Shown here one piece after another: positions 1-58,566 of a DNA stretch of 58,566 nt (within the stretch, counting starts at the first letter, position 1; each line of letters begins with the position of its first letter). Origin of the DNA: Elusimicrobia bacterium GWA2_51_34 (lineage in GTDB: Bacteria; Elusimicrobiota; Elusimicrobia; Elusimicrobiales; UBA9959); assembly GCA_001799565.1 (NCBI GenBank), contig MGTS01000005.1, positions 5,528-64,093 on the forward strand. Direction: 5' to 3'. Below the pieces are notes generated by a model that saw nothing but the letters and a program-made list of their open reading frames with translations, made no database searches and was not told where the DNA came from. Both the position numbers and the translations under genes were made by a program.

Positions 1-318
1 AAAACGCCCGGCCGGGGCGGTTCCTCTGGCAGCGCTCCCGCTCGGCCCTCTCGCTGCGCAAGCTTGGGCCTGCGCGAAGGCTTTGATTGCCCGGTTACCC
101 TGCCACCCCTCCAGTGGGTTTGTTTGCTTTCCTCCCGCTGGATTTGCTATATTATAAATGCTCAAAGGCTATTGGGGGGCTTTGATCGAACCTTTTTTAG
201 TCCGTCATTGTGTTAAGGCGCAAGGCCCCTTATTTTTAGAAAAATGCGCACATTAAACTGTTGAATTATCACGAATTCCCATCCGCGTTAATACGCGGTT
301 GTCCAAGGAGAAATAACT
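1..318. other. Upstream non-coding region of the DUF4912 gene
   Basis: No gene is convincing here. The left end has a GC-rich stretch with a short CGCCC/GGGCG hairpin at about 5-19, perhaps the tail of an upstream terminator. A possible sigma-70-type promoter is TTGCTT at 124-129 and TATATT at 148-153, with an 18 bp spacer. A perfect 6 bp hairpin (CCGCGT, loop TAAT, ACGCGG) lies at 283-298, and AAGGAG at 305-310 is the ribosome binding site of the next gene. Confidence 0.5.
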
Positions 319-1191
319 ATGACCTCGTCCGGTCACATAAAAAAAGATAACAATGACCCGGGTTCGGATTATAAATCACTGCCTGAAGGGTACGGCAATA
401 CCGAAGCCGCTTTGCTTCCCAGGGACCCCAATTGGATGTTCATTTACTGGGAAATTACCGCCAATTCTAAAGCCGAGGTCTGTAAGACGCACGGCTCTGA
501 CATCTTCCAGAAATCCAAGCAGATAATCCGGGTTTACGATGTTACCGGCACCGGCTCCATAGGCACGGTTGACCAGAAGTATTTTGACATCCCTGTTATG
601 GTGGACGCGAAAAGCTGGTATATCAATGTGCAGGAGAGCGGCAGGGCTTACTGCTGCGAGGTGGGGCTGATAACGCCGGATGGCCGCTTTATAGGCCTTG
701 TGCGCACCAATACGGTTTCTCTGCCCGTAGGCAGGGTGTCCGAGGTAACCGATGAAAAGTGGATGTCGGTCACTTCCGACTTTGAAAAACTGCTGCAACT
801 TTCCGGAGTGGAATATATCGGCAAGGGCTCGGGCGAAGTGGCTAAGTCGCTGGCGCAGCGGTGGGAAATGCTGCGCGCCGTGTTCTCGCGCGCGTCCTCA
901 TGGGGAGTAAGCTCGCTGTCTTCCCATACCCTCGCCAAGCCCCCTCTAAGCAAGGCTTTCTGGCTGGTGGCCGACTGCGAACTTATACTGTACGGCGCCA
1001 CCGAACCGGACGCCTACGTAACGGTCTCAGGACGTAAAGTAAAATTAAACACGGACGGCACCTTCTCTATGCGGTTCGCGCTGCCGGACGGCGGCATGGA
1101 GCTGCCCATAAAAGCCGTTTCCAAGGATGAAACCGAAACCAGGGAGATAAAAATTAAAGTTTCAAGAGCTACAAACACCGATGGCAAATAA
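319..1191 (+). CDS. DUF4912 domain protein, partner of GH57 branching enzyme
   Basis: The 290-residue protein has no signal peptide and is probably cytoplasmic. Residues 36-46 (DPNWMFIYWEI) match the hallmark of the DUF4912 family, which commonly precedes GH57 alpha-glucan branching enzymes. Residues of about 213-283 look like a second beta-rich, Ig-like domain. The ATG at 319 follows AAGGAG at a good distance. The reading frame overlaps the downstream GH57 gene by 11 bp, so the two are very likely one translationally coupled operon. The biochemical role of DUF4912 is not established; glucan binding or assistance to the enzyme is an inference from its position. Confidence 0.85.
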   Translation: MTSSGHIKKDNNDPGSDYKSLPEGYGNTEAALLPRDPNWMFIYWEITANSKAEVCKTHGSDIFQKSKQIIRVYDVTGTGSIGTVDQKYFDIPVMVDAKSWYINVQESGRAYCCEVGLITPDGRFIGLVRTNTVSLPVGRVSEVTDEKWMSVTSDFEKLLQLSGVEYIGKGSGEVAKSLAQRWEMLRAVFSRASSWGVSSLSSHTLAKPPLSKAFWLVADCELILYGATEPDAYVTVSGRKVKLNTDGTFSMRFALPDGGMELPIKAVSKDETETREIKIKVSRATNTDGK

Positions 1192-2800
1192 CGAAAAAGG
1201 CTACCTTGCTTTAGTGCTTCACGCCCACCTTCCCTTCATACGCCACCCGGAGTATGAGGATTTCCTTGAAGAAGACTGGTTCTTTGAGGCCATGTGCGAA
1301 ACTTACCTGCCGCTTCTGGATATTTACGAGCGTCTGACGCGGGAAAACGTGGACTTCCGCATTACCATGTCGCTTACGCCGCCTTTATGCAATATGATGT
1401 CCGACCCGCTTTTAAGCGGGCGTTTCCAGCGCTATTATAACCAGCGCCTGGAACTTTCCGAAAAGGAAGTGGCGCGCACCCGCAACACGCAGTTTTACGA
1501 CGTGGCAAGAATGTATGAGCGTAAATTCAAACGCATCAGGGAACTTTACGAGGATTACTATCACCGCAATATTCTGGAAGGGTTCAAAAAATTCCAGGAC
1601 ATGGGTAAGCTTGAGATAATAACCTGCGGCGCCACCCACGGTTTTCTGCCGCTTGAGATCCGTAAGGAAGCCGTTTACGCCCAGGTAAAGATCGCGGCCG
1701 ATGATTACCGCAGGCATTTCGGCCGCGGCCCGAAGGGCATTTGGCTTGCCGAGTGCGCCTACAACCCCGGCGACGATGTGTATTTAAAAGCCAACGGTAT
1801 ACGGTTCTTTTTTCTGGAAACGCACGGTATAATTTACGGCAGTCCTCGGCCGCGCTACGGCGTGTATGCCCCCGTTTACTGTCCCTCGGGCGTGGCCGCT
1901 TTCGGCCGCGACATGGAATCGGCCCAGCAGGTTTGGAGCGCCGAGACCGGCTATCCGGGTGATCAACGCTACAGGGAGTTTTACCGCGATCTGGGTTACG
2001 ACCTGGAGTATGAATACATAAAGCCTTACCTGCACTCGGACGGCGTGCGGCGCAACATGGGCATGAAGTATCACCGCATTACCGGCCGCGTGCCTTTAAA
2101 CGCGAAGGCGCCTTATAATCCCCAGGAAGCCAGCGAAGTGGCCGCCTCGCACGCTGGAAATTTCATGTTTAACCGCGAGCGCCAGATAGAACACCTGAAC
2201 AGTTTCCTGGGCCGCAAGCCCATAGTGGTGTCCATGTACGACGCGGAGCTTTACGGCCATTGGTGGTATGAGGGCACGGATTTTATAGAGTATTTGCTTA
2301 AAAAGGTCCACTACGACCAGCAGACGATAAAGCTTGTAACCCCAAGCGAATATCTGGGCATCCACCCGGATAACCAGATGGTTCAGCCTTCCATGTCAAC
2401 CTGGGGGGATAAGGGCTATAACGAAGTGTGGCTGAACGGCACCAATGACTGGGTGTACAGGCATCTGCACAAGGCGGTTGAGCGCATGGTGGAAATGGCG
2501 AACCGTTTTCCGTCAGCCGACGGCATGCTTAAGCGGGCGCTGAACCAGTACGCGAGGGAAGTGGCGCTTGGAATGTCTTCGGACTGGGCTTTTTTGATGA
2601 GTGTCGGAACGGCCAAAACCTACTCCACCAAGCGTTTTGTTGAGCATACCCACCGCTGCATAGCCCTTTACGAACAGATAATGGGAAACCGCATTGATGA
2701 GGGTTATCTGAAAAATATTGAGTGGAGGGACAACATTTTCCCCGAAGTGGACTACAGGGTATTCTCCACGGCCGCGGCCGAGAAAGCGGCGAAAAGCTGA
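1181..2800 (+). CDS. GH57 family 1,4-alpha-glucan branching enzyme (DUF1957 C-terminus)
   Basis: The 539-residue protein has the usual length of GH57 branching enzymes, which transfer alpha-1,4-glucan segments to make alpha-1,6 branches in glycogen-like polymers. Visible family motifs are HAHLPF near residue 12, THGFLPL, GIWLAECAY (Glu191 as likely nucleophile) and SMYDAELYGHWW (Asp354 as likely acid/base). The C-terminal half, ending around EWRDNIFPEVDY, matches DUF1957. The start overlaps the DUF4912 gene, so no separate strong ribosome binding site is needed. No export signal is seen. The gene ends 2 bp before a large inverted repeat shared with the convergent GH57 gene. Confidence 0.92.
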   Translation: MANNEKGYLALVLHAHLPFIRHPEYEDFLEEDWFFEAMCETYLPLLDIYERLTRENVDFRITMSLTPPLCNMMSDPLLSGRFQRYYNQRLELSEKEVARTRNTQFYDVARMYERKFKRIRELYEDYYHRNILEGFKKFQDMGKLEIITCGATHGFLPLEIRKEAVYAQVKIAADDYRRHFGRGPKGIWLAECAYNPGDDVYLKANGIRFFFLETHGIIYGSPRPRYGVYAPVYCPSGVAAFGRDMESAQQVWSAETGYPGDQRYREFYRDLGYDLEYEYIKPYLHSDGVRRNMGMKYHRITGRVPLNAKAPYNPQEASEVAASHAGNFMFNRERQIEHLNSFLGRKPIVVSMYDAELYGHWWYEGTDFIEYLLKKVHYDQQTIKLVTPSEYLGIHPDNQMVQPSMSTWGDKGYNEVWLNGTNDWVYRHLHKAVERMVEMANRFPSADGMLKRALNQYAREVALGMSSDWAFLMSVGTAKTYSTKRFVEHTHRCIALYEQIMGNRIDEGYLKNIEWRDNIFPEVDYRVFSTAAAEKAAKS

Positions 2801-2801
2801 G

Positions 2802-2951
2802 GGAAGGAGGGGGAGGAAGTAGGTAGTAGGTGGTATGTAGTAGATAGGATTAATATGGTTACTGACTTCTAACCTCTCATCTTCCAAGCCGCTGCCTCTC
2901 TTCCTGCCTACTACCTACCACCTACTATCTACTATCTACTTTCCTCTCTCC
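2802..2951. repeat. Periodic-arm inverted repeat (7 bp word, GTAGGTA type)
   Basis: Left arm of about 2802-2848 and right arm of about 2895-2951 are reverse complements of one another with scattered mismatches. Within each arm a degenerate 7-mer of the type GTAGNTR recurs in phase. The element fills the junction of two convergent GH57 genes. The stop codon of the minus-strand gene (complement of 2925-2927) and its last residues lie inside the right arm. A bidirectional terminator role is inferred. Confidence 0.85.
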
Positions 2952-5483
2952 TGACGCCTGCAGTTCTTCCAGCCTGAAATTAAATCTTTCAATTACCAGT
3001 TCCGAGTTTTCATAGAGCTCTTTTAACTGGGACGCCAGGGGGGCCCAGCGGGAATCCGTTTTTGCTTCAATGAAAATGCCCGACAGGCCGTTTTGCAGGT
3101 GGAACAGCAGTTCGCCCGCGCGAAGGAAACGGGCGGTTTTTAAGAGTAGAAGCAATTCTTCCAGATTCTTTGAAGACGGGTCTTTCAGCGCCTTTTCAAG
3201 CGCTGAAATGGAGCAGGCGGCGGAAAGTGAAGGGGCGGGGGAAAATTCAAAATCCGTCTTAATGGCGCTCAGTCTTTTTGAAAGGCTGTAAAGCCTTTTA
3301 ACGGCTGTTCCTGTAATGTCCCGCAGAACCTCTTCAAAAAGCACGCCAAGCGCTTCGTACGCGTAGGTGTTAAGGCTTCTCTTGAGGGTTTCAAAAACCG
3401 TAAGCGGCGTGCCGGGGTTTTTTTCAAAAATATAAAGCAGGTCTTCAAGCACTTTAAGCAGATGGGGGGAGTGTTTTTCTTTTATTTCCGCGACTATAAG
3501 TTCAAGAAAGGCGCTTTTCTCATCGTGAGTCAGGTCCTCAAATCCCACCCGGGCCGCCGCGTATTTTTCAGTGATCGCGCGTTCCGCGGCCGCCAGGTCG
3601 CCGCTTTTAAACAACGGTTCAAGGGAGTCGCCCGGGCTTAAAGCTTCAGGAAAAAAGAATACGGGAAATTCGCCGTTGTGGCGCAGGAAAATAAAGGCGA
3701 GCCCGGTTTTTTTGTCCGTTACGTCCGAATAAGAACTTACGCGGCCCCAGCGGCAGCGGAGTTCGCCGAAAACAGCTGAGCCGTAGGTTTCATGCGTGAA
3801 AGACAGGCTGGTTTTGCGCGAGTAACCGGGGCGCAAAAACAGCTCAAGCAGGCGGAGCGCCGCGGTTTTTTCAGGGCCCGGGGCGGAGCCGCCCGCGAAA
3901 CGCGCGTAAAGCCGGGCGCCATTTTCAAAATCTTTAACATTTGACTGCGCCATCTCAAGCAGCGAGAGAAATCTGCGCTGGGCGTCTTTAAAGCCCAGAA
4001 GTTCAAGCGTTTCTATGGCTTTGGCCGCGTATTTCAGGTTTTGAAGAGTTTCAATTCTTGAAATATCCGAGAAAAACCACCCGCAGCTGGTAAACATAAA
4101 CAGGGTGTTTTTCTCCATTTCCAGGAGGAGGAGTATTTTCTTTTTTTCTTCTTCGGTAAGGGGCCGCGCGGCCTGTTCGGCAAAAAAAGTCTTTCTTGGC
4201 CCGGAACCAGGCTCAAGCAGCAGGTTTATATAGGCGTTCCTGGCTCGCCAGGGGTCTTTTAAGAGGCCCGCGCTTTCCGCAAGATAAATTTCAGCCGCCG
4301 TGTCCCTGAGCGCGTTTAAAGCCGCCCGTAAAGGCAGGCGCCAGTTAAGGCTCGCGTTGTCTTCCTTGCCGCATTCGCAGCCGCCTTTCCAGCGCCTGAC
4401 ACCATGAGCGCAGCTCCAGGCGGTTCCTTCCCCGTCGGGCCCTTTTTTTATAAGCGCCTCTTTTTTCGGAGGATGGGTGTCAAGGTAGGTTGAAAAATTT
4501 ACCGCCTGTATGTGGTGCTTTTTTAACTCATGCCTGAAACAATGTGCCAGCGTCATGTCGCCGAATTTGTGATGGTGTCCAAAAGTCTCGCCGTCAACGG
4601 CCACGCTCACCAGCTGGTCGTGGCGCGAGCCGCCGTCGTAACAGGCGTTTATCCTTTCGGCAAGCGCTCCCGATTCCTTCAGCGCGCCCTCAAAGGCGAG
4701 CGCTTTTGAAAGCGGACCGTTGTAAAAGAAAATGGCCAGACTGCGGTTTTTAAGCGCGGTCCCGTCCTTCTTCGCCAAGGCTTCGAAGGGACGTGGCTCT
4801 GCGAAGTTGTTGTTAAGCGAAGCAGGCACGTCGGGCGCGCGGTCAAACCAGATATAGGGCTCGGTGTTGTCGGAAATGCCATATGTGGTATCCGTCCATT
4901 TTTCGGAGCCCAGGGGCCTCACGCTTTGCGCCTGATAGGGGGAAAGAATGGCATAGCGCATGCCATGGTCAATGAGCAGGCGCAGAGTGTCGTCGTCTAC
5001 GGCCGTTTCAGCCAGCCACATCGCTTCCGGCCTGAAGCCGAAACGGAATTCGTAATCCCTTATGCCCCAGATAACCTGGGTAAGCCGGTCGTTAAAAGAG
5101 GCGAGCGGCATTATAAGGTGGTTGTAAACCTGCGCTATGGCGTTGGAGTGACCGCAGGTTTCCCTGCTTTTTTTGCCGGCGGCTATCACCCGCGCGTAGT
5201 ATGAGGGGTATTTCCGTTCAAGCCATGAAAAAAGCGTGGGCCCGAAATTAAAGTTAAAGTATTCGTAATTATTTATAAGTTCCAGCGCCCGGCCCATGGA
5301 ATCGTTAATGCGGGAGTAGGCGTTAGGTATATAGCATTCGCGGGCTATGCGCTCGTTCCAGTTGTGATAAGGCCAGGCCGAACTTTGGCGGTCAATCTCG
5401 CCGGTCCAGGGGTTTTCCCGGGGGGGCTGGTAAAAGTGGGCGTGCACGGCGAAAAACTTGTTGCGGTTGTCTGAGATGGTCAT
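2925..5483 (-). CDS. GH57 family glycoside hydrolase with DUF3536
   Basis: The 852-residue protein starts with HAHFYQPPRENPW near residue 14, has MWLAETAVDDDTL (catalytic-Glu region) near residue 155 and VAVDGETFGHHH near residue 293. These are hallmarks of the large DUF3536-containing GH57 proteins. A Cys-rich GGCECG patch follows in the middle. It probably acts on alpha-glucans in the cytoplasm, but the exact specificity of this subgroup is not settled. A promoter of near-consensus form (TTGAAC, 17 bp, TATAAT) ends only 6 nt before the ATG, so the mRNA should be leaderless. The last residues come from the neighbouring repeat arm. Confidence 0.88.
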   Translation of the reverse strand: MTISDNRNKFFAVHAHFYQPPRENPWTGEIDRQSSAWPYHNWNERIARECYIPNAYSRINDSMGRALELINNYEYFNFNFGPTLFSWLERKYPSYYARVIAAGKKSRETCGHSNAIAQVYNHLIMPLASFNDRLTQVIWGIRDYEFRFGFRPEAMWLAETAVDDDTLRLLIDHGMRYAILSPYQAQSVRPLGSEKWTDTTYGISDNTEPYIWFDRAPDVPASLNNNFAEPRPFEALAKKDGTALKNRSLAIFFYNGPLSKALAFEGALKESGALAERINACYDGGSRHDQLVSVAVDGETFGHHHKFGDMTLAHCFRHELKKHHIQAVNFSTYLDTHPPKKEALIKKGPDGEGTAWSCAHGVRRWKGGCECGKEDNASLNWRLPLRAALNALRDTAAEIYLAESAGLLKDPWRARNAYINLLLEPGSGPRKTFFAEQAARPLTEEEKKKILLLLEMEKNTLFMFTSCGWFFSDISRIETLQNLKYAAKAIETLELLGFKDAQRRFLSLLEMAQSNVKDFENGARLYARFAGGSAPGPEKTAALRLLELFLRPGYSRKTSLSFTHETYGSAVFGELRCRWGRVSSYSDVTDKKTGLAFIFLRHNGEFPVFFFPEALSPGDSLEPLFKSGDLAAAERAITEKYAAARVGFEDLTHDEKSAFLELIVAEIKEKHSPHLLKVLEDLLYIFEKNPGTPLTVFETLKRSLNTYAYEALGVLFEEVLRDITGTAVKRLYSLSKRLSAIKTDFEFSPAPSLSAACSISALEKALKDPSSKNLEELLLLLKTARFLRAGELLFHLQNGLSGIFIEAKTDSRWAPLASQLKELYENSELVIERFNFRLEELQASGERKVDSR

Positions 5484-5489
5484 TAGTGA

Positions 5490-5518
5490 ATTATAGTCAT
5501 TGCCGGGTGCGCGTTCAA
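5490..5518 (-). promoter_or_regulatory. Promoter of the DUF3536 GH57 gene, predicted leaderless
   Basis: On the minus strand TTGAAC (5513-5518) and TATAAT (5490-5495) are separated by exactly 17 bp. Only 6 nt separate the -10 box from the ATG (5481-5483), so transcription should begin at or next to the start codon. Confidence 0.65.
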
Positions 5519-5526
5519 GGAGAAAG

Positions 5527-5727
5527 ATACGGACAGTAACCGGTGACCGGTAACCAGTAACCGGTAAAAAGCAGACGGCAGACGGGAATAGGCGGGAATA
5601 AGTAAAGGGCAGTAACCGGTGGCCGGTATACAGTAACCGGTAAAAAATAGACGGCAGGCGGGAATAAGTAAAGGGCAGTAACTGGCGACGCAGTAACCGG
5701 TTACCGATTACTGGTTACTGATTACGG
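5527..5727. repeat. Tandem 7 bp word array (CAGTAAC / CGGTAAC type)
   Basis: More than twenty degenerate 7-mers related to CGGTAAC, CGGCAGA and CGGGAAT run in phase, with a longer unit of about 70-80 bp repeated roughly twice. The right end (about 5690-5727) is the partial reverse complement. The stop codon of the downstream minus-strand gene (complement of 5715-5717) and its last residues NRNQ are encoded in the array. Confidence 0.8.
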
Positions 5728-6527
5728 TTTTTTATACATGAAAGCCATAGGAGTTCCTTTTCGTAGGCCTCAAGTCCGGTTAAAATAAAATCTCTGGCGG
5801 GGGTCTTTTTCTTAATGCCGCTAAAAGCGCGGTTCATCAGGGGTTTTGAGAAGGCCCTTGCTTCCAGTTCGTCAAGCAACAGGCGGAAGTTTTCCGTGCT
5901 TGAGTAGGTTTTAGAGGCGCCAAGGCCTGAAAAGTCAAACTCGTCGTGCCGAAAGCGCAGGCGGAGCCCGCATCCGCCTAAGGCGGATGCGGGATGGGGA
6001 AGATCATTCTGCGCGCTGAAAATATCGGCGTAATAAACTATTTCTTTTTGCGGATGCGGCACCGGATCTTTAGGCCGGACGTTTTCTGGTTTTAAAATAG
6101 AAGGAAAATATTTGAGCCTCACTTCTTCCAGCAGATCCGTTTCAAGCTCGGCCGCTGTTATTTTTGGCGGTAAAAAAACTTCAATGGCCGCCGCCGCAAG
6201 CATAGTCAGACTGTCGTAACGGGCAAAATCCTTCTGTGTCTTGTTTTGATAGTAAAAGCCGTCGTTTTTGAATTCTATCTTTTCAATAACAAGCGGCTGC
6301 GGGAGGGGGCGGTTTTCAACCACCATGGTTTTAAGCCCGGCCGCGGCGGCCAGGGCGCGCGCGGCCATGGCCGGTTCAAAGCCGGCATTTTCAAGCAGAA
6401 AACCGGGAGCAGCCTTCAGCCGCAGTTTAGCTTCTTTTTCCAGTAAACCCAGAGAAGACATGAGAAACGAGAGCACTTTGGCGCTCTCATTTTCAGTTTC
6501 AGTGAGTAATAAACAATATTCGGCCAT
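5715..6527 (-). CDS. Hypothetical protein with in-frame REP-like insertion
   Basis: I do not recognise this 270-residue protein. It begins MAEYCLLLTETENES, has no signal peptide or membrane segment, and alternates helix-rich and charged stretches. A 13 bp perfect palindrome at 5967-5993 is translated in frame as a Gly/Ala/Pro-rich patch around residue 180. Its core CCGCCTAAGGCGG is the same as in the repeats at 53.4 and 53.9 kb, so this patch is probably a late insertion. The C-terminal four residues and stop come from the adjacent word array. The promoter is not obvious. Confidence 0.65.
   Translation of the reverse strand: MAEYCLLLTETENESAKVLSFLMSSLGLLEKEAKLRLKAAPGFLLENAGFEPAMAARALAAAAGLKTMVVENRPLPQPLVIEKIEFKNDGFYYQNKTQKDFARYDSLTMLAAAAIEVFLPPKITAAELETDLLEEVRLKYFPSILKPENVRPKDPVPHPQKEIVYYADIFSAQNDLPHPASALGGCGLRLRFRHDEFDFSGLGASKTYSSTENFRLLLDELEARAFSKPLMNRAFSGIKKKTPARDFILTGLEAYEKELLWLSCIKNRNQ
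5967..5993. repeat. REP-like perfect palindrome inside a CDS
   Basis: Thirteen-base arms, CCCGCATCCGCCT and its complement, are separated by a single A. The core TCCGCCTAAGGCGGA is also present in the intergenic elements at 53390-53404 and 53910-53924. It lies in frame within the hypothetical gene. Confidence 0.8.
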
Positions 6528-6554
6528 AATTGTTACTGTTCAGGTGGATAGGCT

Positions 6555-6740
6555 GCCCACCAAACAGCCGGTGGGTCCGCCAAAGGCGGATAGGCAATGA
6601 GACTGTAGGTAAGAAGCAGTGACCCTGGCCTGTCGCGGACCTCTGACCTGCTCTGTTGAATTGTGTCGCGTTCGCTCCACCCTGTTGTGCCGGTGGCCTC
6701 TGGCGCTGTCATCCGGCCTGGCGCTGTCCGCGACTGAAAC
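6555..6740. repeat. Composite hairpins and a GTCGCGG/CCGCGAC repeat element
   Basis: Two short hairpins, CCCACC/GGTGGG and TCCGCC-AAA-GGCGGA, lie at 6557-6592. They are followed by a repeat that opens with GGCCTGTCGCGG (GTCGCGG at 6632-6638) and closes with CCGCGACTGA (CCGCGAC at 6728-6734). Related elements with a 14-16 nt interior occur at 19650 and 53490. This copy has a longer interior of about 90 bp that contains parts of the same words. Confidence 0.65.
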
Positions 6741-6785
6741 ACAACAGACTAACAGCCTAATAGCCTACAGTCTACAGCCTGACTT

Positions 6786-8114
6786 TCACATGTTTTTTGC
6801 GGACATTATTTCCAATATCACTCGGTCAACCTTGGCCATGCCGGTTTTTGAAATAAGGGCGATGTTTTTTATTGTTTCTTCGGCTGTTTTGCCTATAAAA
6901 CCTTCAAGTTCGCTTATGCCTTCGCCGTTAATCGCCATGTACGCGGCCCGTATGGCTGAATCGGAAGAAGAGGCCACTTTAAGCGCGCAGCCGCTTTTAG
7001 CCCCGTCGCAAAGAGTTCCGCCAAGGTCGCTTATGAGGTTGTTTACCGCGAGCGTGGCGGCCTTCAGGTTAGCGCCTTTGCGCTGCCAGACTATGGCCAC
7101 GGCGGCTCCCACGCCCGCGGCCACGGCGCAGCCGCAGATGGGGGCAAGCTCGCCGGTGTAGACCTTAATATAGGCGTTCACCAGATGGGAAAGCGCTATG
7201 CTTTTTAAAATTCTCTTCTCAGGCACTTTAAAGGCTTTTCCTACAAGATACGGCACGAGTATGGCCACTACACCCTGGTTGCCCGATTGGCCGCTTGACA
7301 TAACGGGCAGCGGCGCGCCCGCCATTCGGGCGTCGGTGGCTGCCGCGGTGGTAAGTTTGGCCGTTGAAAGAATGTCTTTTTTAATATAGCCTTTGGCTAT
7401 AAGGTCCGAGATATAATATCCCACTTTTTTTATTTTCAGGCCTTCCTTTGAGGCGGCCAGGTTAAGCTTTACGCCTTCTTTTATGTAGGCAAGCTGGGCG
7501 GGTGTTATGGCCTCAATTTCTTTGAAAAGTTTTTTAAAATCGGTTTTGCGCAAAACTGATTTATATGGGGCGGAATTTTTTCCGGTGACATTAGCCTGCT
7601 CCGCCTCAGGCGGACTGTCCGCGGCTGAGGTGCCCGCTTTTTTGCGCATTATCTCCCTGCCGTCTTTTTTTAAAAGAGTTACGGCGCTGTGGCTGTTTTT
7701 TATTTCGCAAAGCGCTTTGTGTCCGGCCGAGCGGACTTCCGCTGAAATATAAATGCCTTTTTTTGCGTAGTCAATGGTTATGGAAACGGCTTTTTTGCGC
7801 AGCATGGCCCTGGCTTTTGTTAAATCGGAAGCGGCCAGATCATTAAAGATAGCGGAGCCGGCTTCGGGGCCGGCCATAACAGCCCCCAGCGCGGCGGCCA
7901 TCAGGTTTCCTTTCTCGCCGCGCGTGTTAGGCAGCGCCACGGCAAGGCCGTTTTTATAAGTACCGGGGTCCATTTTGATATTAACTGAAATAACTTTATC
8001 GGGTAACAGCAGTTTGGCGGCGTTAGCGGAGCAAAAAGCCACGGCTATCGGTTCAGTGCAGCCCATTGCGGGATAAACTTCGTGTTTTAAGACTTCGGTG
8101 AGTAAGTTAGTCAT
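6786..8114 (-). CDS. cyuA: L-cysteine desulfidase family protein (CyuA/YhaM, UPF0597)
   Basis: The 442-residue protein opens with EVYPAMGCTEPIAVAF (Cys19), the signature of the L-cysteine desulfidase family, which splits cysteine to pyruvate, sulfide and ammonia using an iron-sulfur cluster. Further conserved cysteines occur in ICGCAVAAGVG near residue 326 and CDGAKSGCALK near residue 370. SGQSGNQG near residue 272 is also typical. Residues of about 155-170 (TSAADSPPEAEQ) look foreign: they are encoded by a REP-like palindrome at 7600-7614. The protein is cytosolic. No SD is obvious upstream of the ATG; a repeat arm begins 7 bp upstream. Confidence 0.85.
   Translation of the reverse strand: MTNLLTEVLKHEVYPAMGCTEPIAVAFCSANAAKLLLPDKVISVNIKMDPGTYKNGLAVALPNTRGEKGNLMAAALGAVMAGPEAGSAIFNDLAASDLTKARAMLRKKAVSITIDYAKKGIYISAEVRSAGHKALCEIKNSHSAVTLLKKDGREIMRKKAGTSAADSPPEAEQANVTGKNSAPYKSVLRKTDFKKLFKEIEAITPAQLAYIKEGVKLNLAASKEGLKIKKVGYYISDLIAKGYIKKDILSTAKLTTAAATDARMAGAPLPVMSSGQSGNQGVVAILVPYLVGKAFKVPEKRILKSIALSHLVNAYIKVYTGELAPICGCAVAAGVGAAVAIVWQRKGANLKAATLAVNNLISDLGGTLCDGAKSGCALKVASSSDSAIRAAYMAINGEGISELEGFIGKTAEETIKNIALISKTGMAKVDRVILEIMSAKNM
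7600..7632. repeat. REP-like palindrome inserted in the cysteine desulfidase gene
   Basis: TCCGCC, a variable TCA, GGCGGA at 7600-7614 is followed by GTCCGCGGCTGAG at 7617-7629. The second part resembles the GTCCGCGACTGAG end of the intergenic element at 53.5 kb. The insertion keeps the reading frame. Confidence 0.6.
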
Positions 8115-8120
8115 ATTAAT

Positions 8121-8250
8121 AGTTGGTAGTGTAGAGTGGAGAGTGTAGAGATTCTGCGGTATTCTTGATTAAGATTTTTACAAGAGTTATCTTCGCTTCT
8201 TCTCCTCTCCAGTTCCAGACTCTACACTATCTACTCTCCACTCTACACTA
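8121..8250. repeat. Periodic-arm inverted repeat (7 bp word, AGTGTAG type)
   Basis: Left arm of about 8121-8152 is made of in-phase 7-mers of the type AGTGTAG/AGTGGAG. The right arm of about 8211-8250 carries the complement CTCTACA/CTCTCCA. The element separates the minus-strand MFS gene from the cysteine desulfidase gene. Confidence 0.82.
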
Positions 8251-8264
8251 GCCTTGTTTATAAC

Positions 8265-9464
8265 TCAAAACTGCAGTTTCTTCATGCGGCTCCACGCCAG
8301 CAGGCCCAGCCCTGAGAAGACGGCGCAGGCGGCGCCAAGCGCGAAAGGCGCGCTTGGGGAAACTTTTGACCAGAGAAGGCCCGCCATTGTGCTGGCCACG
8401 AAGGTAAGGAGTCCCACGGTCCCCTGGAAGTAACCCATGGCTGTGGCGCGGTTTGTAGTACCGCTTACGTGGGACACCACCGCTTTGGCTATGCCCTCGT
8501 TGAACGCCCCGTAAAACCCGTAGAGCGCGAACAGCGCCCAGAACATCCAGGCGCTTGACGCCAAAGCGAAACCCGTGTAAACTGCCGCGAACACGGCGAA
8601 ACCAAAAATCAAGGTTTTGACCTTTCCAAGTTTGTCCGAAAGCCAGCCCGCGGGGGCCGCCATGAAAGCGTAAACCAGGTTATACAAGGTGTATGCGAGT
8701 ATAACCGTGGTAGTGGAAAACCCGAAGGTTTTTGCTTTCATGATAAGGAAAACATCGCTTGAGTTCCCAATGGCGAAAACAGCGTATAAAACCAGAAAGC
8801 TTTTGAATTCCGTGGTCATCGGTTCTTTTCCGGACTGAGATGCCGTTTTATCCGCCTTTATTGCCACGGCCTGTTCTTTCACGAAATACATCAGCACGCC
8901 CACTCCTATAAGCGCCGGTATGAAAGCCGCCAGGAAAAGCAGGCGGTAATTGGGCGCAGAGACGGGCATAAAAGAGAGCATTAAAAGAGCGGCCAGCGGA
9001 CCGAGCGCCGCGCCCATAGTGTCCATAGCGCGATGAAACCCGAAAGCTTTGCCCCAATGCTCTTTTTCTATTGAGCCCGCTATTAAGGCGTCGCGGGCCG
9101 AGGTGCGTACGCCCTTTCCCACTCTGTCTATGAATCTAGAGAAAAGCACAAAATGCCAGGAGGAAGCCAGCGCAAGCAGGGGTTTTGAAATGGCTGAAAG
9201 CGAGTAGCCTGCAACCACAAAAGGTTTTCTTTTTCCGGTTTTGTCAGACCAGACGCCGCCCGCCATTTTAACAAAGCTCGCCGTAGCTTCGGCCGTGCCT
9301 TCTATCAAACCTACCACGCTCATGGGCGCGTTTAAAACCGAGGTCAGGAAAATAGGCACTATGGGATAAAGCATTTCGCTTGAAATATCGGTAAGCCCGC
9401 TTACCACGCCGAGCATGGTGATATTGCGGTTGAGGCCCGTTTTCATGTCTTTAAAAAAACCCAT
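8265..9464 (-). CDS. MFS transporter, 12 membrane segments
   Basis: The 399-residue protein is strongly hydrophobic throughout and has the major facilitator signature GGVWSDKTGKRKP between helices 2 and 3. It opens with about 20 residues before the first helix, and DISSEMLYPIVPIFL is typical of a widespread uncharacterised MFS group. A Lys/Thr-rich loop in the middle separates the two six-helix halves. The substrate cannot be read from sequence. The start codon lies 6 nt after TATAAA (9471-9476, minus strand), so the message may be leaderless. A repeat arm begins directly upstream of that box. Confidence 0.85.
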   Translation of the reverse strand: MGFFKDMKTGLNRNITMLGVVSGLTDISSEMLYPIVPIFLTSVLNAPMSVVGLIEGTAEATASFVKMAGGVWSDKTGKRKPFVVAGYSLSAISKPLLALASSWHFVLFSRFIDRVGKGVRTSARDALIAGSIEKEHWGKAFGFHRAMDTMGAALGPLAALLMLSFMPVSAPNYRLLFLAAFIPALIGVGVLMYFVKEQAVAIKADKTASQSGKEPMTTEFKSFLVLYAVFAIGNSSDVFLIMKAKTFGFSTTTVILAYTLYNLVYAFMAAPAGWLSDKLGKVKTLIFGFAVFAAVYTGFALASSAWMFWALFALYGFYGAFNEGIAKAVVSHVSGTTNRATAMGYFQGTVGLLTFVASTMAGLLWSKVSPSAPFALGAACAVFSGLGLLAWSRMKKLQF

Positions 9465-9470
9465 AAGTTG

Positions 9471-9476
9471 TTTATA
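9471..9476 (-). promoter_or_regulatory. Candidate -10 box of the MFS gene
   Basis: TATAAA on the minus strand ends 6 nt before the ATG. No good -35 box is seen because the upstream sequence is the GATTACAGCGAT repeat arm. The spacing would give a leaderless transcript. Confidence 0.4.
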
Positions 9477-9477
9477 A

Positions 9478-9618
9478 AGAGATTACAGCGATAACGTACA
9501 GCGATTACAGTGATACGTCAGCGATTACAACTATATAACACAGAGATTTAGTCTCCTCACTATTACCGCCGTCATCTATTCTTCATCACTGTAATCATTC
9601 CCCTATCGTTGTAATCTC
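9478..9618. repeat. Periodic-arm inverted repeat (GATTACAGCGAT type)
   Basis: Left arm of 9478-9531 repeats GATTACAGCGAT and variants; right arm of about 9583-9618 is the complement with ATCGTTGTAATC. The same word family recurs at 16550-16588 and 56637-56794. The 3' end of the minus-strand dehydrogenase gene is encoded within the right arm. Confidence 0.82.
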
Positions 9619-10489
9619 CGCCAAGCGTTTTAAAAACTACGCTCAGGTCACTGTCGCCATAACCATTATTATAAGATTTAGCCATCAGTTTTTCCACCGC
9701 TTCCGTAACCGGCAGGGCCAGCCCCGTTTTATGGGCCTCCACCAGCATGAACCGTGTGTCCTTAAGCATGTGCTTAAGGGCGAAAGCGGGGGGGTATTCC
9801 TGTTCAAGTATATTTTCCTTTTTGGCCTTGAAGTAGCCGCAGTTAAGCGCGGGGCTTTCGTCCAGCACTTTAAAAATAAGTTCCGGGGAAATTTGCATGG
9901 TTTTGGCCAGCGCGGCCGATTCGGCGAGCGCGGTGGTCATTTGCGCCACTATAAGGTTCATGCAGAGCTTAAGCGCGGTGCCGCATGGCGCCGGACCCGC
10001 GTAAACTACGGCGCATCCCATGGCGAGCAGCACCGGTTTTAATTTTTCAATGGTTTGTTGTTCGCCGCCCGCAAGTATTACAAGCTTTCCGCTTTCAGCC
10101 AGGGGTTTTGAACCCGAAACGGGGCAATCCGCGAATTTTACGCCCGCAATGTGACATTTTTTGGCAAGCGCCGCGGTGTATTCAACTGAGACCGTGCTCA
10201 TGTTTATAAGCGTGTTGCCACCCAGAAACGCCGAAAAAACTCCCTCCGGCCCTTCAATCACGGCGTCAAGCGCCGCGGGATCCGAGACCATGGTAATTAT
10301 GATGTCGCACGCCTTGGCAAGCTCGCGCGGGGTGACGGGCGTTGCGCATCCCAATTCAGCGAATTCGTAAGTGCGCGCTCTTGTGCGGTTATAAACCGAT
10401 ACGGAAAAACCGGCTTTTACAAGATTAAGCGCCATGGTCCGGCCCATAATTCCGAGCCCGATAAAACCGATTCTTGGCGGAATGGACAT
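9572..10489 (-). CDS. NAD(P)-dependent beta-hydroxyacid dehydrogenase family oxidoreductase
   Basis: The 305-residue protein has the N-terminal dinucleotide fold GFIGLGIMG (residues 8-16), the substrate motif DCPVSGSKPLAESG, and the catalytic-lysine region GTALKLCMNL. This places it in the 3-hydroxyisobutyrate dehydrogenase / glyoxylate-succinic semialdehyde reductase family. The exact substrate is uncertain; a small aldehyde or 3-hydroxyacid is likely. The ATG is preceded by AAGGAGA. The C-terminal residues MITVMKNR are encoded in the GATTACAGCGAT repeat arm, so the native C-terminus has probably been remodelled by the repeat. Confidence 0.85.
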   Translation of the reverse strand: MSIPPRIGFIGLGIMGRTMALNLVKAGFSVSVYNRTRARTYEFAELGCATPVTPRELAKACDIIITMVSDPAALDAVIEGPEGVFSAFLGGNTLINMSTVSVEYTAALAKKCHIAGVKFADCPVSGSKPLAESGKLVILAGGEQQTIEKLKPVLLAMGCAVVYAGPAPCGTALKLCMNLIVAQMTTALAESAALAKTMQISPELIFKVLDESPALNCGYFKAKKENILEQEYPPAFALKHMLKDTRFMLVEAHKTGLALPVTEAVEKLMAKSYNNGYGDSDLSVVFKTLGGDYNDRGMITVMKNR

Positions 10490-10502
10490 GTTAGTCTCCT
10501 TT

Positions 10503-10600
10503 GGTAGTCTATAGAGTCACAGAGTCTTAGAGTCCAAGAGTCTTAGAGTCGCGGAGTCCCAGACTCCCAGACTCCTAGACTCTCAGACGCCCCGACTACC
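10503..10600. repeat. Periodic-arm inverted repeat (8 bp word, AGAGTCNN)
   Basis: The left arm is built from six in-phase 8-mers AGAGTCNN and the right arm from the complementary AGACTCNN, with almost no loop. The outer ends are GGTAGTC and GACTACC. The stop codon TAG of the pseudouridine synthase gene (complement of 10596-10598) lies in the outer end of the right arm. Confidence 0.88.
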
Positions 10601-11159
10601 CTAATTTCAGACTCCTGACTTCAGCTTCTGTTATTTCACGCCATTGTCCGGGCGCCAGGCCTTTCAGGGTAAGCGGTCCGATGGCGTAGCGCAACAGCCG
10701 TAAAACAGGAAACCCCACACTGGCAAGCATACGTCTTATCTGCCGGTTGCGTCCTTCCTTTATTTTTACTTCCACCCAGGAAGTGGGCACTGTTTTCCTG
10801 AAACGGATAGGGGGATCGCGCGGCGGCAGGGCGGGTTCCTCAAGCATGCGCGCTTCACAGGGCAGGGTGGGGCCGTCGTTTAAAATCAGTCCCTTTTCTA
10901 GTTTTCCCACGGCCTCGGCGGTTATTTCCCGCTCAACCTGCGCCCAATAGGTTTTTTGCGTTTTGTGGCGTGGTTCTGAAATAAAACTTTGCAGCGCTCC
11001 GTCGCCGGTTAAAATAAGCAGGCCCTCGCTGTCGTGGTCAAGCCGTCCGGCGGCGTAAACACCCTTTGGCAGGCCGAAATCAGCCAGGGAGCGGTGCCCG
11101 TCACGCGGAGTAAATTGCGACAGCACGCCATAGGGTTTGTTGAAAATAATAGTAGGCAT
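10596..11159 (-). CDS. rluE: RsuA/RluE-type pseudouridine synthase
   Basis: The protein is about 187 residues when started at the ATG at 11159 (MPTIIFNKPYGV). A longer frame upstream would be translated repeat and is rejected. Motifs NKPYGVLSQ, GRLDHDSEGLLILT (catalytic Asp) and EGRNRQIRRM are diagnostic of the RsuA family; the short length without an S4 domain fits RluE, which modifies 23S rRNA near the peptidyl transferase centre. The stop codon comes from the repeat arm downstream. The neighbour on the other strand is RNase D, so two RNA-processing genes diverge here. Confidence 0.85.
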   Translation of the reverse strand: MPTIIFNKPYGVLSQFTPRDGHRSLADFGLPKGVYAAGRLDHDSEGLLILTGDGALQSFISEPRHKTQKTYWAQVEREITAEAVGKLEKGLILNDGPTLPCEARMLEEPALPPRDPPIRFRKTVPTSWVEVKIKEGRNRQIRRMLASVGFPVLRLLRYAIGPLTLKGLAPGQWREITEAEVRSLKLG

Positions 11160-11170
11160 CGGTAAAAAAT

Positions 11171-11282
11171 GATAGCAACGGAACGCAACAGAAAGCAAAG
11201 GAAAGCAAGTGAATGTTATGCGGTATTAAAACTCTTACTTTCTGTTGCCTTCTTTAGCTTTCTTTGGCCTTCTGTTGCTATC
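11171..11282. repeat. Periodic-arm inverted repeat (9 bp word) between divergent genes
   Basis: The left arm carries degenerate 9-mers such as AGCAACGGA and AAAGCAAAG; the right arm carries the complement (CTTTCTGTT, TGGCCTTCT). The outermost 9 bases GATAGCAAC pair with GTTGCTATC. It lies between divergent genes, so it cannot act only as a terminator of flanking genes. A near-identical word family occurs at 36387-36508. Confidence 0.85.
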
Positions 11283-11302
11283 AACTGTCTTTATGTTATT
11301 AT
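11275..11302 (+). promoter_or_regulatory. Promoter of RNase D, predicted leaderless
   Basis: TTGCTA (11275-11280) and TATTAT (11297-11302) have a 16 bp spacer, and the ATG at 11310 starts 7 nt after the -10 box. The -35 box is formed by the last bases of the repeat arm. Confidence 0.5.
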
Positions 11303-11309
11303 ATTTTAT

Positions 11310-12446
11310 ATGGACTACGCTTTTATTGAAAACCAGAAAGAGTTCGACGCTCTGGTGCCTAAATTAGCCAAACAAAAATTTCTGGCCCTTGACACGGAAT
11401 CCAACAGCCTTTACGTATATAAAGAACAGTTCTGCCTGCTTCAGCTTGCAAGCGAGCATATAAACGCCGTTGTGGATACCCTGCGGGTGGATATACGGCC
11501 TCTTCTGCCGGTTTTTGCCGACCCCAAAGTTGAAAAAATACTGCATTCCGCCGATTCGGACATAAAGGTTATTAAAGCCGCGGTTGGCGGGACTTTTGAA
11601 AATATTTTTGATGTTATGCTGGCTTCCAAGTATCTGGGTATGAAAAAATGCGGCCTTGAAAGCCTGGTGAATGAGTTCTTTAAAGTGGCGCTGAATAAAA
11701 AGTTCCAGAAGGCAGACTGGGGCAGGCGTCCGCTTACAAAAGAGATGCTGGATTACGCCATTACCGATGTGCTTTACCTCTACAGGCTGAGGGAATTGCT
11801 GGCCGCTCAGCTGAGCGAGAAAAACCGCCTGCAAGAGATAAAGGATCAGTTTTGCCAGCTGGCAAAAGTGGAACCGGTCCCTTTCCATTTTGACGGGAAA
11901 GATTTTTTACACCTGCGCAGCGCCCGCCAGCTGAACGGCAGAGGGCTGGCTGTTTTGCGCGAGCTTTATCTGGCAAGAGAAGTAGCGGCTATAAGGCGCA
12001 ATGTGCCGTCTTTTAAGGTAATAAGCGAAGATTTAATGCTGCGCCTGGCAGTCGCTCCGCGCGAGGGGCTTGAAAACCCGGGGATATTCAAAGGCATTAC
12101 AAATTATGTGCTGGCTAACCATGGTCCCTGGATACGCGAAGCCTTGCAGAAAGGCCTGAAGGCGCCTGAGGTCACTTTTCAGAAAAAGGAAGTTTCGCAC
12201 GAGAAACGGGTATACTTTGAAAGTATTAAAACCAAATTTAATGTTTTAAAACTCTGGCGCAAGACCACGGCTGCAAAACGCAATATGCTGCCCGAGGCTA
12301 TTTTGGGCAACGACCTTCTTGAGCGCATAGCTTTCGCCTCACCCAGGACCGTTGAAGAATTTAAAACCATCAGAGGCCTTGGCGCGGAAAAACTTCTTAT
12401 CTACGCCGCCGATATCCTGGATTTTCTGAAACACCATAAGGCATAG
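11310..12446 (+). CDS. rnd: Ribonuclease D (3'-5' exoribonuclease with HRDC domains)
   Basis: The 378-residue protein is started at the ATG at 11310, since the longer open frame upstream is repeat sequence. DEDD exonuclease motifs are LALDTESNS (Exo I), LHSADSDIKVI (Exo II) and YAITDVLYLYRL (Exo III, Tyr-x3-Asp). Two HRDC-like helical regions follow, the last ending FKTIRGLGAEKLLIYAADIL. RNase D trims the 3' ends of tRNA and other small RNAs. There is no ribosome binding site, in keeping with the predicted leaderless message. The gene ends at another inverted repeat. Confidence 0.9.
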   Translation: MDYAFIENQKEFDALVPKLAKQKFLALDTESNSLYVYKEQFCLLQLASEHINAVVDTLRVDIRPLLPVFADPKVEKILHSADSDIKVIKAAVGGTFENIFDVMLASKYLGMKKCGLESLVNEFFKVALNKKFQKADWGRRPLTKEMLDYAITDVLYLYRLRELLAAQLSEKNRLQEIKDQFCQLAKVEPVPFHFDGKDFLHLRSARQLNGRGLAVLRELYLAREVAAIRRNVPSFKVISEDLMLRLAVAPREGLENPGIFKGITNYVLANHGPWIREALQKGLKAPEVTFQKKEVSHEKRVYFESIKTKFNVLKLWRKTTAAKRNMLPEAILGNDLLERIAFASPRTVEEFKTIRGLGAEKLLIYAADILDFLKHHKA

Positions 12447-12450
12447 GGGA

Positions 12451-12562
12451 GATGCGTGGATGCCTGGAGGCATGGACGCGTGGATGTAAAGAGGATGGAA
12501 GGCGGAAATTTAATAGCTTCACCCTCTAAATTGCTGCGCATCTAAACTGCTAAGCATCTAAT
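12451..12562. repeat. Periodic-arm inverted repeat (8 bp word, GATGCGTG type)
   Basis: The left arm repeats the 8-mer GATGCNTG; the right arm carries GCATCTAA and variants. It fills the junction of convergent RNase D and YgiQ genes. The same word family is seen at 39311-39443. Confidence 0.75.
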
Positions 12563-14392
12563 CTACCTTGCCAGCAGGCGCCTTAACAGGTCCGGTCTTC
12601 TTATTTCGTGGAGGGCTTTGGAGATCAGCGGTTTATTTTCAGGTTTGAAATACTGAAGGAGCGCCCTCTGCATGCGGCGCTCCGTTTCTTTTTTAGGCAC
12701 ATAAACCGTTTCAAGCGTGAACGGGTCAAGCCCGGTATAATAAATAGAAGTGGCAAGCTCCATGGGCGCGGGCAGGAAATCGTTTATCTGCTGCGGGCGG
12801 ATGCCACGCTCCTTAAGGAAAACCGCCAATTCCGCCATGTCTATAAGCGTAGAGCCAGGATGCGCCGCGATAAAATAAAGCACCATGTATTGTTCTTTGC
12901 CTGCGTGCTTTGATTCCACGGCGAATTTCTCCGCGAACTGTCTGAAAATTTCCACCGACGGTTTTTTCATAACCGCAAGCACTTTGGGTGTTATATGTTC
13001 CGGCGCCACTTTCAACTGGCCGCCGGTGTGATACCGCGCAATTTCTGAGATGTACTCGCCGCACTGGAGCGCCAGATCCATTCTTATGCCGCTCGCGATA
13101 AAAGCTTTTTTCAGGCCTTTAATGGAGCGCATTTTCCGCATCAGCGAGAGCAGGGGCTTGTGGTCGGTGCCAAGGTTGGCGCAGAGCGCCGGGTAAAGGC
13201 AGGAAAGTTTTTTACATTTCCCGCATATTTCCATGTCTTTGCCGCCCATGCGGTACATATTAGCCGACGGTCCTCCGAGGTCCGAGATATTGCCTGGATG
13301 ATTTGCGGTATTAAGCAATTCCCGTGCTTCTTTTTCAACTGAGCTTTCGCTGCGGGATTGTATGAAGCGGCCCTGGTGGAGTGTAAGCGAGCAAAAGGCG
13401 CAGCCCCCGAAACAGCCGCGATGTATGACTATTGAGTCCTTTATCATCTCAAGGGCGGGTATAGCCGTCTGAGGGCCATAGGCCTTTGATACGGCACCTG
13501 CGCAAACATTGGGCTCTTTATACGATGGATGGGCTTTTTTTGTATAGGGCAGGCCGTAAATATAATCCATTTCCGCCATGGTGGCGGGGAGTGCCGGTGG
13601 ATTCTGCACCACGGCTCGGCCTTCGCTTTTCTGTATGAGTATTTTGGCGTTGTAGGGGTTTGATTCTTCGTAAATTACGCGGGTGGCGTTTGAAAACTTC
13701 ACCCGGTCGGAAGCGACTTCGCCGGCAGTGGGAAGCGTTATGGAGTCCGGAATATTCAGTTCCGCCGTTTCCCTGGCGCCCGGGGCGTAGGCGGTGCCGC
13801 GTATGTTCCTGAGTTCGTTTATCTTTTCGCCTTTTGCCAGGCGTCCGGTTATTTCAGTTATCTGTTTCTCTCCCATACCGTAAACCAGTAAATCAGCCTT
13901 GGAATCCAGCAGCACGCTTTTTCGCACTTTGTCCGACCAATAGTCGTAATGGGCGAAGCGGCGCATGGTGGCTTCTATGCCGCCTATTATTACGGGGGCG
14001 TCGGGGTAGGCTTCTTTGGCTCTTTGGGAGTAGATGATAGTTGCGCGGTCGGGGCGGCGGCCGGGCTGGCCTCCGGGGGAAAAATCGTCTTCCGAGCGGA
14101 TCTTTTTGTTATGGGTATACTTATTTATCATGGAGTCCATGTTGCCGGATGAGACTCCGAAGAACAGGCGGGGTTTGCCGAATTTTTTGAAGTCGGCGCA
14201 GTTTTGCCAGCCGGGTTGGGGGAGTATGGCGACGCGGAAGCCTTTTGCCTCAAGCACGCGGCCAAGAAGTGCCATGGCAAACGAGGGATGGTCCACATAG
14301 GCGTCGCCGGTGACCAGGACTATATCAACATAGTCCCAGCCGCGGGCGTTAATTTCTTCTGGGGTGATTGGGAGAAACTTATTGATGTTCAT
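12563..14392 (-). CDS. ygiQ: YgiQ family radical SAM protein
   Basis: The 609-residue protein begins FLPITPEEINARGWDYVDIV, followed by the cobalamin-type N-terminal region with GDAYVDHPSFA and IIGGIEATMRRFAHYDYW, all typical of YgiQ. The radical SAM cluster motif CFGGCAFC (Cys-x3-Cys-x2-Cys) is near residue 320. A second Cys group CGKCKKLSC follows. The C-terminal part has QINDFLPAPMELATSIYYTG. The reaction of YgiQ is unknown. The length is normal and no damage is seen. Confidence 0.92.
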   Translation of the reverse strand: MNINKFLPITPEEINARGWDYVDIVLVTGDAYVDHPSFAMALLGRVLEAKGFRVAILPQPGWQNCADFKKFGKPRLFFGVSSGNMDSMINKYTHNKKIRSEDDFSPGGQPGRRPDRATIIYSQRAKEAYPDAPVIIGGIEATMRRFAHYDYWSDKVRKSVLLDSKADLLVYGMGEKQITEITGRLAKGEKINELRNIRGTAYAPGARETAELNIPDSITLPTAGEVASDRVKFSNATRVIYEESNPYNAKILIQKSEGRAVVQNPPALPATMAEMDYIYGLPYTKKAHPSYKEPNVCAGAVSKAYGPQTAIPALEMIKDSIVIHRGCFGGCAFCSLTLHQGRFIQSRSESSVEKEARELLNTANHPGNISDLGGPSANMYRMGGKDMEICGKCKKLSCLYPALCANLGTDHKPLLSLMRKMRSIKGLKKAFIASGIRMDLALQCGEYISEIARYHTGGQLKVAPEHITPKVLAVMKKPSVEIFRQFAEKFAVESKHAGKEQYMVLYFIAAHPGSTLIDMAELAVFLKERGIRPQQINDFLPAPMELATSIYYTGLDPFTLETVYVPKKETERRMQRALLQYFKPENKPLISKALHEIRRPDLLRRLLAR

Positions 14393-14841
14393 AATTTAAA
14401 ATTCAGGGTCCGGGGTCCTGCCGCTGGATTTGGACGGCGGGGACGGGGTCCGCCAGAAGCGGCCCCTCGCCACTCACCTCGCTGAATGCCCAGTGCGAGG
14501 TTCCGTGAAGCCCCGCCTTGCCAAACACCAGCGTCACCCCTCCAAAGAATTTGGTTATTATATAAGGTGGTTGTCCCCACCCTGTTGTTAACTTGAATAG
14601 CCCGCCCTTTTTCTTTATTGCTGCTGGCAGTATAAAAAAGGCATGAGCGCCGGGGGAAAACTCCAGCTAGATTATAACATTTTGAGGTTTTTTGAGAGAG
14701 TTTGGATGCTATAGTTATATACAGCGCGTTTCCTGGACTTTTTTTGGAATTTTTAAAAATGAAACATTAATTTAATATCACGGAAGTATACTTTATTGGA
14801 ATATGCGGCTGTAAGGAATAAGCGTTGTGAGAGGAGGATAT
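14393..14841. other. Long intergenic region, no clear gene
   Basis: The first half (14400-14590) is GC-rich and contains hairpin-forming stretches, for example GGCGG...CCGCC at 14437-14456 and GGTGGTTG...CACC near 14569. The second half (14660-14820) is AT-rich with several TATA-like boxes and probably holds the promoter of the following small gene. Frames in this region show no known family. Confidence 0.5.
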
Positions 14842-15012
14842 ATGTGCCCTGTGAACATCCTTAAAATCGGTTCCAAATTGGAAAGTCTTTTCGCAAACAG
14901 GGTTTCAAGAGTGAGGCTTAACGGGGCTAAGGTTTCCCCGTGCCCCGCCAAAATTTACTACCTGTGGGAAAAGCACGACATCAAGCGCATAGAACTCTTC
15001 AGTATGGAGTGA
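14842..15012 (+). CDS. Small basic hypothetical protein
   Basis: The 56-residue product starts MCPVNILKIGSKLESL and is rich in Lys, Arg and Ser with two cysteines. The ATG is preceded by AGGAGG (14832-14837), although the spacing of 4 nt is short; a GTG at 14827 would add five residues. I recognise no family. It is the first gene of an accessory stretch with genes of unlike composition. Coding status rests mainly on the strong ribosome binding site. Confidence 0.4.
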   Translation: MCPVNILKIGSKLESLFANRVSRVRLNGAKVSPCPAKIYYLWEKHDIKRIELFSME

Positions 15013-15187
15013 AACAGACGATTGGTAACAGATTTGTGTGTGTTATCCGGCTCTTGAAATCTTATGCCTGCCTAATCAGCTGACGATAGAAATAACCTTC
15101 CCCCGTTCCCTTGACCACTGCTGAGTTGCTGAATTCTGTATTTAATAAAAAAGCCTTACTCTTTGTATTTATGGATAAGCATGTAAA

Positions 15188-15508
15188 ATGACCGCTAAAT
15201 TATTGGCTGGGAATATATGTGACTTTTACCGGCATGGGTGCTGTTGGCCTTATGCCGTCTCCTTTTTTCTTGTTTTGATCATTTATTGGCTGGATTTCTT
15301 TTTTGTGAATACGCGCTGTCACACGGCAAGTTTACTCGCTTACGGGATAATTTTCGCCTACTATCTTCAAAATGTCCGGCTGTATGTCCGGGATAAAATT
15401 AAAGCGGCAAACGCCGGATTTTTTATAGTATTTCTGTCTTTTAAAATAACCGTCTGGGGATTAATACTGGTTTCACTCTATTTGCTGAAATCAATGAGTT
15501 GTGTGTAA
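15188..15508 (+). CDS. Small integral membrane protein, unknown
   Basis: The 106-residue product has three predicted membrane helices: about 23-40 (SFFLVLIIYWLDFFF), 47-63 (LLAYGIIFAYYL) and 75-98 (GFFIVFLSFKITVWGLILV). A short positively charged loop (RLYVRDKIKAAN) separates helices 2 and 3. There is no clear ribosome binding site, and the family is not recognised. It sits beside a nucleotidyltransferase gene, but a link is not shown. Confidence 0.45.
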   Translation: MTAKLLAGNICDFYRHGCCWPYAVSFFLVLIIYWLDFFFVNTRCHTASLLAYGIIFAYYLQNVRLYVRDKIKAANAGFFIVFLSFKITVWGLILVSLYLLKSMSCV

Positions 15509-15561
15509 CCGGATAGAGTTATTCAGCAATGCGAAAGGCGCTGCCTTTTCGGTTGCGCTAT

Positions 15562-15592
15562 AGGACAACCCTGTCGCCTTTTTTCGTATAAT
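15562..15592 (+). promoter_or_regulatory. Promoter of the nucleotidyltransferase pair, predicted leaderless
   Basis: TATAAT at 15587-15592 is consensus and ends 6 nt before the ATG at 15599. AGGACA at 15562-15567 is a partial -35 box with a slightly long 19 bp spacer. Confidence 0.5.
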
Positions 15593-15598
15593 ACGCCT

Positions 15599-16141
15599 AT
15601 GGACCTAAAAAAGGCGCTATCGCTTCTTGTTGCGGAGTTCGGCAGCCACGATATCCCATACGCGCTTATAGGCGGATTTGCCATGGGCGCCCTGGGAGTG
15701 CCCAGAAGTACAATAGACCTGGACTTTCTTGTTACCTCTGAAAGTCTGCACAAGGTTGAGGCTGTAATGCTGGCGCTGGGTTATAAAAAGGTTTTTTCCT
15801 CTGAAAATGCATCCCAATATGTATCGCCTGCAAAAGAGCTTGGGGAAGTTGATTTTCTTCACGCTTTCAGACCCATTTCAAAAAAAATGCTTAAAAGCGC
15901 CGGTACGGCGGCGGTATTTGGAGGGGAAATAAAAGTGAAAGTTTTAAAAGCGGAAGATATTATAGGTCTAAAAGTGCAAGCTATCGCCAATAATCCAAAC
16001 CGCTTTCACAAGGACAACTCTGACATAGAAGAACTTTTGAAGACTGTTAAAGTAGACTGGGAAACGCTGAAAACCTATTTTGAGCTATTCAGCATGACTG
16101 ACAGATTTCTGGAATTGAAGGCAAAATATGAACGAAAATAA
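15599..16141 (+). CDS. Nucleotidyltransferase-like protein (MNT/AbiEii-type fold)
   Basis: The 180-residue protein has the motif ALIGGFAMGALGVPRSTIDLD, split here as a glycine pair followed by an Asp-x-Asp (IDLDFL), the catalytic pattern of pol-beta type nucleotidyltransferases. A third acidic site may be EVDFLHAF near residue 82. The C-terminal LKVQAIANNPNRFHKDNSDI with downstream helices fits proteins formerly grouped with AbiEii-like toxins. It overlaps the next small gene by 14 bp, an arrangement common in toxin-antitoxin pairs. Function as a toxin is inference only; a stand-alone nucleotidyltransferase is equally possible. Confidence 0.65.
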   Translation: MDLKKALSLLVAEFGSHDIPYALIGGFAMGALGVPRSTIDLDFLVTSESLHKVEAVMLALGYKKVFSSENASQYVSPAKELGEVDFLHAFRPISKKMLKSAGTAAVFGGEIKVKVLKAEDIIGLKVQAIANNPNRFHKDNSDIEELLKTVKVDWETLKTYFELFSMTDRFLELKAKYERK

Positions 16142-16334
16142 AAAAAATCCGGTTTTTACGAAAAACATAGACCGGGACATGTTCCGCATGGCTGCCGGAA
16201 AAGGTTCTTTCTTCAATAAGGACGGGAAATATGACGCGGCGGTCTGGTTGGACTTTGCCAACCAGTTCAACGAATTTATGTGCCATGCCAGAAAACCCTT
16301 CATCCCCATAACCGGCAATAACTTCAAGCTTTAG
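16128..16334 (+). CDS. Small partner protein of the nucleotidyltransferase
   Basis: The 68-residue product (MNENKKNPVFTKNIDRDMF...) starts inside the end of the nucleotidyltransferase gene. It contains a Lys-rich N-terminus and FFNKDGKYDAAVWLDFANQFNEF in its centre. No family is recognised. The overlap suggests translational coupling with the upstream gene. It could be the antitoxin-like or regulatory partner, but nothing in the sequence proves this. Confidence 0.5.
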   Translation: MNENKKNPVFTKNIDRDMFRMAAGKGSFFNKDGKYDAAVWLDFANQFNEFMCHARKPFIPITGNNFKL

Positions 16335-16637
16335 AGAAGCACCGCCTATTTTTCGTTTAATAAATGCGGGGGAAAAGGTAAGCAGGTGTTTTTTCTTTGT
16401 TTTTGTCAGGAGCGAAAGAGAGATCGTTTGTTAAAATTTTAATTACGCGCGGCTAAATCACACATTACAGGTTTATTATAGCGACAATACGGTGTCGTGA
16501 TGGTCTGCTATACTATTTAACAGGCTGGTGAAAAACTTTTCATCGGCCTGGATTACAGCGATTTTGGAAAGGCGATTACAGCGATAAAAAATGGATTTTT
16601 ATATCAGTCTTTTAGCGCATTATCAAGGACCTGTTTT
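16335..16637. other. Intergenic region with one arm of the GATTACAGCGAT repeat
   Basis: No gene is seen. The region is AT-rich. TATACT at 16509-16514 could be a -10 box for the DUF559 gene. At 16550-16588 two copies of GATTACAGCGAT lie in direct orientation without a matching inverted arm, so this may be a degraded member of the family at 9.5 and 56.7 kb. Confidence 0.5.
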
Positions 16638-17402
16638 ATGCGTGAATCAACCGGTTTAAATAAGTTTTCTACGGAAAAAACGGCTTTAGTAGCGGTTCTC
16701 AGGTCGCCCCGCGACCTGGAAATGGCGGCGCGGCGCCGCTGGTACCGGATACCCGTTAAAAAAGCTCCCAAACGCCGTTTTACGCACATCGCTTTCTATC
16801 AGCCGGCCTGCTTCAAACCCGACGGTAAAAGAATAGTATATTACGCCGAAGTAGCGGGTTGCCGAACGGAGCGCAGAATTGATATTTTCCCTGACGAACC
16901 CGGACATCCGGCGGCGCGGGAACTTTACTTTAAATACAGCCTGGGCCCGCTTATTAAACTTCCCCTGCCCGTTCTAAACACCAGCAGGAGCAGGGTATCT
17001 TTCGGGTACGCTTCGCTTAAGTCGTTGTCGCGGGCCAGGGATATACTCGGAATTTTTAATACGTTTCCCATTGAAAATATAATGTGCGACGCGTTGAAAT
17101 CAGCCGGTTTTAATTTTTACCGTGAATACATCATCATGCGGGGGAGAAAGACAAGATACCGGCTGGATTTCGCGTTATTGCGGAAAAACGGGAAACTGGA
17201 TATTGAATGCGACGGATATAATTGGCATTCCGCCCGCGCTCAGCGCGTTAAAGACGCTAAAAGGGATAAATGGCTGCGAAGCCATGGTTGGACAATACTT
17301 AGATTCGGCGAACATGCGGTGGTGAACAATTTAGAAGACTGTATCGGCAAGATAAATACGGCGGTCCAATTAATAGGGCAATACGGCCGGGCTGCCGGTT
17401 AA
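16638..17402 (+). CDS. DUF559 (Vsr-like) endonuclease-domain protein
   Basis: The 254-residue protein has a C-terminal DUF559 domain: YRLDFALLRKNGKLDIECDG with Asp and Glu of a PD-(D/E)XK nuclease core, then HSARAQRVKDAKRDKWLRSHGW and LRFGEHAV. The N-terminal 150 residues are basic and unrecognised. Vsr-related domains of this kind occur in repair, restriction and mobile contexts; many are of unknown role. It lies in the accessory stretch with the nucleotidyltransferase pair. No methylase or restriction partner is visible nearby. Confidence 0.75.
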   Translation: MRESTGLNKFSTEKTALVAVLRSPRDLEMAARRRWYRIPVKKAPKRRFTHIAFYQPACFKPDGKRIVYYAEVAGCRTERRIDIFPDEPGHPAARELYFKYSLGPLIKLPLPVLNTSRSRVSFGYASLKSLSRARDILGIFNTFPIENIMCDALKSAGFNFYREYIIMRGRKTRYRLDFALLRKNGKLDIECDGYNWHSARAQRVKDAKRDKWLRSHGWTILRFGEHAVVNNLEDCIGKINTAVQLIGQYGRAAG

Positions 17403-17451
17403 TTTGCTATTGTGAGAGAATCGGGCGGATTTGGATAATTATTCAGTTAAT

Positions 17452-18315
17452 ATGGAAAAAATGTTCCGGCGCGTGTTTATAGAGATAACCAACGTGTGCA
17501 ACCTGGCTTGCGGATTTTGCGCGGCAACATCACGCCCGCCGGCTTTCATGACGCCTGAAATGTTTGAGGCTGTCGCGTCGCAGGTTAGACCTTTCGCGAA
17601 GGTGGTTTCTCTGCATGTGCTGGGCGAGCCCTTCATGCATCCCCGGCTGCCGGAAATACTGCGCATTTGCTCGCGCCTGGGCCTCAGAGTGAATCTTGTC
17701 ACCAACGGAACGCTGCTGGATAAATTCGGCCCCGCTGTCTTTGCTGAAAAATGCCTCAGCCAGGTCACATTCTCGCTCCACTCGCTTGCCGCCCTGCCTT
17801 TTGGTGAGCGTCCACAAAAACTGCGCCGCCTGGCGGAGTTTGCCGGCGGAAAACGCGGGCCGTTTAAAATCGCTTTTCGTTTGAGGGGAAGGCGGGAAGA
17901 CGCTTTTTTTAAAGAAACTTTGGGTTATTTAATTAACGCCTTTCCAGCCTCAAGGCCGCAGGAGGGTTATGAGCAGGCGGCAACCCCCGGCGCTAAATCG
18001 TCTGGCGCGGGGGTAAAGCTTGCGGATAATGTCTACCTTAATATCGGAGCGCTGTTTGAATGGCGCGGCGGAGGAGGGGGTAAAAATAAAACGGGGTGTC
18101 TGGGCCTGCGGCATCATTTTGCAGTGCTATGCGCGGGTGAAGTTGTGCCGTGCTGCGCCGATTATGACGGCAATCTCTCAATAGGAAATGTAAATAAAAG
18201 ACCGCTAGCCGATATTTTGAGCAGTCCGCGGACCGCAATTCTCCGAGACAGCATAGCCGCTAAAACCCCGATGCCGGCCTACTGCGCCGCCTGCGGCTTC
18301 AGCGCGCCGGGCTGA
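17452..18315 (+). CDS. Radical SAM protein with SPASM-like C-terminus
   Basis: The product is about 287 residues from the ATG at 17452; TTG at 17431 and ATG at 17461 are alternatives. The motif ITNVCNLACGFCAA gives Cys-x3-Cys-x2-Cys for the radical SAM cluster. GEPFMHP and VTNGTLL follow as in SPASM-type enzymes. The C-terminus has GEVVPCCADYDG and YCAACGF, likely ligands of a second cluster. Such proteins modify peptides or small molecules, but the substrate is unknown and no precursor peptide gene is evident beside it. Confidence 0.82.
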   Translation: MEKMFRRVFIEITNVCNLACGFCAATSRPPAFMTPEMFEAVASQVRPFAKVVSLHVLGEPFMHPRLPEILRICSRLGLRVNLVTNGTLLDKFGPAVFAEKCLSQVTFSLHSLAALPFGERPQKLRRLAEFAGGKRGPFKIAFRLRGRREDAFFKETLGYLINAFPASRPQEGYEQAATPGAKSSGAGVKLADNVYLNIGALFEWRGGGGGKNKTGCLGLRHHFAVLCAGEVVPCCADYDGNLSIGNVNKRPLADILSSPRTAILRDSIAAKTPMPAYCAACGFSAPG

Positions 18316-18412
18316 CTTCATGATATTCGGATTTTTCCGCCGGTATTTTGCTCAAAGCCTTTAAAGCGCCGATCGGGCAAAGTTATCAGAATCTCCTGAA
18401 GCGACAACTTGT

Positions 18413-18418
18413 TATAAT
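18413..18418 (+). promoter_or_regulatory. Candidate -10 box of the adenosine deaminase gene
   Basis: TATAAT is 15 nt upstream of the ATG at 18434, leaving a leader of only about 8-9 nt. No matching -35 box is clear and no ribosome binding site fits. Confidence 0.4.
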
Positions 18419-18433
18419 TGTTTTGAGATCTAT

Positions 18434-19567
18434 ATGGAAGACGCCAGGAATGGACTTGAAGAAAAAATAAGGGAAATGCCCAAGGCGGAACTGCACCGGC
18501 ACCTTGAGGGCTGTGTGCGCGTTCCGACTATAATAAAATTGGCCCGCCGATACGGCCTTTCCCTTCCTACTTTTGATCCGGGCGAACTGGAGAAAGCAGC
18601 AAAACTCCACGCTCCCATGGATTCTTTGGCCGCCGTGCTTAAAATGTTTGAAATAGCGCAGTCGGTTTTTGTTTCATACTCCGCTTTGGAGGAAATAACT
18701 TTTCAGGCGCTTGAAGACGCATATAAGAACGAAAATATAAGGCTTCTGGAATTGCGCTATAGCCCGGACTTTATGCTTCGGGGGAAAACTCTGGACTGGC
18801 AGAAGTCTTTGGATGTAATGTCGGATGTGCTGGGGAAATTTGAAAAGGCGCATGATTTTGTAGGCGGAATAATTGTTATCGCTTCACGAAGTTACGGCAT
18901 GGACTCGGCGCTTAAGACAATTGATTTCGCCGTTAAGAATAAAACCTCCGTAATAGGTTTTGACCTGGCCGATAATGAAATAGACTATCCTTCCCGCCTT
19001 TACGGGGAAGCCGTTAAAAAACTGTGCCAGGCCGGCATACCGCTTACGGTGCATTCGGGCGAGGAAGGGCGCTACACGCAGGTTATAGAGACCATTGAAG
19101 AGCTGCGTCCCAGGCGTATAGGCCACGCGGTAAAAGCGGCGGACGATCCCGCCGGCCGCGCTATGCGGCTTATAAAGGAAAACTCCATCACCATAGAGGC
19201 CAACCCGTACAGTAACTATCTTACCCACTCCGTGGCTTCACTTGAAACTCACCCGCTTAAGAAATTTATAGAATCCGGCTTAAGCGTGTGCATAGGCGCA
19301 GATGACCCGGAAATACTGGATACCAGCCTTAACAAGGAATATTGGTTGTGTATGGAAAAGATGGGCCTTTCATTTGAGGATATAGACTACACCATAGAAT
19401 GCGCCCTGAACGGTTCCTTCCTGTCCGCCTCCAAAAAGCAGCAGGCCGAAAGGTTGTTGAAAAGCAACTATTCAGGTTCACGGTTCAGCGGTTTTTCGAT
19501 AAACAGTCCGGCGGAAACGGTTCAACGATTAAAAAAGCATGAAGATCGTGGGAAAAATAATCGTTAA
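18434..19567 (+). CDS. add: Adenosine deaminase family protein
   Basis: The 377-residue protein has metal-binding ELHRHLEGC (His-x-His, residues of about 20-28), HSGEEG with the catalytic Glu, RIGHAVK and GADDPEI (metal Asp pair), the full set of the family. It hydrolyses the amino group of adenosine or a related purine; adenine or aminodeoxyfutalosine deamination cannot be excluded. The wording IEANPYSN in place of the usual CPTSN deviates slightly. A nucleoside transporter, a purine-type permease and phosphopentomutase elsewhere in the window fit a salvage pathway. Confidence 0.88.
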   Translation: MEDARNGLEEKIREMPKAELHRHLEGCVRVPTIIKLARRYGLSLPTFDPGELEKAAKLHAPMDSLAAVLKMFEIAQSVFVSYSALEEITFQALEDAYKNENIRLLELRYSPDFMLRGKTLDWQKSLDVMSDVLGKFEKAHDFVGGIIVIASRSYGMDSALKTIDFAVKNKTSVIGFDLADNEIDYPSRLYGEAVKKLCQAGIPLTVHSGEEGRYTQVIETIEELRPRRIGHAVKAADDPAGRAMRLIKENSITIEANPYSNYLTHSVASLETHPLKKFIESGLSVCIGADDPEILDTSLNKEYWLCMEKMGLSFEDIDYTIECALNGSFLSASKKQQAERLLKSNYSGSRFSGFSINSPAETVQRLKKHEDRGKNNR

Positions 19568-19649
19568 TTCTGAACCGTGAATCTAAAAACCTGAGCGGTA
19601 ATGTTAACCTGAAAGTTGCAGTTGCAACTTTCTCTTTCGCAGTGACTCT

Positions 19650-19686
19650 GGCCTGTCGCTGGCCTATGGCGTAGTCAGCGACTGAG
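19650..19686. repeat. GTCGCTG/CAGCGAC hairpin element
   Basis: The 7 bp stem GTCGCTG (19655-19661) pairs with CAGCGAC (19676-19682). The sister element at 53494-53521 reads GTCGCGG and CCGCGAC, so both sides of the same base pair have changed together. Confidence 0.7.
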
Positions 19687-19717
19687 CTCAAGGTGCGCTG
19701 CGCGCGGCATACACCCT

Positions 19718-19768
19718 CGTGGATTTGGCGGCACTGCCGCTTCAAATCCACGCCCCGCTGCTGCGGGG
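19718..19768. terminator. Two adjacent strong hairpins, possible terminator of add
   Basis: The first stem is CGTGGATTTG paired with CAAATCCACG, with an inner GCGGCA/TGCCGC; the second is CCCCGC/GCGGGG with loop TGCT. No T-run follows, so intrinsic termination is uncertain. Confidence 0.45.
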
Positions 19769-19935
19769 AATCCTGCATAATTCTGTTCTCCTGTTTCCTC
19801 AATGAAAATCATCTTGAACTGAAGGATTCGGATTAAAAAGGCGTCCGGCCGCTTCTGAAAAGCTTTTGTTTTGGCTCTTATTTTGGGATAATATAGTTAA
19901 ATGATGTGGAATCTGCGGGTTGAGGAGAGTTTATA

Positions 19936-20676
19936 ATGAAAAAAATATTGAAAATAGCGCTGTTTTTGCTTGTCGCAGCCGGGATATTTGCCGGTGTGGC
20001 AAAGGCCGAACCTTTTTCGGATTTTAAAACTTACGCGGCTGAGGCTTACCTGAAGCCCTTTGCCGAAGACCTTGGCGGCTTGATAGGCGGGGCGGATTTT
20101 AACTCCGGCCGCGCGTTGGGCTTTCCCGGTTTTGACGCGGGAGTTGCCGCAACCGTGCAGTTAAAACCCAACTCAAAGAACCTTATACTTAAAAACGCCG
20201 ATGTTAAGGCTTTCGGCCTGCCGCTAGTGCAGGTGTCTGCGGGGTTGCCGGTGGTTGGAGCGGATATAACGCTTCGCGGGATAACGGTATCGGGTCTTTC
20301 TATAATCGGCGGCGGCGTGAGAAAATCGGTGATTAAAAGCGGCGCCCTTACCAAGTTCATCCCCGATGTATCCATTTCTGCTTTCTACGACGTTATAAAA
20401 TATGATTATTTCAAAGGCAGCCATATGTCTGTTAACGCGGCGGCTTCGTTTGATATACCGATTATAAAGCCTTTTATCGGGATCGGCCTGGACCGCACAA
20501 GCCTGGAGATAAAGGGCGTTTCCACGCTGCTCAACGGAGTTGACGCCAGCATTTCAAAACCCCGCTATACACTGGGCGTTAAATTCTCACCCATACCGCT
20601 GCTTTATGTGTACGGGGCTTACAGCAGCCTGCACGGACAAGGCGGCTATCAGGCCGGTTTCGGGGCTAGGTTCTGA
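19936..20676 (+). CDS. Exported beta-barrel-like outer membrane protein
   Basis: The 246-residue protein has a clear signal peptide, MKKILKIALFLLVAAGIFAG with cleavage after AKA near residue 24. The rest alternates polar and hydrophobic residues with many glycines and ends in phenylalanine (GGYQAGFGARF), as outer-membrane barrels do. It starts 4 bp after GGAGAG-like sequence (19923-19929 region). No specific family is recognised. It points to a diderm cell. Function could be adhesion or a small pore. Confidence 0.7.
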   Translation: MKKILKIALFLLVAAGIFAGVAKAEPFSDFKTYAAEAYLKPFAEDLGGLIGGADFNSGRALGFPGFDAGVAATVQLKPNSKNLILKNADVKAFGLPLVQVSAGLPVVGADITLRGITVSGLSIIGGGVRKSVIKSGALTKFIPDVSISAFYDVIKYDYFKGSHMSVNAAASFDIPIIKPFIGIGLDRTSLEIKGVSTLLNGVDASISKPRYTLGVKFSPIPLLYVYGAYSSLHGQGGYQAGFGARF

Positions 20677-20683
20677 CATCAAT

Positions 20684-20783
20684 CAGTTTAGAGGGTTTCA
20701 GGGTTGTGGAGTTTAGGAGTTAAAGAGTTTTAGAGTTAGAGAGTTCCGGAGTTCCCAACTCACAACTCTTCAACTCCCTGACA
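20684..20783. repeat. Periodic-arm inverted repeat (8 bp word, AGTTNNNG)
   Basis: The left arm has in-phase 8-mers such as AGTTTAGG, AGTTAAAG and AGTTAGAG; the right arm has CAACTC words. It lies between two same-strand genes. Confidence 0.82.
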
Positions 20784-20805
20784 CACGGTTTATTTGGAGA
20801 ATAAT

Positions 20806-22020
20806 ATGGAAACCGATCAGACACAGAACATGCAATCGCGGGAATGTCTTGAAATGATTGAGACTTATGGGGCCAATAATTATCACCCGTTGCCGCTGAT
20901 AATCGCTCAGGCGAAAGGCATGTGGGTGAAGGATCTGGAAGGCCGAAAATATATGGATATGTTAAGCGCCTACTCGGCCCTTAACCACGGCCACAGGCAT
21001 CCCAAAATTATGAAGTCCCTTGCTGAACAGGCGAAAAAAGTTACACTCACTTCGCGCGCTTTTAACAATGACCAGATAGGGCCGTTCTTTAAGGAACTGT
21101 GCGAATTCACAGGCTATGAAATGACCCTGCCCATGAATACAGGCGCCGAAGCCGTTGAGACCGCCATTAAGGCCGCGCGCAAATGGGGCTACAGGGTAAA
21201 AGGCGTGCCGGAAGGCAAAGCCGAAATAATAGTGTGCTCAAATAATTTTCACGGCCGCACCGTTTCCATCATATCATTCTCTACCGAGCCGCAGTATAAG
21301 GACGGCTTTGGCCCGTTTACCCCGGGGTTCAAGGTTGTGCCCTACGGCAACCTTGAAGAGTTAAAAGCCGCCGTAAACCCCGACACCGTGGCTTTTATGA
21401 TTGAGCCGATACAGGGCGAGGCGGGCATAATTGTGCCGCCTGAGGGATATTTGAAAGCCGCCTACGATATCTGCAAAGCTAACAGGGTGCTTTTTATGGC
21501 CGATGAAATACAGACCGGTTTCGGCCGTACCGGAAAAAAATTCTGCTGCGAGTACGACGGCGTTAAGCCCGACGTTATGATACTAGGCAAGGCGCTGGGC
21601 GGGGGGGTAATGCCGGTTTCCGCGGTGGTAGCCTCTAAAGAAATCCTCGGCGTGTTCAATCCGGGCGACCACGGAAGCACATTCGGCGGCAACCCGCTGG
21701 CCTGCGCGGTGGCCAGAACCGCCCTGAAAGTTTTAACCGAGGAAAACCTGGTTGAAAATTCCCGCGTGATGGGCGGGTATTTTATGGAAGAACTCCGCTC
21801 CATAAAAGGCCCGAACATAAAGGAAGTGCGGGGCCTTGGCCTGCTTATAGGAGTTGAGCTTAACAGTTCCGCGCGGCCTTTCTGCGAGCGGCTCATGGCT
21901 TTCGGTCTGCTTGCCAAGGAAACGCACGACCGTGTGATCCGTTTTGCCCCGCCGCTTATTATCACGAAGAAGGAAATAGACTGGGCTTTAAGGCGGATAA
22001 AGAAAGTGCTTGGGAAATAG
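20806..22020 (+). CDS. rocD: Ornithine aminotransferase
   Basis: The product is 404 residues from the ATG at 20806, which follows GGAGA at 20796-20800. Motifs [45 protein letters not shown] and the PLP-lysine region ILGKALGGG are specific to ornithine aminotransferase of the class III PLP family. The enzyme moves the delta-amino group of ornithine to 2-oxoglutarate, giving glutamate semialdehyde and linking arginine with proline. It is cytosolic. MurB follows after 14 bp and may be co-transcribed. Confidence 0.93.
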
Positions 22021-22034
22021 CGAAGTGGATTACA

Positions 22035-22940
22035 ATGGATTCTGCCGAGGAAGAAAGCCTCAAAGATAAATTCGGGCCTTTCTGCTTTTTTAACGAGCCG
22101 GCCGCTAATTTTACCACCTACCGGGCGGGGGGCAGAGCCGCGGCGCTGGTAAAACCCGGCAACACCCGCGAACTGCTCTGGCTTTGGCGCTGGTGCCTTG
22201 GGAAAAAACTGCCTTTCCGCATACTGGGCAGGGGCTCAAATGTTCTGGTGAGCGACAAGGGACTTCCGGGCGTTACGGCCCTTACCGGAAGGCTTGCCTG
22301 CCTTGAACTGTCTGGCAATGCCGTAAAGGCGGGCGCCGGCGTTTTGTGGGATGACCTCGCGCGCGCTTGCGCGGAAAAAGGCCTCGGGGGCTGTGAGAAG
22401 TCTTCCGGTATTCCGGGTACAGTCGGCGGCGCTGTGCGCATGAACGCGGGGGCTTACGGCCAGGAAACATTTGACCGGCTTATCTCGGTTGAGGCGATGA
22501 ACGCCGAAGGGCGCGTTTTAACGTTAAAGAAAGATCAAATCGCGCATGGTTACAGGGTTGTGCCGGGGCTTGAAAATCTAATCATTATTTCAGCTTCTTT
22601 TGAATTTGAGCCGGGCCTGGCCGCGGAACTTCTGGCGGAACGGGCCCGTGTGCTTGCCAAAAGGGCCGAAAAACAGCCGCTTGACTATCCCTCTGCCGGC
22701 AGCGTCTTCAAACGGCCTGTCGGCGATTACGCCTCTCGGATTATAGATGCCTGCGGCCTTAAAGGCCTTAAAATAGGCGGGGCGCAGGTCTCGCCCAAAC
22801 ACGCGGGTTTTATAATTAATTCCGGCGGCGCCGCGGCGGCGGATATTTACCGCCTGATACGCAAAGTGCAGGCCGAAGTTAAAGTGAAAACGGGCGTTGA
22901 ATTGGAGCTTGAACAGGCGCTGCTTGGCGAGTTTGATTAA
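22035..22940 (+). CDS. murB: UDP-N-acetylenolpyruvoylglucosamine reductase
   Basis: The 301-residue flavoenzyme reduces the enolpyruvyl ether to form UDP-N-acetylmuramate in peptidoglycan synthesis. FAD-binding motifs ILGRGSNVLVSD and SGIPGTVGGAVRMNAGAYG are intact. PSAGSVFKRP carries the catalytic serine, and GAQVSPKHAGFIIN is typical of the C-terminal domain. The ATG at 22035 lies 14 bp after rocD without a strong ribosome binding site. The last codons and the stop lie in a hairpin shared with the convergent membrane-protein gene. Confidence 0.93.
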   Translation: MDSAEEESLKDKFGPFCFFNEPAANFTTYRAGGRAAALVKPGNTRELLWLWRWCLGKKLPFRILGRGSNVLVSDKGLPGVTALTGRLACLELSGNAVKAGAGVLWDDLARACAEKGLGGCEKSSGIPGTVGGAVRMNAGAYGQETFDRLISVEAMNAEGRVLTLKKDQIAHGYRVVPGLENLIIISASFEFEPGLAAELLAERARVLAKRAEKQPLDYPSAGSVFKRPVGDYASRIIDACGLKGLKIGGAQVSPKHAGFIINSGGAAAADIYRLIRKVQAEVKVKTGVELELEQALLGEFD

Positions 22941-23003
22941 CCCAAAAATTGCCGTTGAAATCGGTCCTCTATAGCGGATATCTACGGCAATTTTCGGGTT
23001 AAT
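22936..23003. terminator. Bidirectional hairpin holding both stop codons
   Basis: A 19 bp stem (22936-22954 with 22985-23003, one mismatch) spans the end of murB and the end of the convergent membrane-protein gene. The stop TAA of murB (22938-22940) and the stop of the other gene (complement of 22999-23001) occupy symmetrical positions in the two arms. Confidence 0.8.
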
Positions 23004-23352
23004 ACCGTTTAAAAATAAAAACATTTCCGGCCTTGCCGAAAGTAAGCGCCTTGAATAATAACCAGATAATCAAAGCCCCGGCAAGCATAAGGGGTATTCC
23101 TAAAACAGCCCCGATAAAAGTGGAAGTCAGCACCGCTCCGGCTATTATAAGCGTCAGAGCCATAAGGACAATGGCGGCCGAGAAAAGTATTTTTATTCTC
23201 AATATGAAAGAACGGAACCGCCCCATTAAGCTTTCGTCCGCGCGCGCGCCGCGACCGAACGGCATGGGGCCGCCCACTATTTCCGGTTCTATAGCTTCTT
23301 CGTCCGCGGCTGAGCTGTTTGGCGGAAAAGCCGGACTGTAATTTGCTTTCAT
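22999..23352 (-). CDS. Small two-helix membrane protein, hypothetical
   Basis: The 117-residue product is started at MKANYSPAF (ATG at 23352). A proline/acid-rich N-terminal half precedes two hydrophobic segments, about 65-84 (ILFSAAIVLMALTLIIAGAV) and 88-107. Such YIP1/DUF-like small membrane proteins are common and not recognised here. A promoter with TTGCGC, 18 bp, TATAAT (23362-23391, minus strand) ends 9 nt before the ATG, so the leader would be only 2-3 nt. Confidence 0.6.
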   Translation of the reverse strand: MKANYSPAFPPNSSAADEEAIEPEIVGGPMPFGRGARADESLMGRFRSFILRIKILFSAAIVLMALTLIIAGAVLTSTFIGAVLGIPLMLAGALIIWLLFKALTFGKAGNVFIFKRY

Positions 23353-23361
23353 ATCACATGA

Positions 23362-23391
23362 ATTATACTCCCTATAGCGCTTTGCGCGCAA
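23362..23391 (-). promoter_or_regulatory. Promoter of the small membrane protein gene
   Basis: Minus-strand TTGCGC (23386-23391) and TATAAT (23362-23367) have an 18 bp spacer. The start codon is 9 nt downstream, giving an almost leaderless transcript. Confidence 0.55.
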
Positions 23392-23533
23392 CATTTTTAT
23401 AAAGCATTTTTACAAAGCGCAGTTGGTATAATATAAAACGGTTAAGGCGGCAGGCAGAGGGACATAATAGAATAGAGGGTGCGGATATTGCCTTTCACCT
23501 TTTTACCCTGCCGCCTTTCTTTCGGGAGATACT

Positions 23534-24541
23534 GTGAGAAAAATTATTTTTATAGCGTTCGTTGCCGGACTTCTATATGCGCCTTTTCGCATCTGCGCGC
23601 AGAAGGATACTCCTGCCAACGCGCTTCTGCTTCTGCCCTCCGCGAATACGGCTTTTGACGTAAAATTTCAGACTTTCCTGGATTCTAAAGGCGCCAGGCT
23701 GCTCCAATCATTTCCTCCAACCGCTTTTATAGGCTATATCCCGAAAACGCTGGACGCGGAGTTGAAGAGAAAGTACGGGGCGCTTGTTTACAGGGATAAG
23801 GCAGAGGATATGTCCGAATTTTTCAGGCGCGGAGAAAGCGCGGTTTTTGCCGTTAACGCATGGAACAAGCGTTTTGTGGAGGACCCGCCGGAGGCGCCGC
23901 TTATAGTAAGTTCAAAAGTCCAGCGCGCGGGGAAAAAAGGGGAGGGTATAAACCTTTCCTGGAACGGGATGATGAAAGCGGTTTCCTACCGGTTGCAGAT
24001 AAGCACGGATGAAGCTTTTTCTTCCGTTTCCCTGAATACCACGCTGAAGCGGAACAGTTATAAGATCTTTCCGGCTTTCTGGAAAGATGGTGTTTACTAC
24101 TGGCGCGTTTCCGGAATTATGACGCTGAACAACGGGGAAAGAAAAGAAAGCGGGTTTTCCGCGGTAGACTCATTTGCCGTATCAAAGCCGCAGCACCCGG
24201 TTTCCGCCTCTAAACCCACGGCGCCCGCGCTGTCCTCAAACGTGAAATTCAGGAGGGGGCAGCTGCGCTGGGACGCCTCTTCCGGAAGGTATTACCGTCT
24301 TCAACTTTCAGAGACAAAAGATTTTTCCGCTCCGGCGGCGGACGTCTTTACGGATACCTGTAATTATAAAACGGAGGGCCTTGATATAAAGAGCGGTTCT
24401 CCGTATTATATGCGTGTGATGGCCTCCGACGGCTGGGTTTCCAGCGGTTGGTCCTCTGTTTTCAGGGTACTGCTGAAAGCTGAGGACCGTATTTCAGGAA
24501 ATAAACGTCCCGGCAGTAAAACGAGAGGCGCTAAACGTTGA
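23534..24541 (+). CDS. Exported protein with fibronectin III-like repeats
   Basis: The 335-residue protein starts at GTG (23534), preceded by GGGAGAT at 23524-23530. It has a signal peptide, MRKIIFIAFVAGLLYAPFRICAQ. The N-terminal part (FQTFLDSKGARLLQSFPPTAFIGYIP) resembles the inhibitor-I9/propeptide-like start of surface proteases. Two FN3-like modules with YRLQIS and YRLQLS and YYWRVSG follow. The tail is very basic (RPGSKTRGAKR). It is probably a surface or periplasmic protein. TATAAT-like boxes occur near 23430. Confidence 0.7.
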   Translation: MRKIIFIAFVAGLLYAPFRICAQKDTPANALLLLPSANTAFDVKFQTFLDSKGARLLQSFPPTAFIGYIPKTLDAELKRKYGALVYRDKAEDMSEFFRRGESAVFAVNAWNKRFVEDPPEAPLIVSSKVQRAGKKGEGINLSWNGMMKAVSYRLQISTDEAFSSVSLNTTLKRNSYKIFPAFWKDGVYYWRVSGIMTLNNGERKESGFSAVDSFAVSKPQHPVSASKPTAPALSSNVKFRRGQLRWDASSGRYYRLQLSETKDFSAPAADVFTDTCNYKTEGLDIKSGSPYYMRVMASDGWVSSGWSSVFRVLLKAEDRISGNKRPGSKTRGAKR

Positions 24542-24543
24542 AT

Positions 24544-24672
24544 GAGTCAAGGAGTTTTGAAGTCTGGGCGTCTGAGCGTCAGGGAGTACAGAGTTCTTAT
24601 CCCGGAGTTTCCGGCCGACTCTAAGACTCTCAAACTCCAAGACTCTGAGACTCTTAGACTCCCAGACTCCCG
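24544..24672. repeat. Periodic-arm inverted repeat (8 bp word, GAGTCNNN)
   Basis: Left arm of about 24544-24599 has 8-mers related to GAGTCAAG; right arm of about 24616-24672 has GACTCTNA in phase. It fills a convergent junction. The stop codon (complement of 24654-24656) and last residues SGSLGV of the glycosyltransferase are encoded by the right arm. Confidence 0.88.
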
Positions 24673-25889
24673 GAATTGATCCCAAGAGCTGTTTGCCATT
24701 CCACAATCTTTATTTTCAGGGAAAAGTCCTCGGCGCGCCGGCGGGCTGCGGCGCTGTATTTCTCAAGCCGGGCACTGTCGGACAGCAGGGCGGAGATATG
24801 TTTCGCCCAAAGCCGTTCCAGGCCGCTTATAACGGGTGTAAAGTCAGGGGCGGTAACCTGAAATTGAGGCATTAAAAGCCCGAAAGCGGTTTCTTCAGGA
24901 GCGGCCGCCTCTGTCTGGAAATCTGTTTCAGGGGCCATTATTTCACGGGGACCGGATCGGCAGTCGCAGGATATTACCGGCAGGCCGCACGCCAGGGCCT
25001 CAATAACGGAGTTTGGAAAACCTTCCCAGAGCGAGGGGAAGGCGAACAATACGGCTTTTGAGAAAAATTTATACGGGTTTTTTTGAAAGCCCAGAAAGAA
25101 CACATCATCTTTTGCCTGCGGCCCCGCGGCTCGGCCGGGGAAATATGCGTTAAGTCCCATAGCCGCGCATAAGCCTAGCAGCTTTTCCTCCAGCTCGCCT
25201 TTTCCCAGAAAAACCAGCGCCGCGTCCGGATCTGTTTTTTTAAGCCCGGCGAATATCCTGAGTAAATGCCAATGCCCTTTTTGGGTTCTAAGGCGGCCGC
25301 TTGTTATTATAACCGGCCTGGTAAAAACAGCTTCATGCCGGCTTTCAAGCGGCTCGGAGGACGCGGCGTTTATCGCCTCCGTGTCGCAGGCGTTCGTTAT
25401 TACCCTGATCTTTTCCGGAGGCGCGCCGAAGTTCTCCGTCAGGTCGCGCGCGTTGCCTTTTGAATTGGAAATTATTAAATCCGCCGCGGGATAGAGCTTC
25501 CTGATGATCGGTTTCATCAGCGCGCCGCGAATACCTGAAAAATCAACGGAAGGATGCGTGCGTTCGCAGATCACGGCGCGGTGCCCGCTTTTGCGCGCGG
25601 CCAGTATGTTTACAAAATTTGAGCGTTCCATTAAAGAGAGTACGGTGTCGCCTCGGCAGGTTTTGGCGGCAAGACGCGAGGCGTAGAGCGGTGATAAAAT
25701 TGTTTTTATGGCGCCGGGCAGCGAAGCGCCATGGTGTAAAAGGCTTGAAAACGGCGGCAGATCAGGGAGGGGGGAACATCCTCCGTCAAGAAGCAGGAAG
25801 GCTTCCGGCTTCATGGTTTTTGCAAGAAGCGCCGCCTGAATTTCCGCGCCGCCTCCAAACAGCGAATTAACCAGTATTTTTAAAGCCAT
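24654..25889 (-). CDS. Glycosyltransferase family 4
   Basis: The 411-residue protein has the GT-B fold signature: VNSLFGGGAEIQAALL at the N-terminus, ISNSKGNARDLTENFG in the linker, ITSGRLRTQKGHWHLLRIF at the start of the nucleotide-sugar domain, and FPSLWEGFPNSVIEALACG (the EGFPNSVIEA acceptor/donor loop). It transfers a sugar, perhaps for surface polysaccharide or glycoprotein. No other cell-wall sugar gene flanks it. The C-terminal end has been replaced by repeat-encoded residues. Confidence 0.88.
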   Translation of the reverse strand: MALKILVNSLFGGGAEIQAALLAKTMKPEAFLLLDGGCSPLPDLPPFSSLLHHGASLPGAIKTILSPLYASRLAAKTCRGDTVLSLMERSNFVNILAARKSGHRAVICERTHPSVDFSGIRGALMKPIIRKLYPAADLIISNSKGNARDLTENFGAPPEKIRVITNACDTEAINAASSEPLESRHEAVFTRPVIITSGRLRTQKGHWHLLRIFAGLKKTDPDAALVFLGKGELEEKLLGLCAAMGLNAYFPGRAAGPQAKDDVFFLGFQKNPYKFFSKAVLFAFPSLWEGFPNSVIEALACGLPVISCDCRSGPREIMAPETDFQTEAAAPEETAFGLLMPQFQVTAPDFTPVISGLERLWAKHISALLSDSARLEKYSAAARRRAEDFSLKIKIVEWQTALGINSGSLGV

Positions 25890-25986
25890 ATGTGACTACA
25901 GGTTGCTTAGGCTGAGGGCTGCCGGCAGACTGACAGTTTTTTAATAAATTTGTATTTATGATTAGCCTGACAGCCTTGCACTTCTC

Positions 25987-27228
25987 TTAGATCAGAAACC
26001 CCGTTATAGCGGCGCTCATAAAACAAGACAGCGAACCCGCCAGCACGGCGTAGAGGCCCAGGCGGGCTATATCTTGTCGGCGTTCCGGGGCCAGCGCGCC
26101 AAGGCCGCCTATTTGTATCGCTATGGACAGAAAGTTGGAAAACCCGCAAAGAGCGTGTGCCGCTATAATAAGCGAGCGTTGGCTTATCACGCCGGGGTTA
26201 TTCTTCAGGAAGTCAGCCATGTTCAGATAGGCGATGAACTCGTTCAGCACAGTTTTCTGGCCTATCCAGTTCGCCACCTGCGCGGCTTCGTTGCCGGGCA
26301 CGCCCATAAGCCAGGCCAGCGGAGTGAAAACCCAGCCGAATATTTTTTCCAACGAGAGCTGCGGGTAGCTTATCAGGGCCCCGGCGTGGCCTACTATAAA
26401 GTTAAGCATAGCGAGCAGGGCCATGAAAGCCAGCAGGCAGCCGCCAACGTTCAGCGCCATCTGCAGGCCGGTGGTGGCGCCGTTGGCCGCGGCGTCTATA
26501 ACGTTCTTGTCCGTCAGTTCCAGTTGCATTTTCAGCACGCCGCGGGTCTTCGGCTCGCCGGTCTCGGGGATCATTATCTTGGCTATTATCAGCGAGCCTA
26601 CGGCTGACATGATGGAGGCCGCGAGCAGGTGGCCGCCTATGCCCGGGATGTAGTTCTGCAGCATACCGGCGTAAACCGCCATCACGCCGCCGGCAATTGT
26701 GGCCATTCCGGCCGTCATCACCACGAAAAGCTCGGATTCGGTAAGTGACGCCATATATGGGCGTATGGCCAGGGGGGCCTCGGTTTGGCCGACGAAAATG
26801 TTGGCGCTGGCCACCAGAGATTCCGCGCCGGAGGTGTTCATGACCTTTAGCATTATGCGGGCGAAGAACATCACTACTTTCTGCATGATGCCGAGGTAAT
26901 AGAGTACCGACATCAGCGAGGAGAAGAAGATTATTGTCGGCAGGACCTGAAAGGCGAATATTACGCCCAGAGACTGGTTGTGGATGAGGTTGCCGAATAG
27001 GAACTTCGATCCTTCGTCAGTGAACATAAGCAATTTCACTATGACGTCGTTTATCTTCATGAAGAACTTCTGGCCCAGGGGTACCTTCATGATCAATACG
27101 CCGCAAACTATCTGCAGTATGACGCCGCTCGCTACGGCTTTGTAATTTATATGTTTTTTGTTTCTGCTAAGCAGCCAGGCAACTCCCAGTAACACGAACA
27201 TGCCGAAAAAACTTACAAGTCTTTCCAT
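25987..27228 (-). CDS. CNT family nucleoside transporter (NupC-like)
   Basis: The 413-residue membrane protein has family motifs FQVLPTIIFFSSLMSVLYYLG (split over a helix), GQTEAPLAIRPY, AGGVMAVY and GVPGNEAAQVANWIGQKTVLNEF, all specific for concentrative nucleoside transporters. It imports nucleosides with protons or sodium. The ATG follows GGGAGA with good spacing. The next gene on the plus strand is a nucleobase-type permease, divergent across an inverted repeat. Together with adenosine deaminase and phosphopentomutase it supports nucleoside use. Confidence 0.92.
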   Translation of the reverse strand: MERLVSFFGMFVLLGVAWLLSRNKKHINYKAVASGVILQIVCGVLIMKVPLGQKFFMKINDVIVKLLMFTDEGSKFLFGNLIHNQSLGVIFAFQVLPTIIFFSSLMSVLYYLGIMQKVVMFFARIMLKVMNTSGAESLVASANIFVGQTEAPLAIRPYMASLTESELFVVMTAGMATIAGGVMAVYAGMLQNYIPGIGGHLLAASIMSAVGSLIIAKIMIPETGEPKTRGVLKMQLELTDKNVIDAAANGATTGLQMALNVGGCLLAFMALLAMLNFIVGHAGALISYPQLSLEKIFGWVFTPLAWLMGVPGNEAAQVANWIGQKTVLNEFIAYLNMADFLKNNPGVISQRSLIIAAHALCGFSNFLSIAIQIGGLGALAPERRQDIARLGLYAVLAGSLSCFMSAAITGFLI

Positions 27229-27300
27229 GATATCTCCCGCCGATAAATATGTGAAAACATGTAACTGTTCAGTGATAGACTGTATAGGATATTATGTGCC

Positions 27301-27366
27301 AGTAGGCGAGTAAGCGGGTAGGCTAGTAGGCTCTGAAAGCCTACCAGCTTACCAGCCTACCAGCTT
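27301..27366. repeat. Compact periodic-arm inverted repeat (8 bp word, AGTAGGCN)
   Basis: Four in-phase 8-mers of the type AGTAGGCG/GGTAGGCT are followed after a 4-6 nt loop by CTACCAGC words. It lies between the divergent nucleoside transporter and permease genes, about 70 bp from the former. The word family recurs at 39.9 and 41.5-41.8 kb. Confidence 0.88.
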
Positions 27367-27519
27367 CTAATAGGGCTCAGCATAAATAACCCTGGGTAAC
27401 TATAAAAGTGTAGATAATTTACCCGGCAAATACAACTTTAAAAGAGTTCCGTTATTTTGTTATTATTGAGTCACCGGCGCGGGGGCTTTGCGGCTCCGGT
27501 AAACAGGGAGGCTTAAATT

Positions 27520-29133
27520 ATGGCGGAACATGATCGGCAGGCGCCTTTTAAATACGAATGGTTCACGCTGGGCGATATAAACGGTTTTTTCGGGCTGATG
27601 TTCGATAATGTAACGGTATTGTCGTTCATGGCCGGGATCCTTATCTTCGCCTTCGGTTTTCCCTCCGAAATTGTTTTCAGGAAAATGTTTCCGGGCACCG
27701 CTTTTGGCGTTCTTTTTGGCGACCTTATATACACCTGGATGGCTTTTCGCCTTGCCAGGCGCACTAACAATCCCAGGGTGACCGCCATGCCGTTAGGTCT
27801 TGACACTCCGTCCAGCATAGGTATTGTTCTGGCGGTCCTTGGGCCCGCTTTCCTGGGTTTCAAAGCCAGGGGTATGGCGGAATACGACGCCGCTATGATG
27901 ACCTGGTATCTGGGCATGGCCACCATGGTCCTTATCGGTCTGGTAAAGTTTGTTCTATCATTTGTCGGCAGCTGGCTGCAGAAAGTAATTCCCCAGGCCG
28001 GTCTGCTGGGTTCGCTCGCCGGCATAGGCCTTGCCCTGATCGGCTTCATCCCGCTGGTGGAGATTTTCGGGATGCCGCTGGTGGGCATGATAGCGCTTGG
28101 CCTCATACTCTACACTCTTGTGGCCAAAATAAAGCTTCCCAAGAACTTTCCCGGCGTGTTTGGGGCTGTGGCCGTGGGAACGGTTCTGTATTACGTTCTT
28201 GCCCCTTTCGGTCTGGCCGGTGGGCATTACCAGCCTTTCTCCGCCCAATTGCATTTCGGCCTGCCTGTTCCGTCGCTTGATTTTATAAAAGGCATGGGCG
28301 AAGCAGTAAAGTATCTGCCCATCGCGGTGCCTTTCGCCATACTTACCGTTATCGGCGGCGTGAATGTCACCGAAAGCGCCCGTGTGGCCGGAGATGATTT
28401 CAACACCCGGGACATCCTGCTTACCGAAGCTGTGGCTACCCTTATCGCCGGTATCTGCGGCGGTGTGGCCCAATCTACGCCCTACATCGGACAGCCGGCA
28501 TATAAGCAGATGGGCAGCCGCGCCGGATATACTTTGCTGACCGGTATTTTTATCGGTCTGGGCGGGTTTCTCGGTTATATAGGCTTTATAGTGGAACTTA
28601 TCCCGCGCGCGGTCATCGCGCCAATACTCGTTTTTGTGGCGTTGGACATTATGTGCCAGGCTTTTCACGCCTGTCCCGTACGTCACGCCCCGGCGGTAGC
28701 CTTCGCTTTTTTCCCCACGGTGGCCCGCCTTCTGCAGATAAAGCTGTCCAATCCCAGCTTCGTGCCGCCGGAGCTGTTCGCCAAACAGCTTGTCGCCGTA
28801 GAGAAAAGCCTGCCCGAGCTGCTTGTGACCGTGGCTCTTGGCAACGGCTTTATCCTTACCGCCATGCTATGGGGCGCATTCACCGCCAAGCTAATAGACC
28901 GCGAGGTCCGGGCCGCCGCTTTCTATGTGCTGGTTTGCGCCGCGTTGACCTTCTTCGGCATTATTCATTCGGCTATCCCGGATGGAAATATGTACCTTCC
29001 CTGGTCGCTGGCCTATCCGGCCAATCAGGTTCCGTACCAGTTTACGGCCGGCTATCTGGCACTCGCGGCGCTGCTGCTCGCGCTTTCTTTCTCGAAGGAA
29101 GCCAAAGAGGCCCGTTCCACCGCGCATAACTGA
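27520..29133 (+). CDS. NCS2-like purine/xanthine permease
   Basis: The 537-residue protein has about 12-14 membrane segments. It shows a glycine-rich permease core with VNVTESARVAGDDFNTRDILLTEA and GGVAQSTPYIGQPAYKQMGSR, which fit the nucleobase:cation symporter-2 / AzgA-like superfamily. Nucleobase import is likely but not certain; other SLC26/NCS2-fold substrates are possible. AGGGAGG lies 8-12 bp before the ATG. The SGNH gene follows after 45 bp. Confidence 0.8.
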   Translation: MAEHDRQAPFKYEWFTLGDINGFFGLMFDNVTVLSFMAGILIFAFGFPSEIVFRKMFPGTAFGVLFGDLIYTWMAFRLARRTNNPRVTAMPLGLDTPSSIGIVLAVLGPAFLGFKARGMAEYDAAMMTWYLGMATMVLIGLVKFVLSFVGSWLQKVIPQAGLLGSLAGIGLALIGFIPLVEIFGMPLVGMIALGLILYTLVAKIKLPKNFPGVFGAVAVGTVLYYVLAPFGLAGGHYQPFSAQLHFGLPVPSLDFIKGMGEAVKYLPIAVPFAILTVIGGVNVTESARVAGDDFNTRDILLTEAVATLIAGICGGVAQSTPYIGQPAYKQMGSRAGYTLLTGIFIGLGGFLGYIGFIVELIPRAVIAPILVFVALDIMCQAFHACPVRHAPAVAFAFFPTVARLLQIKLSNPSFVPPELFAKQLVAVEKSLPELLVTVALGNGFILTAMLWGAFTAKLIDREVRAAAFYVLVCAALTFFGIIHSAIPDGNMYLPWSLAYPANQVPYQFTAGYLALAALLLALSFSKEAKEARSTAHN

Positions 29134-29178
29134 TCCGAAACTTGCGATTGGCCGTTTGAAGGCCTGAAGAATTTTATA

Positions 29179-30678
29179 ATGAGAAAAGCGTACACCCGCC
29201 GCCGCTATCTGCAGATGGCCTTTGCGGCTCTTCTGGCTTTCGCCGTTGTTTTTCTTGCGTCGGTGTTTTTAGCGGAGACTGTTTATCGTTCAATTCTTTC
29301 ACGCGCGGCCAATTCTGATAAAAAGTCCGGGGTTTTTGAACTTTATACCATAGGCGACTCAAGTATGCGGGGACTGCCTTTTCGCGTCTCTCCGGCGGAC
29401 GTTATTTATGCTTTTTTCTCCGGCAAGCTGGCCGGCAGGCCGTTAAGGGTAATTGAACTTGCGGAAGGCGGGGAATCCATTTATCCCCAGGCGATGCGCG
29501 CTATCAGAACGTTAAAATACAGGAACAGGGAGAACCCCGCCGTTGTTCTTATTTATGCCGGTCATAACGAGCAGATCGGCCCGTATCAGAGCGATACTTT
29601 TCCGAGGCGGATATTGGAGGCGCTCAAAACCCGCGTGTTTGTACATTCTCTTCTTCTCAGCGGCTGGCTCTGCGCGGCTGAACAATTTTTTCACTTTTCC
29701 TGCATCAGGGATCTGGCTCATTACGAATTTTATCTGCGCGAGGTTATTCGCGCCGCCAGGGCATCGGGCGCGGTACCGGTTATATCCACGCTAGCCGGCA
29801 ATCTGGCTGATATCGAACCGCTTATCTCGTATAACTTCGATTCTCTGTCAAACGCGGGAGAGGCGCAAAAAGGGATTAAAATGGAGTTGCGGGGAGAATA
29901 TGGCAAAGCGCTAAAGTGCTACACCCGCCTGCTTGAAGAATTAAATTCAAATAAACAGATGAGTCCCGATATCAGCGCCTACCTGCGGACATATCTTGAG
30001 TACAGGATCGGAAAGTGTCACAAGTTTATGGGACATACGGCCGAGGCTGAAAAATATCTGCTCCGGGCGCTAGCGGCCGACCCCCACCCGTTCCGCGCAA
30101 AGCCGGAGCAGAACGCGCTAGTGCGCCAATTGTCGCGGGAATACTCCATACCGCTGGTGGACGCGGAAAAACTTTTCATGGACCATTGCGCGGACGGACT
30201 TCCGGGAAAAGATCTTTTTGTGGATATGGTCCATCCCGATAGCGCGGGGTATCTGCTCCTCGCCCGCGCTTTTGCCGGCCGTCTTGCGGAGTTGTTCCAC
30301 GATAAGATCCGTAACGATATCCGTGACCCTTCCGTGGTTTTTTCTCCGCCCGGCTCTCAGCCGTCAACGAACGCCGGTTCGTATATCTACGCGGGGGCGG
30401 TCATTCTGCTCAGCCGGCAGGGCCGGGCTCCTATTCCGGATCGTCTGGCTCTGGCGGAAAAAAATTTCCGGAAGGCTGTCAGCATATACGGCGGGAGCAA
30501 TCTGCCAGCGATCGGTTTAAGAATTGTGTCCATCTCCCAAAAAAACCGGTACATGGTGCCGGATGAGCTTTATAAATGGCTTCTGAAAAAACGCCGCTAT
30601 TTTGTATTGTTGCAGCCTCTGCCGCCGGAGGAGATGGAAAAGGCGGATATTTTTCTGCGCAAATGGGAAGAGGAATAA
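29179..30678 (+). CDS. Membrane-anchored SGNH/GDSL-like hydrolase with TPR-like region
   Basis: The 499-residue protein has one N-terminal membrane segment (about 12-32). SGNH blocks are visible: IGDSSMRG (Ser), YAGHNEQIG (Asn) and DMVHPDSAGYL (Asp/His). Between them (about 235-300) helices such as EYGKALKCYTRLLEEL and AEAEKYLLRALAADP form a TPR-like insert. Such proteins act as esterases or O-acetyl transferases on surface sugars; the substrate is unknown. The glutaredoxin gene begins 3 bp after the stop, suggesting co-transcription although the functions are unrelated. Confidence 0.78.
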   Translation: MRKAYTRRRYLQMAFAALLAFAVVFLASVFLAETVYRSILSRAANSDKKSGVFELYTIGDSSMRGLPFRVSPADVIYAFFSGKLAGRPLRVIELAEGGESIYPQAMRAIRTLKYRNRENPAVVLIYAGHNEQIGPYQSDTFPRRILEALKTRVFVHSLLLSGWLCAAEQFFHFSCIRDLAHYEFYLREVIRAARASGAVPVISTLAGNLADIEPLISYNFDSLSNAGEAQKGIKMELRGEYGKALKCYTRLLEELNSNKQMSPDISAYLRTYLEYRIGKCHKFMGHTAEAEKYLLRALAADPHPFRAKPEQNALVRQLSREYSIPLVDAEKLFMDHCADGLPGKDLFVDMVHPDSAGYLLLARAFAGRLAELFHDKIRNDIRDPSVVFSPPGSQPSTNAGSYIYAGAVILLSRQGRAPIPDRLALAEKNFRKAVSIYGGSNLPAIGLRIVSISQKNRYMVPDELYKWLLKKRRYFVLLQPLPPEEMEKADIFLRKWEEE

Positions 30679-30681
30679 AAC

Positions 30682-30945
30682 ATGAGAAAGAAAAAAGTCA
30701 GGGTTTACGCTCTTAGCACCTGCGGTTGGTGCCGGAAGACTGTGGGGTGGCTTAAAGAAAACAACATTGCAGCCGAAGTCATTTACACCGATGTCATAGA
30801 GGACGAAGCTGAAAAAGAAAAAGTGGTAGCCTGCGCCAAAAAATACAATCCGCTGCTTTCTTTTCCCACTGTGGTCATTGATAATGGAGAACATGTGATA
30901 ATCGGCTTTGCGCCTGAAAAAATCAGGGAGGCGCTTAAAAAATGA
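30682..30945 (+). CDS. Glutaredoxin family protein
   Basis: The 87-residue thioredoxin-fold protein has the active-site CGWC (residues 14-17) after VRVYALST and the cis-proline motif SFPTVVID. It probably transfers electrons to disulfide targets. GAGGAATAA precedes the ATG. Its last codons overlap the start of the next gene by 4 bp (ATGA), so it is translationally coupled to a ferredoxin-thioredoxin reductase catalytic subunit. The pair likely forms a ferredoxin-dependent thiol reduction unit. Confidence 0.9.
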   Translation: MRKKKVRVYALSTCGWCRKTVGWLKENNIAAEVIYTDVIEDEAEKEKVVACAKKYNPLLSFPTVVIDNGEHVIIGFAPEKIREALKK

Positions 30946-31541
30946 GTAAAAATCCGCGTGGCAAAGCGGAAGAACTCCGCCTGCGCCTTGACCGGGAAGC
31001 CGGAGCCTCCGGTTACAATCTTAATCCGGACCTTGACGTGACTTCACTCCTTTGCGCCGGGCTTGTAAAAAATGAAGGCCGCTACGGCTATATGTCCTGC
31101 CCATGCCGCCTGGCTTCGGGCAAAAGGGAAGAGGACAGGGACATTATCTGCCCCTGCGATTATCGCGACGCCGATCTGGCCGAATACGGCGCGTGTTATT
31201 GCGCCCTTTATGTCAGCGACGCCATTGCCGCCGGCAAAAAAGAGGCCGTCCCGATACCTGAGCGGCGTTTACCTGACGAGCAGAGGCATGAAGCGCCTTT
31301 GGATATAAAATCCGCGCCGGCTGTTAAATCCGGCGCGGGCGGCGGGGTAACCCCGCCGCCCGGCTATCCGCCGACGGAGGATTTAAGTAAAAAAAGTCCG
31401 GCCTTAGGCCGACAGCCGGGTGATGGGGTAAAAGTCTGGCGTTGCAAAGTGTGCGGCTATCTTTGCGCAAAAGAAACTCCGCCGCTGCGATGTCCGATTT
31501 GCAAGGCGGATAAAGACAGATTTGAGGGATTTGCGATGTAA
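30942..31541 (+). CDS. Ferredoxin-thioredoxin reductase catalytic subunit fused to rubredoxin-like domain
   Basis: The 199-residue protein has the FTR-beta cysteine pattern: CPCR near residue 49, CPCDYRD near 66 and CYCALYV near 81. Together these bind a 4Fe-4S cluster next to a redox disulfide. A C-terminal rubredoxin-type knuckle follows: WRCKVCGYLCA and LRCPICKADKD. The two parts are joined by a linker of about 45 residues encoded by GC-rich palindromes (31337-31361 and near 31400), suggesting the fusion was made or stretched by a repeat insertion. It overlaps the glutaredoxin gene by 4 bp. Confidence 0.85.
   Translation: MSKNPRGKAEELRLRLDREAGASGYNLNPDLDVTSLLCAGLVKNEGRYGYMSCPCRLASGKREEDRDIICPCDYRDADLAEYGACYCALYVSDAIAAGKKEAVPIPERRLPDEQRHEAPLDIKSAPAVKSGAGGGVTPPPGYPPTEDLSKKSPALGRQPGDGVKVWRCKVCGYLCAKETPPLRCPICKADKDRFEGFAM
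31337..31361. repeat. Perfect GC-rich palindrome in the FTR-rubredoxin linker
   Basis: Eleven-base arms GGGCGGCGGGG and CCCCGCCGCCC surround TAA and are read in frame as Gly/Pro-rich residues. A second hairpin CGGCC-TTA-GGCCG follows near 31401-31413. Confidence 0.75.
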
Positions 31542-31839
31542 CGGAACGCGAAAATCGCAGCCTCTCGTAGTGCATAATATATCTCCTCGCTTTTCCTTTT
31601 ATTTTTTTCGCCGCGGGAAATAGAACCTTTCGCTTGTCGCGGTACATTCCTTAGACGGTAAGAAATTTTTGACTAACCTTCCGCTCTTCTATTAACTTAA
31701 ACTACTCGCCCTCATTGGTATATTTCCTTTAAACTAAAAAATCATTATTTTGCCGCGACAAGCAGCTGTCGCGTTGGGCTGCTAGGCTATTGAGGCATCT
31801 TTCGGGAAAGCGCCGTTACTCTTTTTATGATGGGGTGGG
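31542..31839. other. AT-rich intergenic region with a possible lepB fragment
   Basis: No intact gene is present. Bases 31612-31665 read on the minus strand resemble, with many changes, the end of the signal peptidase I gene at 34252-34300 (a shared ERFYF stretch). A hairpin-like CGCGACA...TGTCGCG occurs near 31752-31773. Confidence 0.35.
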
Positions 31840-32202
31840 ATGTGCGCTAAAGAACATCCTGCGGTAATCAATGCGCTTGAAAGTTCCGTAGAATGCTGCG
31901 TGCTGCGCTACGGCGCGGTGCGTTTCCGCTGCCCGGAATGCGGAAAAGATCTATTCTCCTGCAAGCGTCGCGGGCTGTGCCCCAGTTGCGACGCCAAGCG
32001 CTCCGCTATCATAACCGGCGCAGCCTTGGAACACCTGCTCAGATATTGCTCGCGCCCCGCCCTTTCAGTAGCGCGGCTGATTTACTCGGTCAAGGCCAAT
32101 ACGGTTATATATCGCACCGAGCCGAGGGCGGGGCAATCAGAACTGCTGACCATGACGCCTATTGAATTCTTAAGGCAGCTTAAAAAGCGCGCCGCTCGTT
32201 GA
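31840..32202 (+). pseudogene. Internally deleted IS91-family transposase remnant
   Basis: The 120-residue frame joins two parts of an IS91-type transposase. The first 60 residues hold the zinc-binding domain: VECCVLRYGAVRFRCPECG and SCKRRGLCPSC. The second part, RYCSRPALSVARL followed by LLTMTPIEFLRQLKK, matches the C-terminal segment that in the full protein follows the catalytic region. The whole central region with the rolling-circle tyrosines, probably more than 200 residues, is missing, and the true C-terminus is cut. It abuts the SGNH pseudogene and cannot transpose. Confidence 0.75.
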
Positions 32203-32204
32203 GC

Positions 32205-32497
32205 CTTATGGCGGCCCCGCCATGCTAACGCCAGGCCCGTCGGAGTGTATTTCCACTAAATTATAGCCCACCGCATTGAAGGCCACCGCCAGAAGCGGCT
32301 GCCCCTGCGTGGTGGATTACCCAGGCAAAGTATGCGGTAAGCGCCCCCTTTTTTAATGGAGACGTGGTCCCGTGCTCCTGGACGGCTAGAAGCGTAAAAC
32401 CGCCCAGATACAATCCGGTTTTAAGAATAAAAAAGGAAAGGAAAATTCCGAGGAAGATAAGAAAAGCTTTTTAAAAAAAGGTTGTATTCAGTTACAT
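32205..32497 (-). pseudogene. Decayed N-terminal fragment of an SGNH/TPR gene
   Basis: This stretch aligns over about 250 bp with the start of the adjacent intact SGNH gene (33781-34042). The start codon (complement of 32495-32497) is kept but the second codon is a stop, and single-base deletions break the frame. Beyond the conserved part the translation remains recognisably similar in pattern to the intact protein until about 32205, where it stops at the IS91 remnant. The intact gene therefore had a tandem paralog that was truncated. Confidence 0.7.
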
Positions 32498-32533
32498 CAT
32501 ACACCGCCTGCCCCGGCTTTATTTCGCTGGAAT
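32281..32533. repeat. Direct duplicate copy A of the SGNH gene 5' end
   Basis: It corresponds to copy B at 33781-34043 in the same orientation, with estimated 80-85 percent identity by eye and a few indels. The two copies bracket the intact SGNH gene. The C-terminal residues KAGAGGV of that gene are encoded by the part of copy A that corresponds to the upstream leader in copy B. Confidence 0.8.
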
Positions 32534-34005
32534 TTCTTATGGAACACCTCTCTTAGTATAACCCTGGCGATATTTTCACCCAGCAATTTGTTGCCTTTTC
32601 TTTTGCAGTGGCCGAAATCGGCGTCGATTCTATCAAGGAAATATGCTCCATAGCCCTCTTTCTTAACCGCTTCCCTGAAAATCTTCTCATTATCCACAAA
32701 AACAATGTCATCCGCCTGTTCTGCGAATATGTTTTTCAATGGCCCGACATTGTGCATGGGATACTGCACACAAACTAATCGTATCTTTCGTTTATCCAAA
32801 ATAGTTTTAAGGGCGTGGTAATGATTCGCTGTAAGCGGGTTATATCCGCTTATATACAGCAGGTTTGCTTTCCGGTAGTAAGACTCTTCTGCCTGATGAA
32901 ATTGCCCTCGCTTCCGGTATAACCCTTCAGTTCTATAGCGTGCCCTGGAATTCCCCGGATTTATTTGCTTCAGAGCTCTTTTAGTATAAATGTCTGCCGT
33001 CAGAATTTTCCCTTGTTCCCGGTATAACTCTCCAAATTGAAGATATACCCCTTCAGCTCCCGACACATGATCAATACCATGATATACAAGCAGCGCTTTT
33101 TTAATATATATTTCTGCCTGCTTAAATTTCCGTTGCTTCAGGTATAGCCAGCCAAGTTCATGGTATGCCTCCTTATTATTAGCCGGATTAAGCTTCAGCG
33201 CTTTTTTAATATATATTTCTGCCTGCCGAAATTTCCCTTGTTCCTGGTATAGCCACCCAAGTTGAAGATATGTCTCGTCATTCCCCGGATTTATTTGCAG
33301 CGCTTTTTTAGTATGCATTTCTGCCTGCTGAAATTTTCCCTGTTCCCAATATAGCCTTCCAAGTTCAAAGTATGCCTTACCATTTTCTGGGTTAAGTTCC
33401 AGCTCTTTTTTTAATTTTTTAACTCCCGGGTTTTCTGCATCTGGTACTATCTCATGACGAGCCGGTTGCGGGGGGGGCTGCGCGTGCGTGTTTTTGGGAG
33501 GCAGGGCCCACCTGTTTGTTTTGAATGCCATATGAAATAGCAGCCTTGCCAATTTATATGTTTTAAATGATTTGACAAACAATTCTGGTTTAGACGCGGA
33601 GGGCGTCTCAGCCGGCAGATGCGGCGCCCCGTGGTCATTTACCCCCATCATGGCCACCACCATGTCGGGATGATACTTATTCAGGTAAGACTCCACCCGG
33701 CTTAATATTAACCCTGTGTTTGTGCCCGCCATCCCCTCATCTATCACGGTGAATTGTATCCCTGCGCCGCTCCGGTTAATGGCGGCTTCCAGAAAAGGCG
33801 GCCATTGCCCCTGCGTGGTGGATTCACCCAGGCAAAGTATGTGGTACGCGCCCCCTTTTTTAATGGCGTCGCGGTTCCTGTGTTCCTGGACAGCCAGGAG
33901 CGTAAAACCGCCCAGACGCAATCCGGCTTCAATAAGAAAAAGGGAAAGGAAAATTCCGAGGAGGATAAGAAAAGCTTTTTGAAAAAAGGTTGTTTTCAGT
34001 TTCAT
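32497..34005 (-). CDS. Membrane-anchored SGNH-like protein with TPR insert
   Basis: The 502-residue protein has an N-terminal signal anchor (FLILLGIFLSLFLIEAGL). SGNH blocks are LGESTTQGQWP near residue 58, GVNDHG near 121 and a C-terminal DADFGH. Five or six TPR-like repeats of the form AYFELGRLYWEQGKFQQAE occupy about residues 205-385. The TPR insert between catalytic blocks matches the neighbouring SGNH protein at 29.2 kb. It may modify surface or exported glycans. Its very C-terminus is derived from the duplicated leader of a decayed paralog. Confidence 0.78.
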   Translation of the reverse strand: MKLKTTFFQKAFLILLGIFLSLFLIEAGLRLGGFTLLAVQEHRNRDAIKKGGAYHILCLGESTTQGQWPPFLEAAINRSGAGIQFTVIDEGMAGTNTGLILSRVESYLNKYHPDMVVAMMGVNDHGAPHLPAETPSASKPELFVKSFKTYKLARLLFHMAFKTNRWALPPKNTHAQPPPQPARHEIVPDAENPGVKKLKKELELNPENGKAYFELGRLYWEQGKFQQAEMHTKKALQINPGNDETYLQLGWLYQEQGKFRQAEIYIKKALKLNPANNKEAYHELGWLYLKQRKFKQAEIYIKKALLVYHGIDHVSGAEGVYLQFGELYREQGKILTADIYTKRALKQINPGNSRARYRTEGLYRKRGQFHQAEESYYRKANLLYISGYNPLTANHYHALKTILDKRKIRLVCVQYPMHNVGPLKNIFAEQADDIVFVDNEKIFREAVKKEGYGAYFLDRIDADFGHCKRKGNKLLGENIARVILREVFHKKFQRNKAGAGGV

Positions 34006-34043
34006 CTTACACCGCCTGCCCCGGCTTTACTTCAGTTGAAATG
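33781..34043. repeat. Direct duplicate copy B (5' end of the intact SGNH gene)
   Basis: It contains the start codon, signal anchor and first SGNH block of the intact gene plus about 38 bp of leader. Copy A is 1.5 kb away at 32281-32533. Confidence 0.8.
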
Positions 34044-34169
34044 CCGGCCGAAAAAAACCGGTAACACTTGTAAAAACGCGGGGTTTTTAAAAAAGAGGTC
34101 GCAATCTTCATACAGGGGGGGAACTAACGATAACTTGCCTCATGTTTACTACAGATTCACTGTAGCGGT

Positions 34170-34211
34170 TCTGCCCACTCGCCACTAACCACTGTCCACT
34201 GACCACTTTCA
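34170..34211. repeat. Single repeat arm (7 bp word, CCACTNN)
   Basis: In-phase 7-mers of the type CACTAAC/CACTGAC lie directly downstream of the signal peptidase gene, whose stop codon (complement of 34209-34211) falls at the arm's end. No clear complementary arm is seen. The word family matches 44951-45051. Confidence 0.65.
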
Positions 34212-34724
34212 GTATATTCCTCTCACTTTACCTTTGACTTTCTCCAGCCTTAAAAAATAGAACCTCTCGCCCGTCGCCTGGTCTTTCCAGACGGCTGAAT
34301 CGTTTGAATTGTCTCGGTTGTCGCCCAGAACAAAAAACGAATCCGGCGGCACCTTGAGCGGGCCGAGATCATCGCCTTCAAGCTTTTCTCCGGAGCGGGT
34401 GTAGCGGGTATAGATCTCAAGCTGCGGTTCTCCGTTCAGATAAACCTTTTTTTCTTTCAGTTCCACGGTGTCGCCTTCCACGGCGATAACTCTTTTTACG
34501 GAGTCGTGGGCCTCTCCCACAGGCGATTCAAAACAGATTATTTCCTGCCTGGCCGGTTTTCGGAACCGGTATGTTATTTTGTCAAGAAATAAATGGCGCC
34601 CGATGGGAAGCGTCGGTTCCATGGAGGCACTGGCGATGTAAACCGGTTCAATGCCGTAGCGCCTTGCCGCAAGGCCGCAGGTTAAAGCTATCAGCGTTAT
34701 TGTTATGACGCGCGTTACATTCAT
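34209..34724 (-). CDS. lepB: Signal peptidase I
   Basis: The 171-residue membrane protease removes signal peptides. It has one N-terminal membrane segment, the catalytic serine in SASMEPTLPIG, the lysine in DSVKRVIAVEGDTV and the family box GDNRDNSNDS. The length suits a compact bacterial type. It acts on the outer face of the inner membrane. The GH3 gene lies 11 bp upstream on the same strand, so the two may be co-transcribed. The window contains many exported proteins that would need it. Confidence 0.92.
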   Translation of the reverse strand: MNVTRVITITLIALTCGLAARRYGIEPVYIASASMEPTLPIGRHLFLDKITYRFRKPARQEIICFESPVGEAHDSVKRVIAVEGDTVELKEKKVYLNGEPQLEIYTRYTRSGEKLEGDDLGPLKVPPDSFFVLGDNRDNSNDSAVWKDQATGERFYFLRLEKVKGKVRGIY

Positions 34725-34735
34725 GTTTTTTGTTT

Positions 34736-36373
34736 TTAGCGAACCCTTAGGTTTACCGGCAGCATGCCGCCGGCTTTTATTGTTCCGGTAAGCAGATCGG
34801 CGACTGAACGCATGGAGGGCTTTGTTATGCCGTAAACCGCTGCCGCGCAGGAAGCTTCGGGATAATTGGCCAGGTCATAGGGGTTCATCAGGCTTAAAAG
34901 CATGGCCGGTTTTCCGGCGGCAAGCAGTTTGTGTATCAGGGCCTGCTGTTTTTTGTTCTGGGCCTGCGCCCACTGGAAGCTGCCTATTACAAGGACATCA
35001 GCTTCTTTGGCGGCTTCCAGAAGCCTGTTTTCGTCTCCAAGGCCGGGACCTATGTCAAAAAAGTACTGCTTTGTCTGGTAACCCCTCTCCAACAGGGTTT
35101 TGTAGAGTTCAATGGAGTTTTCGGCGAAGCGCTGGGGGGCGAATATTATTACGGCGGTTTTTTTAATCTTATTAAGCGGCAAAAATCCGTTTTTATCCGT
35201 TACCAGCGTGAGCGCTTTGCGCGATATCGCCCGTGAAATATCAAGATATGCTTTGTCAAAAGGGGATGAGGCTTCGGCTGGTGAAAATAAGCCCGCTTCT
35301 TTTTTTACCGCGTAAACCCGGTAATAAGCGTCGTTCAGGCGGGTTTCATTTATGCGTCCCGCGCGCACCTGGGCGGCTATTTCGCGAACGGCGGAGCTGA
35401 AATCCCCTTTGCCTATAAGAAGAAGGTCAGCCCCGGACGCAAGGGCGCGCGCGGCGGCTTTTGCCGTGCTTTCGCGCGAAATTATGGCTTTCATGTCCAG
35501 GCTGTCGGTTACTACAAGACCACGGAAGCCCATTTGTTTTTTCAGCAGGTCCATTATTACAGACCTTGAGAGCGTAGCCGGATTCTTGGCGTCCAGCGCG
35601 GGGTAAAGTACATGAGCCGTCATTATGGCCGGGGCATTAAGCTCAACTGCTTTTTTAAAAGGCGGCAGGTGCAACGTTTCAAGTTCCGTGCGCGCGGCGT
35701 TTACTACCGGCAGAGTTTTGTGCGAATCCTGCCGCGTGGCGCCGTGTCCGGGAAAATGCTTAGCCACGGCGGTTACGCCGGACGCTTTAAAACCGTTCAG
35801 CACGGCTCCGCCAAGGCGGGAAACAAGTTCCGGGTTGGAGCCGATGGAGCGTATTCCTATTATCGGGTTCAGGGCTTCAATGTTTACGTCCAGCACGGGG
35901 CCGAAGGCCATGTTCACTCCGGCGCGTTTCAGTTCTTTCCCGGCCAGATAGAAAAGCGAGGCTGTTTCGCGCTCGTCGTCGGCCGCGCCGATCATCATGG
36001 CCGTAGGCAGTTCAAGGAGACCCAGCGTGGTGGGGGAATAAACGCTGCCGCCCTCATAGTCAATGGCGATAAAAAGCGGTATTTTCAGGCGATTTTCAAG
36101 GGCCAGCTGCTGCAGCCCGTCAGCTATGCGGCGGGTGTCTTCAAGGGAGTAGGAGCCCCATTGCAGCTGCACTCCGCCCAGCCCCGCCGCCACGGCGCCG
36201 GCAGCGGAAGTGACTTGTGCGGCGTCTATGGAAATCATTAGCAGCTGGGCCGCTTTTTCTTCAATAGTCGGCTGGTTTTGCGCGCGCAGGTTAGCGGCGA
36301 AAATGCAAAATGTAAAATGCAAAATATAAAATGGAGACCGAAAAAGAATGCGCATGGCTGTATGTAAAGGCAT
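34736..36373 (-). CDS. Exported GH3 family beta-N-acetylhexosaminidase-like protein
   Basis: The 545-residue protein carries GH3 motifs: IDYEGG (Tyr replaces the usual Gln), AKHFPGHGATRQDSHKTLP with the catalytic Asp-His dyad typical of NagZ-type enzymes, and VTDSLDMKAI with the nucleophile Asp. A C-terminal GH3 domain follows. It probably releases N-acetylglucosamine from cell-wall fragments. The signal peptide is odd: residues of about 15-25 (FYILHFTFCIF) are encoded by a run of ATTTTRYATTTT words (36298-36336). An ATG at 36355 is an alternative start. Confidence 0.85.
   Translation of the reverse strand: MPLHTAMRILFRSPFYILHFTFCIFAANLRAQNQPTIEEKAAQLLMISIDAAQVTSAAGAVAAGLGGVQLQWGSYSLEDTRRIADGLQQLALENRLKIPLFIAIDYEGGSVYSPTTLGLLELPTAMMIGAADDERETASLFYLAGKELKRAGVNMAFGPVLDVNIEALNPIIGIRSIGSNPELVSRLGGAVLNGFKASGVTAVAKHFPGHGATRQDSHKTLPVVNAARTELETLHLPPFKKAVELNAPAIMTAHVLYPALDAKNPATLSRSVIMDLLKKQMGFRGLVVTDSLDMKAIISRESTAKAAARALASGADLLLIGKGDFSSAVREIAAQVRAGRINETRLNDAYYRVYAVKKEAGLFSPAEASSPFDKAYLDISRAISRKALTLVTDKNGFLPLNKIKKTAVIIFAPQRFAENSIELYKTLLERGYQTKQYFFDIGPGLGDENRLLEAAKEADVLVIGSFQWAQAQNKKQQALIHKLLAAGKPAMLLSLMNPYDLANYPEASCAAAVYGITKPSMRSVADLLTGTIKAGGMLPVNLRVR
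36298..36336. repeat. Short tandem word repeat coding a signal-peptide core
   Basis: On the plus strand AAAATGC and AAAATGT/AAAATAT words recur with a 7 bp period about five times. On the minus strand they are read as the hydrophobic core of the GH3 signal peptide. Confidence 0.7.
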
Positions 36374-36386
36374 AAGGCTGCTGTTT

Positions 36387-36508
36387 TCTATGGCAACTGA
36401 AGGCCACTGAACGCTACGGAAAGCGACTGAAAGTAAGACGGGGAAAATGTTTTATGCTTTTACTTTCCGTTGCATTCAGTCGCTTTCTTTCGCTTTCTGT
36501 GGCTATCA
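36387..36508. repeat. Periodic-arm inverted repeat (9 bp word)
   Basis: The left arm has in-phase 9-mers such as GGCAACTGA, AGGCCACTG and GAAAGCGAC; the right arm has CTTTCCGTT and CGCTTTCTT. It separates the VWA and GH3 genes. It shares vocabulary with 11171-11282. Confidence 0.85.
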
Positions 36509-36550
36509 ATTACTACCGTATCTACAGCCTATCCGCATGAGGAGGATAAT

Positions 36551-38152
36551 CTACTTAAATTTGAATCCGCGCTTAGTGGCCTGACTCCTTATGGAATTTA
36601 TGACAGCCGTGTCCAGTGTGTCGGGGCCGGCGGCGCGCTTTTTTTCGTCAGCCGCCAGATATTTTTTTCTTTCCTGCTGAAGGCCGGCTATTTCAGCCTT
36701 TATCTGTCTGCGTTCGGTTACTTTTGCGTCAATGTATCTGCCGAGTTCCTCTTTTTTCATCTTTCTGAGTTCCGGCGAAAGCTGGTCCGTTTTAATATCA
36801 TCCTTTTTAACGGTTCCGCTTTCAACGGCGGAAACCACATCCCACGACGATTCCTGGTCAGCGGCGGACGGCGACATGGCTTTAAACACCGCCCGTTCGG
36901 ACATTGCTGACGCGCCGGCTGACGCCATTCTGGAGTCAATCTCGCTTTTGCGTTTCATGGATTCCGCGCCGCGCGCTCCATAGGCAACATAGGTCCGGTT
37001 AAGTTTTAAACTAAGCTCGCTGATTTTAGCGTCCTGAGGAGCGTTGGCGGTATAAACCGGCGCAGACTGATCAATGTTTGAGTAGTCGCCATCGGACGCC
37101 TGGGCGCCTGCCAGCCACTGGGTGGCTATGCCTTCCTGCCGTGAACCGCAAAAAATGGTGTTGACAAAAATTCCCCTGGCTTTGGCTTCGGCCGACGCGG
37201 CGGCGAAGTCAACCGGCCCCTGCGTGAATGGTTCATTGCCGGCGATAAAAATTGTTTTGTAAACATCGTTTTTCCGGCTCCAGGCGAGTTTCTCCACGGC
37301 GTCCTTTAAAACCCAGCCGCAGTATTCGTCGCCGCCGTTGGTTTTCAGGGAGAATAATTCCTGCGAAACTTTGTCAAGGTCTTTTGTAAAAGGCAATATC
37401 CGGCGCAGGTAGCCTGATTCGCGCGAAAGACCGGAGTTGCCGTATTCATAAAGCGCCACTTCAATAACGGGCCCGAAACCGTTCTTCTCAGAAGAAACAA
37501 GTTCGTTAACTATTTTCCAAAGCTGGGTGCGGGCCTGATTTATCAGCCCGTCCATGGAATTTGAGGTGTCCAGCAGAACCGCCACCTGCACCAGCGGTTT
37601 TTTCGCGAAGTCGCCGCCTGTGCCGTGCGCCGAGGCTGCGCCCCGCTCTTTCCAGGTTTTTTTCACAACAGCGCTGGAGGCTGAAAGTATTTTGCCGGTC
37701 TCGGTTTCCACAACGCGCGCGTTTACCTCAGTTTCTTCTTCTGCCGTGTCGTTTAAGGTGCCGGTTACCACCGCTTCCGCGCCCAGAACCCGGCCTATTT
37801 TTTTTACGCTTTCTTCGCTGACGGCGCCCGTTGCCGACAGTTTAAGCTCTCCCATGACCTTTTGAAGGAGATTTCGCTCTATGAGCGTGATCTTTTTGTT
37901 TTGCGCGAGCGCTGTGGTCAGTCTTTCCTGGATTATAACCGGCCCCTGTGAAGCTTTACCGTCGGTATATGGAAACTCCAGTACGGCCAGCTTTATATTT
38001 ATTGCGCCCGTGAGTCCGTCCTGAAGTTTTTCAGAGAGCCTTTCCAGGCCGGCTGCCTGGGATTTGGCGGATTTTTCCGCCCAAAGGCCTCCCGGGCCGG
38101 CAGCCAGCAGCGCCGTTAAAAAAATGAGCGTGAACAGTTTATTCTTGAACAT
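36551..38152 (-). CDS. Exported protein with CsgG/FlgO-like and von Willebrand A domains
   Basis: The 533-residue protein has a signal peptide ending near WAEKS. Residues of about 45-165 resemble CsgG/FlgO-type domains: IKLAVLEFPYTDGKAS, LIERNLLQKVMGELKL and VLGAEAVVTGTLND. A VWA domain follows with the metal-site motif LLDTSNSMDG. The C-terminal 120 residues are helical and charged. It is likely periplasmic or surface-bound. The ATG follows AGGAGA at 38163-38168 (minus strand). The combination of the two domains suggests a regulator or assembly factor, but no assay-based role is known. Confidence 0.78.
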   Translation of the reverse strand: MFKNKLFTLIFLTALLAAGPGGLWAEKSAKSQAAGLERLSEKLQDGLTGAINIKLAVLEFPYTDGKASQGPVIIQERLTTALAQNKKITLIERNLLQKVMGELKLSATGAVSEESVKKIGRVLGAEAVVTGTLNDTAEEETEVNARVVETETGKILSASSAVVKKTWKERGAASAHGTGGDFAKKPLVQVAVLLDTSNSMDGLINQARTQLWKIVNELVSSEKNGFGPVIEVALYEYGNSGLSRESGYLRRILPFTKDLDKVSQELFSLKTNGGDEYCGWVLKDAVEKLAWSRKNDVYKTIFIAGNEPFTQGPVDFAAASAEAKARGIFVNTIFCGSRQEGIATQWLAGAQASDGDYSNIDQSAPVYTANAPQDAKISELSLKLNRTYVAYGARGAESMKRKSEIDSRMASAGASAMSERAVFKAMSPSAADQESSWDVVSAVESGTVKKDDIKTDQLSPELRKMKKEELGRYIDAKVTERRQIKAEIAGLQQERKKYLAADEKKRAAGPDTLDTAVINSIRSQATKRGFKFK

Positions 38153-38286
38153 TCAGATTTCTCCTGCTATAACCAAAGATTCCAGTTTTAAGAATACTAA
38201 AACCGCCCTGTAATGTCAAAGGTTGAAAGCGGGCGAAAAAATTTGTATCTTAAGAAAAGATCCGGAGGAATATGAAGGGGGAGTGA

Positions 38287-39309
38287 ATGAAATTTTCTGA
38301 CAGACTTATTTTATGCTGCGGCGTGCTTACCGCTGTTTTTTTCTGCGCCTGCGGCGGTAAAAAAGAGCCGCGTATCACCAAAAGCATGTTCTTAATGAGT
38401 GTCCCGGCCCGGATCACGGTTTACGGCCCGGCCGGCAATTCAACTTTGCCTCTGGCCGATGAAATATTCAAGGAATGGAAAAGGATAGCCGCTGAATACA
38501 GTTTCGACGAACCATACAGTTTCACTTCGTTCGTTAATAACAAAGCCTATGGGGAATGGGTGAAGGTTGACGAAGAATTTTTAAACCTGATCGGTCTTTC
38601 TCTGGATTATTCAAAATTGACCGGCGGGGCGTTTGACATAACTTTCGCGCCTTTGTGGCCTGTCTGGAAAAACGCGGGGTCTTCGAAAAAAATGCCTCCA
38701 AAAAATGAGATCTCCGCAGCGCTTGAAAATATAGGTTCGCAATATATCCAGGTGAACCGCGAGCGTAAAATGGTGCGGTTTTCAAAGCCTATACAGCTTA
38801 ATTTGGGCGGGATCCTTCGCAGCTATTGCATGAGCCGTGCTTACGCGCTGCTAAAGAAAAACCGCCCGCTGCTCGCGCCCATTGAAATTAAACTGGGCGG
38901 TTACATGCTTGCCGGCGGCCGGCGTGCCTGGCAATATCCGGTGGCCGATCCGTTTCAGAAAGGGAAAACGCTGGGAAAGTTCGTTTTTGAGGACGGCGTG
39001 GTTATGTCATCTTCCGGCCGTGACCATTTTGTGCAGATAGAAGGCATGCTTTATTCCCACATTCTGAACATAAAAACAGGATACCCGATAGATGATTTTT
39101 CAGACCTTATCGTTTATTATCCGTCGCTTGAAGGCGGCAATTACATCCCTTCCGCGGTGCTCGCGGTAATGGGCAAAGAGAAAGCCTTCGGCCTGCTTTC
39201 AAAAATGAAGGGAGCGGCTGCCGTATGGATAGACGGTTCCGGGCAAGTTTCCGTTTTCTCAAACTCCGACAGCCTGGCTAAATGGGAAGGAGAGAAGGGA
39301 TTGTTTTAA
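38287..39309 (+). CDS. apbE: ApbE-like lipoprotein (FAD:protein FMN transferase family)
   Basis: The 340-residue protein has a lipobox, FFCACGG with Cys near residue 21. ApbE landmarks are GAFDITFAPLWPVW, LNLGGILRSYCMSRA and SHILNIKTGYP. Members attach FMN to threonine of redox proteins in the periplasm. Two usual aspartates appear changed: the DLGG Asp is Asn, and the HILD Asp of the metal site is Asn. The enzyme may therefore be atypical or have lost full activity. It starts at ATG 38287, 6 bp after a GGGGGAG stretch. Confidence 0.78.
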   Translation: MKFSDRLILCCGVLTAVFFCACGGKKEPRITKSMFLMSVPARITVYGPAGNSTLPLADEIFKEWKRIAAEYSFDEPYSFTSFVNNKAYGEWVKVDEEFLNLIGLSLDYSKLTGGAFDITFAPLWPVWKNAGSSKKMPPKNEISAALENIGSQYIQVNRERKMVRFSKPIQLNLGGILRSYCMSRAYALLKKNRPLLAPIEIKLGGYMLAGGRRAWQYPVADPFQKGKTLGKFVFEDGVVMSSSGRDHFVQIEGMLYSHILNIKTGYPIDDFSDLIVYYPSLEGGNYIPSAVLAVMGKEKAFGLLSKMKGAAAVWIDGSGQVSVFSNSDSLAKWEGEKGLF

Positions 39310-39310
39310 G

Positions 39311-39443
39311 TAGAGGCATAGCAATTTGGATGCAAAGATGCGTATCAATTTAGATGCAAAGTGTAAGATTTTTCGGTTTAAATCGCCTTGTTTCTGTCTT
39401 GCTGTGCATCTAGATTGCTAAATTGCTTTGCCTCTAAATTGCC
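39311..39443. repeat. Periodic-arm inverted repeat (GATGCAAA type)
   Basis: Left arm of about 39311-39362 carries AGAGGCATAGCAATTTNGATGC-type words; right arm of about 39399-39443 is the complement. It fills a convergent junction. The stop codon (complement of 39434-39436) of the asparaginase gene is in the right arm. Confidence 0.8.
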
Positions 39444-39937
39444 TTCCCGGCCTTCACTTCTTCAAATTCGCCCCTGCTTTTGTTTTTCCGCACATTGTTC
39501 CAGTTGAAGTATCTGCCGTTCATGGCTATGTAAACTCCGGGGGGGAGCGTTTGCGCGAAAGAGAGCGCCGAACCTAAATTAAACATCCCGTCGGAAGAGC
39601 CGAATTTGTAGGGGATCATAGCCCCGGTAAGCACTACGGTTTTATCCCTGATAACGCCGCCCAGAACCCGGGCGGTTTGAGGCATAGTGTCGGTACCGTG
39701 GGTTATTACTATGTGCTTTTCCCGCGAGGCAAGACATTCTTTCAATATTTTTTTTCTGTCGGCGGCAGTCATAAAAAGGCTGTCTATCATCATCAGCGTC
39801 TTTATACTTACCGGCACCCGCGCCCGGCCGAGTTTCAGCATCTCGTGAAGATGCGTCCGGCGAAAGAAAAGTTTCCCGTTAAGTTCATTATATTCCTTGT
39901 CAAAAGTCCCGCCGGTAATAAGCAGTTTAATTATCAT
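39434..39937 (-). CDS. Short asparaginase-family protein
   Basis: The 167-residue protein has LITGGTFD near the N-terminus and HGTDTMPQTARVL, which carry the two catalytic threonine regions of type I/II asparaginases, and TGAMIPYKFGSSD. It consists of the N-terminal domain only; full enzymes are about 330 residues. Such single-domain members are known and are of uncertain activity. Its final residues and stop are encoded by the flanking repeat. It is not a visibly broken copy, since no C-terminal domain is found downstream. Confidence 0.82.
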   Translation of the reverse strand: MIIKLLITGGTFDKEYNELNGKLFFRRTHLHEMLKLGRARVPVSIKTLMMIDSLFMTAADRKKILKECLASREKHIVITHGTDTMPQTARVLGGVIRDKTVVLTGAMIPYKFGSSDGMFNLGSALSFAQTLPPGVYIAMNGRYFNWNNVRKNKSRGEFEEVKAGKAI

Positions 39938-39945
39938 AAAAAGAC

Positions 39946-40047
39946 GCTAGTAGGCTGGTATGCCTGTAGGCTAGTAGGCCTGCGAGGCAACACTGTTGGT
40001 GGCTTAGCATACTAGCTTCGGCCTCTTGCCTACCCGCCTACCAGCTT
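39946..40047. repeat. Periodic-arm inverted repeat (8 bp word, TAGGCTNG)
   Basis: In-phase 8-mers such as TAGGCTGG, TAGGCTAG and TAGGCCTG are matched by CTACCNGC words on the right. It separates two same-strand genes. Confidence 0.82.
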
Positions 40048-41484
40048 TTATTTCCTCCCGTCTTTAAGGAATGCCAGATATCCTTTGTAGGCCATGTAAA
40101 TATCAAGTTTTCCGGCAAGTTCCATGGGCGCGTGCATGGATAACAGCCCAACGCCGCAGTCCACCACCTGCATGCCGTAGCGGGCCATCAGCCAGGCTAT
40201 GGTGCCGCCGCCGCCCTGGTCAACCTTTCCCAACTCTCCGGTCTGCCATATTACGCCGGCTTTTGCGAAAATACGCCGGATCTCCGCTAAAAACTCAGCG
40301 TTGGCGTCGGAAGATCCGCTTTTGCCGCGCGCGCCGGTGTATTTGGTCACACATAGCCCGTGGTTCATGAAAGCGGTGTTTTTCTTTTCCGAAACGTCCG
40401 GGTACATCGGATCAAAAAGGGAATTGACATCGGCGGAAAGCATCCACGAATTACAGAGCGCGCGCTTAAGCGAAAGCTCGCTGTAAACTTTGGAAGTAAG
40501 GTTTAGCAGCTCGGCGGCGGTGTTCTCAAAAAAGTTAGAGGCCATGCCGGTGGCGCCCACGGAACCTATTTCTTCTTTATCGCAGAGCAGCACGCATGAG
40601 GTATATTGCGGCACGCCTTTAAGGTCTATCATGGCTTTCAAACCGGTGTAGGCGCAAACACGGTCGTCCTGGCCGTAGCCAAGAACCATGGAACGGTCAA
40701 GCCCCGCCTCTCGCGGTTTGGCCGCCGGTACCAGCTCAAGTTCCGCCGAAAGGAAATCTTCTTCGGTTATGCCGTATTTTTCGTTAAGGAGCTTGAGCGT
40801 GTTGTGCTTAATTTTTTCTTTCAGCGCCGTGCCTCCCGCCGGTATTGAGCCCACGATGGCGTCAAGGTGTTCGCCTTTTATCCCTTCCGCCAGCGTCTTT
40901 TTCATCTGGTCCTGCGCCAGATGCGGCAATAGATCGGTGATGCAGAGCACCGGCTCCGAGGGGTCCTCGCCCACGCTCACTTTTATTTTTTTGCCGTCTG
41001 GCTTTATAAAAACGCCGTGCAGCGCGAGGGGTATGGTAACCCATTGGTATTTTTTTATGCCGCCGTAATAGTGCGTGTCTAAAAACGCCATGTCACCCTT
41101 TTCATAAAGCGGGTTCTGCTTTACGTCAATGCGGGGGGAATCGGTGTGGGCGCCCACAATGTGCATGCCCGTTTCCAGCGGTTTTTTGCCTATAATAACC
41201 GCCATCAGCGTTTTACCGGAACAGGACTTGTATACTCTGTCTCCAGCTGTAAGCCTTATGTTATCCTTCTCAAATTTACGAAGGTCCCTGAAGCCCGCCG
41301 TTTCTAGAAGTTCCACCGCCTCATCGTGCGCGTCCCTTTCGGTTTTTACCTTGGTTATAAATTCAAGGTAAAGACGGTTCAGTTGTTCCAGGTTTTTGAG
41401 CTCGGTTTTGGGCAGTTTTCCGTAGCCGTTTTTGTTTAAATAGGCAAGTTTTATTTTTTTTGAGGTTTTTGATTTTTTTTTCAT
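40048..41484 (-). CDS. M18 family metallo-aminopeptidase
   Basis: The 478-residue protein has the metal-ligand motifs HTDSPRID, CDKEEIGSVGATG and the C-terminal LLSMHAPMELAGKLD, with QDDRVCAYTGL between them. These are diagnostic of M18 aminopeptidases, which remove acidic or neutral N-terminal residues with two zinc or cobalt ions and form dodecamers. It begins with a Lys-rich stretch (MKKKSKTSKKIKL). The ATG follows AAGGAG. It is probably cytosolic. The C-terminal codons end just before a repeat. Confidence 0.9.
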   Translation of the reverse strand: MKKKSKTSKKIKLAYLNKNGYGKLPKTELKNLEQLNRLYLEFITKVKTERDAHDEAVELLETAGFRDLRKFEKDNIRLTAGDRVYKSCSGKTLMAVIIGKKPLETGMHIVGAHTDSPRIDVKQNPLYEKGDMAFLDTHYYGGIKKYQWVTIPLALHGVFIKPDGKKIKVSVGEDPSEPVLCITDLLPHLAQDQMKKTLAEGIKGEHLDAIVGSIPAGGTALKEKIKHNTLKLLNEKYGITEEDFLSAELELVPAAKPREAGLDRSMVLGYGQDDRVCAYTGLKAMIDLKGVPQYTSCVLLCDKEEIGSVGATGMASNFFENTAAELLNLTSKVYSELSLKRALCNSWMLSADVNSLFDPMYPDVSEKKNTAFMNHGLCVTKYTGARGKSGSSDANAEFLAEIRRIFAKAGVIWQTGELGKVDQGGGGTIAWLMARYGMQVVDCGVGLLSMHAPMELAGKLDIYMAYKGYLAFLKDGRK

Positions 41485-41817
41485 ATTTTCTCCTTGCTGG
41501 CGTGCGGATGGCAGGCGTGTAGGCTGGTAGGCTAGGCCGTCTAACGGGCATAGCCCCGCCCTTTTGGTCCAGGAGCCACCGGCTTTCGGCTATGCCATTT
41601 CGCACACCCCAAGTCACCGCGACCAAAAGAGCGGGGCATAGCCCTAGGCCGCTTTTGTTGCGCATAGCGCTCGTTGCGGCACGGCCAGAGGTCAGATACG
41701 GCACAGCCATAGGCTAGTATGCTTACACCCCGATATTTATGAGCGCCTACTCGCCTACAAGCATACCAGCCTACACGCTAAATCTAGACAATATAATTTT
41801 ATGATATTATAGTCCTG
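41485..41817. repeat. Nested inverted repeats between divergent genes
   Basis: The outer arms are GTGTAGGCTGGTAGGCTAG (about 41517-41535) and CGCCTACTCGCCTACAAGC extending to 41778 (8 bp word family). Inside them lies a second inverted repeat, GGGCATAGCCCCGCCC at 41546-41561 with its complement at about 41629-41644, continuing to a shared TTTTGGTC/GACCAAAA. No gene is seen. Confidence 0.78.
41805..41813 (+). promoter_or_regulatory. Candidate -10 box of the Spinster-type MFS gene
   Basis: TATTAT (41805-41810) or TATAGT (41808-41813) lies 4-7 nt before the ATG at 41818. TAGACA (41785-41790) is 17 bp upstream of the latter. Either choice predicts an almost leaderless message. Confidence 0.4.
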
Positions 41818-43032
41818 ATGCAAAATGATAAATATTCCCGCAGAGTGCTGCTCCTTATATTTTTCATCAGTCTTTTCAACTACATAGACCGTCAGGTCCT
41901 TTACGCCGTTTTCCCTCTTATAAAAAAAGACCTCCTGCTTAGCGACGCCCAGCTTGGTTTCCTGGCGTCGTCCTTCATGCTGGTTTACATGTGTTTCGCT
42001 CCGCTGGTGGGATATTTCGGAGATAAATACCGCCGGCCTCTTATCATCGGAGTAAGCGCTGTTTTCTGGAGCGCGGCTACGGTATGCGCGGGGTTTGTGA
42101 AAAACTACGGTCAGTTGATCTTTACACGTTCCGCCGTAGGGATAGGCGAGGCGGGATATGGCACTGTTTCTCCTTCCTATCTGGCCGAGTGGTTTCCCGC
42201 TGGAAAGCGCGCCCGTGTCATGTCTCTTTACGCTTTGGCCATACCGGTGGGGAGCGCGATAGGATACCTGCTTGGCGGTTTTTTCGGCGAGCGGTTCGGC
42301 TGGAGGAACGCTTTTTTTATAGTGGCCGCGCCGGGCGTACTGCTTGGCGTTCTGGCTCTGTTTTTACGTGAAACGGATGAAAAAAAGGCCAGAGTAAGCG
42401 AAGTGTCGTTCTCAAATTATAAGGAGCTTTTAAGGAACAGAACTTATCTGCTGATAACTATTTCGCAGTCCATCGGCACTTTTTCGGTAGGGGGACTAGC
42501 CGCCTGGATGCCTTCTTTTTTCGTGCGAAGCCACGGGCTTGGAGTCGCCCGGGCGGGTTTTCTTTTCGGGGCGGTTACGGTGGCCGCGGGTATAGCCGGT
42601 AATTTAGCCGGCGGCTGGGCGGCGGACTGGCTGCGCGCGCGCAATAAGCGCTCTTACTTTATAATAGGAGGCTTGAGTTTTTTTCTTAGCGTTCCTTTCG
42701 GGGCCGCGGCTGTGCTTGTAAACAGCCTGCAGGTTTCGCTTGCCATGATTTTTTTCGCCGAGTTTTTTATTTTTATGCATTCCGGGCCTTACCACGCGGC
42801 TATTATTGAAACCATACCGGTCGGTATGCGGTCCGCGGCTTTCGCCCTGAATATTTTTATAATCCATGCTCTGGGCGACGCGCTTTCGCCTTACCTGATC
42901 GGGGTTTTTTCGGATCACTTCGGGTTATCGCGGGCCCTTTTCATGGCTGTGTTATATCTAGCGCTGGGGGGGGGCACCTCAATACTTGCCGGATACTTTT
43001 ATGAAAAAGATTATAATTGTCAGGTCCCCTGA
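41818..43032 (+). CDS. MFS transporter, Spinster-like
   Basis: The 404-residue membrane protein begins FFISLFNYIDRQVLYAVFP, characteristic of the Spinster-type MFS group. GYFGDKYRRP is the loop 2-3 signature, and TRSAVGIGEAGYGTVSPSYLAEWFP is typical of helix 4-5. Twelve helices are present in two halves. Substrates of bacterial members are mostly unknown, with lipids or organic anions suggested. Its end overlaps the start of the pseudouridine synthase gene by 32 bp. Confidence 0.87.
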   Translation: MQNDKYSRRVLLLIFFISLFNYIDRQVLYAVFPLIKKDLLLSDAQLGFLASSFMLVYMCFAPLVGYFGDKYRRPLIIGVSAVFWSAATVCAGFVKNYGQLIFTRSAVGIGEAGYGTVSPSYLAEWFPAGKRARVMSLYALAIPVGSAIGYLLGGFFGERFGWRNAFFIVAAPGVLLGVLALFLRETDEKKARVSEVSFSNYKELLRNRTYLLITISQSIGTFSVGGLAAWMPSFFVRSHGLGVARAGFLFGAVTVAAGIAGNLAGGWAADWLRARNKRSYFIIGGLSFFLSVPFGAAAVLVNSLQVSLAMIFFAEFFIFMHSGPYHAAIIETIPVGMRSAAFALNIFIIHALGDALSPYLIGVFSDHFGLSRALFMAVLYLALGGGTSILAGYFYEKDYNCQVP

Positions 43033-43690
43033 GCAGTTGCGAAATATGACTGAACCTGAAATAATACATGAAGACGCCGATATTCTGGCTATAAACAAGC
43101 CTTCAGGGCTGCTTACCATGCCTGGCCGGGGGGAGCTTTCTTCGGCCGATAGCGCGCTTTCAATTTTACGCCGGACCCGCGGTCCGCTTTTTGTGGTACA
43201 CCGCCTTGACAAAGACGCCAGCGGGCTGATGCTGCTGGCGCGCAGCGCGCAGGCGCACCGCTACTATTCGGGGCTTTTTGAAAACAGGGATATTGCCAAA
43301 AAATATCTGGCGGCGGTGGAAGGCCTTTTAACGGAAAAAAACGGTGAAATTGACAAACCGCTCGTTCAGGGCGGCTCCGGCCGCGTGTCGGTGGCGTTTA
43401 ACGGCAAGTACTCCGTCACCCGCTATGAAACGCTGGAACATTATAAAAACTCTACGCTGCTTGAAGTGTCTATTTTAACGGGCCGCCGACATCAGATAAG
43501 GGTGCACCTGTATTCCATAGGGCATCCCGTCATAGGCGACAGGGTTTACGGCGATCAGGCCAGACAAAGGCAATGGCCGCGCCTTATGCTGCACGCCTAT
43601 GAGCTTAAGTTCGCCGACAGAACCGGCAAAAAGCTGTCATTGCGCTCTGATCCGCCGAAGGACTTTATGAGCGTGCTTCCGTTTTTGTGA
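43001..43690 (+). CDS. RluA-family pseudouridine synthase
   Basis: The product is about 229 residues from the ATG at 43001; ATG at 43046 would remove 15. The catalytic motif HRLDKDASGLMLLA and the downstream GRRHQIRVHLYSIGHPVIGDRVYG are diagnostic of RluA enzymes, which isomerise specific uridines in rRNA or tRNA. There is no S4 domain, so it is a short RluA type. Target bases cannot be read off. It overlaps the MFS gene and is probably translated by coupling. Confidence 0.9.
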   Translation: MKKIIIVRSPEQLRNMTEPEIIHEDADILAINKPSGLLTMPGRGELSSADSALSILRRTRGPLFVVHRLDKDASGLMLLARSAQAHRYYSGLFENRDIAKKYLAAVEGLLTEKNGEIDKPLVQGGSGRVSVAFNGKYSVTRYETLEHYKNSTLLEVSILTGRRHQIRVHLYSIGHPVIGDRVYGDQARQRQWPRLMLHAYELKFADRTGKKLSLRSDPPKDFMSVLPFL

Positions 43691-43733
43691 AAGTTCGTGG
43701 AATACTGCCGGCATATTGCCGGGTGGAGGGAAT

Positions 43734-44984
43734 ATGAAAAAGAAAACTCCGGTGGCGCTTCTGATGGTTATAGACGCGGTTGGACTTTCCACCGTGGAAT
43801 ATCTGCTGTCGCGTTATCCCGGAAAAGTGAAAATGCCCAACTTGTCAAAACTCGGGCTTGGCGGCATTGTAATGGACAAATATAAAAAAAGGTTCGCCCC
43901 CGCCTTTGGCGCCAAAAACTATGCCGCGCGGATAACGCAGGTTTCCGCCACGGCCGACAGCCTGGTGGGCCACCGCGAGATGGTGGGCGTGACGGACAAC
44001 CGCACTTACAGCCTTTTTAACGGCGGGTTTTCGGGGCAATATCTTTCCGAACTTGAAAGGCGCATCGGCAGAAAAACTTTTTACAATCAGATGGCCGGCG
44101 GCATGGAGGCTATAGAGCTGAACGCCGCAGAGCACGAGCGCACCGGCAACCCCATAGTTTACGCCAGCAAGTGCGACCCCCTGATACAGCTTGCCATGAA
44201 TGAAGCGGTTATACCGGTGGAAGAACAGCGCAAAATAGCCGATATCGCTTTCGCTCTCGCCATGGAGCTGAAGATTCCCATAACCCGCGCCATCTCCCGC
44301 TCTTATATCAGGAACGCCGAAGGGGAAATAGTGCGCACCTCAAACCGGCACGATTCCGTTTTGCCCATAGGCCGGAAAACGCTTGTAGATATACTCTACG
44401 AGCGCGCGGTGTGGACTGTGGCCGTGGGTAAAACCAGCGACCTGGTAAATACCGCATATCACTCACGGATAAAGCTGAACAATGAAGTTTTTATTGATCC
44501 CGCGCTGGGGCTTAAATTCGTACACCCGAAGAAAAAGGATACCAACCCTTTTTCCGTACAGGGAACAATAAACGCGCTTGACGGGGCCAGGGTGATCTAT
44601 CGCCCCAAAGGCACTTTTATTTTCACCAATCTGGTGGACACCGACAGTTTGTACGGGCACACCCGCGATGTGGAGGGGGCGGTTAATTCCATTGAGGAAA
44701 TAGACCGCCTTTTGCCGCTTATCATGAGCCGGCTTGATAAGGGTGATTTGATGATAATAACGGCGGACCATGGCATGGAACACCGCGCGGATTACGGCTA
44801 CCACTCAAACGAGCCTCTGCCGTTCATCGCCTGGCGTAAAGGCTGCGGCGCCGGACTTGGCGGCCTTAAAACCGGGTTATGCCCCGGCCTGACCGACATT
44901 GGCAGCGTAGTGGCGCAGTTATTCGGCCTGCATGGGGAATATAAAAAGATAGTGGTTAGTGACCAGTGGGCAGTGAACAGTTGA
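43734..44984 (+). CDS. deoB: Phosphopentomutase-like enzyme
   Basis: The 416-residue product starts at ATG 43734 behind GGAGGG (43725-43730). It belongs to the alkaline phosphatase/phosphoglycerate mutase superfamily. VIDAVGLS carries the first metal site; NLVDTDSLYGHTRDVEG and ADHGMEHRADYGYHSNE match metal sites of phosphopentomutase, which interconverts ribose 1- and 5-phosphate. The shorter VSATADSLVGHREMVG region differs from classical DeoB, so the substrate may vary. The last 11 residues (IVVSDQWAVNS) are entirely encoded by a repeat arm. Confidence 0.78.
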   Translation: MKKKTPVALLMVIDAVGLSTVEYLLSRYPGKVKMPNLSKLGLGGIVMDKYKKRFAPAFGAKNYAARITQVSATADSLVGHREMVGVTDNRTYSLFNGGFSGQYLSELERRIGRKTFYNQMAGGMEAIELNAAEHERTGNPIVYASKCDPLIQLAMNEAVIPVEEQRKIADIAFALAMELKIPITRAISRSYIRNAEGEIVRTSNRHDSVLPIGRKTLVDILYERAVWTVAVGKTSDLVNTAYHSRIKLNNEVFIDPALGLKFVHPKKKDTNPFSVQGTINALDGARVIYRPKGTFIFTNLVDTDSLYGHTRDVEGAVNSIEEIDRLLPLIMSRLDKGDLMIITADHGMEHRADYGYHSNEPLPFIAWRKGCGAGLGGLKTGLCPGLTDIGSVVAQLFGLHGEYKKIVVSDQWAVNS

Positions 44985-45051
44985 TGAGTTTTTAATTGAA
45001 ATGGTGTTTCTTCTTTCTGGCCACTGACCACTCGCCACTGATCACTGTTCG
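44951..45051. repeat. Periodic-arm inverted repeat (7 bp word, CAGTGNN) at a convergent junction
   Basis: In-phase 7-mers TAGTGGT, TAGTGAC and CAGTGGG form the left arm (44951-44985); CCACTGA, CCACTCG and TCACTGT form the right arm (45019-45051). Both flanking genes end within the arms: the plus-strand gene at 44982-44984 and the minus-strand gene at 45042-45044. Confidence 0.9.
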
Positions 45052-46193
45052 TAGTCCGGATCAACGAAAGCCCTGTAGTACTGCGGGGTGAGAGCCTGCC
45101 AGCTGTACCTGTTTGAGGGGTTCCATAAGACCCAGCTTTCAAGCATATTGCGCCTTAACGCCATCATCTGGGCGCGCACTTCCACCGGGCCGTAATGCGG
45201 CCTGCCAAGCGAAAAATCCTGCAGATAGGGCCGTATCTTTGAGTAGTGTATGCCAAGCTTAGCGTATGCGTCCTTCAAACCCTGGTTTATAACTTTATAG
45301 GGTTGCGCGTTGGGGTTTTGCAGGCCGTATTCGCCCGGATAATAATGCGACGGGTACATCATGGGGTAGACATAGTCCGCGTTTTCAGCCAGCACGCCGA
45401 TGTCCTGGCCTATGCCCATGCCGGCCTTTACGGTTGTGGTAAGCCCGAAGACATCGGCTGAGATCTTTACGTTATAAGGCTTGAGTTTTTCCCTTGCGTA
45501 TCTTAAAAACTCGCCTAAATTAGCTATGGCGGATTTTAAATTATGGGGCTTTGAATAACGGCAGCGAGCGGTATCGCCTTCGGAGGGGTAGCGGATATAG
45601 TCAAACTGTATTTCGTCAAAACCGGCCTTGGCGGCGCGGACCGCCACTTCAAGATTATAGTCCCACACATCCCTGTTGTAGGGATCAGTCCAGGTCGCTC
45701 CGTTATAGCTGCGCCATAAATCGCCTTCAGGCGTTTTAACGGCAAGGTCCTTTCGCCTGGCGGGGGCTATTTTATCCTTGAATACCACTATCCGCGCCAC
45801 GGTATAAAGGTCTGCCGCCTTAAAATCGTTCACCATTCCTTCCGGATCCGGTATGGCGGCTTCGTAGGAACCGAACGCCGCTGCTTTTTTAACACCGGGA
45901 AGGTACACTTTGCCGTCGGTTTCTTTTACGGCCACCACCACAGTGTTGACGACCGATTGGCTGATTTTGCGTATAATTTCCCTGCGGCTTTTGGACGAGC
46001 CGGCGCCCCAGCAGGTGAGGTGAATCCCGCGCACGGTTTTTTCCGAAAGTATCTTCCGCTTTACGGCGTCAGTTGAAATGGAAACGGGGAGAGTGGAAAT
46101 TAAAACCGCGGGGGCGGCGCTGTCCGAGGGCGAGTTTTGGGCTGAAACGGGAACCGGCTGCGCGAGGAGTAAAAAAAGTAGTATGTAAGCCAT
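45042..46193 (-). CDS. Exported DUF4015 putative glycoside hydrolase
   Basis: The 383-residue protein has a signal peptide (MAYILLFLLLAQPVPVSA). RGIHLTCWGAGS starts the barrel, and FDEIQFDYIRYPSEG is the hallmark of the DUF4015 putative glycosidase family, followed by SADVFGLTT and ADYVYPMMYPSHY. The family resembles GH-type TIM barrels acting on polysaccharides, with exact activity unproven. The last residues DYEQ and stop lie in the repeat arm. The next gene, divergent across a long structured region, is a pullulanase. Confidence 0.85.
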   Translation of the reverse strand: MAYILLFLLLAQPVPVSAQNSPSDSAAPAVLISTLPVSISTDAVKRKILSEKTVRGIHLTCWGAGSSKSRREIIRKISQSVVNTVVVAVKETDGKVYLPGVKKAAAFGSYEAAIPDPEGMVNDFKAADLYTVARIVVFKDKIAPARRKDLAVKTPEGDLWRSYNGATWTDPYNRDVWDYNLEVAVRAAKAGFDEIQFDYIRYPSEGDTARCRYSKPHNLKSAIANLGEFLRYAREKLKPYNVKISADVFGLTTTVKAGMGIGQDIGVLAENADYVYPMMYPSHYYPGEYGLQNPNAQPYKVINQGLKDAYAKLGIHYSKIRPYLQDFSLGRPHYGPVEVRAQMMALRRNMLESWVLWNPSNRYSWQALTPQYYRAFVDPDYEQ

Positions 46194-46597
46194 GTAATAT
46201 ATCTTACAATTTTACTATGGTGATATTTAGTCGTCCGCGGATTTCAGCGCTGCGAAATTATACGTTCGCGGCACTAGTGTTGCGACCGGATAATTGCGCG
46301 GCATTTGGAGGCCCGAGCCTGAAACGAGTGCGAGGCGCGACGATTGATGATAGCGGTGCCTATCTGAATGAGGAGCAACGAAGCAATCGGCCAGGGGCGG
46401 GCCTCCCCCTACCGATAATTTCGCAGGCAATGCCTGCGATACCCGTAAGGAAGGGGCTGGGCGCTTTTGAATTCTGGCGTCGTTGCTCGTCACTTACATG
46501 CCTCCAGGTATGCGCGCTCCTCGCGCCTAGCCAGAATTCAAAAGCGCCCAGCCAAATGGCGCGAAATTATTCGGTCGCAGCACTGGGAGCCATTCTT
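46194..46597. repeat. Structured non-coding element upstream of pullulanase
   Basis: A 23-25 bp motif resembling GCGAAATTATNCGNTCGC occurs three times: direct at about 46252 and 46560, and inverted at about 46277. The arms 46277-46309 and 46553-46584 are reverse complements. Inside, a perfect 24 bp inverted repeat (starting GGCTGGGCGCTTTTG) spans 46457-46480 and 46529-46552, enclosing a 48 bp loop. No gene is seen, although the pullulanase reading frame stays open through it. Confidence 0.8.
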
Positions 46598-49054
46598 ATG
46601 AATGTCAATTTGTACGCCGGAAATTTTCTTACCGCTCATTACAACCGCCTGAACGGAGACTACCAGAACTGGAATTTATGGGTCTGGAACGAGGGTGGGG
46701 AAAATAACGGTTTTGAAATCGAGCCGTCCGGAAAAGATGACGCAGGAGTCTATTTTAAAATAGACCTTAAAACTTTCGGCCTTCTGAATAAAAAAACAGG
46801 CTTCCTGCCGAAATACGGAAATTGGGAGAAACAGGACGGCCCCGATCGTATTTTAAAAACGGCAAAAGAAGGCGATATTTATCTGATGGAGGGGGACATG
46901 GAGGTTTACAGCGCTCCTCCTGAAGTTTCCACAAAAATAGTTTCAGCCTCGTTTGAGAGTGAAAACGAGGTAAAGCTGGCGCTCAACAGAGTTGTGAACC
47001 TGGATTTTCTGCATAAGCAGGGTTTTTATCTTAAAAAAGGCGAAAATAGCGCGCAGGCGCTTAAAGCCCGGTTCTATGGCGGTGGTAAATACGGCAAGGC
47101 CGTTTTGCTTGAGTTTGACAGCTTTGGGAAACTGGACCCCGTTGCCGTTAACGCCGGGCTTTGGCAGGCGCACGCGCGCGACCTTAAACCGGTAAAAGTT
47201 GAGCTGGGTTCAGCCGTTTACGGCCCGGATTTCGCTTCCACCAAAAGAATGGGCGCTTTCACCTCGGACGGTATGACGGTAATGCGCATATTCGCCCCAA
47301 AGGCGACAAAGGTTTCGGCGCTTATTTATGAGACCTCATCCGGGACGGCGCGCGCTGAATCTTTGCAATACAGCGGCCATGGCTTATGGGAGAAGGTTTT
47401 TGACCGGGATCTGGCCGGGAAATATTACCGCCTGCGCGTGACAACCGCCGGGCGAGTGAGAGAGGGGCTGGACCCTTACGCGGCCTGCGTTACGGCAGAT
47501 AACGGCCGCGCCCTGATAGTCCGCGATGATACGCCTGTGGCGGATACGCCTTCCTTTGATCTGTCTGAAACGGTATTTTACGAAGTTCACATCAGGGATT
47601 TTTCCAGCGACGCTTTTTCGGGAATAAAGAATAAGGGCGGGTACCTCGGCTTTACGCAAGAGGGGACCAAGCATCCGCTGCACCCGGAAATAAAAACAGG
47701 GCTTGACCATCTGGCCGAACTGGGCGTGAACGCCGTGCACATACTGCCTTTTGCGGATTTTGAAAATGCCGACGGCGTTTCAGGTTATAATTGGGGCTAC
47801 ATGCCGGTCAATTTTAATTCTCCGGAAGGCGCGTACGCCACAAGGACGGATGACGCCTCCAGGGTGCGTGAAACGAAGCTGATGATAGACGCCCTGCACA
47901 AAAAAGGCATTAAGGCGATAATGGACGTGGTTTACAACCATACGGCCGAAACCGGCGGAAAAATTTACAACTTCAGGGCTTTGGCCGGAGATTATTATTA
48001 CCGCTTGAGGCCCGACGGTTCCTACTGGAACGGTTCCGGCTGCGGCAATGAATTCAAGACCGAAGCCCCCATGGTCCGCAAATTTATAATTGACAGCCTG
48101 CTGCATTGGGCGCGCGATTATAAAGTGGACGGTTTCCGTTTTGACCTGATGGGGCTTATGGACCGGGAGACGGCGTTTGAGGTTGTGAAAAAACTTAAAG
48201 AGTTTAAACCGGATATTGTCATTTACGGCGAGCCGTGGGCCGCGGGCGCTACGCCGGTTAACGGGGTTAAAAAGGGTTCGCAGAAAGGCCGGGGATTCGC
48301 GGTTTTTAACGACGAATTCCGGGACGCGCTCAAGGGCAGCGTGTTTAACGTAAAAGACCCGGGCTATATTCAAAGCTACGGGCAAAATTACCTTCCGGCG
48401 GTGCGAAACGGCATCATGGGGTCCCCCGGAACTTTTGCCGGGTCGCCGCTTGAAAGCGTAAACTATGTCAGCTGTCACGACAATAACACGCTTTGGGATC
48501 GCATTGACCTGTTGGGGGAAAACGCGCCGGCTGAGACTAAAATCAAAATGGACAAGCTTGCCCAGGCCATAGTGTTCACTTCACAGGGGATCCCTCTTCT
48601 TCACGCGGGTGAAGAATTCTTGCGCACAAAAAAGGGGGAGGAAAATTCATTTAACCTGCCGGATAAAATAAATAAGCTGGATTGGACACGGAAAAAAGAT
48701 TATTTCAGCGTATTTTCCTATTACAGGGACCTGATAGCCCTCAGGAAAGCCCACCCGGCCTTCAGGATGAAAACAGCGGCGGCGGTGAAGGAAAATTTAG
48801 AATTTTATGACGATATCGGACTGGCGCTGGAGGCGCCGGATATCGCCTACATGCTTTACGGCGATAAAGCGGGGGATGCCTGGAGCCGCATTCTGGTTTT
48901 GATAAACCCACGCGACAAATCCCGAAAGTTCACCCTGCCAATGGGCGAGTGGGAACAGGCCTTTGACGAGAACGGTTTTTATAAAGGCGAAAAGAAGAAA
49001 ATAAAAGCAGGGTTTGAGGTTCCGCCTGTGTCTCTAGCCGTTTTGTATCAGTAA
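46598..49054 (+). CDS. pulA: Type I pullulanase (GH13 with N-terminal CBM41-like domain)
   Basis: The product is about 818 residues from the ATG at 46598, preceded by GGGAGC (46585-46590). The longer frame upstream is repeat and is rejected; an ATG at 46556 would add 14 residues. FLTAHYNRLNGDYQNWNLWVW fits a CBM41 starch-binding domain, split here before the CBM48-like region. GH13 motifs are VYNHTAE, DGFRFDLMGLMD (nucleophile Asp), IYGEPWAAG (acid/base Glu) and SCHDNNTLWD. YNWGYMPVNFNSPEG is typical for pullulanase type I. It debranches alpha-1,6 linkages in pullulan or glycogen. Confidence 0.88.
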   Translation: MNVNLYAGNFLTAHYNRLNGDYQNWNLWVWNEGGENNGFEIEPSGKDDAGVYFKIDLKTFGLLNKKTGFLPKYGNWEKQDGPDRILKTAKEGDIYLMEGDMEVYSAPPEVSTKIVSASFESENEVKLALNRVVNLDFLHKQGFYLKKGENSAQALKARFYGGGKYGKAVLLEFDSFGKLDPVAVNAGLWQAHARDLKPVKVELGSAVYGPDFASTKRMGAFTSDGMTVMRIFAPKATKVSALIYETSSGTARAESLQYSGHGLWEKVFDRDLAGKYYRLRVTTAGRVREGLDPYAACVTADNGRALIVRDDTPVADTPSFDLSETVFYEVHIRDFSSDAFSGIKNKGGYLGFTQEGTKHPLHPEIKTGLDHLAELGVNAVHILPFADFENADGVSGYNWGYMPVNFNSPEGAYATRTDDASRVRETKLMIDALHKKGIKAIMDVVYNHTAETGGKIYNFRALAGDYYYRLRPDGSYWNGSGCGNEFKTEAPMVRKFIIDSLLHWARDYKVDGFRFDLMGLMDRETAFEVVKKLKEFKPDIVIYGEPWAAGATPVNGVKKGSQKGRGFAVFNDEFRDALKGSVFNVKDPGYIQSYGQNYLPAVRNGIMGSPGTFAGSPLESVNYVSCHDNNTLWDRIDLLGENAPAETKIKMDKLAQAIVFTSQGIPLLHAGEEFLRTKKGEENSFNLPDKINKLDWTRKKDYFSVFSYYRDLIALRKAHPAFRMKTAAAVKENLEFYDDIGLALEAPDIAYMLYGDKAGDAWSRILVLINPRDKSRKFTLPMGEWEQAFDENGFYKGEKKKIKAGFEVPPVSLAVLYQ

Positions 49055-49469
49055 AATAGTGCGACGTCGGGAACACAGGTAATAAGTCCAAGAGTCTGAG
49101 AGTCTGAGAGTCAAGAACTCTGACTTCTGATTTCTAACTTCAAACTTTCCACCCTATACCCTGTTTTTTCGTTTCTGTATCCATGCCGGGAGCGTGGGTT
49201 ACTATAATCCGTTGCTCCCGCACCTGTTTCGAATAAGGAGCAGGAGAGATTGTTTTTTTAAACGCTGCCGCGAAATCTGCCAGTTATTTTGTAGGCCGTT
49301 TTTAAATTTTTGTTCATGGTCCCTTTACTATATTACTTCACAACGGACATGATATAACGCGTTGTATCTCTTGTCACATTGAAATGGCGCGGAAACTAAT
49401 GTAAACTGTGATTTACCGCCATTTTGAAACAATAAAACAAAAGGGGTTTGTTTGTATTTTCCTTCGGAA
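49055..49469. other. Intergenic region with a repeat
   Basis: A GAGTC-word element occupies about 49087-49150. Beyond it the region is AT-rich, with TATAAT at 49203-49208 and a possible TTGTCA at 49371-49376, and likely holds the promoter of the long FN3 gene. No gene is seen. Confidence 0.5.
49087..49150. repeat. Periodic-arm repeat (8 bp word, GAGTCTGA)
   Basis: In-phase copies of GTCTGAGA are followed by a short complementary right arm (CTCTGACTTC). It lies downstream of the pullulanase gene and shares its word family with the elements at 10.5 and 24.6 kb. Confidence 0.75.
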
Positions 49470-52400
49470 ATGACCCAGATGGTACGGGATAAAGCGCGGA
49501 ACGCAGAATCTTCAAAAGGCAATAGGCGCTTTTTGAAGTATCTTTTTTGTCTTTTTGCGGCGTTACTGTTCCTGCTTAGCTCTGCCGCGCGGGCTGAGAC
49601 CATTGTCGCGCAGGTTACTGTTGTTTCCACTAATTCCATCAGTTTGTCATGGACACTTTCCAATCCGGCTGTAGAGCAGCCGTTGATGGCTATTTCCACG
49701 GATTCCTCTTTCGCTGCGAATATTTCCACCTTCTCCACTGGCGAACTCGGAGAGCAAACTACCAGTTACTACGGCCTTAGTGGGAACACCACTTATTATT
49801 TTAAAGTAAAAGTTTCCACCGAATCCGATGATAATTACTCGGACTCCGTTTCAACCCTTACTTTGCCCGCCAGGCCCACTCCGGCACTATTTTATGAGGT
49901 GAATATAACCAGCGTGACCGCGCAATGGACCGCCAACACAAACAGCGACGGCACTGTTTACATAGCGGAAACTGCCGTTAATGAAGGACTAAATGAGTCC
50001 TTGAGCCTGTCAAGCACCGCAACTACGGCCGTTTTTGAAGGATTGAATGCCGATACCACCTATTATTTCGGGATTAATGCCGAGGGTTTTACCGGCCTGA
50101 TTTCGGGTTACAGCGATATAACTTCAACCATTACTCTGGCCGGACCGCCCTCGGATGAAACTTACGCGCTTGTTTCGTCCACGGGGATGTCAATATTCTG
50201 GAATCCTGGCCTGAACCCGGATTGGACCAGATACGAACTGATCATCTCAACGGATAATTTCGGCACAGTTTTTGATTCCACAATCACCCCCGGCAATTAC
50301 TATGAGGCCGGCGGGCTAAAGCCTAATACTATTCACTATTTTAAGGCCGCCGCCGTAAACGGCGCGGGTATAAAATCCGACTATTATATTTTCGGCTCCA
50401 CCCTTACACGTGCCGCGGTTCCCGATACTCCATCCCTCGGAGTTCCTACGGTAAATTCGGTTCAGGCCTGGTGGCAATATAATGAAAATCCGGCCGGCAC
50501 CGAGTATTTTGTGCAGGTGAGCACCGCCCCGGATTTTACCGGCGCCGACTCGGGGCCGGGCGAGTGGTTTGCCGCGCTGACCCGCAATATCACTCCGCTT
50601 GAATCCGGTGTACAGTATTATTTCCAGGTAAAAGCCCGCGATATGTGGGGAAGAGAAAGCGACTATTTGTATCTGGGTTCCGAAACAACATCTACCGGCG
50701 CCGATATCACTCCTCCTTCCGTGGTTGATCTTCAGGGGGGGGATAATAACTGGCGGGGTTCCGCCAGCGGATATTACATGGTCCATTTCACCGACCTTGG
50801 CTCAGGGCTTTCCTATTTCCAGGTAAAGGTGACCACCGGGCCCGATTTCAGCGGCACCCAGGTGGCGGACTGGAGCAATGTTGTGACAAATATTAACGCG
50901 GACACTTATAACACGGACTGGCAGCTGCCGGCTGATATTTTCAACAGTATACAGGAAAATGTTACCAGTTATGTTTCCGTGCGTGCTTATGACAAAGCAG
51001 ATCCGCAGCCTAATGTTTCAGTCTCCACCGACGTTTTCTATGTAATCCGTGACACCACGCTGCCTAATATAGAAAACCACGCAGTTTCACCTTCCGGCTG
51101 GCTGATTTCGGACCCGGGTGTTTTTAACGTTGATTTTAACGACGCCTTGTCGGGGCTTGTTCAGGTTCTTTACAGCGCCAGTGACCAGGCTAATACGGCC
51201 AACGCCAATGTGCTGGGCTGGACGGCCATAAACTCTTTTGTGTCTTCCGCTTCCTACGCGGCCGACTGGGGAATTAATTTTGCCGCGCTTAAGGACGGGG
51301 CAAGTAATTATATAAGCGCGCGGGCGGTGGATGCCGCCGGCAACACGCGCACGCTGAACGATGTTTTCAGGATACTCAAAAATACTGTCGGGCCCGCGGT
51401 AACTATAACCAGCCCCGCCGGAGGATATGTTTCCGCGCTTACGGCCATAACCGGCATTTCCACCGCGAGGAACGAGGATTCCGCCGTTGCGTCAAACGAA
51501 ATAGCCTTGCGGGAGCTTACCAGCTCGTCGTCTTTTTATTATGACGGCATTTCCTTTTCCTCGGATACCATAGTCTGGTTTGCGGCCTCGGGGCTTTCGG
51601 ACTGGAGTTATAATTCTTCTACCGTGCCGTTCGCGGCCGGAGTGGTTTACGCGGCGTTGGCCCGTTCCAAAGATGTGAGCAGTTTGGTAACACCCATGCC
51701 TTATCCCAACGCTATTTTTCAGTTTGACTGGATTCAACCCTCGGTGTCCTTGTCAACTCCGCTGGCCTCATCTTCCGTGTATGAATTCAACGAGGCTTCC
51801 GGCGCAGCTTCTGACTCGGGCGGCGCTGGGCTTTCGTCGGTTGAAGTTTATATACAACGCCTGTCGGATTCAAAGTGGTGGAATTTCTCTTCCAGTCTCT
51901 GGGGTACGGTTCCGGTTTCAAGCGCCGTGTCCGGGGGGGCTTCGTGGAGTTTTACTCCTGGCAGCGCTCTTAAGGGCGGCCTCGCCCATAACCAGCAGTA
52001 TTTTGTAACCGCGCTCGCGAAAGATCTGTCCATTCCGGCCAACGCTTCGGTTTTTGGTGCCGTTGGTTCAACTTTCACACTGCTTGACATAATTCCCCCC
52101 ATGGCAGTTACCGGCCTTACGGCTTTAACCGGAACCTCGCCGGGTAAGATAGATCTTTCCTGGGTAACACCCGGCGACGATATCGGGCCGCTTGCCATGC
52201 CTTACGCTACCTTCGCAGTGCAATATTCCACTTTCGCGGAAGCCGTTTTCAGTACCCAGTCTGCCCAGGTCAGCATTTCCACCGGCGTGGTTTTGCCGGG
52301 TTCCATGCGGTATTATACCGTCGGCGGTCTGGTGCGGGACACAACCTACTACCTTACTCTTTGGGTAAGCGACGACGCCGGGTTGTGGTCGGGGTCTTCG

Positions 52401-53306
52401 CCGGTTGCAACTACAATGTCGGGTGAGGGCCTTGACGACTCCATATCAGGTTCGGTTAAAACGCCGGTCGGCCTGGGAGTTACCGGAGTTTTAGTTGAGG
52501 CTATTAATAACGTGGGTGTGCCGGTTTCAACCAACTACACGCTTGACGATGGCGGCGGCACCTTTAACCTTGCGGGTATTGCTGACGCTGTCTACCGCGT
52601 GCAGGCTACCTGGGTTGAAAACGGTTTCTCAAGTTCTGTTTCCAAGGATCAGATACCCATGGGTTACGCTGATGTTAATTTTGAACTTTCCATTGATTAT
52701 CTGCTGGCAAGTGTTTCCGGCGTTATTCCTGTTTCAAGCCAGGCCGCGGGGTTGAAGACCAAGGCTCTCGGAGGTGGTGGAAAGACTTTGGGGACGGAGG
52801 AGAATAATGTGACGCTTTATCAGGGGGGCAGGCGCGTGGCTTCCGCGCGCGCGGACGCCGCCGGACGGTTTACCATACGCAACCTGATCCCGGGCCAGTA
52901 TACGCTTAGAATATTATCCGAAAGCGGGGAGTGGAAAGAATTCCAGCTGAAGCTTGAAAGCGGACAGACCCTTGAAGTAAGTCCGCTGGGAACGCTGTTA
53001 AAGAAGGATATGGTTTATGTGTATCCAAACCCGTCCGCTGCCCGGGTAAAATTTCATGTAGCAACGGACATTAAGCCGGTGGAAAAACATCTTTCGGTTT
53101 TTTCCCTGGACGGGAGTCTTGTAAAAGAGGCGGGAAACGACGACGGCAACTGGATTCCTTCCTCCGGCGACAAGGTTTATGATTATCTCTGGATTTTTTC
53201 TTCAGGTAAGCCGGCTTCCGGCGTTTATTTTTATACGCTTAAACTTAAGAATCTGCTTACCGGTGAAACGGCTAAAAAAGTGGGGAAATTCGCGGTAGTC
53301 AGATGA
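49470..53306 (+). CDS. Large exported fibronectin III protein with FlgD-like C-terminal domain
   Basis: The product is about 1278 residues from the ATG at 49470 (TTG at 49452 is less likely). A signal peptide, FLKYLFCLFAALLFLLSSAARAE, is followed by many FN3-like repeats with TTYYF and YYFKVK signatures over about residues 40-420. Ig-like and sugar-binding-like regions follow, then two carboxypeptidase regulatory-like modules (SGSVKTPVGL, GRFTIRNLIPGQYTL). The last 90 residues are a FlgD-type Ig domain (YPNPSAARVKFHV, GVYFYTLKLKN), which often anchors surface proteins. It probably mediates adhesion or structure. Confidence 0.82.
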   Translation: MTQMVRDKARNAESSKGNRRFLKYLFCLFAALLFLLSSAARAETIVAQVTVVSTNSISLSWTLSNPAVEQPLMAISTDSSFAANISTFSTGELGEQTTSYYGLSGNTTYYFKVKVSTESDDNYSDSVSTLTLPARPTPALFYEVNITSVTAQWTANTNSDGTVYIAETAVNEGLNESLSLSSTATTAVFEGLNADTTYYFGINAEGFTGLISGYSDITSTITLAGPPSDETYALVSSTGMSIFWNPGLNPDWTRYELIISTDNFGTVFDSTITPGNYYEAGGLKPNTIHYFKAAAVNGAGIKSDYYIFGSTLTRAAVPDTPSLGVPTVNSVQAWWQYNENPAGTEYFVQVSTAPDFTGADSGPGEWFAALTRNITPLESGVQYYFQVKARDMWGRESDYLYLGSETTSTGADITPPSVVDLQGGDNNWRGSASGYYMVHFTDLGSGLSYFQVKVTTGPDFSGTQVADWSNVVTNINADTYNTDWQLPADIFNSIQENVTSYVSVRAYDKADPQPNVSVSTDVFYVIRDTTLPNIENHAVSPSGWLISDPGVFNVDFNDALSGLVQVLYSASDQANTANANVLGWTAINSFVSSASYAADWGINFAALKDGASNYISARAVDAAGNTRTLNDVFRILKNTVGPAVTITSPAGGYVSALTAITGISTARNEDSAVASNEIALRELTSSSSFYYDGISFSSDTIVWFAASGLSDWSYNSSTVPFAAGVVYAALARSKDVSSLVTPMPYPNAIFQFDWIQPSVSLSTPLASSSVYEFNEASGAASDSGGAGLSSVEVYIQRLSDSKWWNFSSSLWGTVPVSSAVSGGASWSFTPGSALKGGLAHNQQYFVTALAKDLSIPANASVFGAVGSTFTLLDIIPPMAVTGLTALTGTSPGKIDLSWVTPGDDIGPLAMPYATFAVQYSTFAEAVFSTQSAQVSISTGVVLPGSMRYYTVGGLVRDTTYYLTLWVSDDAGLWSGSSPVATTMSGEGLDDSISGSVKTPVGLGVTGVLVEAINNVGVPVSTNYTLDDGGGTFNLAGIADAVYRVQATWVENGFSSSVSKDQIPMGYADVNFELSIDYLLASVSGVIPVSSQAAGLKTKALGGGGKTLGTEENNVTLYQGGRRVASARADAAGRFTIRNLIPGQYTLRILSESGEWKEFQLKLESGQTLEVSPLGTLLKKDMVYVYPNPSAARVKFHVATDIKPVEKHLSVFSLDGSLVKEAGNDDGNWIPSSGDKVYDYLWIFSSGKPASGVYFYTLKLKNLLTGETAKKVGKFAVVR

Positions 53307-53336
53307 CCCCATCACCTGTAGCAGGTGGTGGGGTCA
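53304..53336 (+). terminator. Hairpin at the end of the FN3 gene
   Basis: A 14 bp stem, GACCCCATCACCTG paired with CAGGTGGTGGGGTC, encloses TAG and begins at the gene's TGA stop. No T-run follows; the right arm runs directly into the GTCATTGCGAG element. Confidence 0.6.
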
Positions 53337-53416
53337 TTGCGAGCGGTAGCGAAACAATCTCGCCGTGTTATAAACAGCGGGATCGCCACGTCCGCCTAAG
53401 GCGGACTCGCGATGAC
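53333..53416. repeat. GTCATTGCGAG palindromic element without gene (84 bp, MITE-like)
   Basis: The left end GTCATTGCGAGCGGTAGCGA and right end CTCGCGATGAC are imperfect inverted repeats. The centre reads CGTGTTATAAACAGCGG, and the right half holds the TCCGCCTAAGGCGGA core. The right half (53371-53417) is identical over 47 bp to the right half of the gene-containing copy at 53891-53937. Confidence 0.85.
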
Positions 53417-53440
53417 AAAAATTGCGATAACAAATAGTCT

Positions 53441-53525
53441 GGCCGTTTGTGGGCCATAGGCCTTTGGGATGGCACCTCCAGAGATACTGGCCTGTCGCGG
53501 GCCTCTGGCGTTGTCCGCGACTGAG
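53441..53525. repeat. GGCC element and GTCGCGG/CCGCGAC hairpin
   Basis: GGCCGTTTGTGGGCCATAGG with GGCACCTCCAGAG (53441-53484) matches the sequence inserted in the PorV-like gene at 56996-57060. It is followed by GGCCTGTCGCGG and CCGCGACTGAG (stem 53494-53500 with 53515-53521). Confidence 0.75.
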
Positions 53526-53529
53526 GATT

Positions 53530-53936
53530 GTCATTGCGAGCCGGAGGCGAAGCAATCCCGCTGTTGTTGGGAAAGGCGGGAAAAAAGAAGTTGAGAAGAT
53601 TTATGTCCGAAAGGCTTTATTGTGTTTATCTCATGACGAACAAAGTAAACACAGTACTCTATACTGGCGTTACCTCTGACTTAAAACGGAGGGTTTATGA
53701 ACACAAAAACAAGCTTATTGACGGATTTACGAAACGTTACAATATTACCAAACTGGTCTGGTATGAATGCGGCAGTGCGGTTCTGCCGGCGATAGCGATG
53801 GAAAAACAGATAAAGGCCGGCTCGCGGGCCGGGAAGGTTCGGCTTATTACTGCGATGAACCCTGAGTGGAGAGACTTATATAAAGAATTGTAAACAGCGG
53901 GATCGCCACGTCCGCCTAAGGCGGACTCGCGATGAC
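53530..53936 (+). mobile_element. GTCATTGCGAG element with a GIY-YIG nuclease gene at its centre (407 bp)
   Basis: The left half GTCATTGCGAGCCGGAGGCGAAGCAATCCCGCTGTT (quoted here only by ends: 53530-53565) and right half 53893-53936 are inverted relative to one another. They correspond base for base, with few changes, to the two halves of the gene-free copy at 53333-53416. The nuclease gene occupies exactly the place of the few central bases of that copy. The stop codon TAA belongs to the right half. Mobility by the encoded nuclease is an inference. Confidence 0.75.
53603..53893 (+). CDS. GIY-YIG nuclease, single-domain (96 residues)
   Basis: The product starts at ATG 53603 (upstream GAGAAG). 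It has YCVYLM and TVLYTGVTSDLKRRVYEHK, the GIY-YIG core with Tyr, Gly and the catalytic Arg, then NITKLVWYEC and AIAMEKQIKAGSRAGK with the metal-binding Glu. Single-domain members (UPF0213-like) have no certain cellular role. Here the gene is framed by the two halves of a palindromic repeat and its stop codon lies in one of them, so it looks like part of a mobile unit rather than a housekeeping gene. Confidence 0.88.
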   Translation: MSERLYCVYLMTNKVNTVLYTGVTSDLKRRVYEHKNKLIDGFTKRYNITKLVWYECGSAVLPAIAMEKQIKAGSRAGKVRLITAMNPEWRDLYKEL

Positions 53937-53953
53937 AGAAATTGCGATGGCAA
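53891..53953. repeat. Right half of the GIY-YIG element (direct repeat of 53371-53433)
   Basis: It is identical to the stand-alone copy over 47 bp, then differs by one base before another shared AAATTGCGAT. The two copies are 520 bp apart. Confidence 0.9.
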
Positions 53954-53981
53954 AAGTAGAGGAGACAAGGAACGTTAAACT

Positions 53982-55730
53982 ATGAAAAACTTTTTTTTGG
54001 TTTTTGCGGCTGGGGCCGCTTTATTTTGCGCCGTGCCCGCGCGCGCGGCCAATTTAACGGGCCAGGGTATTTCAACAAATGACAATTTGGGGGCCGAGAG
54101 AACCACTTTTTCAAATACCGAAACCATTACCCTGCGCCAGAAAGTGAATAACACGGTGTCAATTTCAAGCTCTATAGTGTTTGTGTTTTCAATAATAAGT
54201 CCCGCCGGTGCGGAGGGTTTCAGGCATGAGGGAAATTCTGCTCCGGGTACGGCCGGCGGCGCGCAAACACAGCTTTCAGGCATCTCCATTTCCTCTTTTT
54301 ACACGGTACCGGGGTCCTATATTTTCAGGGGAAAGGCCACACTTGGCACAGAAACCGTAACGCAGGAGGCCCGCTTCACTATTTCCTCTCCGAACATAAA
54401 TCTCATCTATCCTCCTTACGGCGCGCGCGGCCTTTCGGATAACCCGCTTATGTTCCGCTGGATAGCAAGCGGAGCCAGCCGCTACCGCATTACGGTTTCC
54501 GACAGCGCGGGCCTTTATAATCCGGTGCATACCGCGGTTAACAGCGGTGAAAGTTTATACTCTTACCCTGAGAATCCCTCCCAGCCCAGGGAGCAGCTGG
54601 TGGCGGACCAGGTGTATTACTGGAAAGTTGAGGGTCTGGATTCAAGCAATAATAAAATTGCCGAGAGCAATATATATAATTTTTCGCTGAAAGCGCAGGC
54701 TTCGTCGCAGTCAAGAAATATAATGGTGAGCGCTCTTGAGCTCAGCTCCCCGGCGCTTGATTTTACAAAACCCCTTAACTTCAAAGTTACGGTTTTCAAC
54801 ACCGGCAGTTCGGCCGAATCAAATATCGGGGTCAGATTAAGCCTTGGCGGTTTGTCCGCGCAGGATTCTCCGAAACAGATAATGTTTATTTCGCCCGGAG
54901 AAAAGAAGGAAGTTCTTTTTACGGCTTTTATGCCGTCGGACCAGCAGGAAAGCCTGGCCGTGGCCTGCGTTGATGTTTTTGACGACAACATCCCGGACAA
55001 CTGCAAAACCATGTTATTTTCAAAGAATACCGGCGTGCCTCCCCCTCTGAAGGAAAAAAAGAAGCTTACCTACGATGAGATGTTCGCCGCGATAACAAAG
55101 CGCCTCGGACCCGACGCGGCGAAGTCGCTTGAGGGTTATACCTTTGAAAGCTTGAACTGCGCTAACTGTTCGGCCGATGAGCTTGCGGCAATCATCAGCG
55201 CCCTGATAAGCGGCGACGCGCAGCTTGTAAACGCGTCGGTGCTGGACGCTATAGGTGACGCGACCGCCGCCGCGGCGGCCGCGCCGAATTCATCCGCCAG
55301 CGCCGCGCAGCTTCCCGCTGCCGGGGAGGAAGGCCCTGAAACTCAGCTTGATGTACAGGCGCTTCCAGCGGGGGGGATTAATGAATGGACCGGCTATACT
55401 GAGGCCTTCCAGTCGCCCGAAGCGGTTTCATTCGCAATACGAAACCGCAAAGAGTGGAAGAAAGTATGGAAAACCCTCTCAAGCGAAGATACGCCGGATG
55501 TTAATTTTGACGAAAAAATGGTGGTTGGCGTTGTTTCCGGCTCAAAAGACAGGGCTGAAACAGTGCGGCTGTCCGGTAAACGGAAAACAGACACGGGTGT
55601 AGCGTTTGACTACTATATGATAGAGGCCCCTGAAGGAGTAAGACCTCCGTTGCCGGCCTATATTTTCAAGGTCTATGACAGGTCGGATGAAAAAGCGGAA
55701 TTTAAGCGGTTGGATGTTCTGAAGAGATAG
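53982..55730 (+). CDS. Exported Ig-like/CARDB-type protein with PrcB-like C-terminal domain
   Basis: The 582-residue protein has a signal peptide (MKNFFLVFAAGAALFCAVPARA). Beta-rich modules with YYWKVEGLDSS and a CARDB-like domain (LSSPALDFTKPLNFKVTVFNTG) occupy the middle. An Ala-rich low-complexity region of about 425-450 precedes the C-terminal 110 residues (AIRNRKEWKKVWKTL, VNFDEKMVVGVVSG), which resemble the PrcB C-terminal domain of protease complexes. It is the first of a run of surface or envelope genes. Its partner protease is not visible. Confidence 0.72.
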   Translation: MKNFFLVFAAGAALFCAVPARAANLTGQGISTNDNLGAERTTFSNTETITLRQKVNNTVSISSSIVFVFSIISPAGAEGFRHEGNSAPGTAGGAQTQLSGISISSFYTVPGSYIFRGKATLGTETVTQEARFTISSPNINLIYPPYGARGLSDNPLMFRWIASGASRYRITVSDSAGLYNPVHTAVNSGESLYSYPENPSQPREQLVADQVYYWKVEGLDSSNNKIAESNIYNFSLKAQASSQSRNIMVSALELSSPALDFTKPLNFKVTVFNTGSSAESNIGVRLSLGGLSAQDSPKQIMFISPGEKKEVLFTAFMPSDQQESLAVACVDVFDDNIPDNCKTMLFSKNTGVPPPLKEKKKLTYDEMFAAITKRLGPDAAKSLEGYTFESLNCANCSADELAAIISALISGDAQLVNASVLDAIGDATAAAAAAPNSSASAAQLPAAGEEGPETQLDVQALPAGGINEWTGYTEAFQSPEAVSFAIRNRKEWKKVWKTLSSEDTPDVNFDEKMVVGVVSGSKDRAETVRLSGKRKTDTGVAFDYYMIEAPEGVRPPLPAYIFKVYDRSDEKAEFKRLDVLKR

Positions 55731-55920
55731 CCAGGCTGCGCCGCGTCGCACCGTAATCGCATTGTAACTAATATGCTCTTGATTATTATTATACGGTAGG
55801 CTATTATGTTATATGCGGCGGGGTGGTTTGCAAAGAGTTTCCGGAAATGAGTTATCACTACTCGGATCGTTAAGACTGAGCAGTCACACGCTATTACCGG
55901 CTATTAATAAAGGAGGTTGT

Positions 55921-56637
55921 ATGAATGCAAAGTTGATAGGGCTGATTCTGCTGAGCACGCTTAGCTTAACGGGGTCCGTGTTTGGCGCAGGCAAGTTAAA
56001 CGCCGTAGTGGTTTACGCTAGCGGCGAGGTGCAGGTGAGGCGCTCGGGCGAGCAGGCATACGGCGAATTAAAGGTGAACGACCTTCTATACGCGGGAGAC
56101 ACCGTAAAAACCGGCGCCATGAGCCGTGCGGGAATTGTAACCAAGGGTGGAGCTGATATTCGTTTAAACCAGAACTCCAATTTCGAACTCGCTGCCGGCA
56201 GCAAGGTCCGTGAGCTTATACGGCTTTCGGGGGGGCAGCTTTGGACCAGGATGCTGCATAAAATGGCCAAAATTAACGTAAGAACTCCTTCCGCCGTCTG
56301 CGCCGTGCGCGGCACCGAAGCCGATATAGAGCAGCGGAGTCTGCTTACCGTGAAGGTTTACGAAGGCCATGTTGATGTGCAGAACTCGCTTGGAAAGCAG
56401 ACACTGAGCGCCGGTCAGATGACCACGGTGGCGGGCGCTAACGCCGCTCCCGACGCCCCAAAAAGGATGGGTGGACAAGATGGCGGAAAATGGCAGGAAG
56501 CCGTAAACGTGAGCGATTATGATAAGTTTATAAAACTTCTGAAGGAAAGCGGCGACAGCGGGAAGACGCTGAAAACTTCAATAAAGATGCCGGACGGTTC
56601 AGTTAAACAGCTTGAGGGCTCGCTGAAAAAGAAATAA
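55921..56637 (+). CDS. Exported FecR-domain protein
   Basis: The 238-residue protein starts at ATG 55921 behind AAGGAGG (55910-55916). It has a signal peptide (MNAKLIGLILLSTLSLTGSVFG). The FecR domain is seen as VVYASGEVQVRRSGE, LLYAGDTVKTGAMSRAGI and INVRTPSAVCAVRGTEADI, with VKVYEGHVDV. In other bacteria FecR domains sense envelope signals or bind peptidoglycan; no sigma factor or TonB receptor is next to it here, so a structural role is possible. A long GATTACAGCGAT repeat follows directly. Confidence 0.82.
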   Translation: MNAKLIGLILLSTLSLTGSVFGAGKLNAVVVYASGEVQVRRSGEQAYGELKVNDLLYAGDTVKTGAMSRAGIVTKGGADIRLNQNSNFELAAGSKVRELIRLSGGQLWTRMLHKMAKINVRTPSAVCAVRGTEADIEQRSLLTVKVYEGHVDVQNSLGKQTLSAGQMTTVAGANAAPDAPKRMGGQDGGKWQEAVNVSDYDKFIKLLKESGDSGKTLKTSIKMPDGSVKQLEGSLKKK

Positions 56638-56794
56638 AGAAGAGATTGCAGCGATAATGAGAGCGATTACAGTGATATTGCAGTTGCAGTGTCACTGCAC
56701 ACGCGAACAGTTATAGGCTGAACGACAACAATCGCCTTTTTCCGTTGGTTTATGTATCGCTGTAATCGTGTTGTTTTATCGTTGTAATCTCTTC
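56637..56794. repeat. Periodic-arm inverted repeat (GATTACAGCGAT type)
   Basis: Left arm of 56637-56690 (GAAGAGATTGCAGCGAT...) and right arm of about 56755-56794 (ATCGTTGTAATCTCTTC) are complementary. It overlaps the region just upstream of the PorV-like gene's ribosome binding site. Confidence 0.85.
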
Positions 56795-56805
56795 TTGGAG
56801 GTTTG

Positions 56806-57783
56806 ATGAGAGTCTTCGTGATCGCGGTAATCATATTTGCGCAAGCGCAATGTCTTCGCGCCGCGCAAAGTTCGGCCGCGCAATTTTTAAAACTTGGCTT
56901 CGGGGCCCGGGCTCTTGGTATGGGAGAGGCCTTTGTTTCCGTGGCGGATGACGGTGCCGCGCTTTACTATAACCCGGCCGGACTTGAGGGGGAAAGGCCG
57001 TGTTGTGGGCCAAAGGCCTCTGGGACGGCACCTCCAGAGGATTGGCCGTGTTGTGGGCCAAATGAATTTTCTTTCTCTCACGCACTGCATGTGCAGAATA
57101 CCGCCGTTTCACAAATAAGTTTCATGCGCAGACCTTACGCTTTTGCCCTAACTTATTTTTCCGCGGGCCAGCTTGAGGGCAGAGATGAAAACGGCGCGTT
57201 GACGGGTAATTTCAGCGCCAGGGATCTGGCAGTGTCAGCCGGGCGGGGTTTTAAACTGGGCGCTTTAGCCGCGGGCGTTTCCGGAAAATTCATAAGTCAG
57301 AACATAAAAAACAGCGGAGCTGCGGCTTTCGCCTCCGATTTGGGCCTGCTTTACCGTTTTTCCGGCACGCCTTACGCGCTTGGGGCGTCTGTGGTTAATT
57401 TAGGGACAAAAGTGAAATTTGACGAAGAAAGTTTTCCGCTGCCTCTCGCGCTGAAGGCGGGCGCGAGCGCCGCTTTTGAAAAAATCCTGCTTGCACTGCA
57501 GGCTGATTTTCCGAACGATTCAGGAGCGGTAATAAGGGCCGGCGCGGAATATAGAGGAATTTCCGGCCTCGCTTTACGGGCCGGTTATAAAACTTCGCCT
57601 TCAGACCAGCGTGACGCCATACTTGGCACGGGGCTCGGCGGTTCCGCTTCAGGCGTATCTGCAATGTATGGTTTCTTTGCCGGGCTTGGTTTTGAATATT
57701 CCAATTTCAAGCTTGATTACGCGCTTTTGCCGTATGGCGAACTTGGAAGTGCGCACAGATTCTCGCTGGGAGTAAGGTTTTAA
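56806..57783 (+). CDS. PorV/PorQ (UPF0164)-like outer membrane protein
   Basis: The 325-residue protein starts at ATG 56806 behind GGAGG. A signal peptide is followed by FLKLGFGARALGMGEAFVS and YYNPAGLEG, the signature of the PorV/PorQ family of FadL-like barrels. Residues of about 64-86 (RPCCGPKASGTAPPEDWPCC) are not part of the family. They are encoded by a GGCC repeat (56996-57060) inserted in frame at the point where the family has a short loop. The protein ends in Phe, as usual for barrels. It may help deliver secreted surface proteins. Confidence 0.82.
   Translation: MRVFVIAVIIFAQAQCLRAAQSSAAQFLKLGFGARALGMGEAFVSVADDGAALYYNPAGLEGERPCCGPKASGTAPPEDWPCCGPNEFSFSHALHVQNTAVSQISFMRRPYAFALTYFSAGQLEGRDENGALTGNFSARDLAVSAGRGFKLGALAAGVSGKFISQNIKNSGAAAFASDLGLLYRFSGTPYALGASVVNLGTKVKFDEESFPLPLALKAGASAAFEKILLALQADFPNDSGAVIRAGAEYRGISGLALRAGYKTSPSDQRDAILGTGLGGSASGVSAMYGFFAGLGFEYSNFKLDYALLPYGELGSAHRFSLGVRF
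56996..57060. repeat. GGCC repeat inserted in the PorV-like gene
   Basis: GGCCGTGTTGTGGGCCA occurs at 56996-57012 and again at 57044-57060, with CCTCTGG...CCAGAGG between. The unit matches intergenic sequence at 53441-53484. Confidence 0.75.
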
Positions 57784-57846
57784 ACGTGTAGCTGGAGCGA
57801 ATAGCGAAGTAGCGAATGGCGGATTAGGGAAGGAAATAGTGTAAAT
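57784..57846. repeat. Short single-arm word repeat (GCGAATAGCGAAG)
   Basis: Words of about 8 bp related to AGCGAATA/AGCGAAGT recur four times between the PorV-like gene and the last gene. No matching inverted arm is seen before the window's next gene. Confidence 0.5.
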
Positions 57847-58566
57847 ATGAAAAAGCTTTTCATAAATTTTCTGTCTTTTGTTTTCCTTGGCGGCGCTTTG
57901 TGGGCGGCTGGGCCTGTAATGACCTATCAGGGCCGGCTGAAAGAAGCAAACGCCCCTGTAACAGGGAACAGAAATTTACTTTTTGAATTGTGCAACGATG
58001 AAACGGCTGGTGCCTGCACGTCCTCGCCTGACAACACGCAGTCTTTTGCCGTAGCCAACGGTCTTTTTAAATCCACCTTCACCGTCCCCGCGGTTGACTT
58101 TTCAGCCGGGTCCTGGTATCTGCAGGTAAGCGTCGGCGGTTCCGCGCTTTCGCCAAGGGAAAAGCTGACTTTCGTGCCATACTCCGTTTACGCTTCCACC
58201 GCCGGCTACGCCGCGGGTGCGGTGGCGAAAACCGGCGATACCATGACTGGGCCGCTGACACTTACAAGCAGCGTAACGGTTAATGATGCTTCCGGATTGG
58301 GTGCTGCGCGGGTACTGTTGGCGGATAATGTCAGCATTTCCTCCGAGTCGCTGTCCGCTTTCGGCGGCGGCGTAAGGATTTCCAGCAATGTGTATATAGT
58401 GGGTTTCAGTTCCGCCGCCAAGTATTACGGCGATGGGTCCGCCCTTACCGGGGTTACGGCCTCGGGCGCGGTGCAGAAAGCCGGCGATATTATGACAGGC
58501 ACGCTTACGCTGACCGGCGCGGACAGTTATGTAACCGGCCAATCTTCAATTACCACCGCCGGCAGC
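57847..58566 (+). CDS. Exported surface protein, tail-fibre-like repeats (incomplete at window end)
   Basis: At least 240 residues are open from ATG 57847, with AGGGAAGG upstream. A signal peptide (MKKLFINFLSFVFLGGALWA) is followed by MTYQGRLKEANAPVTG, a common start of secreted repeats in related genomes. From residue of about 130 onward units such as KTGDTMTGPLTLTSSVTV and YYGDGSALTGV recur, as in phage-tail-fibre-like beta-helical surface proteins. The gene continues beyond the window. A cell-surface or adhesive role is inferred. Confidence 0.75.
   Translation, partial: MKKLFINFLSFVFLGGALWAAGPVMTYQGRLKEANAPVTGNRNLLFELCNDETAGACTSSPDNTQSFAVANGLFKSTFTVPAVDFSAGSWYLQVSVGGSALSPREKLTFVPYSVYASTAGYAAGAVAKTGDTMTGPLTLTSSVTVNDASGLGAARVLLADNVSISSESLSAFGGGVRISSNVYIVGFSSAAKYYGDGSALTGVTASGAVQKAGDIMTGTLTLTGADSYVTGQSSITTAGS

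Follow-up and report, generated by a model that had tools for sequence, protein, structure and literature searches.

Palindromes within protein-coding sequence have been described chiefly in Rickettsia and Wolbachia. The stretch of DNA analysed here (the window; 58,566 nucleotides of contig MGTS01000005.1 of Elusimicrobia bacterium GWA2_51_34) holds a perfect palindrome in the middle of a protein gene, which raises the question of whether the palindrome is a native part of that gene or a piece of DNA that entered it, and, if it entered, to what kind of element it belongs and by which route such an element may spread.

The Palindrome and Its Host Gene

The palindrome CCCGCATCCGCCTAAGGCGGATGCGGG lies at positions 5967-5993 and consists of two 13-nt arms around one central base. 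It is read on the minus strand within an ORF of 270 aa (5715-6527), where its codons, CCC GCA TCC GCC TTA GGC GGA TGC GGG, specify PASALGGCG at residues 179-187. Both the sequence and the reading frame agree with the first-pass annotation, which had described a perfect 27-bp palindrome read in frame inside a hypothetical protein. No Pfam family matched this protein. The predicted model of the protein has a mean pLDDT of 76, with values below 50 at residues 174-184, between the strands 160-171 and 189-193; the insert delimited below overlaps this segment and starts within it, although a low pLDDT is in part what one would expect of a stretch that has no counterpart in any aligned homologue. A fold search of the model against the PDB gave nothing at E < 0.001, the best folds being the C-terminal domain of L7/L12 (E 2.8e-3) and then ClpS; a stretch of approximately 70 residues in the model of the protein encoded at 5715-6527 may resemble the C-terminal domain of ribosomal L7/L12 or ClpS. 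Just downstream of the gene, at 5519-5730, there are intergenic degenerate repeats of CAGTAACCGGTGACCGG.

Absence of the Patch in Related Proteins

A search for homologues of the host protein over 61 genomes gave matches in 25 of them (37 matching rows, 26 of which were aligned); because three aligned rows (L017, L021 and L034) correspond to an ORF in the wrong frame and a fourth is the window's own gene, 22 homologues are informative. The PASALGGCG patch is absent from all 22, and the orthologue in a genome of the same genus (G002, 67% identity) is likewise without it. The homologues in named records are Elusimicrobia MAGs. At the DNA level the two orthologues differ by a net 33 nt, or 11 codons: the window gene reads GAT CTT CCC CAT, then the nine palindrome codons and CTC CGC, then CTG CGC TTT, and the matching stretch of the G002 orthologue reads GAT TTT CCG CAC CTG CGG TTT. 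By this codon comparison with G002 (L008) and by comparison with the other homologues, the net in-frame insert occupies 5961-5993 on the minus strand and encodes residues P179-R189. No clear target-site duplication accompanies the window insert in the comparison with G002. The palindrome is an insertion that kept the reading frame. An insertion event is also what the first-pass annotation had proposed, naming as a check an alignment of homologues in search of a missing patch near residue 180; the patch is indeed missing there, with no conservation in distant homologues.

The 15-nt Core and Its Copies

Repeat searches and aligned copies delimit a 15-nt core, TCCGCCTTAGGCGGA, which is common to all copies and which in the window palindrome spans 5973-5987 (minus strand). 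In aligned copies these 15 nt stay the same whereas the flanks vary; the loop of the core is TNA, 3 nt in length. The 15-mer TCCGCCTAAGGCGGA occurs exactly at 53391-53405 and at 53911-53925, both on the minus strand and flanking a GIY-YIG ORF (53528-53893, plus strand, assigned by Pfam). The upstream copy lies inside a GTCATCGCGAG...GCGATCCC repeat at 53368-53434, and the downstream copy inside 53888-53954, which is 94% identical to that repeat. Copies of the 15-mer with one mismatch start at 6576 and 7600: the former is a related core, TCCGCCAAAGGCGGA (6576-6590, plus strand), in the gap between the host gene and its neighbour, and the latter is a core variant, TCCGCCTGAGGCGGA (7600-7614, minus strand), inside an L-cysteine desulfidase (SDH_alpha) gene. 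With two mismatches or fewer, the window contains 10 strand matches to the 15-mer, whereas 100 shuffles gave 0.18 on average and never more than 2. The first-pass annotation had held that the palindrome shares its core with the GIY-YIG element 48 kb away and is a member of the same repeat family. The sharing holds for the 15-nt core; it does not extend to the outer arms, which are CCCGCA/TGCGGG in the window gene and GTCATCGCGAG/CGTGGCGATCCC beside the GIY-YIG gene, so that this gene, at 53.5 kb, is flanked by two copies and yet only the core is common to these and the insert in the window gene.

Over all 43 contigs of the genome (2.63 Mb), the core pattern TCCGCCTNAGGCGGA has 89 copies, 75 of them with TTA at the centre, and the reversed pattern, which served as a control, has none; the core of the palindrome belongs to this 89-copy repeat family. 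Across the phylum Elusimicrobiota, the core is present in 30 of 294 genomes, the genomes compared being metagenome assemblies. Its copy number is 185 in G015, 89 in the window genome (G000), 29 each in G004 and G006, 20 and 3 in two genomes of the same genus, and 0 in most genomes of the phylum, and it ranges from 0 to 185 within one family. Such bursty copy numbers between relatives are typical of mobile DNA. A 25-nt palindrome pattern had no match in a collection of named genomes, from which the window's own genome may have been left out. Very probably, a small non-autonomous repeat with the palindrome as its body was inserted, with a net gain of 33 nt (11 codons), after the split from the same-genus relative.

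In-frame Inserts in Other Genes

Stretches around 82 of the 89 TNA copies were fetched and classified, an ORF being counted as coding-like by its codon statistics and a length of at least 150 aa. Twenty-seven of these copies are internal to such ORFs, 7 are near ORF ends and 48 are without such an ORF. In a Pfam scan of 30 core-bearing ORFs, the matches include GH13, GH35, glycerol kinase, TsaE, BamA, OmpH, amidase, M14 peptidase, mannose-PTS IID and MTTase. Thirteen genes, hand-picked from the internal coding copies with a preference for recognizable families, were compared with their same-genus orthologues (G001/G002), and 10 of the 13 carry net inserts of 15-162 nt: the window gene and a trehalohydrolase (33 nt each), TsaE (51), glycerol kinase (60), PTS IID (162), GH35 (21), amylase (15), M14 (93), a cysteine desulfidase (42) and, in a loose alignment, an amidase. 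Against G002, the trehalohydrolase has not only the same net 33 nt but also the same PASALGGCG as the window gene. EamA shows a substitution with a net gain of one codon instead of a clean insert, and the PDDEXK and MTTase copies lie in variable linkers and are not clean inserts, the MTTase stretch being shorter than that of its relatives. The same family has thus been inserted in frame into many unrelated genes. Because the net lengths range from 15 to 162 nt, the inserts are not one fixed transposable unit.

Solved chains of TsaE, glycerol kinase, mannose-PTS IID and L-cysteine desulfidase have no stretch corresponding to the insert; the alignment of the trehalohydrolase with a solved structure starts past its insert, and that of the MTTase stops ahead of it. 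The L-cysteine desulfidase-like gene (6786-8114, minus strand; assigned from the ORF, Pfam and structure comparison) is a neighbour of the host gene in the window, and it carries a separate 42-nt in-frame palindromic insert, AADSPPEAEQANVT (7584-7625, minus strand), around the core variant; this insert is absent from the G002 orthologue, and its ends depend on the alignment. TsaE was compared at 20 loci, 5 of which were left out by a motif filter. Its insert lies at one loop, after MRTY and before GLKIYHFDLFR, in both G000 and G015, in each case with SALGGR, and is missing in G001, G002, G010 and most others; TsaE of G013 has an insert at that loop without the core. This loop has been hit independently in two genera (G000 and G015).

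As read from the sequence, four of the six frames of the TTA core are open; one gives SALGG, one PPKA and two RLRR. Among the 27 internal coding copies, 12 are of the SALGG type, 15 of the PPKA type and none of the Arg-rich RLRR type (P = 7e-9 under equal chances, with approximately half of the copies in one 42-nt repeat unit and therefore not independent events). This skewed use of the frames suggests that Arg-rich readings are selected against. An insert such as that in the window gene would survive by virtue of an exposed loop and a bland Ser/Ala/Leu/Gly reading, insertions that break the protein or are rich in Arg would be purged by selection, and the repeat would presumably be of no benefit to the cell. 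The inserts form a natural catalogue of protein loops that tolerate insertion.

Comparison with Known Palindromic Elements

The Rickettsia palindromic elements (RPEs) are described as palindromes of 105-150 bp that are fused in frame to proteins of Rickettsia and are found in RNA genes as well (Ogata et al., 2000, as cited in PMC2229807 and PMC10969869); they also lie between genes and are presumed to be selfish (PMC2229807; PMC10969869), and the Gmk protein of Rickettsia is given as active despite its RPE insert (PMC2229807). The present repeats resemble them in being both intergenic and in frame within unrelated protein genes (27 of 82 internal), with empty sites. In contrast to the approximately 105-150 bp and long terminal inverted repeats of RPEs, the window gene has a 27-bp palindrome and a net gain of 33 nt, and the family is set apart from RPEs, as these are described, by a core of 15 nt, by net inserts that range from 15 to 162 nt and by its occurrence in another phylum.

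REPs, according to PMC3733652, carry GTAG or CGTC tags, measure 20-40 bp, reach high copy numbers and have intragenic copies in several species. A short palindrome in many copies (27 bp, with a core present 89 times) is similar to this, and to this extent, that of size, the description REP-like in the first-pass annotation is apt; the features of the GTAG and CGTC types and the link to RAYT were not found. Inspection by eye of 104 copies in register revealed no constant GTAG. Many core copies read CGTCC through an overlap of CG with the core, and the window copy reads CATCC. Moreover, the loop of CGTC REPs is 4-5 nt (PMC3733652), whereas that of the core is TNA (3 nt), and REP arms are constant, whereas the arms here are variable. 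Finally, GTAG REPs flank a RAYT/Y1 gene, whereas the core is found within 1.5 kb of none of 30 Y1_Tnp loci. The window element behaves like RPEs and intragenic REPs but lacks their size, tag, loop and RAYT features, and in behaviour it is closer to the Rickettsia palindromic elements than to REPs.

Two further kinds of element invite comparison. Perfect inverted repeats occur in the coding sequence of Nematomorpha mitochondria, where template switching has been proposed (PMC6649704); there, both arms encode conserved amino acids, whereas the repeated unit here adds residues that homologues lack. Intragenic MITEs of Neisseria, Yersinia and enterobacteria are, according to PMC2229807, in-frame fusions of short inverted-repeat elements with constant inverted ends and 100-200 bp in length, neither of which is seen here. 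No report of such palindromic repeats in Elusimicrobiota was found in the open literature among the titles of the matches listed. The habit of inserting coding palindromes is here encountered in a phylum distant from Rickettsia and Wolbachia, with empty sites in genomes of the same genus.

Possible Routes of Spread

The repeat may, with almost an even chance, be spread by classical MITE-type transposition, in which a transposase acts on inverted ends and duplicates the target; some enzyme would mobilize the repeat in trans and leave short direct repeats behind. Such repeats are present beside the two TsaE inserts: that of G000 is bounded on both sides by CCGGC, which G001 has once, and that of G015, with CCCACCACC/GGTGGTGGG ends, has ACTTAT on both sides. 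The bursty copy numbers among relatives also favour this route. None of these direct repeats has a clear counterpart at the window insert, however, and two short direct repeats could arise by chance; in addition, no more than 15 nt are constant, the ends vary from copy to copy and the net inserts are of unequal length. Y1 loci, to which this particular comparison is confined, give no support: in seven genomes (38 rows matched, 30 with a locus), none of the 30 Y1_Tnp loci has the core within 1.5 kb, and RAYT/Y1 transposases were accordingly rejected as drivers.

Somewhat short of an even chance is a second route, in which one hairpin tip serves as the template for another: a strand under replication would switch from hairpin to hairpin, and a 15-nt hairpin would in this way enter or replace the tips of quasi-palindromes. 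PMC6649704 discusses how template switching can make quasi-palindromes perfect. In all 17 units found of a 42-nt repeat, exactly 15 nt, and no other length, separate GGCCTGT from the following CTGTCCGCG, and this slot holds the core TCCGCCTTAGGCGGA in 7 units and CGCGGGCCTNTGGCG or a one-base variant in 10. In EamA, 15 nt differ en bloc, G002 having TCCGCCGCGGCCGAG where G000 has TCCGCCTTAGGCGGA, and in two copies of the 5′ half of tRNA-Ala the core takes the place of the anticodon arm. The flanks of the core are mutually complementary in a number of copies, with at least four paired flanking bases in 20 of 92 vs an expected mean of 2.6 and maximum of 10 in 2000 reshufflings. The amylase gene gained exactly 15 nt, and there the flanks pair as GGTTTT/AAAACC, compared with GGTTTC/AAGTCC in the relative. 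On the other hand, 39 of the 92 copies have no paired flanking base, and in the window, trehalohydrolase and amylase genes there is a gain of sequence and no exchange. These features of the hairpin tips suggest a unit that enters or replaces them, and are also compatible with transposition. What is unusual is the small size of the constant unit, a mere 15 nt, together with its place at the tips of hairpins that have little else in common and its 15-for-15 substitution for other tips; these swaps provide a testable handle on the spread of very short palindromes without a known transposase.

A bolder form of tip copying, which we consider unlikely as a whole, is that the mobile unit is the 15-nt hairpin itself, which would capture the tips of hairpins of other kinds (those of repeat units and terminators, or the tRNA anticodon arm) and ride them into genes; a GIY-YIG nuclease that cuts hairpins, itself inserted at tRNA genes, might open the tips. 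If true, this would amount to a self-copying DNA shape, unlike a transposon with fixed ends.

That the GIY-YIG nuclease beside two of the copies spreads the palindrome is decidedly improbable. The core lies within approximately 230 bp in 4 of 36 GIY-YIG loci, all of them in G000 and G015, the two genomes richest in the core, but the other 32 loci have no core nearby, G004 with its 29 copies has no GIY-YIG locus with the core in its vicinity, and GIY-YIG genes are often located in gaps with tRNAs or many repeats, in which the core may just happen to build up. The search in ten relatives gave 36 matching rows, 30 of which had a locus. As a general driver GIY-YIG was rejected, and it is kept as a minor rival only; no mobilizing enzyme is established among the Y1 and GIY-YIG loci examined.

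That the palindrome is a regulatory hairpin within the gene, such as a terminator or attenuator, and is maintained by selection is very improbable: of the 75 TTA copies in G000, 9 combine an extended stem with a nearby T-run, as in a terminator, but the patch is missing from all informative homologues and the inserts lie in unrelated genes with no common pathway. A native, slowly evolving linker or a chance palindrome, to which a few copies in variable linkers (PDDEXK, MTTase) might be ascribed, is refuted for the window copy by the 89 exact cores vs 0 in the control and by the empty sites in relatives.

GIY-YIG Genes, tRNA Genes and Other Repeats

Several observations made along with this analysis concern tRNA genes. 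The scan for tRNAs took in 27 small GIY-YIG loci, namely 23 of the 30 of the relatives (long UvrC-like ones and a fragment being left out) and 4 of the 5 of G000 (C18 being the same as L067, with L002 left out). A tRNA lies within 250 bp in 11 of these 27 loci vs none of 30 Y1 transposase loci, and in 7 of the 11 the GIY-YIG gene has a partial copy of the tRNA on its opposite side, which outscores every one of 200 shuffles. The small GIY-YIG genes, as noted at L004/L067, L005, L127, L130, L136, L137 and L150, look like tRNA-targeting mini-elements that leave a duplicated part of the tRNA. No title among the open-literature matches listed was relevant to a link of GIY-YIG with palindromic repeats or with insertion at tRNA genes. 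The tRNA-Ala 5′ halves in which the core stands for the anticodon arm are located at 2503 of L084 and 2504 of L067, upstream of intact tRNA-Ala genes.

Other hairpin modules (CCCGCCAAACAACCCGGCGGG) are chained to the core in L040 (4612-4911) and L136 (1724-2071), where they surround GIY-YIG genes and also lie within the 5′ half of a tRNA-Ser. The window also contains intergenic degenerate 8-nt arrays of the type GAGTCTTA at 10498-10611, 20693-20766, 24544-24682 and 49068-49125, some of which are inverted relative to one another.
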